Below, one piece after another: positions 1-44,191 of a stretch of 44,191 nt of DNA (positions within the stretch are counted from its first letter, which is position 1; every line of letters begins with the position of its first letter). The DNA is from Methanomassiliicoccales archaeon (GTDB lineage Archaea > Thermoplasmatota > Thermoplasmata > Methanomassiliicoccales > UBA472): the NCBI GenBank assembly GCA_036504055.1, contig DASXVU010000021.1, positions 1-44,191 of the forward strand. The letters are read 5' to 3'. The notes below the pieces were generated by a model, which did no database searches, was not told the origin of the DNA, and was given only the letters and a program-made list of their open reading frames with translations. The translations under genes and the position numbers were made by a program.

Positions 1-13
1 CTTTTCCGCTCAT
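1..13 (-). CDS. Start of an unidentified gene (partial)
   Basis: Only the first four codons lie in the window: ATG at 11-13 on the minus strand, reading Met-Ser-Gly-Lys. The call rests on a very strong ribosome binding site, GGAGGAGG on the minus strand (complement of 17-24), a few bases upstream of the ATG. The gene is divergent from mtmC1, so both may share the AT-rich 14-274 control region. The product cannot be identified from four residues. Confidence 0.55.
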
Positions 14-274
14 TTTCCTCCTCCTGTACGAGTTTCGTCGACGTATATCAGAATATTCGCCGACGCCTGAAAATTGAATCAAGATTTATGGTATTTAATA
101 TTTACTATTGTCAAAGTTTGTTCATTTTATTTAGTATATAAACATATCTTTTTATATGTTATGACCTGTAACATCTATATTTAAAACTATCTTTTAATAG
201 CTTATAGTTATTAATACTAAAATGAAGATGATAGTTTTGCAACTAAAAACCCATTCTATGTGGAGGAGTGAAAA
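14..274. promoter_or_regulatory. AT-rich divergent control region upstream of mtmC1
   Basis: This non-coding stretch is much more AT-rich than the flanking genes. It holds TATA-like sequence (TTATAG around 202-207) about 70 bases before the mtmC1 start. Two inverted repeats are visible. ATGTTA/TAACAT spans 156-174 with a 7-base spacer. AAAACTATC (183-191) pairs with GATAGTTTT (230-238). Either could be an operator or part of a long 5' leader. A strong ribosome binding site, GGAGG at 262-266, precedes the GTG start of mtmC1. The transcript start and any regulator are unknown. Confidence 0.45.
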
Positions 275-916
275 GTGGACAACAAAAAGGAGATATTGGC
301 TAACCTGAAGAAGTCAATCGAAACGTGGAACATCGAACTGGCTAAGCAATCGGCTCAACAGGCTCTCGATGCCGGAATCGATCCGGCAGACGCCGTCGAA
401 AAGGGGCTTGGCATGGGCATGCTAACAATCAGTCAGCTCTTCGATGAGGCTAAGATTTACCTGCCGCAGGTTCTAGCTGCATCCACCGCAATGGAATCCG
501 CGTTGAAGGTTCTCGAGCCCGCCATGGCAAAGGGTACGACCCTATCCAAGGGAACGATCGTGATCGGCACGGTCCAGGGTGACATTCATGAAATCGGCAA
601 GAATGTCGTCGGTGCGATGCTCCGCGGTGGCGGGTATAACGTCATCGACCTAGGGAGGGACGTCTCTCCGGAGAAGTTCGTTGCAACGGCCCGTGATATG
701 AAGGCCAACCTTGTAGGGGCTTCTGCCTTGATGACTACCACCGTAACGGTCCAGAAGGACATCGTTGTCATGCTGAAAGAGGAAAACGTGGTCGTCAAGA
801 CAATCTTCGGAGGCGCACCATGCAACCCTGAGTGGGTCGAGAGCATCGGCGGAGACATGTACTGTCCTTCCGGAGCAGAAGCAGTAGCCCTAGTCAACCA
901 AATGATGGGGAGGTAA
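275..916 (+). CDS. mtmC: Monomethylamine corrinoid protein MtmC (copy 1)
   Basis: This is the cobalamin-binding methyl carrier that accepts the methyl group of monomethylamine from MtmB and passes it to a methylcobamide:CoM methyltransferase. The 213-residue length is typical. The N-terminal half is the helical cap domain. The C-terminal half is the Rossmann-like B12 domain with the D-x-H-x-x-G motif (GDIHEIG, Asp103/His105/Gly108), GASALMTT and the FGG motif. His105 is the expected lower cobalt ligand. Translation starts at a GTG, 8 bases after GGAGG. mtmB follows after 4 bases, with its own GGAGGT site inside the end of this gene, so the two are one transcription unit. The assignment to MtmC rather than MtbC/MttC relies on the adjacent mtmB. 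Confidence 0.93.
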   Translation: MDNKKEILANLKKSIETWNIELAKQSAQQALDAGIDPADAVEKGLGMGMLTISQLFDEAKIYLPQVLAASTAMESALKVLEPAMAKGTTLSKGTIVIGTVQGDIHEIGKNVVGAMLRGGGYNVIDLGRDVSPEKFVATARDMKANLVGASALMTTTVTVQKDIVVMLKEENVVVKTIFGGAPCNPEWVESIGGDMYCPSGAEAVALVNQMMGR

Positions 917-920
917 TCAA

Positions 921-2300
921 ATGTCCGCGCAGAGACCAATCGACATCTTCGAAACCTATGAGCGCTCTAAGGCCGGAAAGAAATGTCCAGAGGCTGACTG
1001 GGACTACAAGGTCATCCCGACCAACGCCGCGTTAATGAAGGAAAAGTACCAAATCAAGTTCGGCAAGGAGATCATTCCAGAGGACAAAGGCCTAATGAAC
1101 AGGCTATTCCAGGCAGGTCTGGATATGCTGGTCACCAGTGGGTTCTACAACTCCGATCTGGGAAGGGTCATAACCTTCACTGAGGACGAGGTTTGGGAAG
1201 GCATCAAGAAGACACCAAAGAAGTTGGTTCTTGGAGAGCACAAGGATGCCGTCGACTTCGTCCCGCGCCACGGCAACGAGGCGAGAAAGCCGGTTATTCA
1301 GGGTGGACCGACAGGTGCACCAGTGTCCGAAGAAGTATTCATCCAGATCATGCAGAGCTATGCCCAGGAGGCAACCGTCGATCACCTGGTGAACGGCGTC
1401 ATGGCTACCATCGAGGGACACCCAGCCACCACTAACACCCCCTGGGAGATTCGTGCCACCATGGCCGAGCTAAGGGCAGTCAGAGAGGCGCGTATCCGCG
1501 CTGGCCGCCCGCACATGGGCATATAGGGCCCGGAGACCCCGCTGTCCGCAGCGGGACGTCTCGCTGGTGATCTACTCGGCGGTCAGAGGAACTGTGACGC
1601 TCACGAGGTATCGCAGCTCAACGAGCTCAAGATAGACATGGCCGGATTGAACATGATCGCAGGATGGACGGCAAACGGTGACACCATTATGGTCGAACAG
1701 ATGCCGATCTTCGGAGGATATTGCGGCGGCATCGAAGAGACAGCCATATGCGATGTCGCTACGACGCTGGCATCATTCTCGCTGTTCAGCGGGAACTTCC
1801 ATCTGGATGGACCAATCCACATCCGCTGGGGCATCACCACTTCAAGGGAAACCTTGCAGATCGCGGCCCATGCGGCGGCGGCCATCGATGCCAACACCGA
1901 CCTCCTACTGGCCAACCAGTACTATCCGGTCGCAGGACCATGCACAGAGATGTGTCTGCTCGAGACCGCCGCACAGGCGATTACCGACACAGCGTCTGGC
2001 CGTGAGCTACTTTCGGGTTCCGCGGCTGCCAAGGGCGTCGTGATCGACAAGACCACCGGTATGGAAGCGAGAGTCATGGGAGAGGCGGCAATGGCGACGG
2101 CAGGCATGAAGATCTCCAAGGTCAATGAGATACTGGAGAACCTGATCAGCAGCTACGAGAAGAACTACAACAAGGCTCCGACAGGCAAGCGCTTCCAGGA
2201 GTGCTACGACGTCAAGACCGTCAAACCGACCGACGAGTATCTTAAGGTGTATGATGACGCCAAGGCGACCTTGAGGAACTTCGGTCTGAATATGAAATGA
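921..2300 (+). CDS. mtmB: Monomethylamine methyltransferase MtmB with in-frame amber (pyrrolysine) codon, copy 1
   Basis: MtmB transfers the methyl group of monomethylamine to the corrinoid of MtmC and releases ammonia. Open reading continues across a TAG at 1524-1526. The part before it (201 codons) and the part after it (to TGA at 2298-2300) are in the same frame and together give 459 residues, matching the roughly 458-residue MtmB family. The amber codon is residue 202, the known pyrrolysine position in Methanosarcina MtmB, and is flanked by HMGI and GPETPLSAAG, as in that family. The downstream half includes GGIEETAICDVATTLASF and the TEMCLLETAAQA region. Without amber readthrough only a 201-residue fragment would form. 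It is co-transcribed with mtmC1 and about collinear with the second copy at 2515-3897. Confidence 0.95.
1533..1562 (+). promoter_or_regulatory. PYLIS-like hairpin after the mtmB1 amber codon
   Basis: Six bases after the TAG (1524-1526) lies a strong hairpin. GAGAC (1533-1537) pairs with GTCTC (1558-1562). CCCGCTG (1538-1544) pairs with CAGCGGG (1549-1555) around a TCCG loop, leaving a two-base AC bulge. This is where the pyrrolysine insertion element has been described in Methanosarcina mtmB. Whether such elements are needed for readthrough is debated; the structure here is seen, its function is inferred. Confidence 0.7.
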
Positions 2301-2364
2301 GCTACAATAGATATGTCTATCCCCCAGATAGAAAACTACTCCAACAAACCCTTTATGTAGCTCA

Positions 2365-2414
2365 ATTTTTTTCCTGCACCTCGGAGGTCCCTGGCAAGGG
2401 GCCAGGGACCTCCC
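2365..2414. terminator. T-tract and 13-bp stem-loop between convergent mtmB genes
   Basis: A run of seven T (2366-2372) lies about 65 bases after the mtmB1 stop and is a plausible archaeal U-tract terminator for the plus strand. Just after it, GGAGGTCCCTGGC (2383-2395) pairs perfectly with GCCAGGGACCTCC (2401-2413) around a five-base loop, a 13-bp GC-rich stem that would form on transcripts of either strand. Position between two convergent operons supports a termination or 3'-end stabilising role. Confidence 0.6.
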
Positions 2415-2424
2415 CAACCATTTA

Positions 2425-2446
2425 TTGATTTGTTAAAACAAATCAA
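2425..2446. terminator. AT-rich 10-bp inverted repeat, 3' end of mtmB2
   Basis: TTGATTTGTT (2425-2434) and AACAAATCAA (2437-2446) form a perfect inverted repeat with a two-base spacer. It lies about 70 bases past the stop codon of the minus-strand mtmB2. It may be a 3'-end element for that operon or a protein-binding palindrome. The two-base spacer means the innermost pairs would open if it formed in RNA. Confidence 0.45.
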
Positions 2447-2514
2447 GACGAAAATATAATCGTCTGGAGTAAAAAGCAAGGGGATTTCGTAGAACAACAA
2501 TGAAACCGTTTCGG

Positions 2515-3897
2515 TCATTGTATATCGAGACCAAGATTTCTCAGTGCGATGCAGGTCTTCTCGTATATCTCCAAGTACTCTTTGTTGGGGAGCACTTTCT
2601 TTACATTGTAGCATTCCTGGAACCGTTTTCCCTGAGGGGCACGAGGGAAGGACTTCTGGTATCCGCGGACCAGGTTGTCAAGGATCTTGTTAACATCGTC
2701 GATCTTCATGCCGGCGGTGGCGATAGCCGCCTCACCCATCATTCGGGCTTCCATGCCGGTGGTATAATCCTCCGCCACTCCCTTAGCAGCAGCGCAGCCG
2801 GATACGAGCTCCCTCCCGCTAGCGGTATCTACCATTGCCTGAGCCGCCGTTTCCAGAAGGCACATCTCAGTGCATGGCCCAGCAATCGGGTAATATTGGT
2901 TAGCTATCAGAAGGTCGGTGTTCATATCAATGGCGGCGGCGACGTTGGCTGCGATCATAAGCGTCTCCTTGGCCGTGGTTATTCCCCAGCGGATATGGAT
3001 GGGGCCGTCCAGATGGTATGACGCATTCAGAAGGGTGAAGGACGTCAAGGTGGTGGCCACATCACATATGGCCGTCTCTTCCATGCCTCCGATGTAACCA
3101 CCGAAGATCGGCATCTGCTCCACCATGATGGTATCTCCATTGTGCAGCCATCCCGCGATCATGATGAGGGCAGAATTGTCGATCTTCATCTCATTCAGCT
3201 GAGAGACCTCATGGCTGTCCCCCGGTCTTAGGCAGTCCTTGAGGTCGCTGGCGAGACGCCCCGCAGCGGAGAGGGGCGTCTCAGGTCCCTATATGCCCAT
3301 GTAGGGTCGGCCAGCACGATTGCATGCCTCGCGGATCGCCCGGATCTCTGCCAAGGTGGCCTTGATCTCGAACGGGGTGTTGGTAGTTGCAGGCATGCCG
3401 TCGATGGTTGCCATGACCCCGTTGACGATGGTGTCGATAACCGGTTCTTGAGCATAGCTCTGGATCATCGGGAGAAAGACATCTTCCGAAACGGTGGCTC
3501 CAGTCGGACCCCCCTGGATCACTGGTTTTAAGGATGAGTTACCCTTCCGAGGCTCCATGTGCGCCGCATCCCGGTACTCACCGAATACCAGTCTTTTCGG
3601 GGCCTTCTTGATGCCCTCTTTGACCTCGCTCTCAGTGACCTTGACCACCCTGCCAGTGTCTGCGTTGAAGATGCCCGTGGTAACCAGCATCTCAAGCCCC
3701 GCCAAGTAAAGGTTCTTTATTAATTGCTTATCCGTAGGGATGATCTCAGAGCCGAACTTTATCTGATATTTTTCCTTCAGCATTGTGGCTGTTTCGGGGA
3801 CAACTTTGTTGTCCCAATGGCTCTCCGGCATTTTGATGCCTTTCTCGGACCTGAGATACGTCTCATAGACCGTCAATGCCTTGTCCACGACGCTCAT
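2515..3897 (-). CDS. mtmB: Monomethylamine methyltransferase MtmB with in-frame amber (pyrrolysine) codon, copy 2
   Basis: This is a second full-length MtmB. Reading from the ATG at 3895-3897, a TAG lies at 3289-3291 (codon 203). The same frame then continues to the TGA at 2515-2517, giving 460 residues with one pyrrolysine. The amber context (YMGI before, GPETPLSAAG after) is the same as in copy 1, and the bodies of the two proteins align without gaps apart from the N-terminus. They differ at many positions, so this is not a recent duplicate. The start lies one base after the mtmC2 stop, indicating tight translational coupling. Two full copies may serve different expression conditions, as several Methanosarcina species also keep more than one mtmCB pair. 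Confidence 0.95.
3253..3282 (-). promoter_or_regulatory. PYLIS-like hairpin after the mtmB2 amber codon
   Basis: On the minus strand, GAGACGCCCC pairs perfectly with GGGGCGTCTC (3273-3282 with 3253-3262), a 10-bp stem with a 10-base loop. It begins six bases after the TAG (3289-3291), exactly the spacing seen in mtmB1, and has the same total length of 30 bases. The outer GAGAC/GTCTC pairs are shared with copy 1, while the inner stem is arranged differently. Conserved placement despite different inner pairs favours a selected RNA structure, though the underlying protein sequence is also conserved. Confidence 0.7.
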
Positions 3898-3898
3898 T

Positions 3899-4549
3899 TC
3901 AATCCTTTGCCTTTCTCAGTAAACTCTCAACAGTGGCTACGACCTCTCCGCCGCTTGGGCAGTAGGCGTCACCCCCAATGCTGTCAACCCATCGCTGGGT
4001 GACCGGAGCTCCCCCAAAAATCGTTTTAACGTTCAAGCCAGCCTCCTTAATTTGTTCCACTATTTGAGCCTGACCCAACATTGTCGTGGTCATTAACGCA
4101 GAAGCCCCTACAACATCTGCCTTAAATTTGATTGCCGCTTCTATGTAATTTTCCGACGGCACATCACGACCGAGGTCGATGACATTGTACCTGGCCCCAC
4201 GGAGGAATGCACATACGACATGTCTGCCGATCTCATGAACGTCGCCCTGTACCGTGCCGATTACGATTGTTCCATTGGTCTGGACCGGTGAACCTTTCAT
4301 CAGCGGGGCGAACTCCTCCAAGGCCGCTTCCATCGCTTTGGATGCAGCCAATACCTGAGGCAGGAAGATCTTAGCCTCATCGAACCTCGCGCTGATGCTC
4401 ACCATTCCCTCTCCAAGCCCGTTGACGACCGCCTCGGTAGGATCGATACCCTGCTCTATCGCCTGCTTGGCAGCGAACCTGGCCAAATCTATGTTCCAGG
4501 TCTCGACGGCTATCTTCAGCCGATTCAGTATCTCCTCTTTCCTACTCAT
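3899..4549 (-). CDS. mtmC: Monomethylamine corrinoid protein MtmC (copy 2)
   Basis: This 216-residue corrinoid protein has the same architecture as copy 1: a helical cap domain, then the B12 domain with GDVHEIG (Asp103, His105, Gly108), GASALMTTT and FGGAPV. It is the methyl carrier for the adjacent mtmB2, whose start lies one base downstream of its stop. The upstream region 4550-4766 holds its own TATA-like box, so the mtmC2-mtmB2 pair probably has a dedicated promoter although the genes further upstream run in the same direction. The C-terminus (SLLRKAKD) is slightly longer than in copy 1. Confidence 0.93.
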   Translation of the reverse strand: MSRKEEILNRLKIAVETWNIDLARFAAKQAIEQGIDPTEAVVNGLGEGMVSISARFDEAKIFLPQVLAASKAMEAALEEFAPLMKGSPVQTNGTIVIGTVQGDVHEIGRHVVCAFLRGARYNVIDLGRDVPSENYIEAAIKFKADVVGASALMTTTMLGQAQIVEQIKEAGLNVKTIFGGAPVTQRWVDSIGGDAYCPSGGEVVATVESLLRKAKD

Positions 4550-4766
4550 CTCAGCGATCCTCAGCCATATCGGGCTATTATTTTCCCCAGGCGATTCAAT
4601 TTCAAATGATGTTCATTCCTCGGGATGTTATTATGAATCGCGATTTTGGTATAAAAAGAAGATAACCTTTGGGCTTTTTAGGTGGCTCCCTCTTGAGGAT
4701 ACGAGCATCCGAAAATGGAGTCAGGGAATTTGAAATGTCTCAAACTAGCCAAGTTTATATGCAACT
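4550..4766 (-). promoter_or_regulatory. Promoter region of mtmC2-mtmB2 with palindrome
   Basis: On the minus strand a TATA-like CTTTTTATACC lies at about 4648-4658. Immediately downstream is the perfect 10-base palindrome AATCGCGATT (4636-4645), sitting between the TATA box and the expected transcript start (about 4625-4630). A repressor or activator bound there could control the operon. The leader to the mtmC2 ATG would be roughly 80 bases. No similar palindrome was seen upstream of mtmC1. Confidence 0.45.
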
Positions 4767-5393
4767 TCAATTTCGAGCCTTGGTTCTTGCCATATCCAAA
4801 CCATTCTCAAGCATCCGCAGGTCGCAGGAGCGGCACTCGTGCCGCAGTTCCAATTGGTCAGCGAATTCCTTGGAAAGCGATTCCCATTTATCCCTCTCCG
4901 GCACACCAGTATCCAGGAATAGGCATCGTTCATACCCCTCGAACATCATCCTCAGGAAGTAAATCGGTTCATAGCCCTGATCCTTCAGACAATCGAGATG
5001 GAGCTCTCTGTTGGCACCTTCTAAGCCCAGCTCAGCCCAACGCGGGCTGTTGAACCAGGTTCCAGGGCATTTTTCCTTTTCGTTGGCATATTCGGCAGGA
5101 GTAAGGAAGACACCTATGCAATCATCTGCATCCAGCATGACCGTCGGAATAGGAAGCTCGTTGACGATGCCCTTCAGGGATTGGCACACCGCATACCCTA
5201 GGAAGACAGCGTCCGCCTTGCCCACCAACGCATTGACCTTCTCCACTATCCTGGCCTTGAGGTCATCAGGATGATCGTGCAGAGCGAACTCCAGGTATTC
5301 CTTGTGGACTATGTTCGGATCGTTCCCGATCAGCAAATCAAGCTCCTTCTGGAATATGTCGCAGGCGATCACCGCAATTCTCAGGAATTTCAC
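4767..5393 (-). CDS. DUF1638 family protein
   Basis: This 208-residue protein has features of DUF1638. An N-terminal IAVIACDIFQKEL segment is followed by LGYAVCQSLKGI (near residue 95), by LDADDCIGVFL and by CPGTWFNSPRWAE. These Cys/Asp-rich blocks are usual for the family, which is often found near methylamine methyltransferase and corrinoid genes. The biochemical role is unknown. The C-terminus has a further CRSC motif (near residue 188), so metal or corrinoid contact is possible but unproven. The start is a GTG at 5391-5393. It lies 72 bases downstream of the orphan corrinoid protein gene and in the same direction, so the two may work together. Confidence 0.7.
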   Translation of the reverse strand: MKFLRIAVIACDIFQKELDLLIGNDPNIVHKEYLEFALHDHPDDLKARIVEKVNALVGKADAVFLGYAVCQSLKGIVNELPIPTVMLDADDCIGVFLTPAEYANEKEKCPGTWFNSPRWAELGLEGANRELHLDCLKDQGYEPIYFLRMMFEGYERCLFLDTGVPERDKWESLSKEFADQLELRHECRSCDLRMLENGLDMARTKARN

Positions 5394-5465
5394 CCCGATG
5401 ATAATACAAATTACTATCCTGAATTGGTGATATGGATATATGGTAATATCTGGAAGAATGGAAGA

Positions 5466-6218
5466 TCAGCTGTCGATCCCGCACGTCATTCCGTTCATCT
5501 CATTGGCGTTCCAATCCTTCACTCTTTTATGGTGCTTTCCGTCCGGATCGCTCTCGGTCTGGATTGCTTTCTCGAACCTCACCTTGACCATCAGCCTCTC
5601 GACCATCTCCACAACCTCAGCTCCATTTGGACAATATACATCTCCGCCAAAACTGTCCACCCATCTGTGGTTGCAGGGAGCGCCTCCGAAAATGGTGCTG
5701 GTTCGCAGACCCTCATCCCTGATGCCCTCAGCGATCGCCCTCTGTCCCCATAGGGTCGTCGTCATCAGCGCAGAGGCTCCTACCATGTCAGCGTCCGATT
5801 TCTTACACTCATCAACGAACCGCTTGATCGCTACGTCCCTTCCCAGGTCGATGACCCGATAGCCAGCGCCACGAAGCATGGCGCCGATGACGTTCTTTCC
5901 GATCTCATGTACGTCCCCTAGGACGGTGCCTAGGACGACCGTTCCCTTCCCAGCGACACTATTGGCACCCATTACCGGATCCAATATCTTCATCGCCTCT
6001 TCCATGGCGTTCGATGCCGCCAGTAACTGAGGCAGGAAGATGACCGCTTCGTCAAACCTCTGGCTTATGCTGGTCATGCCTTTGCTAAGCCCCGCCTCGA
6101 TCGCTTCCGAAGGAGAGATGCCAAGGTCCAACGCTTCTCGTGCTGAGCTCCTGGCCAACTCCACATCCCAGCATTCGACCGATCGTTTAAGATTTTCGAG
6201 TACTTCTTTCTTGATCAT
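5466..6218 (-). CDS. Orphan methylamine-type corrinoid protein
   Basis: This is a third MtmC/MtbC/MttC-family corrinoid protein, 250 residues from the chosen ATG at 6216-6218. An upstream in-frame GTG at 6230 is possible, but GAGGTGG overlaps it and fits better as a ribosome binding site for the ATG. The B12 motif GDVHEIG is present (Asp102/His104), with GASALMTTT and FGGAPC. Unlike the other two copies it has about 35 extra C-terminal residues, including a charged stretch (DPDGKHHKRVKDW) and a terminal Cys. No methyltransferase gene is adjacent, so its partner (MtmB, MtbB, MttB or another) cannot be told. Its neighbour is the DUF1638 gene. Confidence 0.8.
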   Translation of the reverse strand: MIKKEVLENLKRSVECWDVELARSSAREALDLGISPSEAIEAGLSKGMTSISQRFDEAVIFLPQLLAASNAMEEAMKILDPVMGANSVAGKGTVVLGTVLGDVHEIGKNVIGAMLRGAGYRVIDLGRDVAIKRFVDECKKSDADMVGASALMTTTLWGQRAIAEGIRDEGLRTSTIFGGAPCNHRWVDSFGGDVYCPNGAEVVEMVERLMVKVRFEKAIQTESDPDGKHHKRVKDWNANEMNGMTCGIDS

Positions 6219-6334
6219 CACGGAATCCACCTCATCACGTGCTTCCGACCCTTACAGAATGGCACATACCATCTGCCAGCTGATTGGAGAGATATGAATT
6301 GAAAAAGGGAAAGGGTTTGATTAGGGGGTCAGAG

Positions 6335-6670
6335 TTACTTCGAGGTCACCTCGCCTGTGCGGATCCTGATCACCTTCTCGACCGCGCTTATGAAGATCTT
6401 TCCGTCGCCGATATCTCCGGTCCTGGCTGAGGCGACCAGCGCATCGACCACCTTCTGGCAGTCGGCATCGTCCACGACGATCTCGATCTTCGTCTTTGGA
6501 AGCAGGTCGACCCGGTACTTGCCCGCCCTGTGGGTGAACTCCAGGCCTTTCTGCTCTCCCCGGCCATGCACCTCGTAAACGGTGATTCCGAGGACACCGA
6601 TCTGTTCCAGTGCGGTTTTTACGGGATTGAGCTTCTCGCTCCTGATTATTGCTTCGATCTTCTTCGACAT
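6335..6670 (-). CDS. glnK: P-II nitrogen regulatory protein GlnK
   Basis: This 111-residue P-II protein binds ATP/ADP and 2-oxoglutarate and blocks the cognate AmtB channel when nitrogen is plentiful. It begins MSKKIEAIIRSEKL and carries the T-loop segment around residues 37-55, ending in YRVDLLPKTKIEIVV. The tyrosine equivalent to Tyr51 of enterobacterial GlnK is kept, but the preceding Tyr46 equivalent is His. The B-loop region GDIGDGKIF and the C-terminal EKVIRIRTGE segment are present. It lies 13 bases downstream of amtB on the same strand, the standard amtB-glnK arrangement, so both are likely co-transcribed under nitrogen control. Confidence 0.93.
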   Translation of the reverse strand: MSKKIEAIIRSEKLNPVKTALEQIGVLGITVYEVHGRGEQKGLEFTHRAGKYRVDLLPKTKIEIVVDDADCQKVVDALVASARTGDIGDGKIFISAVEKVIRIRTGEVTSK

Positions 6671-6683
6671 TTCAGGTCACCTC

Positions 6684-8021
6684 TCAGCTGTAAGCGCTCT
6701 CCCCGTGCTGGATGATATCAGCACCGATACGTTCCTCGTCCTTTGTCATCCTCAGCGGGGTTATCTTGCCCAGCACCTTCAGTACGATGAATGTCACACC
6801 GAACGCGAACGCCCATACCGTTGCCACAGCGATCAGCTGATAGCCCAGCAGGGTGAAGCTCCCGCCAATGAACAGGCCCTGCGTAGATTCGGATACCAAT
6901 CCGTTCACTGAGTGGGAAGCGAACAGGCCAGTAGCGATGGCACCGAAGGTACCGCCGATACCGTGAACGCCCCATACATCAAGCGAATCGTCGAATCCAA
7001 GGCGCTTTCTCGCCAGAATGCCACCATAGCAGATCACACCCGCGCCGATACCGATGACAATGGCGCCAGTTGTGTCAACGTAACCGGATGCCGGTGTGAT
7101 GGCGACCAGGCCTGCTATGCCACCAGATATCAGACCAAGTACGCCCGGTCTGCCCTGGTGCAACCAGGATACAATACCCCATGTTATGGCAGCCAATGCT
7201 GCTGCGATGTGGGTATTGGCGAATGCCTGAGACGCGATACCGTTGGAAGCCAAAGCGCTGCCGCCATTGAACCCGAACCAGCCCATCCACAGAAGGCCGC
7301 CACCTAGGACCACCATCGGGATGTTGTGCGGGTGTTCGCCATTGCCTGCCTGGGCTGAGAGTCTCTTGCCAAGGACGATGGCTGCCGCCAATACCGAGAC
7401 ACCTGCGGTGATGTGCACAACTGTACCGCCTGCGAAGTCCAACGCCCCCATCTTCGAGAGCCAGCCGCCGCCCCATACCCAGTGGGCCACCGGTATGTAG
7501 ACAAGGACAGTCCATATGCCTAGGAACACGACCATGGCTTTCAGCTTCATCCGCTCCGCGACACCGCCGATGATCAGAGCAACGGTGATGATGGCGAACA
7601 TCAGCTGATACATCGAGAACAATATCGCTGGAATCGAGACAGCATAATCCGTGTTAGGTAACTGCCCAACGCCATGCAATCCGACGAAGTCAAAGTTACC
7701 TATCAGGTCTGACTTGAACCCGCCGAATGCGAGCGAGTAACCGAACAGGACCCAGATCAGAGTAACCATTCCGGTGATGATTATTGTCTGACCGAGAATG
7801 GAAAGGAAACTTTCCTTCCTCAGCATACCGCCGTAGAAGAAGCCTACAGCGGGTGTCATGATAAACACCAGTGCAGTCGCGACTAACAACCATGCAGTAT
7901 CGCCGCTGTTGATATCGGTAGCCAGCCCGTCCGTTGCCACTGCAGACGTGGACAAGGCCGGCAGTACCATGACCACCAGGGCCAATAACAATCCGATTTT
8001 TATTGCGTTGGACTTTTTCAT
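6684..8021 (-). CDS. amt: Ammonium transporter AmtB
   Basis: This 445-residue Amt/Mep/Rh channel conducts ammonium, and family members also pass methylammonium. The first 30 residues (MKKSNAIKIGLLLALVV...) form a signal-like hydrophobic segment. About eleven membrane helices follow. Pore signatures include VGFFYGGMLR, the first pore histidine in GGTVVHITAG, GFNGGSALA and the second pore histidine in WGVHGIGGTFGA. A GAGGTG ribosome binding site precedes the ATG at 8019-8021. It is paired with glnK. Location within a cluster of monomethylamine genes suggests it handles ammonia released by MtmB, or imports methylammonium itself; the second idea is inference. Confidence 0.95.
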   Translation of the reverse strand: MKKSNAIKIGLLLALVVMVLPALSTSAVATDGLATDINSGDTAWLLVATALVFIMTPAVGFFYGGMLRKESFLSILGQTIIITGMVTLIWVLFGYSLAFGGFKSDLIGNFDFVGLHGVGQLPNTDYAVSIPAILFSMYQLMFAIITVALIIGGVAERMKLKAMVVFLGIWTVLVYIPVAHWVWGGGWLSKMGALDFAGGTVVHITAGVSVLAAAIVLGKRLSAQAGNGEHPHNIPMVVLGGGLLWMGWFGFNGGSALASNGIASQAFANTHIAAALAAITWGIVSWLHQGRPGVLGLISGGIAGLVAITPASGYVDTTGAIVIGIGAGVICYGGILARKRLGFDDSLDVWGVHGIGGTFGAIATGLFASHSVNGLVSESTQGLFIGGSFTLLGYQLIAVATVWAFAFGVTFIVLKVLGKITPLRMTKDEERIGADIIQHGESAYS

Positions 8022-8629
8022 CTTGTCACCTCAGCCGACTCCAGGTCGGAACGTGCGAAACAACGAATTCACATTCCAAGTACTCCTTTAAGGGGTTATC
8101 GGAAGAGAATCCGGTGATTGTCTCACACATTGAAACATCGATAGACAAAAGGCTAATAAAAGCTTTTCGTGCGCATCAAATGAATAGTAGGCTATTAAAA
8201 ACTAGACAAGTGTACAATAAGAATCAGTCGGTTATTAGAAGAAATTATGAAAAATACCAAGAAAATTAGATATCTGGCTGTCGGAGGCAATTGAATGTTC
8301 TCATTATTCTACATAATCTTCGACCGTTTGGTTTTTGATTCTTAACGGAATCCATGCGTTCTGCATCAGAAAATGCAACGGGTTTGGACAAAAAGAAAGG
8401 AAGTTGTGTGATTCCTTTTCGGTATCTCAATTGTGAACAATCCTATTCCGTTCCAGGCAACTTTTACCTCATCCTTACAGAATCGGACCATCAATGGAAT
8501 GTTGTCAGGCGATTCCTGATGGCTGGATCGGCCATCTTTTCCATCGGTCTTTGTCTTCAATGAACTGGCATCGGATAGAATAACCCAGAACGATGGTGGG
8601 TGCTCATTTGTCGAGGAGGAAATCAATTA
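8022..8629. other. Long non-coding region upstream of amtB and the flavin reductase gene
   Basis: About 0.6 kb lies between the divergent amtB and the disulfide reductase gene. The part nearest amtB (8100-8280) is AT-rich and includes the palindrome AAAAGCTTTT (8158-8167). It probably holds the amtB promoter. I looked for the NrpR operator consensus (GGAA, six bases, TTCC) and found no clean match. Short open frames here have no ribosome binding site and no recognisable protein features. Confidence 0.4.
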
Positions 8630-8674
8630 ATGCTAACAGATACAATAGAAGGCCGGTTTGATGAAGGAATATGA
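8630..8674 (+). CDS. Possible 14-codon upstream ORF overlapping the disulfide reductase start
   Basis: A strong GGAGG ribosome binding site (8615-8619) precedes an ATG at 8630 that opens a 14-codon frame (MLTDTIEGRFDEGI), closed by TGA at 8672-8674. This frame overlaps the first codons of the disulfide reductase (ATG at 8661) out of frame. It could couple or modulate translation of that gene. Alternatively the GGAGG is simply part of the leader. No conservation data are available. Confidence 0.25.
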   Translation: MLTDTIEGRFDEGI

Positions 8675-10067
8675 GCTTATCGTGATCGGGTCCGGAGCCG
8701 GGATGAACGTCGTCTCGAAGGCGAGGAACGCCGGTCTGAAGGTAGCCCTGGTGGAGAACTGGGTCATGGGGGGGACGTGCCTCAACCGAGGCTGCATACC
8801 GAGCAAGATCCTCACATATCCAGCCGAAATGGTCCGGCATATCGAGCATGCAAAGGAGATCGGAGTAAACGCCAAGATCGAATCGCTCGACTATGAACTG
8901 GTCCGCAAACGCATGTGGGAGCTGGTACTGAGGGACCGGCATGGAATGGAGGAAGGAGTGGCGGCTGATTCCGGTCTGGATTTCTACCATACCACTGCAC
9001 GCTTCATCGGACCATACACTTTGCAGGTCGGACAGGAACAGATCAAGGCACCGAAGATCGTCCTGGCCATTGGAGTCAGGACGTTCATTCCCAACATTCC
9101 CGGGCTCAGGGAAACGGGTTTCGAGACCTCCGAGAGCATATTCGATATGCAGGCCCTTCCCCGCTCCCTGATCATTCTGGGGGGTGGCTACAAGGCATGT
9201 GAGTTCGGACATTTCTTTTCGGCATTCGGCACCAATGTCTCTATCGTGGGACGCAATCCCCGCATCCTTCCCCGCGAAGAGGAGGAGGTCAGCGACCTGG
9301 TGCTGGCCAAGATGATGGAATATCTGAACCTGAAGGTCAACCAGGAGGTGATATCGGTCAGGAAGGGGGTGAAGGGCAAGATCGTCGTGATAAAGGACCG
9401 AACGACCGGCATCGTGGAGGAGCTGGAAGCGGACGAGATCCTTCTTACGACCGGCGTTCAGAGCAACGCGGACATGATTGACCCGGAAGCCACGGGCATC
9501 AAGACCGATGTGGGCAGATACATCATTGTCAACGACTTCCTTGAGACAAACGTCCCTGGCATCTTTGCGATGGGAGACATAATCGGAAGGACGATGTTCC
9601 GTCATACCGCCAACTATCATGCCCAGCTAGTATGGGTCAACGCCTTTGCCAAGAACAAGATCAAATTGGACGAGCACGCCGTACCCCATGCGGTCTTCGG
9701 CTATCCCGAGGTGGCCTCGGCAGGAATGACCCTAGCAGAGGCCAAGGCCAAAGGCATCAAGGTGCTGGTCGGGCTGAGCGAATACTACGACTGCGCGAAG
9801 GGATATGCAATGGGTGAAAAGGATTCCTTCGCCAAGGTGGTGGTGGACATGACATCCTTCCAGATCATCGGTGTTTCCGCCGTCGGCACGAACGCCTCGA
9901 TATTGGTGCAGGCCATGGTCTACCTGATGAACGCTGGCGACCGCACCTACATGCCATTGGCCAGGAGTCAGACGATCCATCCAGCCCTCAGCGAAGTGAT
10001 GGTCAATGCCTTCGGGAACCTGCATGATCCCGATCATGTGCATGTCCATGAGCATAATGATGACTAG
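8661..10067 (+). CDS. FAD-dependent pyridine nucleotide-disulfide oxidoreductase (dihydrolipoamide dehydrogenase-like)
   Basis: This 468-residue class I disulfide reductase has an N-terminal FAD-binding GxGxxG (VIGSGAGMN, residues 8-16) and the redox-active CX4C pair Cys40/Cys45 in GGTCLNRGCIPSK. The NAD(P)-binding segment is LIILGGGYKACEFG. The second FAD contact is NVPGIFAMGDI. The dimerisation domain holds the His-Glu catalytic pair in HPALSEVM. It transfers electrons between NAD(P)H and a disulfide such as lipoamide. No 2-oxoacid dehydrogenase or glycine cleavage genes are nearby, so its substrate is open. An unusual His/Asp-rich tail (HVHVHEHNDD) may bind metal. The start ATG at 8661 follows a weak GAAGG. 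It ends with TAG. Confidence 0.85.
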   Translation: MKEYELIVIGSGAGMNVVSKARNAGLKVALVENWVMGGTCLNRGCIPSKILTYPAEMVRHIEHAKEIGVNAKIESLDYELVRKRMWELVLRDRHGMEEGVAADSGLDFYHTTARFIGPYTLQVGQEQIKAPKIVLAIGVRTFIPNIPGLRETGFETSESIFDMQALPRSLIILGGGYKACEFGHFFSAFGTNVSIVGRNPRILPREEEEVSDLVLAKMMEYLNLKVNQEVISVRKGVKGKIVVIKDRTTGIVEELEADEILLTTGVQSNADMIDPEATGIKTDVGRYIIVNDFLETNVPGIFAMGDIIGRTMFRHTANYHAQLVWVNAFAKNKIKLDEHAVPHAVFGYPEVASAGMTLAEAKAKGIKVLVGLSEYYDCAKGYAMGEKDSFAKVVVDMTSFQIIGVSAVGTNASILVQAMVYLMNAGDRTYMPLARSQTIHPALSEVMVNAFGNLHDPDHVHVHEHNDD

Positions 10068-10141
10068 AAAAAGGCCCTAGGGCGAGAGAGTAGGGTGCCC
10101 GGGGAAGGGCGCTCCCGCCTTCGGAATCAGTTTGTTCAGCT

Positions 10142-11557
10142 TCATCCCAGTGTGTTATATTTATACTGGAAATCGCGCTCCTTGATCAGGTTCTTCAGTT
10201 CTCCATCGGCGATCAGCTTGAACCCGTAACGGATGACGGCCTCATAGAACTCGCAGTAGGGGGATTTGGCCATGATGGTGCCCTTCTCGGCGAACACCTC
10301 TCCCGGGCAGGGTGCGCCGCAAACGTTGCGCAATGCACACGACTGACAGACCGGTATGTTCTCCGCCCTGCGCTCCCTGACCATCCTGAGCCTCTCCGAT
10401 TTCACCGCCTTTTCCACCCCGTTGATCTCGAAGACGCTGTGTGTCTGGAACTTCTCCAGGCCGAGGAACTCGGAACAGGGGTATATGGTGCCGTTCGAAC
10501 TCACCGAGACGAAGCAGCGCGCCCCGCCGCATGGGGTGATGTCACACATCAGCCGACGGCCCATCGGGGCCACTATTCCCAGGATGAGGTTGGAGAAATC
10601 GGCGATGGTGATCCGATGCCCATTCTTGGTGTGGTACACCGCACGGTCGATGGCGCCGATGAAGTTTGGGATCAGGTATTCGTTGGCCGGCCGCAGCTTC
10701 CGGGCCACTTCCTGCGTTCCCCTCACCGGGTTCATCAGGACGCTCGGTACCTTCTTGTCCACCAGGAAATCGATCATCTGGGGCAGCGTATTGACGTTCA
10801 TCGAGCTGATGGTGCAGATGACGCTCATCGCCCGGTATCCGTTAAGGTGTTCGATGGCGTGCACTGCTGAGTCATAGGTGCCACCGCCACCGCGCAAAGG
10901 CCGTATCCGGTCGTTGACCTCGTTGAACGGAGAGTCTAGCGATACGCCCACCGATACCCGGTGGTCCATGAAGAAGTCGGAGGTCTTGTCATCAAGATGG
11001 TATCCGTTGGTCTGTACACCGAAGGAGAAACGATCCGAGAACTCCTCCACCGCTTTCATGATGTTATCCTTGACCAGCATCGGCTCGCTACCATGGAAGA
11101 CGATCACTGGCTTTTTACCGTCCGCATTCCGGGAGACCGATCCGGGATAATTCTCGAAGAAATCATGCAGATTGGTAAGGGCCATGTGGATCTGGGGATA
11201 TGACATATGGCTGGGCTTGGCCCTTAGATCGTCCGGAAGGTAACAGTACTGGCAGTTCGCATTGCATGTCCCTGTCGGATTGAAGTAGACCGCGCTGAAC
11301 CTTTCCTCAGACCGGAACTTTTCCATTTCCTGGGACATCGCCGCGGAATGGAGCCGGTAGTTAGGCAGGACCTCCTCCTCCATGACCTTACCCATGTCCG
11401 CCCTCTTCGGGACCATTGCCCAGAACATGCTTTCGGGTTCGATCAGAACCCAGGAGTTACCTACGTCCATCAGGGATAGTTTAGGTCCCTCGCCGGAGTT
11501 CAGTCTCAATGGCATTATCGACGCGTTTTCCGATTCAGTGGTCGTGGTTGAGTTCAT
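10142..11557 (-). CDS. Radical SAM/SPASM peptide-modifying enzyme (putative RiPP maturase)
   Basis: This 471-residue radical SAM protein carries the CX3CX2C cluster motif at Cys98/Cys102/Cys105 (TCNANCQYCYLP). Its C-terminal SPASM region has many cysteines: CDITPCGGARC, IYPCSEF, CQSCALRNVCGAPC and a final SPYCEF. These would bind auxiliary 4Fe-4S clusters, as in anaerobic sulfatase maturase and in sactipeptide/ranthipeptide enzymes. The start at 11557 follows AGGTG with an 8-base spacer. The longer frame to 11611 would overlap the upstream precursor gene and lacks such a site. The gene lies 25 bases after the 32-codon peptide gene and is separated from it by a hairpin and U8 tract. It resembles methanogen peptide-modifying radical SAM proteins (a Mhun_1560-like family is my guess), and the modification made is unknown. 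Confidence 0.85.
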   Translation of the reverse strand: MNSTTTTESENASIMPLRLNSGEGPKLSLMDVGNSWVLIEPESMFWAMVPKRADMGKVMEEEVLPNYRLHSAAMSQEMEKFRSEERFSAVYFNPTGTCNANCQYCYLPDDLRAKPSHMSYPQIHMALTNLHDFFENYPGSVSRNADGKKPVIVFHGSEPMLVKDNIMKAVEEFSDRFSFGVQTNGYHLDDKTSDFFMDHRVSVGVSLDSPFNEVNDRIRPLRGGGGTYDSAVHAIEHLNGYRAMSVICTISSMNVNTLPQMIDFLVDKKVPSVLMNPVRGTQEVARKLRPANEYLIPNFIGAIDRAVYHTKNGHRITIADFSNLILGIVAPMGRRLMCDITPCGGARCFVSVSSNGTIYPCSEFLGLEKFQTHSVFEINGVEKAVKSERLRMVRERRAENIPVCQSCALRNVCGAPCPGEVFAEKGTIMAKSPYCEFYEAVIRYGFKLIADGELKNLIKERDFQYKYNTLG

Positions 11558-11571
11558 CGTAAGCACCTGGT

Positions 11572-11604
11572 AAAAAAAAGGTTTAGAAGGGGAACTCCCC
11601 TTCT
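11572..11604 (-). terminator. Hairpin plus U8 between precursor peptide and radical SAM genes
   Basis: On the minus-strand transcript AGAAGGGG (11604-11597) pairs with CCCCUUCU (11592-11585) around a four-base loop. It is followed within six bases by eight consecutive U (11579-11572). The hairpin overlaps the last codons and stop of the peptide gene. It has the form of an intrinsic terminator and could give high precursor and low maturase expression by partial readthrough. Archaeal termination depends mainly on the U tract, which is present. Confidence 0.65.
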
Positions 11605-11681
11605 GCCGCATCGTAGATGATGTAGTGGCTCAGTCCGTTGCCATCCACTTTGCAGTCCAGTCTGCACATTATTGCCGACAT
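11583..11681 (-). CDS. 32-residue Cys-containing peptide, putative RiPP precursor
   Basis: This short gene has an ATG at 11679-11681, a TAA at 11583-11585, and a good GGAG ribosome binding site nine bases upstream. The 32-residue product starts MSAIMCRLDCK, with Cys6 and Cys10. It continues through Gly14/Gly16, His19-Tyr20 and Tyr23, and ends in EGEFPF (Phe30, Phe32). It sits immediately upstream of a radical SAM/SPASM gene on the same strand, the classic arrangement for a radical-SAM-modified peptide (RiPP). Thioether formation at the two Cys or aromatic cross-links are possible. No leader/core boundary, protease or exporter can be seen. An alternative is a small protein unrelated to the enzyme. 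Confidence 0.7.
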   Translation of the reverse strand: MSAIMCRLDCKVDGNGLSHYIIYDAAEGEFPF

Positions 11682-11702
11682 TTCTTTCAACTCCTTGCTG
11701 GT

Positions 11703-11721
11703 GTTGGATTATACATCCAAC
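11703..11721 (-). promoter_or_regulatory. Inverted repeat upstream of the precursor peptide
   Basis: GTTGGAT (11703-11709) and ATCCAAC (11715-11721) form a perfect 7-bp inverted repeat with a five-base spacer, 22 bases before the peptide start. TATA-like sequences lie further upstream on the minus strand at about 11727-11737 (GATATTTTTGG) and 11744-11754 (CATATACTAAC). Depending on which is used, the repeat is an operator over the transcript start or a 5' RNA hairpin. The rest of 11722-11913 shows no gene. Confidence 0.45.
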
Positions 11722-11913
11722 TCCAAAAATATCGAAGTCGAGGTTAGTATATGATGCTATCTTTGGATAGATTGGATGGAACAAATCTACCACAATTTGT
11801 CTCCATCATGCAACAAATGACGCAGATCGATTTTCCCATAGGATCTGGAAAAAACCATTTATTGAAATATCATTTATGGCCAGACACAGAAAATGATGGG
11901 AGCGGCAAAATGC

Positions 11914-12837
11914 TTACTTTGTTGCACTGTGCTTTCTGGTGGCCTCGGAGTTCTTCGCATCCACCGTATGGTTCCACTTCTTCAAGATCTTCTCCGAGGT
12001 GATGCCTACCAGGTACGGGATCGGCGGGGTAAGATATAGGAGTGAACCGAATAGGGTCATGATCTTCTTCGAGAATGCCATGTTCTTGACGATCTTGATG
12101 ATGGGGTCATCGGGATCATCCTCTCTGAGCATCCCGAAGAACGACTTGAGAACCAGCTTGTCGGCGTAAATGACGACCCCTATGCTCCACTTGACACCCC
12201 GGTCCAGGGTGGTGCTCGACCCATAGGGTTGTGTGGTCTTGTTGAGGATGGATGCTCTGAGGTCCGCTGCGGTCTTACCTTCGAACATGGTACAGCAGCA
12301 TCCCAGCTGACCAAGGGCATGTGCGTCGCTGCCAGCAACGCAGGCCCATCTGCCGCATTTGGACCGCTCCAATGCCTTGTTGTTCGCGATGCCATCGATA
12401 TGTCCGCCGTTTATGACCTCGATGCCGTCGATATCTAACGTTTCGATCAGGTTTCCGATGGCCGAGACATGCCCGGAATAGGGATGGGGCGCGAGCACCA
12501 CTCCTCCCTGTTTCCTGATCCTTATTATGGTCTCTTCGGCAGATAGGTCCATGGGTATCTCCTCGGTCAGGAAGAGCCCGATGATCTCCCCGTCCCGGGT
12601 GCTGACCTCTTCGCCGATGACGACCTCGATCTCCGGGTCGTTCTTGGCGTACTCTGCCGCTTTCAATGCGCCTGCGATGCTATTGTGATCGGTAATGCAG
12701 AGAACGGACAGCCCGACCTGTTTGGCGATCTTCACCACGTCCTCCGGGTTTGATGCTGACTCCGGGAACTTCAGGAACTTGTAATGCGCCAAGCCTGAGT
12801 ACTTGGTGTGGACGTGGACATCCGCCTTGCTGAGCAT
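11914..12837 (-). CDS. PHP-domain metal-dependent phosphoesterase
   Basis: This 307-residue protein starts with the PHP motif I (ADVHVHTKYSG). It continues with CITDHNSI, a glutamate/EEVSTRDGEIIGLF block, APHPYSG and the late GSDAHALGQLG motif, giving the His/Asp metal ligands of the PHP superfamily (TrpH/RNase AM-like phosphoesterases). The last 100 residues, after the PHP fold, include a hydrophobic stretch (LFGSLLYLTPPIPYLVG) that may be membrane-associated. A TATA-like GCTTTAAAAC at about 12859-12868 is 25 bases from the ATG at 12837, which indicates a leaderless start there rather than at the upstream 12900 ATG. The substrate is unknown. Confidence 0.75.
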   Translation of the reverse strand: MLSKADVHVHTKYSGLAHYKFLKFPESASNPEDVVKIAKQVGLSVLCITDHNSIAGALKAAEYAKNDPEIEVVIGEEVSTRDGEIIGLFLTEEIPMDLSAEETIIRIRKQGGVVLAPHPYSGHVSAIGNLIETLDIDGIEVINGGHIDGIANNKALERSKCGRWACVAGSDAHALGQLGCCCTMFEGKTAADLRASILNKTTQPYGSSTTLDRGVKWSIGVVIYADKLVLKSFFGMLREDDPDDPIIKIVKNMAFSKKIMTLFGSLLYLTPPIPYLVGITSEKILKKWNHTVDAKNSEATRKHSATK

Positions 12838-12983
12838 CGCCTGGTTCAAGGTGGTTCTGCGTTTTAAAGCATTCGGGAAAGACATCGATCCCTGAGCCAT
12901 GTTACGAACTTTAGAAAATGGTTAAGGGCGGAAGCTATGCTGCTATGATGTCTTTGAGCCACCAGAACCCCTAGCCTATCGAC

Positions 12984-14162
12984 TCAGCCGTTCAATATCT
13001 TCTGGGCTATCTGTTTCCCGAAATCCCGGCACCTGTTCCTAGCAGCTTCGTCCGGCACGAACTGGACCTGCAGGTCCTCGAACGGAAGTTCCATCCCGCT
13101 CCCGTTGAGCAGGTCCCTCATCTGCTTGGCCGTGCCCGCCCCCCAACCGTAGGAGTTGAAGATGGCCGCATAGTGGCCTTTGGGCTTGAGGCCCTTAATA
13201 TACGTCCCTATGTCAGCCACGGACGGGAACATGCCGTTGTTCAGGGTGGGCGAGCCAAGTACTACGGCCCGGGACATCATCACCTCTCTCATGATGGTAC
13301 TGCGCGGTGTGTCGGATATCCTCATTACCTTTACCGGGACGCCTTCCTTAGCAATGGCTTCAGCTATCGTCTCCGCCATGATCTGGGTGGAGCCCCACAT
13401 GGTGTCGTACACGACCACCGCCCACGGTTCGGTGTGGTATGTCGCATAGGCCACGTATTTGTCTACTATCTTGGTTATGTTCTTGCGCCAGAGGATCCCA
13501 TGGGCGGTGGCCAGGAGCTTCAGGTCCAATCCCTTCAGGCGATCTAGGGCCTTGATGACCTGAGGCCCATATGGCATGACTATGTTGGCATAGTATATCT
13601 CTGCCTCTTCGAAAAGGACGCCTTCATCGACCTCGTCATCGAAGCGCTTGGAAGAGGCAAAGTGCTGGCCAAAAGCATCCATGGAGAACAGTATCCCCTT
13701 TTCCGGGACATATGTCATCATCGAGTCCGGCCAATGCACCATCTGGGTATAGACGAACTTGAGAGTGTGCTTGCCGAGCTTCAGTTCCGAACCGTCCTCC
13801 ACAACGGTCACATCCATTTCCCCGAAGTTCATCCTCAGGTCCTCCTTTCCCATCTTGGAGCAGAACAACTTCGCCCCGCCGGTAAGGGTCTGGGCCATCC
13901 TAAGGCCGGATGCGTGGTCGGGTTCGGAGTGGTTGGAGATGATGTATTCGATCTTGCGCGGATCGATTACCGACCGAATCCTCTGGGCAAGCTGGGAGAA
14001 GAACGGGGCCTTGACCGCATCGATAAGGGTGGGATGCTCGTCCAATATCAGGAACGAATTGTAGGAGGTGCCCCGGGGCGTGTCATACCCGTGGAAATTT
14101 CTTGAGTTCCAATCGATCGCCCCAACCCAATAGATGTCCTCAGCTATCTTTACTGCTTCCAT
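12984..14162 (-). CDS. fprA: Flavodiiron protein, F420H2 oxidase FprA-like
   Basis: This 392-residue A-type flavoprotein has an N-terminal metallo-beta-lactamase-like diiron domain with the H-x-E-x-D-H motif (SNHSEPDHASG) and a C-terminal flavodoxin domain binding FMN (VVVYDTMWGSTQIMAETIAEA). In methanogens FprA reduces oxygen to water with F420H2 and protects against oxidative stress; use of F420H2 here is inferred from the family. The start at 14162 follows GAGTG with an 8-base spacer, and the longer frame to 14231 has an unlikely extra N-terminus. It is divergent from the DedA gene, and the shared intergenic region is about 120 bases. Confidence 0.88.
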   Translation of the reverse strand: MEAVKIAEDIYWVGAIDWNSRNFHGYDTPRGTSYNSFLILDEHPTLIDAVKAPFFSQLAQRIRSVIDPRKIEYIISNHSEPDHASGLRMAQTLTGGAKLFCSKMGKEDLRMNFGEMDVTVVEDGSELKLGKHTLKFVYTQMVHWPDSMMTYVPEKGILFSMDAFGQHFASSKRFDDEVDEGVLFEEAEIYYANIVMPYGPQVIKALDRLKGLDLKLLATAHGILWRKNITKIVDKYVAYATYHTEPWAVVVYDTMWGSTQIMAETIAEAIAKEGVPVKVMRISDTPRSTIMREVMMSRAVVLGSPTLNNGMFPSVADIGTYIKGLKPKGHYAAIFNSYGWGAGTAKQMRDLLNGSGMELPFEDLQVQFVPDEAARNRCRDFGKQIAQKILNG

Positions 14163-14282
14163 TTGTTCACTCGGCGAAATATTGCACGAGGGCATATCTA
14201 TCGTTTGCTGTCCTCGCCCCGATTTCTTCATGTCTGAAGTTGACCGGATATGTTTATAGGCGTAATCTTGATTGCCTGTCCG

Positions 14283-14918
14283 ATGGGAATAATCGAATGG
14301 GCCATCGAGCTGATCAAGCAGCTCATCGAGATCGGCGGATACGGCGGCATCTTTGTGCTCATGGCGCTGGAAAGCATGTGCCTTCCTATACCCAGTGAGA
14401 TCGTCCTGCCCTTCGGAGGATGGTTAGCCTTCGATGGAAAGATGGATTGGATCCTGGTCGGATTGGCCGGCACCTTGGGTTGCACGGCCGGTTCCATACT
14501 GGCCTATTGGGCCGGAATGAAGGGCGGCAGACCGTTCATATGCAAGTACGGCAAGTACATCTTCCTGAACGAGGGACACCTGGATTCTACCGAACGCTGG
14601 TTCAAGAAATACGGTACCCCCATGATCTTCCTGACCCGTGTCATGCCCATCGTCCGCACCTTCATCTCCCTTCCAGCGGGTATGGCCAGGATGGACTTCA
14701 AGAAATTCGTCGTCCTGACGATAATCGGGTCGGCCATCTGGTGTATGGCACTAGCTTACGTCGGATTTGCCCTAGGCACCAACTGGAACACGTTGGAAGT
14801 ATGGTTCCGGCAGGCGGACATCCTTATCCTCGTGGCCTTCGTGGCATTGCTGGGATGGTGGTACCTGCGCCGGAGAAAGAGGCAGAAGACCCGAGAAGAG
14901 TATTGCAAGGTCGACTGA
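14283..14918 (+). CDS. DedA/SNARE-associated (VTT domain) membrane protein
   Basis: This 211-residue integral membrane protein has the DedA signatures. ALESMCLPIPSEIVLPFGG lies near the N-terminus, followed by GCTAGSILAYWAGMKGGRP and FLTRVMPIVRTFISLPAGMARM. The family members act as lipid or undecaprenyl-phosphate flippases in bacteria; the role in archaea is not settled. The Arg and Glu residues important in DedA proteins are present. The C-terminus is basic (RRRKRQKTRE). The ATG at 14283 is chosen because the upstream in-frame ATG (14250) adds only eleven residues and has no better ribosome binding site. It converges on RLI with a 30-base gap. Confidence 0.8.
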   Translation: MGIIEWAIELIKQLIEIGGYGGIFVLMALESMCLPIPSEIVLPFGGWLAFDGKMDWILVGLAGTLGCTAGSILAYWAGMKGGRPFICKYGKYIFLNEGHLDSTERWFKKYGTPMIFLTRVMPIVRTFISLPAGMARMDFKKFVVLTIIGSAIWCMALAYVGFALGTNWNTLEVWFRQADILILVAFVALLGWWYLRRRKRQKTREEYCKVD

Positions 14919-14948
14919 ACGCACAGGCCGTAAAAAGAATGGCCTGGC

Positions 14949-16736
14949 TCAATCCTTCTTCTGCAGTTCTTTGAAATAGTAGTATTCCCCGGCGGATTTC
15001 TGCTCGCGGTCCAGCCTTGATCCGGGCTTGTTGATCCTCGGGCGGTTCGTGTCATTGTCGCGGCGGAACGTGACGTCCACGTGCTTGAGGAACATGTTCA
15101 TGCCTCCCCGCATGTCGAACGGACCTTTGCCGTGGCCGCTCAGTCCGGGAACGCCATCAAACACCATCATCGAATCGGAGACCATGTCCAGGAAGTATAT
15201 GTCGTGGTCGACGACCATGGCCGAACGGCCTTTCTTCTCCATGACGCGGCGGATCGTCTTGGCCGCCTCCATCCTCTGGTTGGAATCGAGGTAGGCTGAC
15301 GGCTCATCCAGCAGGTAGATGTCCGCTTCCCTCGCCAGGCATAGGGCGATGGATGTCCTCTGCAGCTCACCGCCGGACAGGTTCTTGACGTTCTTCTCAA
15401 GGAGCGGCTTCAGTGTCAGCGGATGCTGGATCTCGGTCTGGAAGAAACCGGACTCGAAGAAGTCCTTGACGTAGGTGTTGAACAGCTCGGCTACGGTGCC
15501 GTCGAAATCGGGTGTGATATACTGTGGCTTGTAGCTGACCTTGACCTCCTGCTCGACCTTCCCCGAGGTCGGTTGCTGTACTCCTGCCAGCATCTTGACG
15601 AAGGTGGTCTTGCCGATGCCGTTCGGACCGACGATGCCTACCGTCTCTCCGACCTTGATGGCCCCCGCGTCGACCTTCAAGGTGAATGCCGGGTATTTCA
15701 TCTCCAGCTCCGGGTACTCCAGAAGATTGACCGATTGGAACGATTCTCGCGGAGGATGGGATTCGAACCGGATCGGCGTGTCCCTGAACCGGATGTTCTC
15801 CTCCTTTGCGTAGCCGTCCAGATAGACGTTGATGGCAGACCGGACCTGGCGCGGTTGGGCGAAGATACCATAGGCCCCTTCGGAACCGAACACCAGGTAG
15901 ACGTTGTCGGCCAGGAAATCCAGGATGGCCAGGTCGTGCTCGATGACGATGACCATCTTTTCCTCGGCCAGCTTCTCGATGATCTTGGCCACCTTGATCC
16001 TCTGGTAAATATCGAGGTACGATGAGGGTTCGTCGAAGAAGTAGATGTCCGAGTCCTTCATGATGGTGGCCGCGATCGCCACCCGCTGCAGCTCGCCGCC
16101 GGAGAGGTCGGTCATGTTGCGCGTTATCGCCTCCTCCAGTTCCAGCAGCTTGACAGCCTCATCGAGCTTCATCCGTTCTTGGACCTTGGAAAGAAGGTCC
16201 CTGACCGGTCCCTTGACCACCGTGGGCAGTCTGTCCACGTACTGTGGTTTCATTGAGGTCTTGAACCCTTTGGTATAGACCTTGACCAGGTAATCGTGCA
16301 ATTCGGTCCCGGCAAAGTGGGCCAGCACCTCTTCCTTGGAAGGGGGATCGTCGAAACGACCGAGATTGGGAACGATCTCGCCAGAAAGCAGCTTGAACGA
16401 TGTGGACTTGCCTATCCCGTTCGGGCCTAGGATACCGGTCACCTGGCCTGTCTTTGGTGTGGGAAGCCGATAAAGCCGGAAGGCGTTCTCTCCATACTGG
16501 TGCACCATGTCCTCCTTCAGTTCGTCCGGCAGGCCGATGATCTTTATGGCCGTGAAGGGGCACTTGTGGACGCAGATGCCGCAGCCGGCGCACAGCTCTT
16601 CCGATATCTCGGCCTTGGAAGACTCGTTGAGCCAGATGGCCTGGACCCCGGTCCTGACCTTGGGGCAGTATTTGATGCACTCGGTGTTGCACTTTTTGGT
16701 CTGGCACCGGTCCTTCAGGACGGCAGCTATCCGCAT
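14949..16736 (-). CDS. Ribosome-recycling ATPase ABCE1/RLI
   Basis: This 595-residue RNase-L-inhibitor homologue splits post-termination ribosomes into subunits. The N-terminal iron-sulfur domain has cysteines in DRCQTKKCNTECIKYCPK and CAGCGICVHKCPF. Two ABC modules follow, each with Walker A (GPNGIGKST, GPNGIGKTT), signature LSGGELQR and Walker B (FDEPSSYLD, LDEPSAYLD). Length and layout match archaeal ABCE1. A TATA-like CTTTTTATC at 16761-16769 lies 25-30 bases from the ATG at 16736, so the upstream ATG at 16748 would be too close and 16736 is the likely near-leaderless start. It is divergent from metG. Confidence 0.95.
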   Translation of the reverse strand: MRIAAVLKDRCQTKKCNTECIKYCPKVRTGVQAIWLNESSKAEISEELCAGCGICVHKCPFTAIKIIGLPDELKEDMVHQYGENAFRLYRLPTPKTGQVTGILGPNGIGKSTSFKLLSGEIVPNLGRFDDPPSKEEVLAHFAGTELHDYLVKVYTKGFKTSMKPQYVDRLPTVVKGPVRDLLSKVQERMKLDEAVKLLELEEAITRNMTDLSGGELQRVAIAATIMKDSDIYFFDEPSSYLDIYQRIKVAKIIEKLAEEKMVIVIEHDLAILDFLADNVYLVFGSEGAYGIFAQPRQVRSAINVYLDGYAKEENIRFRDTPIRFESHPPRESFQSVNLLEYPELEMKYPAFTLKVDAGAIKVGETVGIVGPNGIGKTTFVKMLAGVQQPTSGKVEQEVKVSYKPQYITPDFDGTVAELFNTYVKDFFESGFFQTEIQHPLTLKPLLEKNVKNLSGGELQRTSIALCLAREADIYLLDEPSAYLDSNQRMEAAKTIRRVMEKKGRSAMVVDHDIYFLDMVSDSMMVFDGVPGLSGHGKGPFDMRGGMNMFLKHVDVTFRRDNDTNRPRINKPGSRLDREQKSAGEYYYFKELQKKD

Positions 16737-16938
16737 GGTACTCAGCAATATGGAACCCCGATAAAAAGCTGTCCATCATATCGGTCGTCTTCGGGAAGGG
16801 ATACGCAGTCGTTCATCCAGACCAACATTTCAACAGGAATCGGCATCCATCTGGACCATGGAACCGTCATGAACCGAACTCGGTCCGTCTGGCCACTGAA
16901 CGCTTAAATCGGTGTTCGGACATTCTGACCTCGATATT

Positions 16939-19158
16939 ATGGTAAAAGTATTGGTATGCGTTGCTTGGCCCTACGCCAACAGCCCGCTTCATCTCGGACA
17001 TGTGGCAGGGTCTCTCCTGCCTCCCGACGTGTTCGCAAAATATCACGCGTTGAAAGGGGACGAGGTACTCATGGTGTCCGGATCGGACATGCACGGCACC
17101 CCCATAACCGTAAGGGCGGAAAGGGAAAAGACCACCCCCGAGGAGGTGGCCGAACGATACCACCGCATGAACAAGAAGGCCATCGAGGACCTCGGCATCA
17201 ATTTCTCACTGTTCACCAAGACCACGACGCAAAACCACGCCGACGTCACGCATGACGTTTTCAACAAGCTGATGGAGCACGGTTATCTTTACCGCCACGG
17301 GACCATGCAGTATTATTGCCCCAAGTGCGGCAAGTTCCTTCCGGACAGGTACGTCGAAGGCCGCTGCAAGAAATGCGGCGATGAACGGGCCCGGGGAGAC
17401 CAATGCGAAAAATGCGGCGCCACCTATGAGGCGGGAGAGCTGGGCAGCCCGCGCTGCACGGTCTGCGGGACGACCCCCGAACTGCGGGAGACGGACCATT
17501 ATTTCCTCAGGCTCTCTGCGTTCCAGCAGCCACTTATCAACTGGGTCAAGGACAAGGAATACTGGCGCCCGAACGTCAAGCTCTTCACTCAGAACTGGCT
17601 TGAAGCGGGACTGAAGGACCGCGCCATAACCAGAGACATGTCCTGGGGGATCTCCGTGCCGGTGCCTGGGATGAACGATAAGGTCATCTATGTCTGGTTC
17701 GAGGCCGTCATCGGCTACCTTTCCGCTTCCAAGGAATATTCCAAGATCATCGGCAGACCGGATTACTGGAGGGAATTCTGGGAGGATCCCAAGGTCAAAT
17801 CGTACTATTTCATCGGCAAGGACAATATCCCGTTCCATACCATCATCTGGCCGGCGATGCTGATGGGCTATGGCGGACTGAACCTGCCTTACGATGTGCC
17901 GGCCAACGAATTCCTCAACTTCCAAGGGGAGAAGTTCTCCAAGAGCCGCGGCATCGGCATCGATGTCCAGGACATACTGAAGCAGTTCGACGCCGATGTG
18001 GTGCGTTACTTCCTCGGGGCGAACATGCCGGAGCAGCGCGATGCCGACTTCAACTGGGAGGAGTTCGAGACCAAGGTGAACAACGAACTGGTGGCCACCT
18101 ACGGCAACTATGTGCACCGGGTCCTCTCCTTCACCCAGAAGAACTTCGGCGAGATCCCGGAGATGAGGCTCAAGGACACCGAGAAGGAGAGGCAGGAGGT
18201 CTATGACGCCATCATCCTGGCCAAGACCGAGGTCGACCTTTATCTCTCCACCTGTCAGTTCAAGAGGGCGCTCAAGTCGATCATGGACCTGGCACAGTTC
18301 GGCAACCGCTTCTTCGACTCGGTTGCGCCCTGGGCACTGCTGAAGAGCGACAAGGCCAAGTGCGGTTCGATGCTGAACCTGAACATGGAGATAGTCAAGG
18401 CACTGGCGGTGCTATCATGGCCTTATCTCCCGAGCAGCTCACAGAAGGTCTGGAAGATGCTCGGTAACGACGCTCCCCTAGGACAAGGCTCATGGACCCT
18501 GATCGATGTCGTCCTGCAGCCGGGAACGAAGCTCGTGGAACCGAAGCCGCTCTTCTCCAAGGTGGTGCTGGAGAAACCGGTGGAGAATCCGTTCGCTGCC
18601 ATGACCAAGCTCAACCTCAAAGTGGCAAAGGTGGTCAGCGTGACGGACCATCCCAACGCCGAGAAGCTGTACGTCGTTCAGCTCGACGCTGGAAAGCCGG
18701 TCCAGCTGGTGGCAGGGCTCAAGGCCTACTACACAAAAGAGCAGCTTACCGGCAAGAAGATCGTGTACATCTCCAACCTGGAGCCTGCAAAGCTTCGTGG
18801 CGTCGAATCCCAGGGCATGATGCTGGCAGCCGAAAAGGACGGCAAGGTCCTGGTGCTGACGCCGTCAGGAGATGCCGAACCGGGAGAAGCGGTCGATTCG
18901 GGAATGGGGCAATCTGAAAAGTCGATCTCCTTCGACGAGTTCAAGAAGTTCACCATCCGGGTAGGTAAGCTCGAGAATGGCAGCGTCGACATTGGCACGA
19001 AAGTGCCGGTCAAGCTTCCGGAGAAAGCCACCCCACCGGCGCAGGCGGCGGTACTGTTGCCCTCACCCGAGGGTAAAGAAGCTTTGGCCCTTGCCACCTC
19101 CAAGGGCGTCATCATCACCGTCGACGGCGAGATCGGGAATGGGGCACAGGTCAGATGA
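16939..19158 (+). CDS. metG: Methionyl-tRNA synthetase
   Basis: This 739-residue class I synthetase charges tRNA-Met. The HIGH motif appears as HLGH (ANSPLHLGHVAG), the KMSKS motif as KFSKS, and a zinc-binding connective insert contains repeated CxxC pairs (CPKCG, CKKCG, CEKCG, CTVCG). The anticodon-binding helical domain is followed by a fused C-terminal tRNA-binding OB-fold (from about residue 555, KLNLKVAKVVSVTDHPNAEKL), plus an extra tail. A TATA-like CTTAAATC near 16902-16909 supports a start at 16939 rather than the upstream ATG at 16912. The stop overlaps the next gene by four bases (ATGA). Confidence 0.95.
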   Translation: MVKVLVCVAWPYANSPLHLGHVAGSLLPPDVFAKYHALKGDEVLMVSGSDMHGTPITVRAEREKTTPEEVAERYHRMNKKAIEDLGINFSLFTKTTTQNHADVTHDVFNKLMEHGYLYRHGTMQYYCPKCGKFLPDRYVEGRCKKCGDERARGDQCEKCGATYEAGELGSPRCTVCGTTPELRETDHYFLRLSAFQQPLINWVKDKEYWRPNVKLFTQNWLEAGLKDRAITRDMSWGISVPVPGMNDKVIYVWFEAVIGYLSASKEYSKIIGRPDYWREFWEDPKVKSYYFIGKDNIPFHTIIWPAMLMGYGGLNLPYDVPANEFLNFQGEKFSKSRGIGIDVQDILKQFDADVVRYFLGANMPEQRDADFNWEEFETKVNNELVATYGNYVHRVLSFTQKNFGEIPEMRLKDTEKERQEVYDAIILAKTEVDLYLSTCQFKRALKSIMDLAQFGNRFFDSVAPWALLKSDKAKCGSMLNLNMEIVKALAVLSWPYLPSSSQKVWKMLGNDAPLGQGSWTLIDVVLQPGTKLVEPKPLFSKVVLEKPVENPFAAMTKLNLKVAKVVSVTDHPNAEKLYVVQLDAGKPVQLVAGLKAYYTKEQLTGKKIVYISNLEPAKLRGVESQGMMLAAEKDGKVLVLTPSGDAEPGEAVDSGMGQSEKSISFDEFKKFTIRVGKLENGSVDIGTKVPVKLPEKATPPAQAAVLLPSPEGKEALALATSKGVIITVDGEIGNGAQVR

Positions 19159-19814
19159 GGATCGATATGCATGTGCACACCGTTTATTCCGGTGATTCCC
19201 GCAATTCGGTACAGGACATCATAGACGCATGCAAGCGGGTGGGAATGGATGGGGCGGTGGTGCTGGACCACAACTCGACCCGCGGAGGGAAGGAGGCCCT
19301 GGCGATGAAGAGCGGCCTTCTGGTCATTCCCGGAATAGAGATCTCATCGGCCGAAGGTCATATCCTGGCCTTCAATGTCAACGAGGCGATCCCCCGCGAC
19401 CTTTCCGTTGCGGAGACCATCGACCGGATCCATGCTCAGGGAGGAGTGGCGGTGGCCGCCCATCCGTATCGGGTATGGTCAGGACTTGGGGAGTCGAACG
19501 TGATCGGTCAGAAATTCGATGCCGTCGAATGCCAGAATGGCCGTTCGACAAGAAGGGGGAACCGGAAGGCGGTGGAACTGGCGATGGAGTTGATGAGGCC
19601 CCGCACCGGCGGCAGCGACTCGCATGAGCCGGAGACGGTGGGCAAGTCCTACACGGTCTTCCCCGACGACTGCACCGATGTCGATTCGGTCATGAAAGCG
19701 CTGCTTTCAGGCAAGGCCAAGACCGAGGGGACCGACCGGGATGGCCCTGCGACGATCAGGTATGGCAAAAAGGCAATCAGCGAATGGATAGGCCGCGGCA
19801 TGAAGAGGATCTAG
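19155..19814 (+). CDS. PHP-domain phosphoesterase (small)
   Basis: This 219-residue PHP protein begins with MRIDMHVHTVYSGDSR and contains VLDHNSTRGG, IPGIEISSAEGHILAF, AAHPYR and GGSDSHEPETVG, which supply the metal-binding His, Asp and Glu residues of the superfamily. Related archaeal proteins are annotated as TrpH-like phosphoesterases. Its ATG overlaps the metG stop, so it is translated with the synthetase, but a functional link to tRNA charging is not established. It shares motifs but not length with the PHP protein at 11914-12837. It ends in TAG and converges with the roadblock gene two bases away. Confidence 0.8.
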   Translation: MRIDMHVHTVYSGDSRNSVQDIIDACKRVGMDGAVVLDHNSTRGGKEALAMKSGLLVIPGIEISSAEGHILAFNVNEAIPRDLSVAETIDRIHAQGGVAVAAHPYRVWSGLGESNVIGQKFDAVECQNGRSTRRGNRKAVELAMELMRPRTGGSDSHEPETVGKSYTVFPDDCTDVDSVMKALLSGKAKTEGTDRDGPATIRYGKKAISEWIGRGMKRI

Positions 19815-19816
19815 CG

Positions 19817-20170
19817 CTACACCATCACTTCGCTCAGGACCGTCCTCGCGGCGTTGGCGATCATGTCCTGGTCGGCCTTTGTGTCCGTAAGGATCCCGAC
19901 CAGATGTTTCGGTCCGGCTCCAACGACAATGAGCTTCCTTTCGCTCATGTTGAGCAAGACCGAGTCTAGGATCTCATCCATCTCGTTAGCCATCTGTTCA
20001 GCCGCACCCAGCATCATCGAGGTGATGGCGGTGTACACGCCCCGATCGGTCATCTTGGGTGTCTCGCCATAGGTGAAAACGCCTGCCCTTGATGTGACGA
20101 AGACCGTTATGACATGTTCTGTCTTCAAAAGACGTTCAACTGCTAAATCGAATTGAGCGATTTCTGCCAT
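19817..20170 (-). CDS. Roadblock/LC7 domain protein
   Basis: This 117-residue protein looks like a single roadblock/LC7 (MglB-like) domain: a first helix, the VTSRAGVFTYGE strand pair, a long helix (ITSMMLGAAEQMANEM), then ERKLIVVGAG and VGILTDTKADQDMIANA. Such proteins dimerise and regulate small Ras-like GTPases in prokaryotes. No GTPase gene adjoins it. A TATA-like TTATATAAT at about 20208-20217 places the transcript start near 20187, just before the ATG at 20170. It ends in TAG. Confidence 0.7.
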   Translation of the reverse strand: MAEIAQFDLAVERLLKTEHVITVFVTSRAGVFTYGETPKMTDRGVYTAITSMMLGAAEQMANEMDEILDSVLLNMSERKLIVVGAGPKHLVGILTDTKADQDMIANAARTVLSEVMV

Positions 20171-20334
20171 ATGGCCAACCCATCTGGCATCGTATGCCCA
20201 GCAGTAATTATATAACTTTTGACCTGAAACTGAGAAATGAAATCAGCAATGGCCAGATATCATTCCGAGGCCTATTATCACACACCGGAAAGATTGAGGA
20301 AACCGATATAATCCGATAGGGATTTACACGAGCG

Positions 20335-21489
20335 ATGGCCCCCATCTCCTTCAAAAGCTTGTTCACCGGTCCCGAGGACCTGAGATCGGAAGCGGCAAGA
20401 ATGGAGCCGGGACTTTTAGATTCGTTATCATCCTTCTTCCCTGGAGAGAGAAGGAGGGCCGAGGCGAGGGTGCTTAAGGTTGCCGAAACGGAACCTAGGC
20501 AGATGGTGACGGTTCTTCTGCGTTTTTATGATCAGGAAAATGAAAAGGTCAGGGAATCGGTCAGGAGCCTGATGGGGCAGATCGTCCAGACCAGGGCCGG
20601 CAGGGAAGCCATCATCGACAACGTCTCGAACATGAACCGGGATGTGCGCCGAGGCGTGAAGCTGGTCATACAGGATATCTGGGGTCCCCAGGCAGTCCCC
20701 TATGCTTCGTTGTACGAACAGACCCTGATGCTGATCGGATTCGCCCGGAAGAAAGAAGTCCCGGTCGATGACATCGAGCGACTGGCGATCACCACCAAGT
20801 CCTCATTCATGGAAGGGGAAACGGTCAGGGCGATAGCGGACATATCGCATTGTCTTGATCTTGTCAAGCTCCGATATCGCAATGTGGAGACCCTCAAGAA
20901 CTACCTTGCGGAGATGCTCAGGACGATACCGGAACTGAACAGGAGGGGAGTGCCCACGGAAAGGATGGAGGAGTCTCTAAGGGCGGCCCTTACCGTAAGC
21001 CGCAACCGGCGGTTCGATTACACCACAGGTCTGATCGATGATCGCATGCGGGAGCTGGAGATCAGAGACGAACTGATAGCCATCGGAGAGGTCGTGAAGG
21101 CAAACGTCACGGTACGGCCGGAAAAGCAGATATCAGACCTGAACGGAATGGACGTATGGGCGTTCGAGAAGATGAGCGAGATAATTCAGATGACCATGGC
21201 ATCGAACCTGACCGACTCGCGGTCCATCTCCCTGAAGGTGCTCCACGGCTTCCTGATGAACGAATTCTCCAGCTATTACGAGAACAACGCTAAGGCCAGG
21301 ATCGCAAGGCAGGACGCTTCCGCCCTTTTCACGGTGTATGTGATAGGGCTGGTGTCCCTGAAGCTTGTTTCCGATCTCATACCGGTGGCCGCCGAGGACA
21401 CATATCAAAGGTATTACCGCGGTATCGAGCGGGACCCGAGCATACTGCTGGTGACATGGCCCGAGGTGGTCATGCTCCTGGCCAAGTAG
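20335..21489 (+). CDS. Helical protein of unknown function
   Basis: I do not recognise this 384-residue protein. It is rich in charged residues and predicted helices, with no membrane segment, Cys pair or nucleotide-binding loop. The N-terminal third (EPGLLDSLSSFFPGERRRAEARVLKVAE, then LLRFYDQENEKVRESVRSL) reads like HEAT/ARM-type paired helices, but this is only an impression. The TATA-like GATATAATC at 20306-20314 is about 25 bases from the ATG, so the mRNA is probably leaderless. It lies directly upstream of ftsZ on the same strand but is separated from it by a promoter. It ends with TAG. Confidence 0.6.
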   Translation: MAPISFKSLFTGPEDLRSEAARMEPGLLDSLSSFFPGERRRAEARVLKVAETEPRQMVTVLLRFYDQENEKVRESVRSLMGQIVQTRAGREAIIDNVSNMNRDVRRGVKLVIQDIWGPQAVPYASLYEQTLMLIGFARKKEVPVDDIERLAITTKSSFMEGETVRAIADISHCLDLVKLRYRNVETLKNYLAEMLRTIPELNRRGVPTERMEESLRAALTVSRNRRFDYTTGLIDDRMRELEIRDELIAIGEVVKANVTVRPEKQISDLNGMDVWAFEKMSEIIQMTMASNLTDSRSISLKVLHGFLMNEFSSYYENNAKARIARQDASALFTVYVIGLVSLKLVSDLIPVAAEDTYQRYYRGIERDPSILLVTWPEVVMLLAK

Positions 21490-21563
21490 CCAGGCATATT
21501 CGGGAACTGTCCGAGACTTCGCATCTTTTCTTGCCACCCAGTTTGAAAATTTTACTAGCAATA

Positions 21564-21571
21564 TTTATATT
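21564..21571 (+). promoter_or_regulatory. TATA box of ftsZ
   Basis: TTTATATT at 21564-21571 is a good archaeal TATA element. The transcript should begin about 25 bases downstream, close to 21592. That leaves a short leader containing GAGGG before the ATG at 21607 and argues against the in-frame ATG at 21589 unless the mRNA is leaderless. Confidence 0.55.
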
Positions 21572-21606
21572 ATGGAATAACGTTTCAGATGGAGAGGGAT
21601 GCACTT

Positions 21607-22863
21607 ATGCCAAGTTCATTGGTAAAAGAAGCGCTAGCTAACGCTGGAATTAAGCAGCCAGCAAACGGAAGTGTAGGTAACCAACAGGCAGCTCCGGTCC
21701 AACCGGCACCACAGCCAGCACCGGCACCAGCGCCACAGGTGAGCGCTACCGACGAGGAACTCCTCAGGATTGCCGCACAGCTGGATGTCTGTATCAAGAT
21801 CATCGGATGCGGCGGTGGCGGCTGCAATACCATCAACAGGTGCGTCGACGCCGGCATCAGCGGAGCACAGCTCTGCGCCATCAACACCGATGCCAAGCAC
21901 CTGCTGACCATACGCGCCCCGAAGAAGATCCTCATCGGCAAGTCAAAGACCAGAGGACTGGGCGCAGGAGCGAGGCCGGAGGTCGGAGAGGAGTCCGCCC
22001 GCGAGAACGACAGCGAGATCAGGGACTTCCTCAACGGCGCGAACATCGTCTTCGTCACCGCTGGTATGGGAGGAGGGACCGGTACCGGCTCTGCACACTA
22101 TGTTGCCAGCATAGCCAAGGAGCAGATACGGGCATTGACATTGGGGATCGTCACCCTGCCGTTCAAGGCGGAAGGCACCGTCCGTATGGAGAACGCCCTG
22201 TCTGGCCTCAACAAGCTGAGGCAGGTGTGCGACACCACCATCGTCGTCCCCAACGACAAGCTCCTCGAGCTCGTCCCGAAACTGCCGGTAGATGCGGCCT
22301 TCAAGGTCGCCGACGAGGTCCTGATGCAGACCATCAAGGGACTGACCGAGATCATCACCAAGCCTGGACTGGTCAACCTGGACTACGCCGATATCCAGAC
22401 CGTCATGAACGAGGGCGGAGTGGCATTCGTCGGCATCGGCGAGGCCAACAACGACTCGGACGACCGCGTCAAGGCGGCCGTGCATGAGGCGCTCACCTCC
22501 CCAATGCTGGGAGAGGTCGACCTGAGACAGGCCAAGGGTGCCTTGATCCGTGTGGTCGGAGGACCGGACATGACCGTCGGCGAGGCCCAGAAGGCTGCCG
22601 AGATCGTCACCCAGTCAGTCAGCGAGAGGGCCCGCATCATATGGGGATGTTCCATCGACCCGGAGCTCGAGGGGACCATCAAGATCCTGCTGATCGTCAC
22701 CGGCGCCAAGAGCAAGTACATGCTGGACGCGAGAGGAATGGGCGGAATGAACACACAGGCGGCGCCAAGGGCTGCACCCCAGTACGCGCCGAACCCAGCA
22801 CCCCAGCAGTATCAGCAGCCCCGGCAGCGCAGCAACGACGACGACATCGACTTCGTGCGCTGA
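21607..22863 (+). CDS. ftsZ: Cell division protein FtsZ
   Basis: This 418-residue tubulin-like GTPase forms the division ring. It has the GTP-binding segment [14 protein letters not shown] near residue 65, AINTDAKHL, the tubulin signature [12 protein letters not shown] and the T7-loop region. An N-terminal extension of about 60 residues is rich in Ala, Pro and Gln. The C-terminal tail (Ala/Pro/Gln-rich, then NDDDIDFVR) fits a linker plus a short conserved peptide for membrane or partner binding. The glycine-rich loop reads GCGGGGCN rather than the usual GVGGAGGN, as in other archaeal FtsZ1 proteins. GAGGG precedes the ATG at 21607. Confidence 0.95.
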
Positions 22864-22926
22864 ACCTGGGGGCGAACGAGCTGCGTCGGCTGGACGCCTC
22901 CCCTTCCTTTTTGGAAGGGGTCGCGT

Positions 22927-24852
22927 TCAAAAATCGAAGGTGGTGTCGCCGAAACTGACGGCAGGGCAGGGTTCCATGCATTCGCCGCAATGGATGCATT
23001 TCGAGGCTATGACCTGAACCCGGTCTTGTTCCAGTACAAGTGCACCCTCTTTGCATCTGGCGACGCACACCCCACAACCGACGCATTCCTCGGCCTTGAC
23101 CACTGCTCTGCGCACCTTTTCCACTTTTTCTCTTATCGCCTTTTGGTCATTGCCTTTAGCGATGAGCGCGCCTTCGTCGAACAGGGTCACTCCATCGATG
23201 GAGCACCATCCTTCCTCCTCGTTGATGGTGACCTCTCCCACCATGTTGAGCAGGTTCACCACTTTGAGCAGGTCCAACTTACGAGAGAATGCCCCCTCGA
23301 TGCTGAAACCGAGGACGCATGGCGAGAAGCCATCCTGCATCCTCAGTGACAACAGCCTTGAAGCGGTCTCCTCCATTTCCTTCCTCTGCCGGTCCGGGAT
23401 GGTTATCCCGGTACGGGCCAGCTCCTCCCTGACCGAGGCGGGAATACGCTTCCAGCGCCACAGGCCCAGCTCCACCCACTCCTTCGGCTGGCCGATCGAT
23501 TCTGCGTACTTATGCAGGTATGTGTCCCATTCTTTCGAACGGGCCGATTCCTCTTTCACCAGTTCCAGCTCCGCCAGGTCCGATGCCGGGCATAGGAAGC
23601 AGCCGATGCGGTCCAGGCCATGCTCGTACCAGGGGTTGTAAGGTGCCTTCCGCATGAAAATGTAGATCCATACGTGCAGTGCGGTCCAATGTTGGATGGG
23701 GGAGGCTCCTATCTGTCCGGGCGTCCACGGGTTCCGCCAGATGCGGGGCTTGTCGGCCCGCTGCTCTGACTCGTATTTACGCTGGCCTATGAATGAAAGG
23801 ACCCCGTCTGGGAAATGCTCCATGATGGCTTTCACGGTCGGGCCGAGCTTGTTCGTCTTGCAGCACCAACGGAAATCCCTCCCCGGCGGCCCGAAGTAGT
23901 TCAGGTTGCCGAAGAACGCGTGTTCCGGGGCATGCTCGACTATCAACTCCAGGTCATATTGTTTGGCCACATCGTACACATATTGCACGGTCTCGGGGAA
24001 TTCCAATCCGGTGTCGATGAAGAAGGATGGCAGGTCCAATCCGGCATCCTTGGTGAGCAGCATCGTTGCCAGGCTGTCCTTCCCCCCGGAGAATGAAACG
24101 ACAGCCGGGACCTTGAACTCGGCCACGGTCTCCCTGATGAACTTGATCGCGTCCCAGATCCGGCGTTCCATGACCGGAGAGTTCGCCCTCAAGACCATGT
24201 CCCAGTCCTGGACATCGATCCTAGGAACGTATTCCGAGGGAATGTCCGCCCATCTGGTCTTAACGGCCGCTCCTTTTTCCAGCAGCGACATCTCCTCGGT
24301 GGACATCCTGGCGGTGCCGGTGGCGAAAGCGAAATGCCTTGAATCGACAACGATGACCTCGTCGCCCTTCTTGATTCCGTCCACCGCCGAGACCACGCCC
24401 GGCACCATCAGGCTCGAGCTCTTCTGGATCGGGGCGATCGCACCGTCATCGGCCACGACGACTCCCTTGGAGGCGACGTTCTGCATCATCCTTGCCGCAG
24501 CCACCCTGAGGATCATCTTCCAGCCGAAGCCGATGTCGTACCTGGCAGAGGCTATGACCGTTCCATCCATGATAATCTCCTCCATCCGATCCAGCCCAGG
24601 GACTTTGTTTAGAAGTACGATCCGACCCTCCGGCAGTAACGCCTTCCCGCAGCCGGGACCGAAGTCCCTCTCTGCCAGGGAGCGCATGAATTCGATGTCA
24701 TGGGCGAAGGCTGGCCTGACGTCGCCCGGCGGCGTGATGCTCACCGGCTCGGTCCTACTATGGCAATTGCCGCATTCCGTGGATTCCAGGACCGGCACGT
24801 TGCACTGTTTGCACCAGCGGAGGTGCATTTCCCCAAGCCTGACTATGCCCAT
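22927..24852 (-). CDS. PUA / PAPS-reductase-like / ferredoxin fusion protein
   Basis: This 641-residue multidomain protein begins with a zinc-ribbon (WCKQCNVPVLESTECGNCH) and a PUA-like domain (KGVVVADDGAIAPIQKSSSLMVPGVVS). A PP-loop phosphoadenosine phosphosulfate reductase-type domain follows, with SFSGGKDSLATMLL and FIDTGLEFPET. The C-terminus carries two 4Fe-4S motifs, CVGCGVCVARCKEGAL and CIHCGECMEPCPAVSF. Archaeal homologues exist in many methanogens; candidate roles are sulfite or sulfate-derived sulfur handling, or RNA thiolation suggested by the PUA domain. The start at 24852 fits a TATA-like CTTAAAATATC at 24874-24884. It converges with ftsZ. Confidence 0.8.
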   Translation of the reverse strand: MGIVRLGEMHLRWCKQCNVPVLESTECGNCHSRTEPVSITPPGDVRPAFAHDIEFMRSLAERDFGPGCGKALLPEGRIVLLNKVPGLDRMEEIIMDGTVIASARYDIGFGWKMILRVAAARMMQNVASKGVVVADDGAIAPIQKSSSLMVPGVVSAVDGIKKGDEVIVVDSRHFAFATGTARMSTEEMSLLEKGAAVKTRWADIPSEYVPRIDVQDWDMVLRANSPVMERRIWDAIKFIRETVAEFKVPAVVSFSGGKDSLATMLLTKDAGLDLPSFFIDTGLEFPETVQYVYDVAKQYDLELIVEHAPEHAFFGNLNYFGPPGRDFRWCCKTNKLGPTVKAIMEHFPDGVLSFIGQRKYESEQRADKPRIWRNPWTPGQIGASPIQHWTALHVWIYIFMRKAPYNPWYEHGLDRIGCFLCPASDLAELELVKEESARSKEWDTYLHKYAESIGQPKEWVELGLWRWKRIPASVREELARTGITIPDRQRKEMEETASRLLSLRMQDGFSPCVLGFSIEGAFSRKLDLLKVVNLLNMVGEVTINEEEGWCSIDGVTLFDEGALIAKGNDQKAIREKVEKVRRAVVKAEECVGCGVCVARCKEGALVLEQDRVQVIASKCIHCGECMEPCPAVSFGDTTFDF

Positions 24853-25012
24853 GTCCCGCTGAGTCCTCATACCGATATTTTAAGGTATTCTCAAATAGGC
24901 TCAGATGAGCAATGGAGACTGTCACCTTCCAGGCCTGGGATGGTCCAGACCCCTATCCCTTACTTATTATCGAACCTAGAAATAGTAGTACACTAATTTA
25001 GGCTCGATTTCC

Positions 25013-26206
25013 ATGAAGCCAACGAAGCGCACGCTGGGCATAGAATACGCCATCCGCGACATCCTTCTGCCGGCAAGAGAGCTGGAGAAGAAGGGGGTCG
25101 AGGTCCTGAAGCTGCACATCGGGGATCCAAATAAGTTCGATTTTAGGACCCCGAAGCACGTAAGGGACGCCCTCTGCGCTGCCGTGGAAAAATGCGATAA
25201 CGGTTATGAGGAGTCGGAAGGCAATCTCGAATTGAGGCGTGCCATCGTCGAAAAGGAGCGAAAGAAGAACCTGATCGATATCGATGAGACCGACGTGATC
25301 GTCACTAACGGTGTTACCGAGTCGATCCAGATGATCACCGCCGCGACCATCGAGTCCGGCGATGAGGTCCTTGCTCCCGGACCGAGCTACCCATCCTACG
25401 TCGAGTTCACCAAGTTCTTCGGCGGAGTGCCGGTATCCTACCGCACCATCGAAGAAGAGAACTGGCAGCCGGACATCGATGACCTGAGAAAGAAGATCAC
25501 GCCACGCACGAAGTACATCGTCGCCATCAACCCGAACAACCCGACCGGCGCCCTATACTCGGACAAGGTCCTGAAGCAGATGGCCGACCTGGCAGGAGAA
25601 TATAACCTGTTCATGGTGTCGGATGAGATCTACGACCTGATGACCTATGACGGCGGAGTGCACCATTCCCCCGCCACGCTCGCGCCGGACGTACCGATGA
25701 TCCTGGTCAACGGGTTCTCCAAGGTGGACCTGCTGCCAGGATGGAGACTTGGTTATTCCGTGTTCCGCGACCCGACCGGCGAACTGAAGGAGATCAAGGA
25801 AGCTGTCAACAAGCAGCTCCGTCTGAGGCTCAGCGCCAATGCCCCATGTCAGATGGCGGTCATCGAATCGATGAGGCACCCGAAGGACCATCTCAAGGGA
25901 ATGATGGACAAGCTGGAGGATCGGCGCAACTTCGCCTATAAGCGGTTCAACGAGATCCCCGGCATAAGCACCAAGAAGCCCCAGGGAGCGTTCTACATAT
26001 TCCCCAAGATCGAGTCGAAGAGATGGAAGACCGACAAGGAGTTCGTGCTCGATGTGCTGAACAACGCACACGTCCTGTTCGTTCCCGGCTCCGGGTTCTG
26101 TCCGATCTACGGAAAGGGCCACTTCAGAGCGGTATTCCTGCCGGACCGGGAGATCCTTGGAAAGGCATTCGACCAGCTCGAGGACTACATGAACAAGGTG
26201 GCGTGA
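25013..26206 (+). CDS. Class I aminotransferase (alanine/aspartate type)
   Basis: This 397-residue PLP-dependent enzyme belongs to aminotransferase family I. It shows KLHIGDPNKFDF at the N-terminus, the substrate/PLP residues in INPNNPTGALYS and VSDEIYDLMTYD, the Schiff-base lysine in NGFSKVDLLPGWRLGY, and the conserved arginine in the C-terminal GHFRAVFLPD. It exchanges amino groups between an amino acid and 2-oxoglutarate or pyruvate. Archaeal relatives act on alanine or aspartate, and the exact substrate cannot be decided here. It stands alone between the PUA/PAPS gene (divergent) and a minus-strand hypothetical gene. Confidence 0.88.
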   Translation: MKPTKRTLGIEYAIRDILLPARELEKKGVEVLKLHIGDPNKFDFRTPKHVRDALCAAVEKCDNGYEESEGNLELRRAIVEKERKKNLIDIDETDVIVTNGVTESIQMITAATIESGDEVLAPGPSYPSYVEFTKFFGGVPVSYRTIEEENWQPDIDDLRKKITPRTKYIVAINPNNPTGALYSDKVLKQMADLAGEYNLFMVSDEIYDLMTYDGGVHHSPATLAPDVPMILVNGFSKVDLLPGWRLGYSVFRDPTGELKEIKEAVNKQLRLRLSANAPCQMAVIESMRHPKDHLKGMMDKLEDRRNFAYKRFNEIPGISTKKPQGAFYIFPKIESKRWKTDKEFVLDVLNNAHVLFVPGSGFCPIYGKGHFRAVFLPDREILGKAFDQLEDYMNKVA

Positions 26207-26347
26207 ACAGCCAATTCCACTTCCTTCGTCTGTTGCGACGAAGGATTGACCTTTTCCACACTTTTTATTAGTTAATCTCAGAGCATGTTGATGATGTCAT
26301 AGCAGAGAACTGGGTGAATAGAAAAAAACGGAGTGCCCGAGCACTCA

Positions 26348-26662
26348 CTACTTTGCATTCTTTATCAGGTCTAGGGTCTGTTGGTGGTCCAGGACCGGGA
26401 AGACTCGTCCAACACAGAAGGCCAATGGCCCCATCATTTCCGGTTCCATCATGCACTTCATCAGGACGTCCATGCTCGGTGTGTCATATAGAGCAAAGAC
26501 CTTGTGGGCCATATGGTCATCCCAGGAACCGACAAATTTTATACCGTACTTTGCGGTGATCGGTCCCACGTTCTCATACCACTTCAAGGTCAATTCCCGA
26601 TATTTCGGGTTATGTGCTGGACATAGGTCGGCTGGATGTTTTGTCACCTGCATTACTAACAT
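26348..26662 (-). CDS. Small hypothetical protein (alpha/beta, His/Cys containing)
   Basis: This 104-residue protein has the excellent ribosome binding site GGAGG seven bases before the ATG at 26660-26662. The in-frame longer start is unneeded. The sequence (MLVMQVTKHPADLCPAHNPK..., then KYGIKFVGSWDDHMAHKVFALYDTPSMDVL) resembles small dimeric ferredoxin-like folds such as those in the DUF3303/antibiotic monooxygenase group, by pattern only. The motif HPADLCPAHNP and Cys/His residues further on could bind metal. A long AT-rich leader with an inverted repeat precedes it. It ends in TAG. Confidence 0.65.
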   Translation of the reverse strand: MLVMQVTKHPADLCPAHNPKYRELTLKWYENVGPITAKYGIKFVGSWDDHMAHKVFALYDTPSMDVLMKCMMEPEMMGPLAFCVGRVFPVLDHQQTLDLIKNAK

Positions 26663-26697
26663 TGTCTTACCTCCATATTCCTGATCCGACAGACCAC

Positions 26698-26735
26698 ATC
26701 GAACGTACATCCATGGAATTTCGTTTACGTTCGAT
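26698..26735 (-). promoter_or_regulatory. 10-bp inverted repeat in the leader of the small hypothetical gene
   Basis: ATCGAACGTA (26698-26707) and TACGTTCGAT (26726-26735) are perfect complements separated by 18 bases. They lie 36-73 bases upstream of the ATG at 26662 and downstream of an AT-rich TATA-like stretch (TTATATAAATATAAT, about 26770-26785). This could form an RNA hairpin in the leader or bind a dimeric regulator. The remaining AT-rich sequence up to 26917 holds no gene. Confidence 0.45.
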
Positions 26736-26917
26736 TATTTGAGTCGGATTAATTATTAACAAGATTTGTATTATATTTATATAATATCCAATGGCAAATT
26801 AATTACTAAAATTATGAAATATTGACGATTGATGTGTAAAAATTAGGTTTGAAAATATCTCAAAGGAAGGATATACCACTCCCTCAAAGGTCCTGAGGGA
26901 GGGGATGAAGAACGGTC

Positions 26918-28249
<1,332 letters not shown>

Positions 28250-28253
<4 letters not shown>

Positions 28254-28957
28254 TTAGGCTTCTCCCATTTCTTCCAGGAATCGATGATTTGGCGTCCTTC
28301 AAGGAAGCACAGGTCGTTCTTTTCGGCATATTCCTTTGCCTTCTCTTTGGACAGAGCATGGCCGTCGTCGCCCATCATTTCACAGACCGTCGCTGACGGT
28401 ATCAGCCCGGTCATCACCAACAGTACGGTCGAAAGCTCGGTGTGACCGAAACGTGTGACCAGCAATTCCTTGCTGGCATTGAGGAGATGGACGTGACCGG
28501 GTGCCCTGAACATCCTGCCGAACTCAGCCCTGGCCTGTTCGGTGGACATTCCTTTTGTCCTCTTCGCCAGCTTGGCGAACTCAGAGATCGTCAGGGCCCG
28601 GTCCGTATCGGTGATCCCGGTAAAGGTGGCCCTATGGTTGATCGTGATCGAGAAGGCGGACTTGGTATCGTAAGGGATGTCAGTCGGCGACAGAAGGTCC
28701 ATCACCGGGTGCGCCTTGGCGGAACAGGAGAAGACGTCGACCAGGAAGGGAAGGTCGAACCTCTCCTTTATATCGTTGTGGGCGGCGGTGCAGATAAGTC
28801 CCCCTGCCTCCTTGCGCATCTGCATGATAACGCCTGGCGTTACGAATTCCGATGCCACGACCATGTCGGTCTCCCGCTCACGGTCATCTGAATCGAAGAC
28901 CAGCACGATCTTGCCGGCGCGCAGGTCCTTTAACGCCTCTTCCACAGTGCTTTTCAT
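28250..28957 (-). CDS. ribB: 3,4-dihydroxy-2-butanone 4-phosphate synthase
   Basis: This 235-residue enzyme converts ribulose 5-phosphate to 3,4-dihydroxy-2-butanone 4-phosphate plus formate. Motifs include the metal-binding FDSDDRERETD near residue 22, CTAAHNDI, and the APGHVHLL block with catalytic His. The gene leads the rib operon. The divergent region to 29118 contains the TTTACAGGTAAA inverted repeat (29066-29077), a possible operator for a flavin regulator. The first codons read MKSTVEEALKDLRAGK, with an ATG at 28955-28957. Confidence 0.92.
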
Positions 28958-29118
28958 TTTTCTCCCGTCGATACGAATCGAAGGAATGATATTATTCGTT
29001 GTGTAAGTACAATCGGAATGGTTAGACGCATTTCAGGACCCCAATATTTTGGATAGAGGGTTGATTTACAGGTAAACGCGCTAAAAGGCTTATAGTACGA
29101 GTAAATGAATTCGGTCCC

Positions 29119-30159
29119 ATGGTAGAGAAGCTTGACGACCTCCAAAATTATCCCGTCTGGGACCGTTTGGACATGTTGTCCCAGATCAATGGCTTTGTCA
29201 ATAACATCAAAGAGGCCATCGGTTACAAGGTCGCGCCTTTGTCGGACATAAGTAACATATGTCTATGCGGAATCGGCGGATCGGCAATGTGCGGTGATAT
29301 CCTTATCGACTATTTGGCCCCCATCAGCGACAAGCACGTGACCGTGGTCCGTAGCGTGTCGCTTCCCAACTGGGTGAATAGCCAGACTCTGGTGGTCGTG
29401 ATCAGCTATTCAGGAAACACCAAGGAGGCCCTGGACGTCTTCCAGGACGCGCTCTCCAGAGGGTTGAAGGTAGTATCCGTCTCCTCCGGCGGGGAATTGC
29501 TCAAGAAAGCAAAGGAGAACGGCATCCCATTCATCCAGGTTCCCTCCGGTATTCAGCCGAGGGCAGCTCTGGGATACCTCCTTGGATCGGTGGCGGTCAT
29601 TCTGCAGGCAGCCGGGGCGTGCGCTCCAGCCGGGGCTCTGGGCGAGGTTATCCAGTTCGCCCAGTCCACTCAGGAAAGGCTGGCGCCAGGCATGACCACT
29701 TCAACGAACGCGGCCAAGAAGATCGCTTTGGCTCTCGATGGAAAGGTACCCGCAGTATACTGTCCACGTTCGATCCGCAGCGTAGGCGTACGCTGGCAGA
29801 ACCAGATATGTGAGAATGCGAAGGTGGTCGCTTTCTCGGGAGAGATCCCGGAGATGAACCATAACCAGATGGTGGGATGGCTAAGCGGGAACGGGGTCAA
29901 CAATCTGAAACCGGTCTTTGTGGTCCCCAGTGCACTGGAGCCCACAGTCAAAAAGATGACAATGGTCAGCATCCAAATGTTCAACGAAAGAGGATTGGAC
30001 CCGATCGTTGTTCAACTCGAGGGAAAGACCCTGATCGAGAACCTCGTCTACGGGCTGATACTGGGAGACATGATCAGTTATTATATGGCGCTGTTAAGCG
30101 GGGTGGACCCGACCCCAGTCGATGTCATTGGAGAGTTCAAAAGGCGCATCAGCACCTGA
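29119..30159 (+). CDS. Bifunctional phosphoglucose/phosphomannose isomerase (SIS domain)
   Basis: This 346-residue protein has two SIS folds. The first contains ICLCGIGGSAMCGDIL and VVVISYSGNTKEALDVFQ, the second SVQMFNERGLDPIVVQLEGKTL-type sequence ending EFKRRIST. It matches the archaeal enzymes that interconvert glucose 6-phosphate and fructose 6-phosphate and also act on mannose 6-phosphate, serving gluconeogenesis and sugar nucleotide supply. A TATA-like GCTTATAGTAC at 29089-29099 is about 25 bases from the ATG, so the transcript is probably leaderless. It is divergent from ribB. Confidence 0.88.
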   Translation: MVEKLDDLQNYPVWDRLDMLSQINGFVNNIKEAIGYKVAPLSDISNICLCGIGGSAMCGDILIDYLAPISDKHVTVVRSVSLPNWVNSQTLVVVISYSGNTKEALDVFQDALSRGLKVVSVSSGGELLKKAKENGIPFIQVPSGIQPRAALGYLLGSVAVILQAAGACAPAGALGEVIQFAQSTQERLAPGMTTSTNAAKKIALALDGKVPAVYCPRSIRSVGVRWQNQICENAKVVAFSGEIPEMNHNQMVGWLSGNGVNNLKPVFVVPSALEPTVKKMTMVSIQMFNERGLDPIVVQLEGKTLIENLVYGLILGDMISYYMALLSGVDPTPVDVIGEFKRRIST

Positions 30160-30226
30160 GCTGGTGTCGAGCATAAATCCAGAAATATGCCTGACATCCA
30201 TCAGCAATACCTTTTTTTAAACGTTC

Positions 30227-31528
30227 ATGAATGTCCCCATGGGACTCCGCATGAAGGAAGATGCATACTGGATTATTGAACAGGTCAAGGAGCACAACAA
30301 GTGGTTCGAGGAGTGTATCCCGATGATCGCCTCGGAGAACCTGATGAGCCCATTGGCCAAAGAAATGATGATTTCCGATTTCCACGACCGCTACGCGGAG
30401 GGCATGCCGGGAAAGAGGTACTACCGGGGTAACATCTACGTCGACAAGGTCGAGATCAGGTGCATGGAGCTGGCACAGCGGATATTCAAGTGCAAGTTCG
30501 CCGACGTCAGGCCCATCTCGGGCACCGTGGCCAACATGGCGGCGTTGTTCGCCTTGACCGAGCCAGGCGACACCATAACCACCGCCTCGCTGGACAATGG
30601 GGCGCATATCTCCACCGCCAAGTTCGGGGCCACCGGGTTCCGCGGCGTGAACACGGTCACTTATCCGTTCAACACCAAGGACATGGTCATTGACATCGAT
30701 GGGGCCAGGAAGGTCATCGAACAGACCCGGCCGAAGGTGGCCCAGTTCGGCATGTCACTGTTCCTTTTCCCGATCCCTCTCAAGGAGCTGAAGGACACTT
30801 TTGACGAAGTAGGATGCACCGTTTGGTACGACGCTGCCCACGTGCTTGGCCTAATCGCCGGCGGACAGTTCCAGGACCCGTTGCATGAGGGGGCTCACCT
30901 GATCTCCGCTTCCACCCACAAGACCTTTCCCGGACCGAACCATGGGGTCTTGCTCGCTGACAACGTGACCGACGAGATGGAGAAGAAGCTGAACAAGGCA
31001 GTATTCCCCGGTGTGACATCGTCGCACCACCTGCACGAGATGGCCGCCCTGGCCGTCACCCTCGCCGAGTGGGAGATCTACGGGCAGCAGTACGCAGCCC
31101 AGATCTGCAAAAATGCTAAGGCCCTCGGCCAGGCGATGTACGAGTTAGGTTTCGACGTTCTCTGTGAGCACAAGGGCTTCACCGCGTCCCACACCATTGC
31201 GGTGAACGTCGGCGCCCATGGCGGAGGGGACCAAGCCTCTAAAGACATGGAAGCAGCCAACCTCATCTGCAACAAGAACATGCTCCCCGGCGACGAATCG
31301 TCGATACGCCCCAGCGGTATCCGCCTCGGAACCCAGGAGCTGACCCGGGTGGGCATGAAGGAGGGCGAGATGAAGGAGGTCGCCAAGCTCATCCACCGCG
31401 TCGTGGTGAAGAAGGAAAATCCCCAGGTTGTAAAGCAGGACGTCAAGGCGCTGAAGAAGAACTTCACCAAGATCCGCTATTGCCTGAGCGAAGGAGAAGA
31501 GGCGTACAAGTTCCACGAGCTGGTCTGA
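30227..31528 (+). CDS. glyA: Serine hydroxymethyltransferase
   Basis: This 433-residue PLP enzyme interconverts serine and glycine with a tetrahydrofolate or tetrahydromethanopterin one-carbon carrier. The PLP lysine lies in STHKTFPGPNHG, preceded by the aspartate in WYDAAHVLGLI. The N-terminus has PMIASENLMSPLAKEMM and the substrate region YYRGNIYVDK. The C-terminus (RLGTQELTRVGMKE) is family-typical. Several ATG codons (30227, 30239, 30251) are close together, so the exact start is uncertain. It is separated from the isomerase by 67 bases with a T-rich stretch. Confidence 0.92.
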   Translation: MNVPMGLRMKEDAYWIIEQVKEHNKWFEECIPMIASENLMSPLAKEMMISDFHDRYAEGMPGKRYYRGNIYVDKVEIRCMELAQRIFKCKFADVRPISGTVANMAALFALTEPGDTITTASLDNGAHISTAKFGATGFRGVNTVTYPFNTKDMVIDIDGARKVIEQTRPKVAQFGMSLFLFPIPLKELKDTFDEVGCTVWYDAAHVLGLIAGGQFQDPLHEGAHLISASTHKTFPGPNHGVLLADNVTDEMEKKLNKAVFPGVTSSHHLHEMAALAVTLAEWEIYGQQYAAQICKNAKALGQAMYELGFDVLCEHKGFTASHTIAVNVGAHGGGDQASKDMEAANLICNKNMLPGDESSIRPSGIRLGTQELTRVGMKEGEMKEVAKLIHRVVVKKENPQVVKQDVKALKKNFTKIRYCLSEGEEAYKFHELV

Positions 31529-31555
31529 GCTCGCTGAATATCCTTTCCAAACCTT

Positions 31556-32488
31556 TTACCCACTTTTATTTTCCAGAGCTTTTCTAGCCCTATCGACCAT
31601 CTCGCAGGCCATGCACCGTTCATTGCATGTGGGCTCCCCGCATCGGCAAAGTCCTAGAGCGGAAGCTGGGAACCGGTCCTTCAGCATCGGACGGATGGCG
31701 TCATAGCTGGCCACGATCGAGAACTTGGTTCCTGGATGTTTATGCTCCATCTCATCGATCATTGCCCGGTAGTCGTTCCGGAGCGCTCCCCCCGCATAGG
31801 GACATTCGTCCTCCGAGAACTCGATGCCGTTGATCAGGGCATAGAGGTAGGATTCTTTCTCGGGGATCAGCCGCAGCGGTTCGATGCGCGGAACCAGGCC
31901 GGGTTGGACCCTCAGATGGGGGCCGAGCCGGGCAAGCCTCTCGACGTCGCCGCGCATGAAGTTCATCAGCACGCTCTGCGCGGTATCGTCCAGGTTATGA
32001 CCGGTGGCGACGATGTCCGCCCCCAGCTCCTTGGCCGCCTTGTTCATGCAACGGCGGCGGAACACCCCGCAGTAGGAACAGGGGGATTGGTCCTGAGATA
32101 TCGGGGCAAGTTCGTCCATGGTCGTCCCGACCTCATCCTGGAATCTTATCATGTGGTGCTCGATCCCCAGCCTATCCGTCAACTCGATGACCTTTCTTAT
32201 GGTGGCCGGACGGTAGCTGACTATGCCCTCATCCACCGTGAAGGCGCTCAGCCTGATATCCCGCCGATCTCCCAGAATCTTGGCCATGGTGTGCAGCGTT
32301 ACCGAACTGTCCTTTCCTCCAGAGATGGCGACCGCGATATGCTTACCTCGACCTATCTCCAGCTGCGATCTGATCTCTTTCTTGATCCGCCTATCCACAT
32401 ATTCCGTGAAGTGCAGGGGGCATAGGCTGTTCCCATTGTACCGTATGTATGTCACCGCCTCAGCGGAACATTTCGAGCAGCGAACCAC
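31556..32488 (-). CDS. tRNA 2-thiolation protein, Ncs6/TtuA family
   Basis: This 310-residue PP-loop ATPase probably adds sulfur to U34 or U54 of tRNAs. It starts at a GTG with a zinc-binding CSKC/CPLH pair, followed by the PP-loop motif AISGGKDSS, a mid-protein CSYCGVFRRRCMN cluster and a C-terminal CRCGEPTCNERCMAC zinc finger. The layout fits the TIGR00269/NcsA-TtuA family, which uses a thiocarboxylated ubiquitin-like sulfur donor (not in this window). A TATA-like AGATTATTAACC about 25 bases upstream supports the GTG as a leaderless start. It converges with glyA. Confidence 0.85.
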   Translation of the reverse strand: MVRCSKCSAEAVTYIRYNGNSLCPLHFTEYVDRRIKKEIRSQLEIGRGKHIAVAISGGKDSSVTLHTMAKILGDRRDIRLSAFTVDEGIVSYRPATIRKVIELTDRLGIEHHMIRFQDEVGTTMDELAPISQDQSPCSYCGVFRRRCMNKAAKELGADIVATGHNLDDTAQSVLMNFMRGDVERLARLGPHLRVQPGLVPRIEPLRLIPEKESYLYALINGIEFSEDECPYAGGALRNDYRAMIDEMEHKHPGTKFSIVASYDAIRPMLKDRFPASALGLCRCGEPTCNERCMACEMVDRARKALENKSG

Positions 32489-32653
32489 GAACGCTCAGAG
32501 GCGGTCCGGTTAATAATCTTGTTCGTGGATTCCTTCTTCAATTGCGTCATTGGGTTATTCTTGGTCAGAGGGCCGAGGCATGCTAAGGGCCACTTGCGCC
32601 GACCCTACCCAAAGTATTTTCATGGCCGCTGTCATTAGCAGGAATCGGTTGCC

Positions 32654-33622
32654 ATGAACGAGATATGGATCGAGAAGTACCGCCCCAAGACGCTGGATGA
32701 CATCGTCGGGCAGAGCCAGATCGTGGAAAGGCTGCGCTCTTACGCTCGGTCCGGGAACCTGCCCCATCTCATGTTCGCCGGTCCCGCCGGCACTGGCAAG
32801 ACCACATCCGCGCTGGCTTTGGCCCGAGAGCTCTTCAAGGATAGCTGGAGGGATAATTTCGTGGAGCTCAACGCATCCGACGAGAGGGGAATAGACGTTG
32901 TCCGGGGCAAGATAAAGGATTTCGCGCGGACCGCGGCCATCGGCGGCTCTTCGTTCAAGATCATCTTCCTGGACGAGGCGGATGCGCTCACGTCAGACGC
33001 GCAGGCGGCGTTGAGAAGGACGATGGAGAAGTACTCGGCCAACTGCCGTTTCGTTCTATCGTGCAACTATTCATCGAAGATCATCGAGCCGATCCAGTCC
33101 CGTTGCGCCGTCTTCCGGTTCAAGCCGCTCAAGGCGGAGGACGTCAAAGAGCAGCTCAGGCACATCGCCAAGGCAGAGAACGTCCCCATCACCGAGGAGG
33201 CGCTGGACGCCGTGGTCCACGTGGGCGAGGGGGACATGAGGAAGTCCATCAACGCATTGCAGGTGGCAGCGGCGATCGGCACCGAGGTCACCCTCGAGGT
33301 CGTCTACCAGACCACCGGGAATGCCCGGCCGGACGAGGTCCTGGCCATGATCGAGACCGCGCTTTCTGGCGATTTCGTCGGTGCCAGGAACAAGCTGGAT
33401 GAGATATTGCTCACCTACGGGCTGAGCGGCGAGGACATCATCAAGCAGATCCACCGCTCGTTCTTCGACCTCAGCATACCGGACTATGACAAGGTGATGC
33501 TCATAGACAAGACCGGAGAGATAGAGTTCCGCATCGTCGAGGGTTCCAACGAACGGATCCAGCTGGAATCCCTCTTGGCGCACCTGGTCGTGGCGGGGGA
33601 TAAATTGCGGGGCGAACGCTAG
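32654..33622 (+). CDS. rfcS: Replication factor C small subunit
   Basis: This 322-residue AAA+ clamp-loader subunit opens the PCNA ring at primed DNA. The start [20 protein letters not shown], Walker A ([16 protein letters not shown]), Walker B ([18 protein letters not shown]) and the SRC motif ([20 protein letters not shown]) are all visible. Length matches archaeal RfcS. The large subunit RfcL is not adjacent. It ends with TAG and is followed 64 bases later by the eL40 gene on the same strand. Confidence 0.95.
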
Positions 33623-33686
33623 GAAAGGTTCCGGCGTTGCCAACGTTTTTATATTCCTTCTATGTTTCAAGGCGGAGAGGACTCAT

Positions 33687-33836
33687 ATGGCACGATTCAA
33701 GGAAGCTGATGCTAGGCTTCTTAACAAGATGGTCTGCATGAACTGCTACGCGAGGAACGCCCCCCGGGCCACCCGGTGCAGGAAATGCGGATACGATCAC
33801 CTTCGCCTCAAGGCCAAGGAATCGAGAAAGGCGTAA
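33687..33836 (+). CDS. rpl40e: Ribosomal protein eL40
   Basis: A 49-residue zinc-ribbon ribosomal protein, too short for most gene finders. It reads [20 protein letters not shown] at the start and ends LKAKESRKA. The zinc ligands are in [10 protein letters not shown] and [10 protein letters not shown] (four Cys). It is highly basic, as expected for a large-subunit protein. A GGAGAGG ribosome binding site lies six bases before the ATG. This protein is found in archaea and eukaryotes only, supporting an archaeal origin. Confidence 0.92.
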
Positions 33837-33973
33837 ACGCCTTTCGTCAACCGTTTTTCCATTTTCGAATTTTTACGGTCGGTCAGATGCCCGGCCGCAA
33901 GCTTATCCTTATGGTTTATCCGTGTCGATTATTCAGAGGATAAGTTTTTAGCGTTCAATTCAATCTCATTGGA

Positions 33974-34975
33974 TTGCATGATACTTGCAGTGGTGATGCT
34001 GTGAAGAAGGTCCTGATAGTCGATGACAATCCGGCAATTCAGGAAATAGTCTCGGAGCTGGTTTCTTCGGCCGGCTACATCCCGATCACAGCCACTGGAG
34101 GCAAGGACTGCCTTGATAAGGTGGCGTCAGAGCAACCCGACCTGGTCCTGTTGGACATCAACATGCCGGACATGGACGGATGGACCGTACTTAGAAAGCT
34201 GAAGGAGGTGGGTGCGACCGATAAGCTAAAGGTGATGATGCTGACCGCCACCACCGAGATCGGAACGGACATTTTCGGATTGCAGGATGTGGTGTCAGGC
34301 TACATTCGCAAACCCTTCAACAACCTGGAGCTCATCGAACGGCTGAAAGCGGTGCTGGAGACCCCGTCTCAGATCGTCATCGAGCCTGAGGTGAAGAAGC
34401 AGAGCGGCCTGTACAAGATGTTCTCAAAGATCATCCCGACGCGCACGCCGCCGGCCGGTATGGAGAAGGCCAAGCGCTCGGCCAAACAATACGAGCTCAG
34501 GAAAGGATTCGGGTACGTGGTCAAGGAATCCAAACCTGAGAAATCCTTCGAGATATTCGTCGATCAGGTCACCCATAACATCCAAGGTCTCTGCGTGACC
34601 CGGCAGCATCCGACCACCATCAGGACCACTTGGAAGATAGAAAAGACCCCCATCATCTGGCTGTCGAACCAGCTGGGCAAGGTCTATGTCAACCCGACCA
34701 ACATCGGGATCTTGTCTGATACGATCATACGTTTCGTGGAAAAGTCCGGTGAGTCGGTTGTTATCATCGACGGGATAGAGTTCCTGATCGTGAACAACGA
34801 CTTCGAGAAGGTGCTGAGGATGATGCACCACATCGTCGAAGCGGTCATGGAATACAAGTCCACCCTGATCATCTCCGTCGATCCACGCACCTTGAGCGTG
34901 AGGGAGATGGCCCTTCTTGAGCGCAACATGGAGATCATCGATACCACCGCCGAGGACCAAGCGAAACCTAAATAG
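33974..34975 (+). CDS. Response regulator receiver fused to a DUF835 domain
   Basis: The first 125 residues are a CheY-like receiver domain: VLIVDDNP with acidic pocket Asp, LLDINMPDMDGW with the phospho-acceptor Asp, MLTATTE and YIRKPFNN with the conserved Lys. After a linker the last 160 residues match the archaeal DUF835 pattern, including CVTRQHPTTIRTTWK, KTPIIWLSNQ, VVIIDGIEFLIVNNDFEKVL and ISVDPRTLSVREMALLER. DUF835 is of unknown function and common in Thermoplasmatota and other Euryarchaeota. The start may be the ATG at 33974 or the GTG at 34001. No histidine kinase gene adjoins it. It ends with TAG. Confidence 0.85.
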   Translation: MHDTCSGDAVKKVLIVDDNPAIQEIVSELVSSAGYIPITATGGKDCLDKVASEQPDLVLLDINMPDMDGWTVLRKLKEVGATDKLKVMMLTATTEIGTDIFGLQDVVSGYIRKPFNNLELIERLKAVLETPSQIVIEPEVKKQSGLYKMFSKIIPTRTPPAGMEKAKRSAKQYELRKGFGYVVKESKPEKSFEIFVDQVTHNIQGLCVTRQHPTTIRTTWKIEKTPIIWLSNQLGKVYVNPTNIGILSDTIIRFVEKSGESVVIIDGIEFLIVNNDFEKVLRMMHHIVEAVMEYKSTLIISVDPRTLSVREMALLERNMEIIDTTAEDQAKPK

Positions 34976-35023
34976 GTAATCTACCATGCTTCGGGGTCAG
35001 TTCCTGACGAGGAGTAGGTCCCG

Positions 35024-36301
35024 ATGTCCGATCATAAGATCACCAAGGTTTGGGCCAGAGAGGTCCTTGATTCCCGAGGCAATCCGACCGTTGAGGCTGA
35101 GGTTAGCACGCCGACCGTTACGGTCAGCGCCATAGCACCATCAGGTGCGTCGACCGGAACGCACGAGGCCGTGGAGTTCAGGGACGGCGGTCCCAGATAT
35201 GGGGGCAAAGGCGTCCTCAAAGCGGTGGAAAACATCCGGAAGATCATTGCCCCGGTATTGGTCGGCATGGATGTCACCGACCTCAAGGCGATCGATCTGG
35301 CCATGATCGCTCTGGACGGCACGGAGAACAAATCCCGGCTAGGGGGCAATGCCACCACGGCGGTCTCGTTCGCCTGCGCCAGGACCGGGGCCATCGTGAA
35401 GGGAGTGCCGCTGCATGAGCACTTGGGTAAGGGAAGTCATGTGTTGCCGGTCCCGTCAATGAACGTGATCAACGGCGGCAAACATGCTGGCGGCAATCTT
35501 CGTCCCCAGGAATTCATGATATCGCCGGTTGGGGCCAAGACCTTCGCCGAATCGCTGCGCTATGGGGCCGAGGTCTACCAGGCACTCAAATCAGTGCTGA
35601 AGGATGCGTACGGTGTCGGCGCCATCAACGTTGGCGATGAGGGAGGTTTCGCTCCCCCGATGAACACCGTCAGGGAGGCGCTGGACACTCTCGTCAAGGC
35701 CATCGAGAAGGCCGATTATGTTCCGGGCAGGGATGTCTCCTTGGCCATGGACCCGGCGGCAAGCGAGTTCTTCGAGGATGGCGAATACGTGATAGACGGC
35801 GTCCGTCTGGACCCAGGTCAGATGGTCGGTTTCTACGAGGACCTCCTGAAGGACTATCCGATCGTTAGCCTGGAGGACCCTTTCGACGAGGAGGCCTTCG
35901 ATACCTTCGCCCAGCTGACCAAGGACGTGGGGAAGAAGCTGCAGATCGTGGGCGACGACCTGTTCGTCACCAATGTGAGGATGCTGCGGAAAGCGGTGCC
36001 AATGGGGGCGGGTAACGCTCTCCTGCTCAAGGTCAACCAGGTGGGAACGATCACGGAAGCGCTCGAAGCATCCGATTTCGCGTTCAAGAACAGGTATAAC
36101 GTCATGGTATCCCATCGATCCGGCGAGAGCGAGGACACCACCATCGCCGACATCGCGGTGGCCATCGGTTGCGGGCAGATCAAGACCGGAGCGCCGTGCC
36201 GGGCCGAGAGGACCTGCAAGTACAACCGCCTGGTGCGCATCGAGGAAGCGCTGGGACAGAAGGCCAAGTTCGCCGGGGTCCAGGCGTTCAGGTCCCAATA
36301 G
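35024..36301 (+). CDS. eno: Enolase
   Basis: This 425-residue enzyme interconverts 2-phosphoglycerate and phosphoenolpyruvate. Motifs visible are the N-terminal VLDSRGNPTVEAEV, the SGASTGTHEAVEFRDG flap loop, MNVINGGKHAGGNLRPQEFM, the metal ligand EDPFDEEAF, GDDLFVTN and the SHRSGESEDTTIAD signature. The length is normal. A GAGTAGG ribosome binding site sits before the ATG. It probably serves gluconeogenesis from pyruvate in a methanogen. It ends in TAG, and the nicotinate phosphoribosyltransferase-like gene follows after 83 bases. Confidence 0.96.
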   Translation: MSDHKITKVWAREVLDSRGNPTVEAEVSTPTVTVSAIAPSGASTGTHEAVEFRDGGPRYGGKGVLKAVENIRKIIAPVLVGMDVTDLKAIDLAMIALDGTENKSRLGGNATTAVSFACARTGAIVKGVPLHEHLGKGSHVLPVPSMNVINGGKHAGGNLRPQEFMISPVGAKTFAESLRYGAEVYQALKSVLKDAYGVGAINVGDEGGFAPPMNTVREALDTLVKAIEKADYVPGRDVSLAMDPAASEFFEDGEYVIDGVRLDPGQMVGFYEDLLKDYPIVSLEDPFDEEAFDTFAQLTKDVGKKLQIVGDDLFVTNVRMLRKAVPMGAGNALLLKVNQVGTITEALEASDFAFKNRYNVMVSHRSGESEDTTIADIAVAIGCGQIKTGAPCRAERTCKYNRLVRIEEALGQKAKFAGVQAFRSQ

Positions 36302-36384
36302 GGCGGGCCTCCAAACCATTATTCCCATTTTTCTGCCAGAACATTTCTTTAGTCAGATATCGTTGCCTTCCGGGAGGCGGGATA

Positions 36385-37578
36385 TTGGGTAGGTTCTTCG
36401 GGGCTTCTGACCAGGACATTGCCGAGGGCAGGACGACTGACATATATTTCGAGAGGACCATGGAGGTCCTCAAACAACAGGGCCTGCTCGGCGTCGACAC
36501 GCTATCGGAATTCACAGTGGCATCGCTCCCGGATTCCTGGCCATGGGGGGTGTTCTGCGGTTCTGAGGAGGTCATACGGCTCTTCGAGGGCAAGAACGTC
36601 GACCTGGTGGGCATACCGGAAGGGACGATATTCCGCTCCCGCAGCTATGATGGAATAAAGGTACCGGTCATGAAGCTGGAAGGCCCCTATGGCGAATATT
36701 GCCCGCTGGAAACGCCTGCGCTGGGTTTCATGTGCTTCTCCAGCGGGGTGGCGACCATGTCCGCCCGGTGCAAGATCGCCGCCGAAGGCAAAACGGTCCT
36801 GTCGTTTGGCGTTCGCCGCATGCATCCGGCGATCGCACCGGTCATCGACCGTTCCTCGTACATCGGTGGATGCGACGCGGTTTCATCCGTCATCGGGGGC
36901 GAAACGGTGGAGCAGGAACCCTCCGGGACGATGCCCCACGCACTTGTCATCATGATCGGTGACCAGCGGAAAGCCTTCAAGGCCTTCGATGACATCGTGG
37001 AACGGGACGTGCCTCGGGTGGCGCTGGTCGATACCTACTGTGATGAGAAGTTCGAGGCCATCATGGCCTGTGAGACGGTCAAGGACCTGTTCGCGGTCAG
37101 GCTCGACACACCCGGATCGAGGCGCGGAAATTTCGCCGACATCATCCGAGAGGTCCGCTGGGAGATGGACTCCAGAGGATATCAAGGTGTCAAGATCATC
37201 GTTTCCGGGGGGCTGTGTGACAGCACCATCGGCGAACTGTCCAAGGCGGGCGCGGACGGTTTCGGAGTGGGCACGAGCATCAGCAATGCCCCGACCGTCG
37301 ACTTTGCCATGGACATCGTGGAGAAGGAGGGTAAGAACGTGGCGAAACGAGGCAAGTTCGGAGGCCGCAAGTTCGCATTCAGATGCGAGAATTGCTTCGA
37401 GTTCGGAGTAACCCGTTCACAGGACGAGGTCCCAGTATGCCCCCACTGCAACCAAGATATGACGTTGGCAGAGGTGAAACTGCTGGAGAAGGGGAAAAGG
37501 GTCTGTGGCCATCCTCATCCCAAGGAGATCCGGTCAAGGGTCATGAAGCAGATCGAACGCATGGAACTGGGGAAGTGA
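36385..37578 (+). CDS. Nicotinate phosphoribosyltransferase-like enzyme
   Basis: This 397-residue protein begins at a TTG, seven bases after a strong GGAGG; a longer open frame (36169) has no such signal and overlaps enolase. The sequence matches the archaeal nicotinate phosphoribosyltransferase group: GPYGEYCPLETPALGFMCFSSG, FGVRRMHPAIAPVIDR, VDTYCDEKF, IIVSGGLCDSTIGEL and GVGTSISNAPTVDF. The family attaches phosphoribosyl to nicotinate in NAD salvage. A C-terminal zinc-ribbon-like segment, CENCFEFG then CPHCNQDM, is present. OsmC follows four bases later, so the two are probably one operon. Confidence 0.82.
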   Translation: MGRFFGASDQDIAEGRTTDIYFERTMEVLKQQGLLGVDTLSEFTVASLPDSWPWGVFCGSEEVIRLFEGKNVDLVGIPEGTIFRSRSYDGIKVPVMKLEGPYGEYCPLETPALGFMCFSSGVATMSARCKIAAEGKTVLSFGVRRMHPAIAPVIDRSSYIGGCDAVSSVIGGETVEQEPSGTMPHALVIMIGDQRKAFKAFDDIVERDVPRVALVDTYCDEKFEAIMACETVKDLFAVRLDTPGSRRGNFADIIREVRWEMDSRGYQGVKIIVSGGLCDSTIGELSKAGADGFGVGTSISNAPTVDFAMDIVEKEGKNVAKRGKFGGRKFAFRCENCFEFGVTRSQDEVPVCPHCNQDMTLAEVKLLEKGKRVCGHPHPKEIRSRVMKQIERMELGK

Positions 37579-37582
37579 GAAA

Positions 37583-38005
37583 ATGGAAGAGGAGACGTTC
37601 AAGGTCAGCATGGAGATGGTGGAAGGTTACCGGTTCCGCATCGACATGAACAGCGCACAAGAGATATTCATGGACGAGCCAAAACCGCTGGGCAGTGGGC
37701 TATATCCCAATGCCGGCAAGTTCCTGGCAGCGGCTGTCGGCAACTGCCTGTGCGAAAGCCTTTCCTTCTGCGTAAGGAGGACGCACACCGAAATGCTGTC
37801 CATAAGCGCCGAGGTCTTCAGCAAGATGGAGAGGAACGACCATGGCCGCCTGAGAATAACCCACATCCAGGTCATTCTCCATCCGATACTGTCCGACCCT
37901 ACCAAGCTGAAACTCTGCCAGGAGATCTTCGAGGACTTCTGCATCGTATCGCAAAGCGTGAAGGCAGGCATACCCGTGGACGTCGAGATCATCTCACCTC
38001 CATGA
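37583..38005 (+). CDS. OsmC-like protein
   Basis: This 140-residue protein matches the OsmC/Ohr superfamily: the GSGLYPNAGKFLAAAVGNCL segment and the SLSFCVRR segment carry the two conserved cysteines used for hydroperoxide reduction. The early MEEETFKVSMEMVEGYRFRID segment and a final PVDVEIISPP complete the fold. It could reduce organic hydroperoxides or act on other thiols. It is 4 bases after the upstream gene with the end of that gene acting as its ribosome binding site, so they may be translated together. The link to NAD salvage is unclear. Confidence 0.72.
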   Translation: MEEETFKVSMEMVEGYRFRIDMNSAQEIFMDEPKPLGSGLYPNAGKFLAAAVGNCLCESLSFCVRRTHTEMLSISAEVFSKMERNDHGRLRITHIQVILHPILSDPTKLKLCQEIFEDFCIVSQSVKAGIPVDVEIISPP

Positions 38006-38085
38006 TTCTTAATCCAAGCTCATCTCTTCAGACCATCGATGGTTGAAAGGAAAACCCTTAACAGCCACATTTTTGATACTGATTC

Positions 38086-38526
38086 ATGCTAGACGAGAAG
38101 GACAAATCTATCCTTAGGGAGCTTCAAAAGGATGCCAGACGCAGCACCAAGGCGATAGCTAAGGATCTGGCGATCCCGAGGGCGACCGTACACGAAAGGA
38201 TCAGGAGGATGTCCGAGAAAGGGATCATCAAAGGATTCACTGTGGTCCCGGACTTTTCTAAGCTGGGGGAACCGATCACCGCCTTCATCCTAATGTCCTT
38301 CCTTCCCAACAACAAGATGTCCCAAAGGGAGCTGGCACAGAAGATCGCCGCCTTGGACGGGGTGCACGAGGTGCACCTGATCTCCGGCGAGCACGATATC
38401 CTCATGAAGGTTAGAGGTCAATCGATGGAGAGCATCGGCTCCCTGGTCATCGATAAGATAAGGCAGATGGACGGTGTGGGCAAGACCCTTACCTGTGCTT
38501 GCTTCGCAACCGTAAAAGATGAGTAG
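38086..38526 (+). CDS. Lrp/AsnC family transcriptional regulator
   Basis: This 146-residue regulator has an N-terminal winged helix-turn-helix (LDEKDKSILRELQKDARRS, then LAIPRATVHERIRRM) and a C-terminal RAM ligand-binding domain (ITAFILMSFL, EVHLISGEHDILMKV). Such proteins form octamers and sense amino acids. The target is unknown. It ends in TAG. A 344-base non-coding region follows. Confidence 0.88.
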   Translation: MLDEKDKSILRELQKDARRSTKAIAKDLAIPRATVHERIRRMSEKGIIKGFTVVPDFSKLGEPITAFILMSFLPNNKMSQRELAQKIAALDGVHEVHLISGEHDILMKVRGQSMESIGSLVIDKIRQMDGVGKTLTCACFATVKDE

Positions 38527-38870
38527 GACCGAAAAAAAGTGTCTGCCACTTCCGCTGCCAAGACATATGACGTAACCGACAATATATCTCTTCAAGACAT
38601 AAAACGGAACTCGCAATAAGGAGATGCCATTCGATGGTGAACAGAGGCTTTTTCAGCATGTCCGGCAAGACCTTAACGCCCTTGCCTTATGGTCGGTAAA
38701 AAACGGTCCGTCAGACATCTGGCATACAACGAAAAATGAGGTGCGAAACGTTTAATACACTCAGAAGTGTTAGTGCTTTTCACTCGGGACATAACCAATA
38801 TTTCCTGCAGTCCAGTAGCTTGTGGGCGAAGCGGACGGCTGAGGTTTATTTCTGAGTGGGGAGGGATAGG
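38527..38870. other. Intergenic region downstream of the Lrp-like gene
   Basis: No convincing gene is visible. A 43-codon open frame (38624-38755) starts right next to AAGGAG, but the spacing is zero and its product is unrecognised. TATA-like sequence occurs near 38578 (AATATATC) and 38842 (GTTTATTT); the latter would start a transcript just before the TTG of the following gene. No tRNA fold was found. Confidence 0.4.
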
Positions 38871-39212
38871 TTGTATAACGTTCAACTAGCGGAAGCTGTG
38901 TTCGGTCATGTGGCTGATAAGATCGAACCAAAATTCGGGATCCTCGGGAGAAGGGATGATCTCATGGCCACCACTAGATGTAGGATTCGAGGTGCTGAGC
39001 CGTCCGAGATGCTCATGGTGGAGCATGTTGAGACCTCACGCATTCTATGTTCATGCGGGGCAGTGACCGAGCTTGACCGATCGATGGTGGGCATCAAGCA
39101 CAAGCTTGGGAAGACGGTCGAATGCAGAAAATGCAGAAACGCCCGCATCGCCCGAGAGAAAGAGGAAGAGGAAATCGCCTTCACCGGGATAAAAGAGGAT
39201 GAAGAGTGGTGA
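38871..39212 (+). CDS. Small zinc-ribbon protein of unknown function
   Basis: This 113-residue protein starts at a TTG six bases after GGAGG; an alternative GTG at 38856 adds five residues. The middle carries two Cys pairs, ILCSCGAVTEL and VECRKCRNARIAR, spaced about 27 residues apart as in a C4 zinc ribbon. The tail is acidic (EKEEEEIAFTGIKEDEEW). The N-terminal third (VFGHVADKIEPKFGILG) is not recognised. Small zinc-ribbon proteins of this type often bind nucleic acid or other proteins. It has no close operon neighbours. Confidence 0.6.
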   Translation: MYNVQLAEAVFGHVADKIEPKFGILGRRDDLMATTRCRIRGAEPSEMLMVEHVETSRILCSCGAVTELDRSMVGIKHKLGKTVECRKCRNARIAREKEEEEIAFTGIKEDEEW

Positions 39213-39378
39213 CCCATCCTCGAAAACAATAGTCCAGAACTAGTCTGTTCTAAACCTGATATGGCTACCGGGGGAGACCATCGACTTCAATTCGGGTCCC
39301 TGGGTCCAAATCGCCTTACCTTTATATACGCCTCATCGGATAGCAACCGACCCGGTAACCTATTGGGAGCTATCCATT

Positions 39379-39978
39379 ATGGACATGTTAGTCGTATCGG
39401 GTTTTCTAGGTTCTGGCAAGACCACCATGATCTTGGCGACGATTGGAAAATATATCGAGACCACTAAGAAGAAGGTGGTGATCATCGTCAATGATTTTGG
39501 CAAGATCGGGATCGACGGGGCCGTTATGAAAAAATACGGTCTGAATGTCCAGGATATGCCTAGCGGTTGTATCTGTTGCACTTTGGGATCGGACTTCCTG
39601 GAAACGGTCAACACCGTCGCCAGCAACTTCAGGCCGGACCTGATCCTGGTAGAGCCCACTGGCATAGCCGATCCCGCAAATATCGTCGACACAATGAAGA
39701 TGTATCGGGGGCCGAAGGTCGACCCGATACGTATCTTTGTGGTGGTCGATGCGGTCAGGTTCCCGCTTATCCTCAGGGCGCTGACGGTCCCGCTCAAGAA
39801 CCAGCTCAACGCCGCTGACCTCATCGTAATCAACAAGATCGACGAGTCTGGCCCGGAGGCGGTACAGGTGGTCAGGACCAGTCTCGAAGAGCTGGGGATA
39901 AGGAAAAGAACGATCCAAATATCAGCGGCCACCGGTGAGAACCTCGATCAGGTCGTGCAAGCGATGGTGGGCGTATGA
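39379..39978 (+). CDS. CobW/COG0523-like GTPase (putative metallochaperone)
   Basis: This 199-residue GTPase has Walker A in SGFLGSGKTT, the metal-binding CxCC motif in GCICCTLG, the ExxG/Walker B stretch LILVEPTGIADP and NKID for guanine recognition. CobW-type G3E GTPases insert or deliver metals (Zn, Co, Ni, Fe). The usual C-terminal CobW_C domain is missing, so the protein is short. A TATA-like CCTTTATATACG at 39319-39330 and GGGAG before the ATG are visible. The following His-tailed gene overlaps it by four bases. In an organism rich in corrinoid proteins, cobalt or cobamide enzymes are possible clients, but this is inference. Confidence 0.8.
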   Translation: MDMLVVSGFLGSGKTTMILATIGKYIETTKKKVVIIVNDFGKIGIDGAVMKKYGLNVQDMPSGCICCTLGSDFLETVNTVASNFRPDLILVEPTGIADPANIVDTMKMYRGPKVDPIRIFVVVDAVRFPLILRALTVPLKNQLNAADLIVINKIDESGPEAVQVVRTSLEELGIRKRTIQISAATGENLDQVVQAMVGV

Positions 39979-40397
39979 TGGCGGAAGATTTCTCGGCCTG
40001 CGCCGCCAAGGTCCATGTGGCCTTCAAGCTGGGCGTTGACCCGGCCGAAATGCAGAGGATGGTCGAATCGCTGATGTCCCGGATCGCGTTGGATTGTGTC
40101 AAGGCCGGGACCCGGCTGATCGGTCATATCAAGTGCATAGCAGAGGTCGGTACAGGAAAGTATATCGCCTGTTCGGTGACCACACCAGATGGAAAACCTC
40201 GCTGTACCGGCTCATTCGACGTGTCATCGGACAGACTGGAGATCGTGGTGAACGTTCTGCAATACGGCCTGGACAAGCGGACGATCGAGGACATCGTCGA
40301 AAAGGCGGCGATCACTGGCTTCGGTGACGTCTCCAGGGTCACGGTCGAAGACCTGGACGAGCACGATCATGATGCCTGCTCAGATCACAGGCACTGA
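39975..40397 (+). CDS. His-rich-tailed small protein paired with the CobW-like GTPase
   Basis: I do not recognise this 140-residue protein. It has an alpha/beta pattern (ACAAKVHVAFKLGVDPAEMQ, GTRLIGHIKCIAEVGTGKYIACSVTTPDG) and ends with DEHDHDACSDHRH, a short His/Asp/Cys metal-binding tail. Its ATG overlaps the stop of the GTPase by four bases, so they are translationally coupled. It may carry the metal, replace the missing CobW_C domain or be the GTPase's client. The start could be either of two adjacent Met codons. Confidence 0.6.
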   Translation: MMAEDFSACAAKVHVAFKLGVDPAEMQRMVESLMSRIALDCVKAGTRLIGHIKCIAEVGTGKYIACSVTTPDGKPRCTGSFDVSSDRLEIVVNVLQYGLDKRTIEDIVEKAAITGFGDVSRVTVEDLDEHDHDACSDHRH

Positions 40398-40408
40398 AGA
40401 GCTCAGGG

Positions 40409-42856
40409 TCACTCAGGCTTGTTTTCCGGGACTGCCTTTTTCTTAGCCGCTGCCTTCTTCGTTGTTTTCTTGGCGGCGACCTTCTTGGCGGGAGATTCCT
40501 CGCCTGGAATGGCAGCCTTCTTCTTCGCAGGTGCCTTCTTCGCCGCTTTCTTGGCTGACTTCTTGGCCGTTGCCTTCTTGGTCTCTTCCCCTTCCTTCTT
40601 CGCACGCTTGTTGGAAGTGCACTCCATGTTCGCGCAGAACTGCCATGACCGGGCGCCCTTGACGCCCATGACAGGGGCGCCGCACACCTCGCACTTGGCA
40701 CCGGTAGAATAGACGGTGCCGAGCTGGGGCAATGGATATGTCCGTTTGCAGTTCGGGTATCCGGAACAGCCTATGAACCTCTTGCCGAACCGTGAATAGA
40801 GGATCCTTAGATCCTTGCCGCAATCCGGGCATTGGCCTACTGTGGTGGTGTCCCGGTTGCTCTCGCACTCCGGGTCGATGCATATGACCGCCGGAGGGCT
40901 GCCCCTGCGAATGACCCTAACCTTGGGAAGTTTGCAGAGGTCGCAGATCTGGTCGGTCGTCTGGACCAGCGCACCTCTTGGCTTGGGAAATGCCTTCTTG
41001 CATTCTGGATATCCTGAGCAACCGATGAACTCGGAGCCCTTCCTGCTCCGCAGCACCCTCAGGTTCCCGCCGCAAGCCGGACAGAGACCGATGAAGCTCT
41101 GCTCATGCAGTGCCTGCTTTATCTCATCCCCGATGTCCAGTTTGTTCTTGTCCATGACCTCCAGGATGTCAGAGAGCATGTCCTGGGATTCCTCGACCAC
41201 CTCTGGCAACGTTGTGCTGCCATTGGCTATGTCCTCCATGTCCTGCTCCAAATGGGCGGTCATCTTGCTCTCGGTGACGATCTTGGCGTGTTTCTCCAGC
41301 GCACTGGCAACGGCGATACCTGACTGTGTGGGGATGAGGTCGTTGCCCACCGCGTACTTGCGGTCGTAGAGCTTCTGGATGATATCATGCCTGGTGGACT
41401 TTGTGCCCAGGCCGAGTTTTTCCATCTCCTGGAGCAAAGTGCCTTGAGAGTATCGTCGCGGCGGTTGGGTCTCCTTGCGTTCCACGTCGAAGCCCTTGGC
41501 CTCGACCTCGGTGCCTGGGACCATGGCTGGGAGGAGGACCTCCGAGACCCTCCAATAGGGGTAGTATTTTCTCCATCCCTCGAACAGGATCCGGTACCCC
41601 TTGCTGTCGAAAGGTTCGCCCTCAACGTTGATCGTCACGTCGATCCCCTCGGACTTGGCCGCAGGCGCGACAGTGGCGAAGAAACGGCGAACTATAAGCT
41701 CATAGAGCTTCCATTTCTCGCCCTTGACCTTGTCCGGGGAGGCCGCCTCGGTCGGGTAGATCGGAGGGTGGTCAGTGGTCTCGATCCTGCCTCTCGACGG
41801 GCGTATCGATTCCTGTCTGAGTATCTCCTCTGCCTCCGACTTGAACGGAGATTCCTTGAGCTTCTCCAAAATGGTCTTAAGTGACAGAGACCGGGGATAG
41901 ACGGTGTTGTCCGTCCTAGGATATGATATGTAACCAGATGTATAGAGGTCCTCGGCCAGCTTCATCGCCATCGAAGGCGAGATTCCCATCTTGTTGGCCT
42001 CAGCCATCATCATGGTGGTGTTGAACGGGGCGGGAGGGTACTCGTCCTTCTCCTTCTTATCGAACTTCTCCACCTTTCCCGATTTTGCGTCTTTGACCTT
42101 TGCCAACGCGGCGTTCGCGTCAGCCTCCGACTTGAACGGGTTCTTCTGATGGACGCCGCCGAATGCGGTCTCTTTGAAGAAATTGGCTGTGACGTTCCAG
42201 TATGGCTCTGGGACAAAGTTGGTGATCTCCCGGTGCCGGTCCACGATGAGCGACAAAGTAGGGCTCTGGACCCGCCCGACGGAAAGGAAGTTGGACCCGA
42301 CCTGGCCGGAGTTCAAGGATATGAAACGGGTCAGCGCCGCTCCCCACGCGAGGTCTATGTACTGTCTCGATTCAGCCGCCTTGGCAAGCTTCTCGTCGGG
42401 ATCGGTCAGGTTGCTGAACGCGTTCTCGATCTCGACCTTGGTGAAGGCAGAGAACTTGGACCGCTTGACCTTTGCCATGTCCACCCCCAACAGGTGAACC
42501 GTTTCCAGACCGATGAGCTCACCTTCCCGGTCGTAGTCGGTCGCGATGATGATCTGGTCTGCGATCTTGCCCAGGTCCGTCAGGATGCCGATGATATTCT
42601 TGGCCATGACCCGTTTTTCCGGGACGGCATAGACCAGTTTCTTGGGATCGACTGCGTTCCAGTCGTTGTATTCATCGGGGTAATCTATCTCTATGATATG
42701 ACCGCGGAGACCTACGACCCAATATTCGTCCCCTTCTCTGTTGAACTCGAATACCTGGACGCCGCCCATATTCTTCCTCTTGGTCGAAGCGTTGGAAAGA
42801 ATGTAAGAAATCCTGGCGGCAGCGTTCGACTTCTCAGAGATTACTAGTATTTTCAT
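40409..42856 (-). CDS. topA: DNA topoisomerase IA with C-terminal zinc fingers and Lys/Ala-rich tail
   Basis: This 815-residue type IA topoisomerase relaxes negatively supercoiled DNA. The Toprim domain begins MKILVISEKSNAA. The catalytic tyrosine is in GYISYPRTDNTVYPR. Four C4 zinc fingers follow (CPACGG, CDLCKL, CPDCGK, CEVCGA and their partners). The last 55 residues are repeated Lys/Ala/Thr (for example AKKSAKKAAKKAPAKKK), resembling histone H1-like tails. A TATA-like CTTATAAG at 42882-42889 sits about 25 bases before the ATG at 42856, so the upstream ATG at 42946 is not used. Confidence 0.93.
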   Translation of the reverse strand: MKILVISEKSNAAARISYILSNASTKRKNMGGVQVFEFNREGDEYWVVGLRGHIIEIDYPDEYNDWNAVDPKKLVYAVPEKRVMAKNIIGILTDLGKIADQIIIATDYDREGELIGLETVHLLGVDMAKVKRSKFSAFTKVEIENAFSNLTDPDEKLAKAAESRQYIDLAWGAALTRFISLNSGQVGSNFLSVGRVQSPTLSLIVDRHREITNFVPEPYWNVTANFFKETAFGGVHQKNPFKSEADANAALAKVKDAKSGKVEKFDKKEKDEYPPAPFNTTMMMAEANKMGISPSMAMKLAEDLYTSGYISYPRTDNTVYPRSLSLKTILEKLKESPFKSEAEEILRQESIRPSRGRIETTDHPPIYPTEAASPDKVKGEKWKLYELIVRRFFATVAPAAKSEGIDVTINVEGEPFDSKGYRILFEGWRKYYPYWRVSEVLLPAMVPGTEVEAKGFDVERKETQPPRRYSQGTLLQEMEKLGLGTKSTRHDIIQKLYDRKYAVGNDLIPTQSGIAVASALEKHAKIVTESKMTAHLEQDMEDIANGSTTLPEVVEESQDMLSDILEVMDKNKLDIGDEIKQALHEQSFIGLCPACGGNLRVLRSRKGSEFIGCSGYPECKKAFPKPRGALVQTTDQICDLCKLPKVRVIRRGSPPAVICIDPECESNRDTTTVGQCPDCGKDLRILYSRFGKRFIGCSGYPNCKRTYPLPQLGTVYSTGAKCEVCGAPVMGVKGARSWQFCANMECTSNKRAKKEGEETKKATAKKSAKKAAKKAPAKKKAAIPGEESPAKKVAAKKTTKKAAAKKKAVPENKPE

Positions 42857-43276
42857 CCGAAGCGCACAAACAAGGTATCTCTTATAAGAAAGTATGGTAT
42901 ACTGGCTGCGCTTTTCCTGTGATTCCGCCATTGCTGGACAGCGCATATCAGCAGGTCATTTTTAGATCAGCGTTTCACATGTGGTGGTGCCCTTCGACTC
43001 TTCAAATGGAGGTGTTCCATGATGGTGATGATCTTGCACTTCCGGTGGTCGAATAATGCCCTGGTTCCGGGCGCATCGTGCCGTTCATTCTCTCCAAGAT
43101 CAAGATCAGCGTGCCGAATATTCCAGTATCGTCATACTTGACCTGTTCCTCTTGAATAAAGATCAATAATCCATCGGACAGACCTTGTGACTCTTCCCGC
43201 GATCGGTTGGTAGCACATCACCAGAGGTTCCGGCCAACAGATACTCGGATCCTGGTCACGTTTTCATCGTGCTCAC
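42857..43276. other. Intergenic region between topA and the asparagine-synthetase-like gene
   Basis: The topA promoter lies at the left end (TATA-like CTTATAAG, 42882-42889). On the minus strand 43002-43217 is an open frame with protein-like sequence (for example ESQGLSDGLLIFIQEEQ and DDTGIFGTLILILERM), and a second frame continues after an apparent shift to TAA at 42962. It has no start codon with a ribosome binding site. It may be a decayed gene or chance. Confidence 0.3.
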
Positions 43277-44131
43277 ATGTCGAATAGTGATCGGTCAAAA
43301 ATCTCTCTTGGCTGTCATGGCAGAGGTGAAATAGGGCCGAGTGCCTTCCTTTCGGGTGTGAACCGGATAGACCTATTGCTGGGAACATTGGATGAGGCGG
43401 TGCGGGACAGGATATTCACCGGAAATACCGGCGTTCTTTTCTCTGGAGGCATCGACAGCAGTGTGGTCGCAGCTCTGGCGGCCCGACATTCCAGTCCATC
43501 CCTGTACACCGTGGGCGTGGAAGGCGCGAGCGATCTGACCGTGGCCAAGAGCACGGCGGAGGGGCTCGGCCTGGATTGGGTCGGGGTGGTCGTGGGCGAG
43601 GAGGAGATCCGTCAGGCCATCAAAGGCATGGTGCCATTCTTCGGGTCCTCACCCCTGACGCTCTCCTTCGAGATGCCTCTCTATCTGATTCTCGGTGTGG
43701 CGGCGGAGGACCTGCTTTTATGCGGCCAGGGGGCGGACGAGCTATATGCTGGATATTCCAGATATCGTTCGATGGAAGAGGCTCAGATGAGGGCGACCAT
43801 GTCCCACGACCTTGAGGCATTGATCGCCCATGGTATGGGTGCGGAGAAGCAGGCCGCGGACTCGTTCGGAAAGATGCTAATCCATCCGTTCCTGGACCCG
43901 GAGGTGGTCAAGGTGTCGCTCGACCTGCCCCTGGAAATGCTATTGCGCGGCGATGAGAACAAAGCCATCTTACGCGATGTCGGCCGTGCGCTGGGACTTG
44001 GGCCGATCGCTGACCGGAAGAAGAAAGCCGCGCAATACGGGTCAGGCATCATGAACGCCATGAAGAAGATGGCCAAGCGCGACGGCCTTACACTGGGTGA
44101 AATGGTGGACAGGCTGGCAGAAGAGCAATGA
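43277..44131 (+). CDS. Asparagine-synthetase-like PP-loop protein without glutaminase domain
   Basis: This 284-residue protein is only the synthetase half of AsnB. The PP-loop reads VLFSGGIDSSVVAALAA near residue 53, later motifs are CGQGADELYAGYSRYR (near residue 150) and PFLDPEVVKVSLDLP. The N-terminal Cys-dependent glutamine amidotransferase domain is absent, so it must use free ammonia or a separate amidotransferase, or modify a different substrate. Short archaeal forms like this are known but not characterised. The stop overlaps the next ATG by four bases (44128-44131), suggesting a small operon. Confidence 0.82.
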   Translation: MSNSDRSKISLGCHGRGEIGPSAFLSGVNRIDLLLGTLDEAVRDRIFTGNTGVLFSGGIDSSVVAALAARHSSPSLYTVGVEGASDLTVAKSTAEGLGLDWVGVVVGEEEIRQAIKGMVPFFGSSPLTLSFEMPLYLILGVAAEDLLLCGQGADELYAGYSRYRSMEEAQMRATMSHDLEALIAHGMGAEKQAADSFGKMLIHPFLDPEVVKVSLDLPLEMLLRGDENKAILRDVGRALGLGPIADRKKKAAQYGSGIMNAMKKMAKRDGLTLGEMVDRLAEEQ

Positions 44132-44191
44132 TTAAGCCTTTCACCGATGTAACTGAATGCATGGAATATCAGGAGACCTTGGACTGGCTTT
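44128..44191 (+). CDS. Partial gene, possibly folylpolyglutamate/dihydrofolate synthase-like
   Basis: Only 21 codons remain before the window ends: MIKPFTDVTECM then EYQETLDWL. The phrase MEYQETLDWL is reminiscent of the N-terminus of FolC/Mur-ligase family proteins (M-x-Y-x-E-x-L-D-W-L), which would fit a start at the ATG at 44158. That is weak evidence. The upstream ATG overlaps the stop of the previous gene, so the two are in one operon. Confidence 0.4.
   Translation, partial: MIKPFTDVTECMEYQETLDWL

Follow-up and report, generated by a model that had tools for sequence, protein, structure and literature searches.

The window, as we call the whole 44,191-nucleotide stretch of Methanomassiliicoccales DNA analyzed here, carries a 32-codon open reading frame next to a gene for a radical SAM/SPASM enzyme, which raises the question whether the small frame encodes the peptide modified by the enzyme and what its product would be used for. 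RiPPs have been studied mostly as antimicrobials, signals, and copper chelators. A sequence-only reading of the locus had proposed a radical SAM RiPP pair whose peptide it did not recognize. Here, we document by computation the pair itself, the conservation of the peptide, and the co-regulation of the locus, and weigh what the mature peptide might do.

The enzyme belongs to the CbpB family

The enzyme gene, cbpB, lies on the minus strand at 10142–11557 (start of the open reading frame at 11557) and encodes a radical SAM/SPASM peptide maturase of 471 residues that matches TIGR04163 with 493.5 bits over residues 32–456, above the curated cutoff of 375. No other protein of the genome exceeds that cutoff, and apart from TIGR04163 none of the equivalog models compared with CbpB passes its own cutoff. 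The likeness to Mhun_1560-type enzymes (TIGR04083) raised in the sequence-only reading did not hold up (90.6 bits versus a cutoff of 300), while the CX3CX2C motif and the SPASM cysteines that it had pointed out were confirmed: Cys98/102/105, Cys338/343/361, and Cys404/407/413/417/435 are invariant in 58 homologues. The CX3CX2C radical SAM cluster motif (residues 98–105) is encoded at 11243–11266 and the SPASM region from Cys338 to Cys435, with two predicted auxiliary Fe-S clusters, at 10253–10546, both on the minus strand.

An AF2 model of CbpB built from the 58 sequences (pLDDT 90, pTM 0.90) places three strands (residues 28–50) and one long helix (55–83) ahead of the radical SAM core. The RRE is defined as a bbb-aaa winged-helix domain (PMC12710340), and we rejected an RRE in CbpB because the modeled N-terminus is incomplete relative to that fold. 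Both the fold search (5why, E 1e-20, followed by ChlB and anSME) and the profile search (1.8e-38, against 3.8e-33 for anSME and 3e-26 for ChlB) put CteB first, the SCIFF ranthipeptide maturase of PDB entries 5wgg and 5why that likewise combines radical SAM and SPASM domains. CteB makes a single Cys-Thr thioether in its peptide CteA (PMC8326336). CteA and CbpA are both conserved, housekeeping-like peptides; however, CteA has six cysteines and CbpA one conserved cysteine, CteB and CbpB share 18–19% identity, and CbpB lacks the full N-terminal wHTH RRE of CteB. The ranthipeptide maturase PapB (NF047865) is the second-best named family by sequence (127.4 bits), but CbpB falls far under its cutoff of 340 and CbpA lacks the repeated CX3D/E motif. 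The SPASM enzyme anSME (PDB 4k36–4k39), which acts on Cys or Ser, is similar in fold, yet shares 17% identity with CbpB; no sulfatase lies near cbpB, and the putative substrate of CbpB is a small dedicated peptide. Since anSME and ChlB score near CteB and no equivalog other than CbpB passes, the class of product made by CbpB cannot be read from homology.

A conserved peptide precedes the enzyme in archaea and bacteria

The peptide gene, cbpA, lies directly upstream of cbpB at 11583–11681 on the same minus strand and encodes the 32-residue precursor MSAIMCRLDCKVDGNGLSHYIIYDAAEGEFPF, with an AGGAG ribosome-binding site (11691–11695, minus strand) 9 nt ahead of its ATG; the frame, the peptide sequence, and the GGAG-type site had been given correctly before. 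Against TIGR04164 the peptide scores 27.5 bits (E 1.6e-6) and does not reach the curated cutoff of 35. It resembles the CbpA/CbpB family in that its enzyme exceeds the family cutoff, its core (Cys10 together with G16-L17-S18-H19-Y20) matches, and the genes stand in the order cbpA-cbpB, and it differs in its sub-cutoff score, an extra Cys6, and the C-terminal EFPF. Judged by its sequence, then, it is a divergent member of TIGR04164, and the peptide that had gone unrecognized belongs to a named but uncharacterized family. CbpA exceeds the cutoff in one of 15 CbpB-bearing related genomes, most of which have a match beside cbpB, so the model appears to be too narrow.

A CbpA frame occurs upstream of CbpB at 78 of the 79 loci surveyed in archaea and bacteria. 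At the sole exception, L170, the reading frame of cbpA is interrupted immediately ahead of GLTHY (at about 2760, minus strand, upstream of cbpB), by sequencing error or decay. The Cys at position 10, Gly16-Leu17, and His19 (window numbering) are invariant in all 78 peptides, within a core C-x(n)-G-L-[S/T]-H-[Y/F] that the window peptide also displays. The residue before the core His is Ser in 44 peptides, Thr in 33, and Ala in one (L032), the residue after it is Tyr in 75 and Phe in three (L171, L179, and L189), the spacing from Cys to His is 8–11, and 69 of the 78 have an Arg three residues ahead of the core Cys. Cys6, which the sequence-only reading had treated as a defining residue along with Cys10, is confined to the Methanomassiliicoccales; the two C-terminal Phe that it had listed are likewise lineage features. 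A terminal PF is present in 40 of 78 peptides. The shortest archaeal CbpA peptides have 26 residues (for example MAVAFQFECEVGGGLTHYIMGEDSPF), and a 26-residue CbpA, MQAYRYECKAEGGLTHYVALDEETPF, also adjoins CbpB at L160/L206 (G1073).

Among nine Methanomassiliicoccales, 12 of 23 core codons of cbpA vary synonymously only, with dN of about 0.10 and dS of at least 1.44 (11 of 36 pairs saturated), a pattern indicating that purifying selection acts on the CbpA peptide. The in-frame recurrence at nearly all CbpB loci and the mostly synonymous variation make the small frame more than a chance occurrence. The comparison suggested in the sequence-only reading thus found the frame kept beside orthologous enzymes in the Methanomassiliicoccales, and its central proposal is well supported by the TIGR04163/TIGR04164 matches, the conserved pairing, and the purifying selection: the window almost certainly holds a CbpA/CbpB radical SAM RiPP pair. 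Between the cbpA stop and cbpB lies a T8 run (11565–11580, minus strand), and runs of 4 to 8 T occupy this place at all nine Methanomassiliicoccales loci; it is possible that the T-rich run acts as a partial terminator that yields less cbpB than cbpA transcript.

Within the Methanomassiliicoccales, the window's own order, 10 of 61 genomes encode CbpB (the window's genome counted); outside this order, CbpB turned up in 1 of 293 in a sample of the window's own phylum, in 11 of 23 of the Hydrothermarchaeum phylum, in 40 of 295 of the ANME-1/Archaeoglobi-type phylum, in 25 of 297 of the Desulfobacterota-type phylum, and in 2 of 301 Chloroflexi-type genomes. In the tree, all CbpB of the Methanomassiliicoccales fall in one clade (100/100) neighbored by Hydrothermarchaeum (96/84).

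A candidate palindromic operator links cbpA to B12 and cobalt genes

Upstream of cbpA in the window, 20 nt ahead of its ATG, lies a 21-bp palindrome (11702–11722; AGTTGGATGTATAATCCAACA on the minus strand) that differs at one position from the consensus AGTTGGAT-N5-ATCCAACT. It sits just outside the interval covered by the sequence-only reading (11572–11681), which had not noticed any regulation by B12 or cobalt. The palindrome ends 13–20 nt ahead of the cbpA ATG in nine of nine Methanomassiliicoccales genomes, six of which carry another copy some 72 nt farther upstream, and several of these loci have a TATA-like sequence between the two copies. It is unique within the window, where 0.18 occurrences would be expected at 3 mismatches; when up to 2 mismatches are allowed, 6–19 copies per genome were found in the nine genomes, while the reversed-pattern control gave none in eight genomes and two in one.

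In the window's genome, the palindrome lies ahead of a CbiT-CbiL-CbiF operon (CbiL and CbiF identified by eye), from which a precorrin-2 dehydrogenase gene diverges, and ahead of genes for a BtuF-like binding protein, archaeal CobT, and CobQ, and of cbpA. It also precedes the gene of a methylamine/TMAO-type permease and a gene resembling zinc alcohol dehydrogenases. The sites recorded are C12:47156, C11:3622, C11:12408, C3:67828, C42:3288, and C16:62884 of genome G000 (loci L138, L139, and L157–L159); a palindrome-like match at C3:47928 of G000 was judged to be a chance occurrence. In further genomes, the palindrome precedes genes for CbiM, CobN, CbiC, CobB, a CbiX-like chelatase, BtuC, and an ABC ATPase. 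The 58 open reading frames adjoining palindrome sites include seven CbiT, seven BtuF-like families, six CobT, and six dehydrogenase matches. By hand count, about 33 of 54 site clusters (cbpA excluded) precede a B12 or cobalt gene, and about 40% of operator sites precede genes without an obvious B12 role. We regard the palindrome as a candidate B12/cobalt operator that defines a putative archaeal regulon; our literature search found no published description of it. Within the window, the genes at 5466–8021, named by eye as a corrinoid methyltransferase-type protein (5466–6230), a PII-like regulator (6335–6670), and an ammonium transporter (6684–8021), have no operator copy in front.

Bacterial cbpA follows a cobalamin riboswitch

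A cobalamin riboswitch (RF00174) precedes cbpA on the same strand at 26 of the 29 bacterial loci with upstream DNA (all but L011, L013, and L032), scoring 60–130 bits against a gathering score of 31.5. The next gene is divergent in most of these loci, so that the riboswitch controls cbpAB itself. Known targets of cobalamin riboswitches serve the synthesis or transport of B12 or the transport of cobalt, or are isozymes that work independently of B12 (PMC3766115, PMC545781). The bacterial cbpAB genes resemble these RF00174 regulons in being under direct riboswitch control, but no RiPP is among the gene classes that PMC3766115 lists for them (synthesis, transport of B12 or of cobalt, and isozymes). 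An Rfam search gave no match in the window or at 18 archaeal cbpA loci; the window locus thus departs from its bacterial relatives in standing under a palindromic operator in place of a riboswitch.

A short frame just upstream of an enzyme gene, in a locus that is riboswitch-controlled in bacteria, would also suit a regulatory leader (uORF) for translation of the radical SAM gene, the true substrate then being another protein. We consider this very improbable, as conservation is at the protein level and centers on the Cys, GL, and His, which lie mid-peptide and in its C-terminal half, the frame is retained in archaea without a riboswitch, and the CbpB family falls among peptide maturases.

Archaeal neighbor genes include cobalt and B12 functions

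On one ANME-1 contig, cbpAB is flanked on one side by CbiT, CbiO, CbiQ, CbiM, and an RHH-AIRS protein and on the other by a CobN chelatase, beyond which come another set of CbiMQO genes and an ABC ATPase. At a further ANME-1 locus, genes for CobN, CobB, and CbiT lie within 10 kb. In another archaeon, the gene of a NicO-type Ni/Co transporter is divergent from cbpAB, and the cysteine-rich small domain PF04071, which also occurs in operator-controlled CobQ-type proteins of the Methanomassiliicoccales, adjoins cbpB in two Archaeoglobi-type loci. About ten archaeal genomes have an RHH regulator gene divergent to cbpA. At L199 (3846–4775) its product spans 309 residues and combines an RHH DNA-binding domain with a weak AIRS-like region, and RHH-AIRS-like proteins are likewise divergent to cbpA in L161–L165, L167, L171, L179, and L189 (ANME-1 and other archaea); they are candidate cobalt or B12 sensors. 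The first 70 residues of the ANME-1 regulator matched nothing in nine genomes, a result that by itself shows little, and we set this protein aside as the Methanomassiliicoccales repressor. Two Hydrothermarchaeota-type genomes have a winged-helix regulator with DUF7839 divergent to cbpA (L069, 7918–8724; L194, 8634–9422).

The riboswitch before bacterial cbpA, the palindrome shared with B12 and cobalt genes, and the ANME-1 context together mark a B12/cobalt-regulated RiPP pair, and we consider it very probable that cbpAB belongs to a B12/cobalt regulon. All-against-all clustering of genes within 10 kb at more than 20 loci revealed no conserved partner, protease, or exporter across lineages, so that beyond the cobalt and B12 neighbors of some archaeal loci no adjacent gene supports a route for the product. 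This bears on the view that modified CbpA is a signal or antimicrobial released upon B12 shortage, for instance against corrinoid competitors. Small radical SAM RiPPs often act extracellularly and the distribution is patchy, as the Methanomassiliicoccales counts illustrate; nevertheless, exporter, immunity, and protease genes are not conserved, and the core is near-identical in archaea and bacteria although antagonistic peptides usually diversify, which leaves this role quite unlikely.

Somewhat less unlikely, yet still improbable, is that CbpA gives rise to a small redox or catalytic cofactor, as PqqA does to PQQ, for a B12-independent replacement enzyme. This would explain repression by B12, cobalamin riboswitches being known to repress B12-independent isozymes (PMC545781, PMC3766115), and it would fit a core that is conserved rather than diversifying. 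However, no conserved partner enzyme or peptidase adjoins cbpAB, and the Phe in place of Tyr20 in three peptides makes a tyrosine-quinone cofactor unlikely. Also against it, methylotrophic methanogens are not known to do without corrinoid methyltransferases.

Proposed maturation and role of CbpA

We propose that when B12 (or cobalt) is scarce, a putative repressor would leave the palindrome at 11702–11722 and cbpA-cbpB would be transcribed, together with the corrinoid-uptake and B12-synthesis genes; in bacteria, the cobalamin riboswitch would serve as the equivalent control. CbpB would then make a 5'-deoxyadenosyl radical, abstract hydrogen from some residue within the GL[S/T]H[Y/F] core, and modify the Cys-x(7-10)-His segment that is invariant in CbpA, with the sulfur of Cys10 most likely closing a thioether to the GL[S/T]H[Y/F] stretch. 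The natural Ala and Phe variants beside the core His speak against a need for the Ser hydroxyl or the Tyr phenol, so that the candidate modification sites are Cys10, Leu17, and His19.

A Cys10 thioether into the GLxH region is a tentative assignment by analogy, suggested by CteB being the nearest solved structure, and a single invariant Cys would suit a thioether donor. With regulation and pair unchanged, CbpB might form no thioether and instead introduce a C-C or C-O crosslink at His19 or Leu17, an epimer, or a formylglycine-like oxidation, Cys10 staying a free metal ligand. We take this for a serious possibility, though not the probable outcome: ChlB and anSME match in structure nearly as well as CteB does, and the variable Cys10-His19 spacing would be tolerated by a metal chelate where a fixed crosslink might not allow it, but CteB is the best profile match.

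Mature CbpA would probably offer a Cys sulfur and a His nitrogen to cobalt, or else to a corrinoid, and would help to supply it to cobalamin synthesis or salvage. That the matured peptide binds cobalt is possible rather than probable, and corrinoid handling of another sort is rather doubtful. Taken as a whole, a B12/cobalt-regulated pair whose thioether-bearing peptide aids cobalt or corrinoid supply is the explanation that we favor with modest confidence. More tentatively, mature CbpA may be a dedicated cobalt- or corrinoid-binding metallopeptide produced under B12 limitation, carried by methanogens, ANME, Archaeoglobi, Hydrothermarchaeota, and sulfate-reducer-type bacteria; it would be the first RiPP serving cobalamin metabolism, within a previously undescribed archaeal B12 regulon.

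A literature search combining RiPP, cobalamin riboswitch, and radical SAM found no description of CbpAB function, and among the papers searched none names TIGR04163, TIGR04164, or cobopeptide. The model names "rSAM_cobopep" and "cobo_pep" suggest that the authors of the original target-peptide paper may already have noted a B12 link. As a member of a named, uncharacterized RiPP family, the peptide-enzyme pair is ordinary in kind; the new point is its regulation by B12/cobalt, and control in two domains of life through unrelated regulatory devices is unusual. This link makes the function of CbpAB testable, provides an orphan peptide family with a role that can be put to the test, and brings to light a candidate B12 operator for an archaeal order. 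A widespread and strongly conserved radical SAM peptide with cobalamin-responsive genes in both domains points to an unrecognized step in cobalt/B12 supply; methylotrophic methanogenesis relies on this supply, as does a large part of anaerobic carbon cycling.
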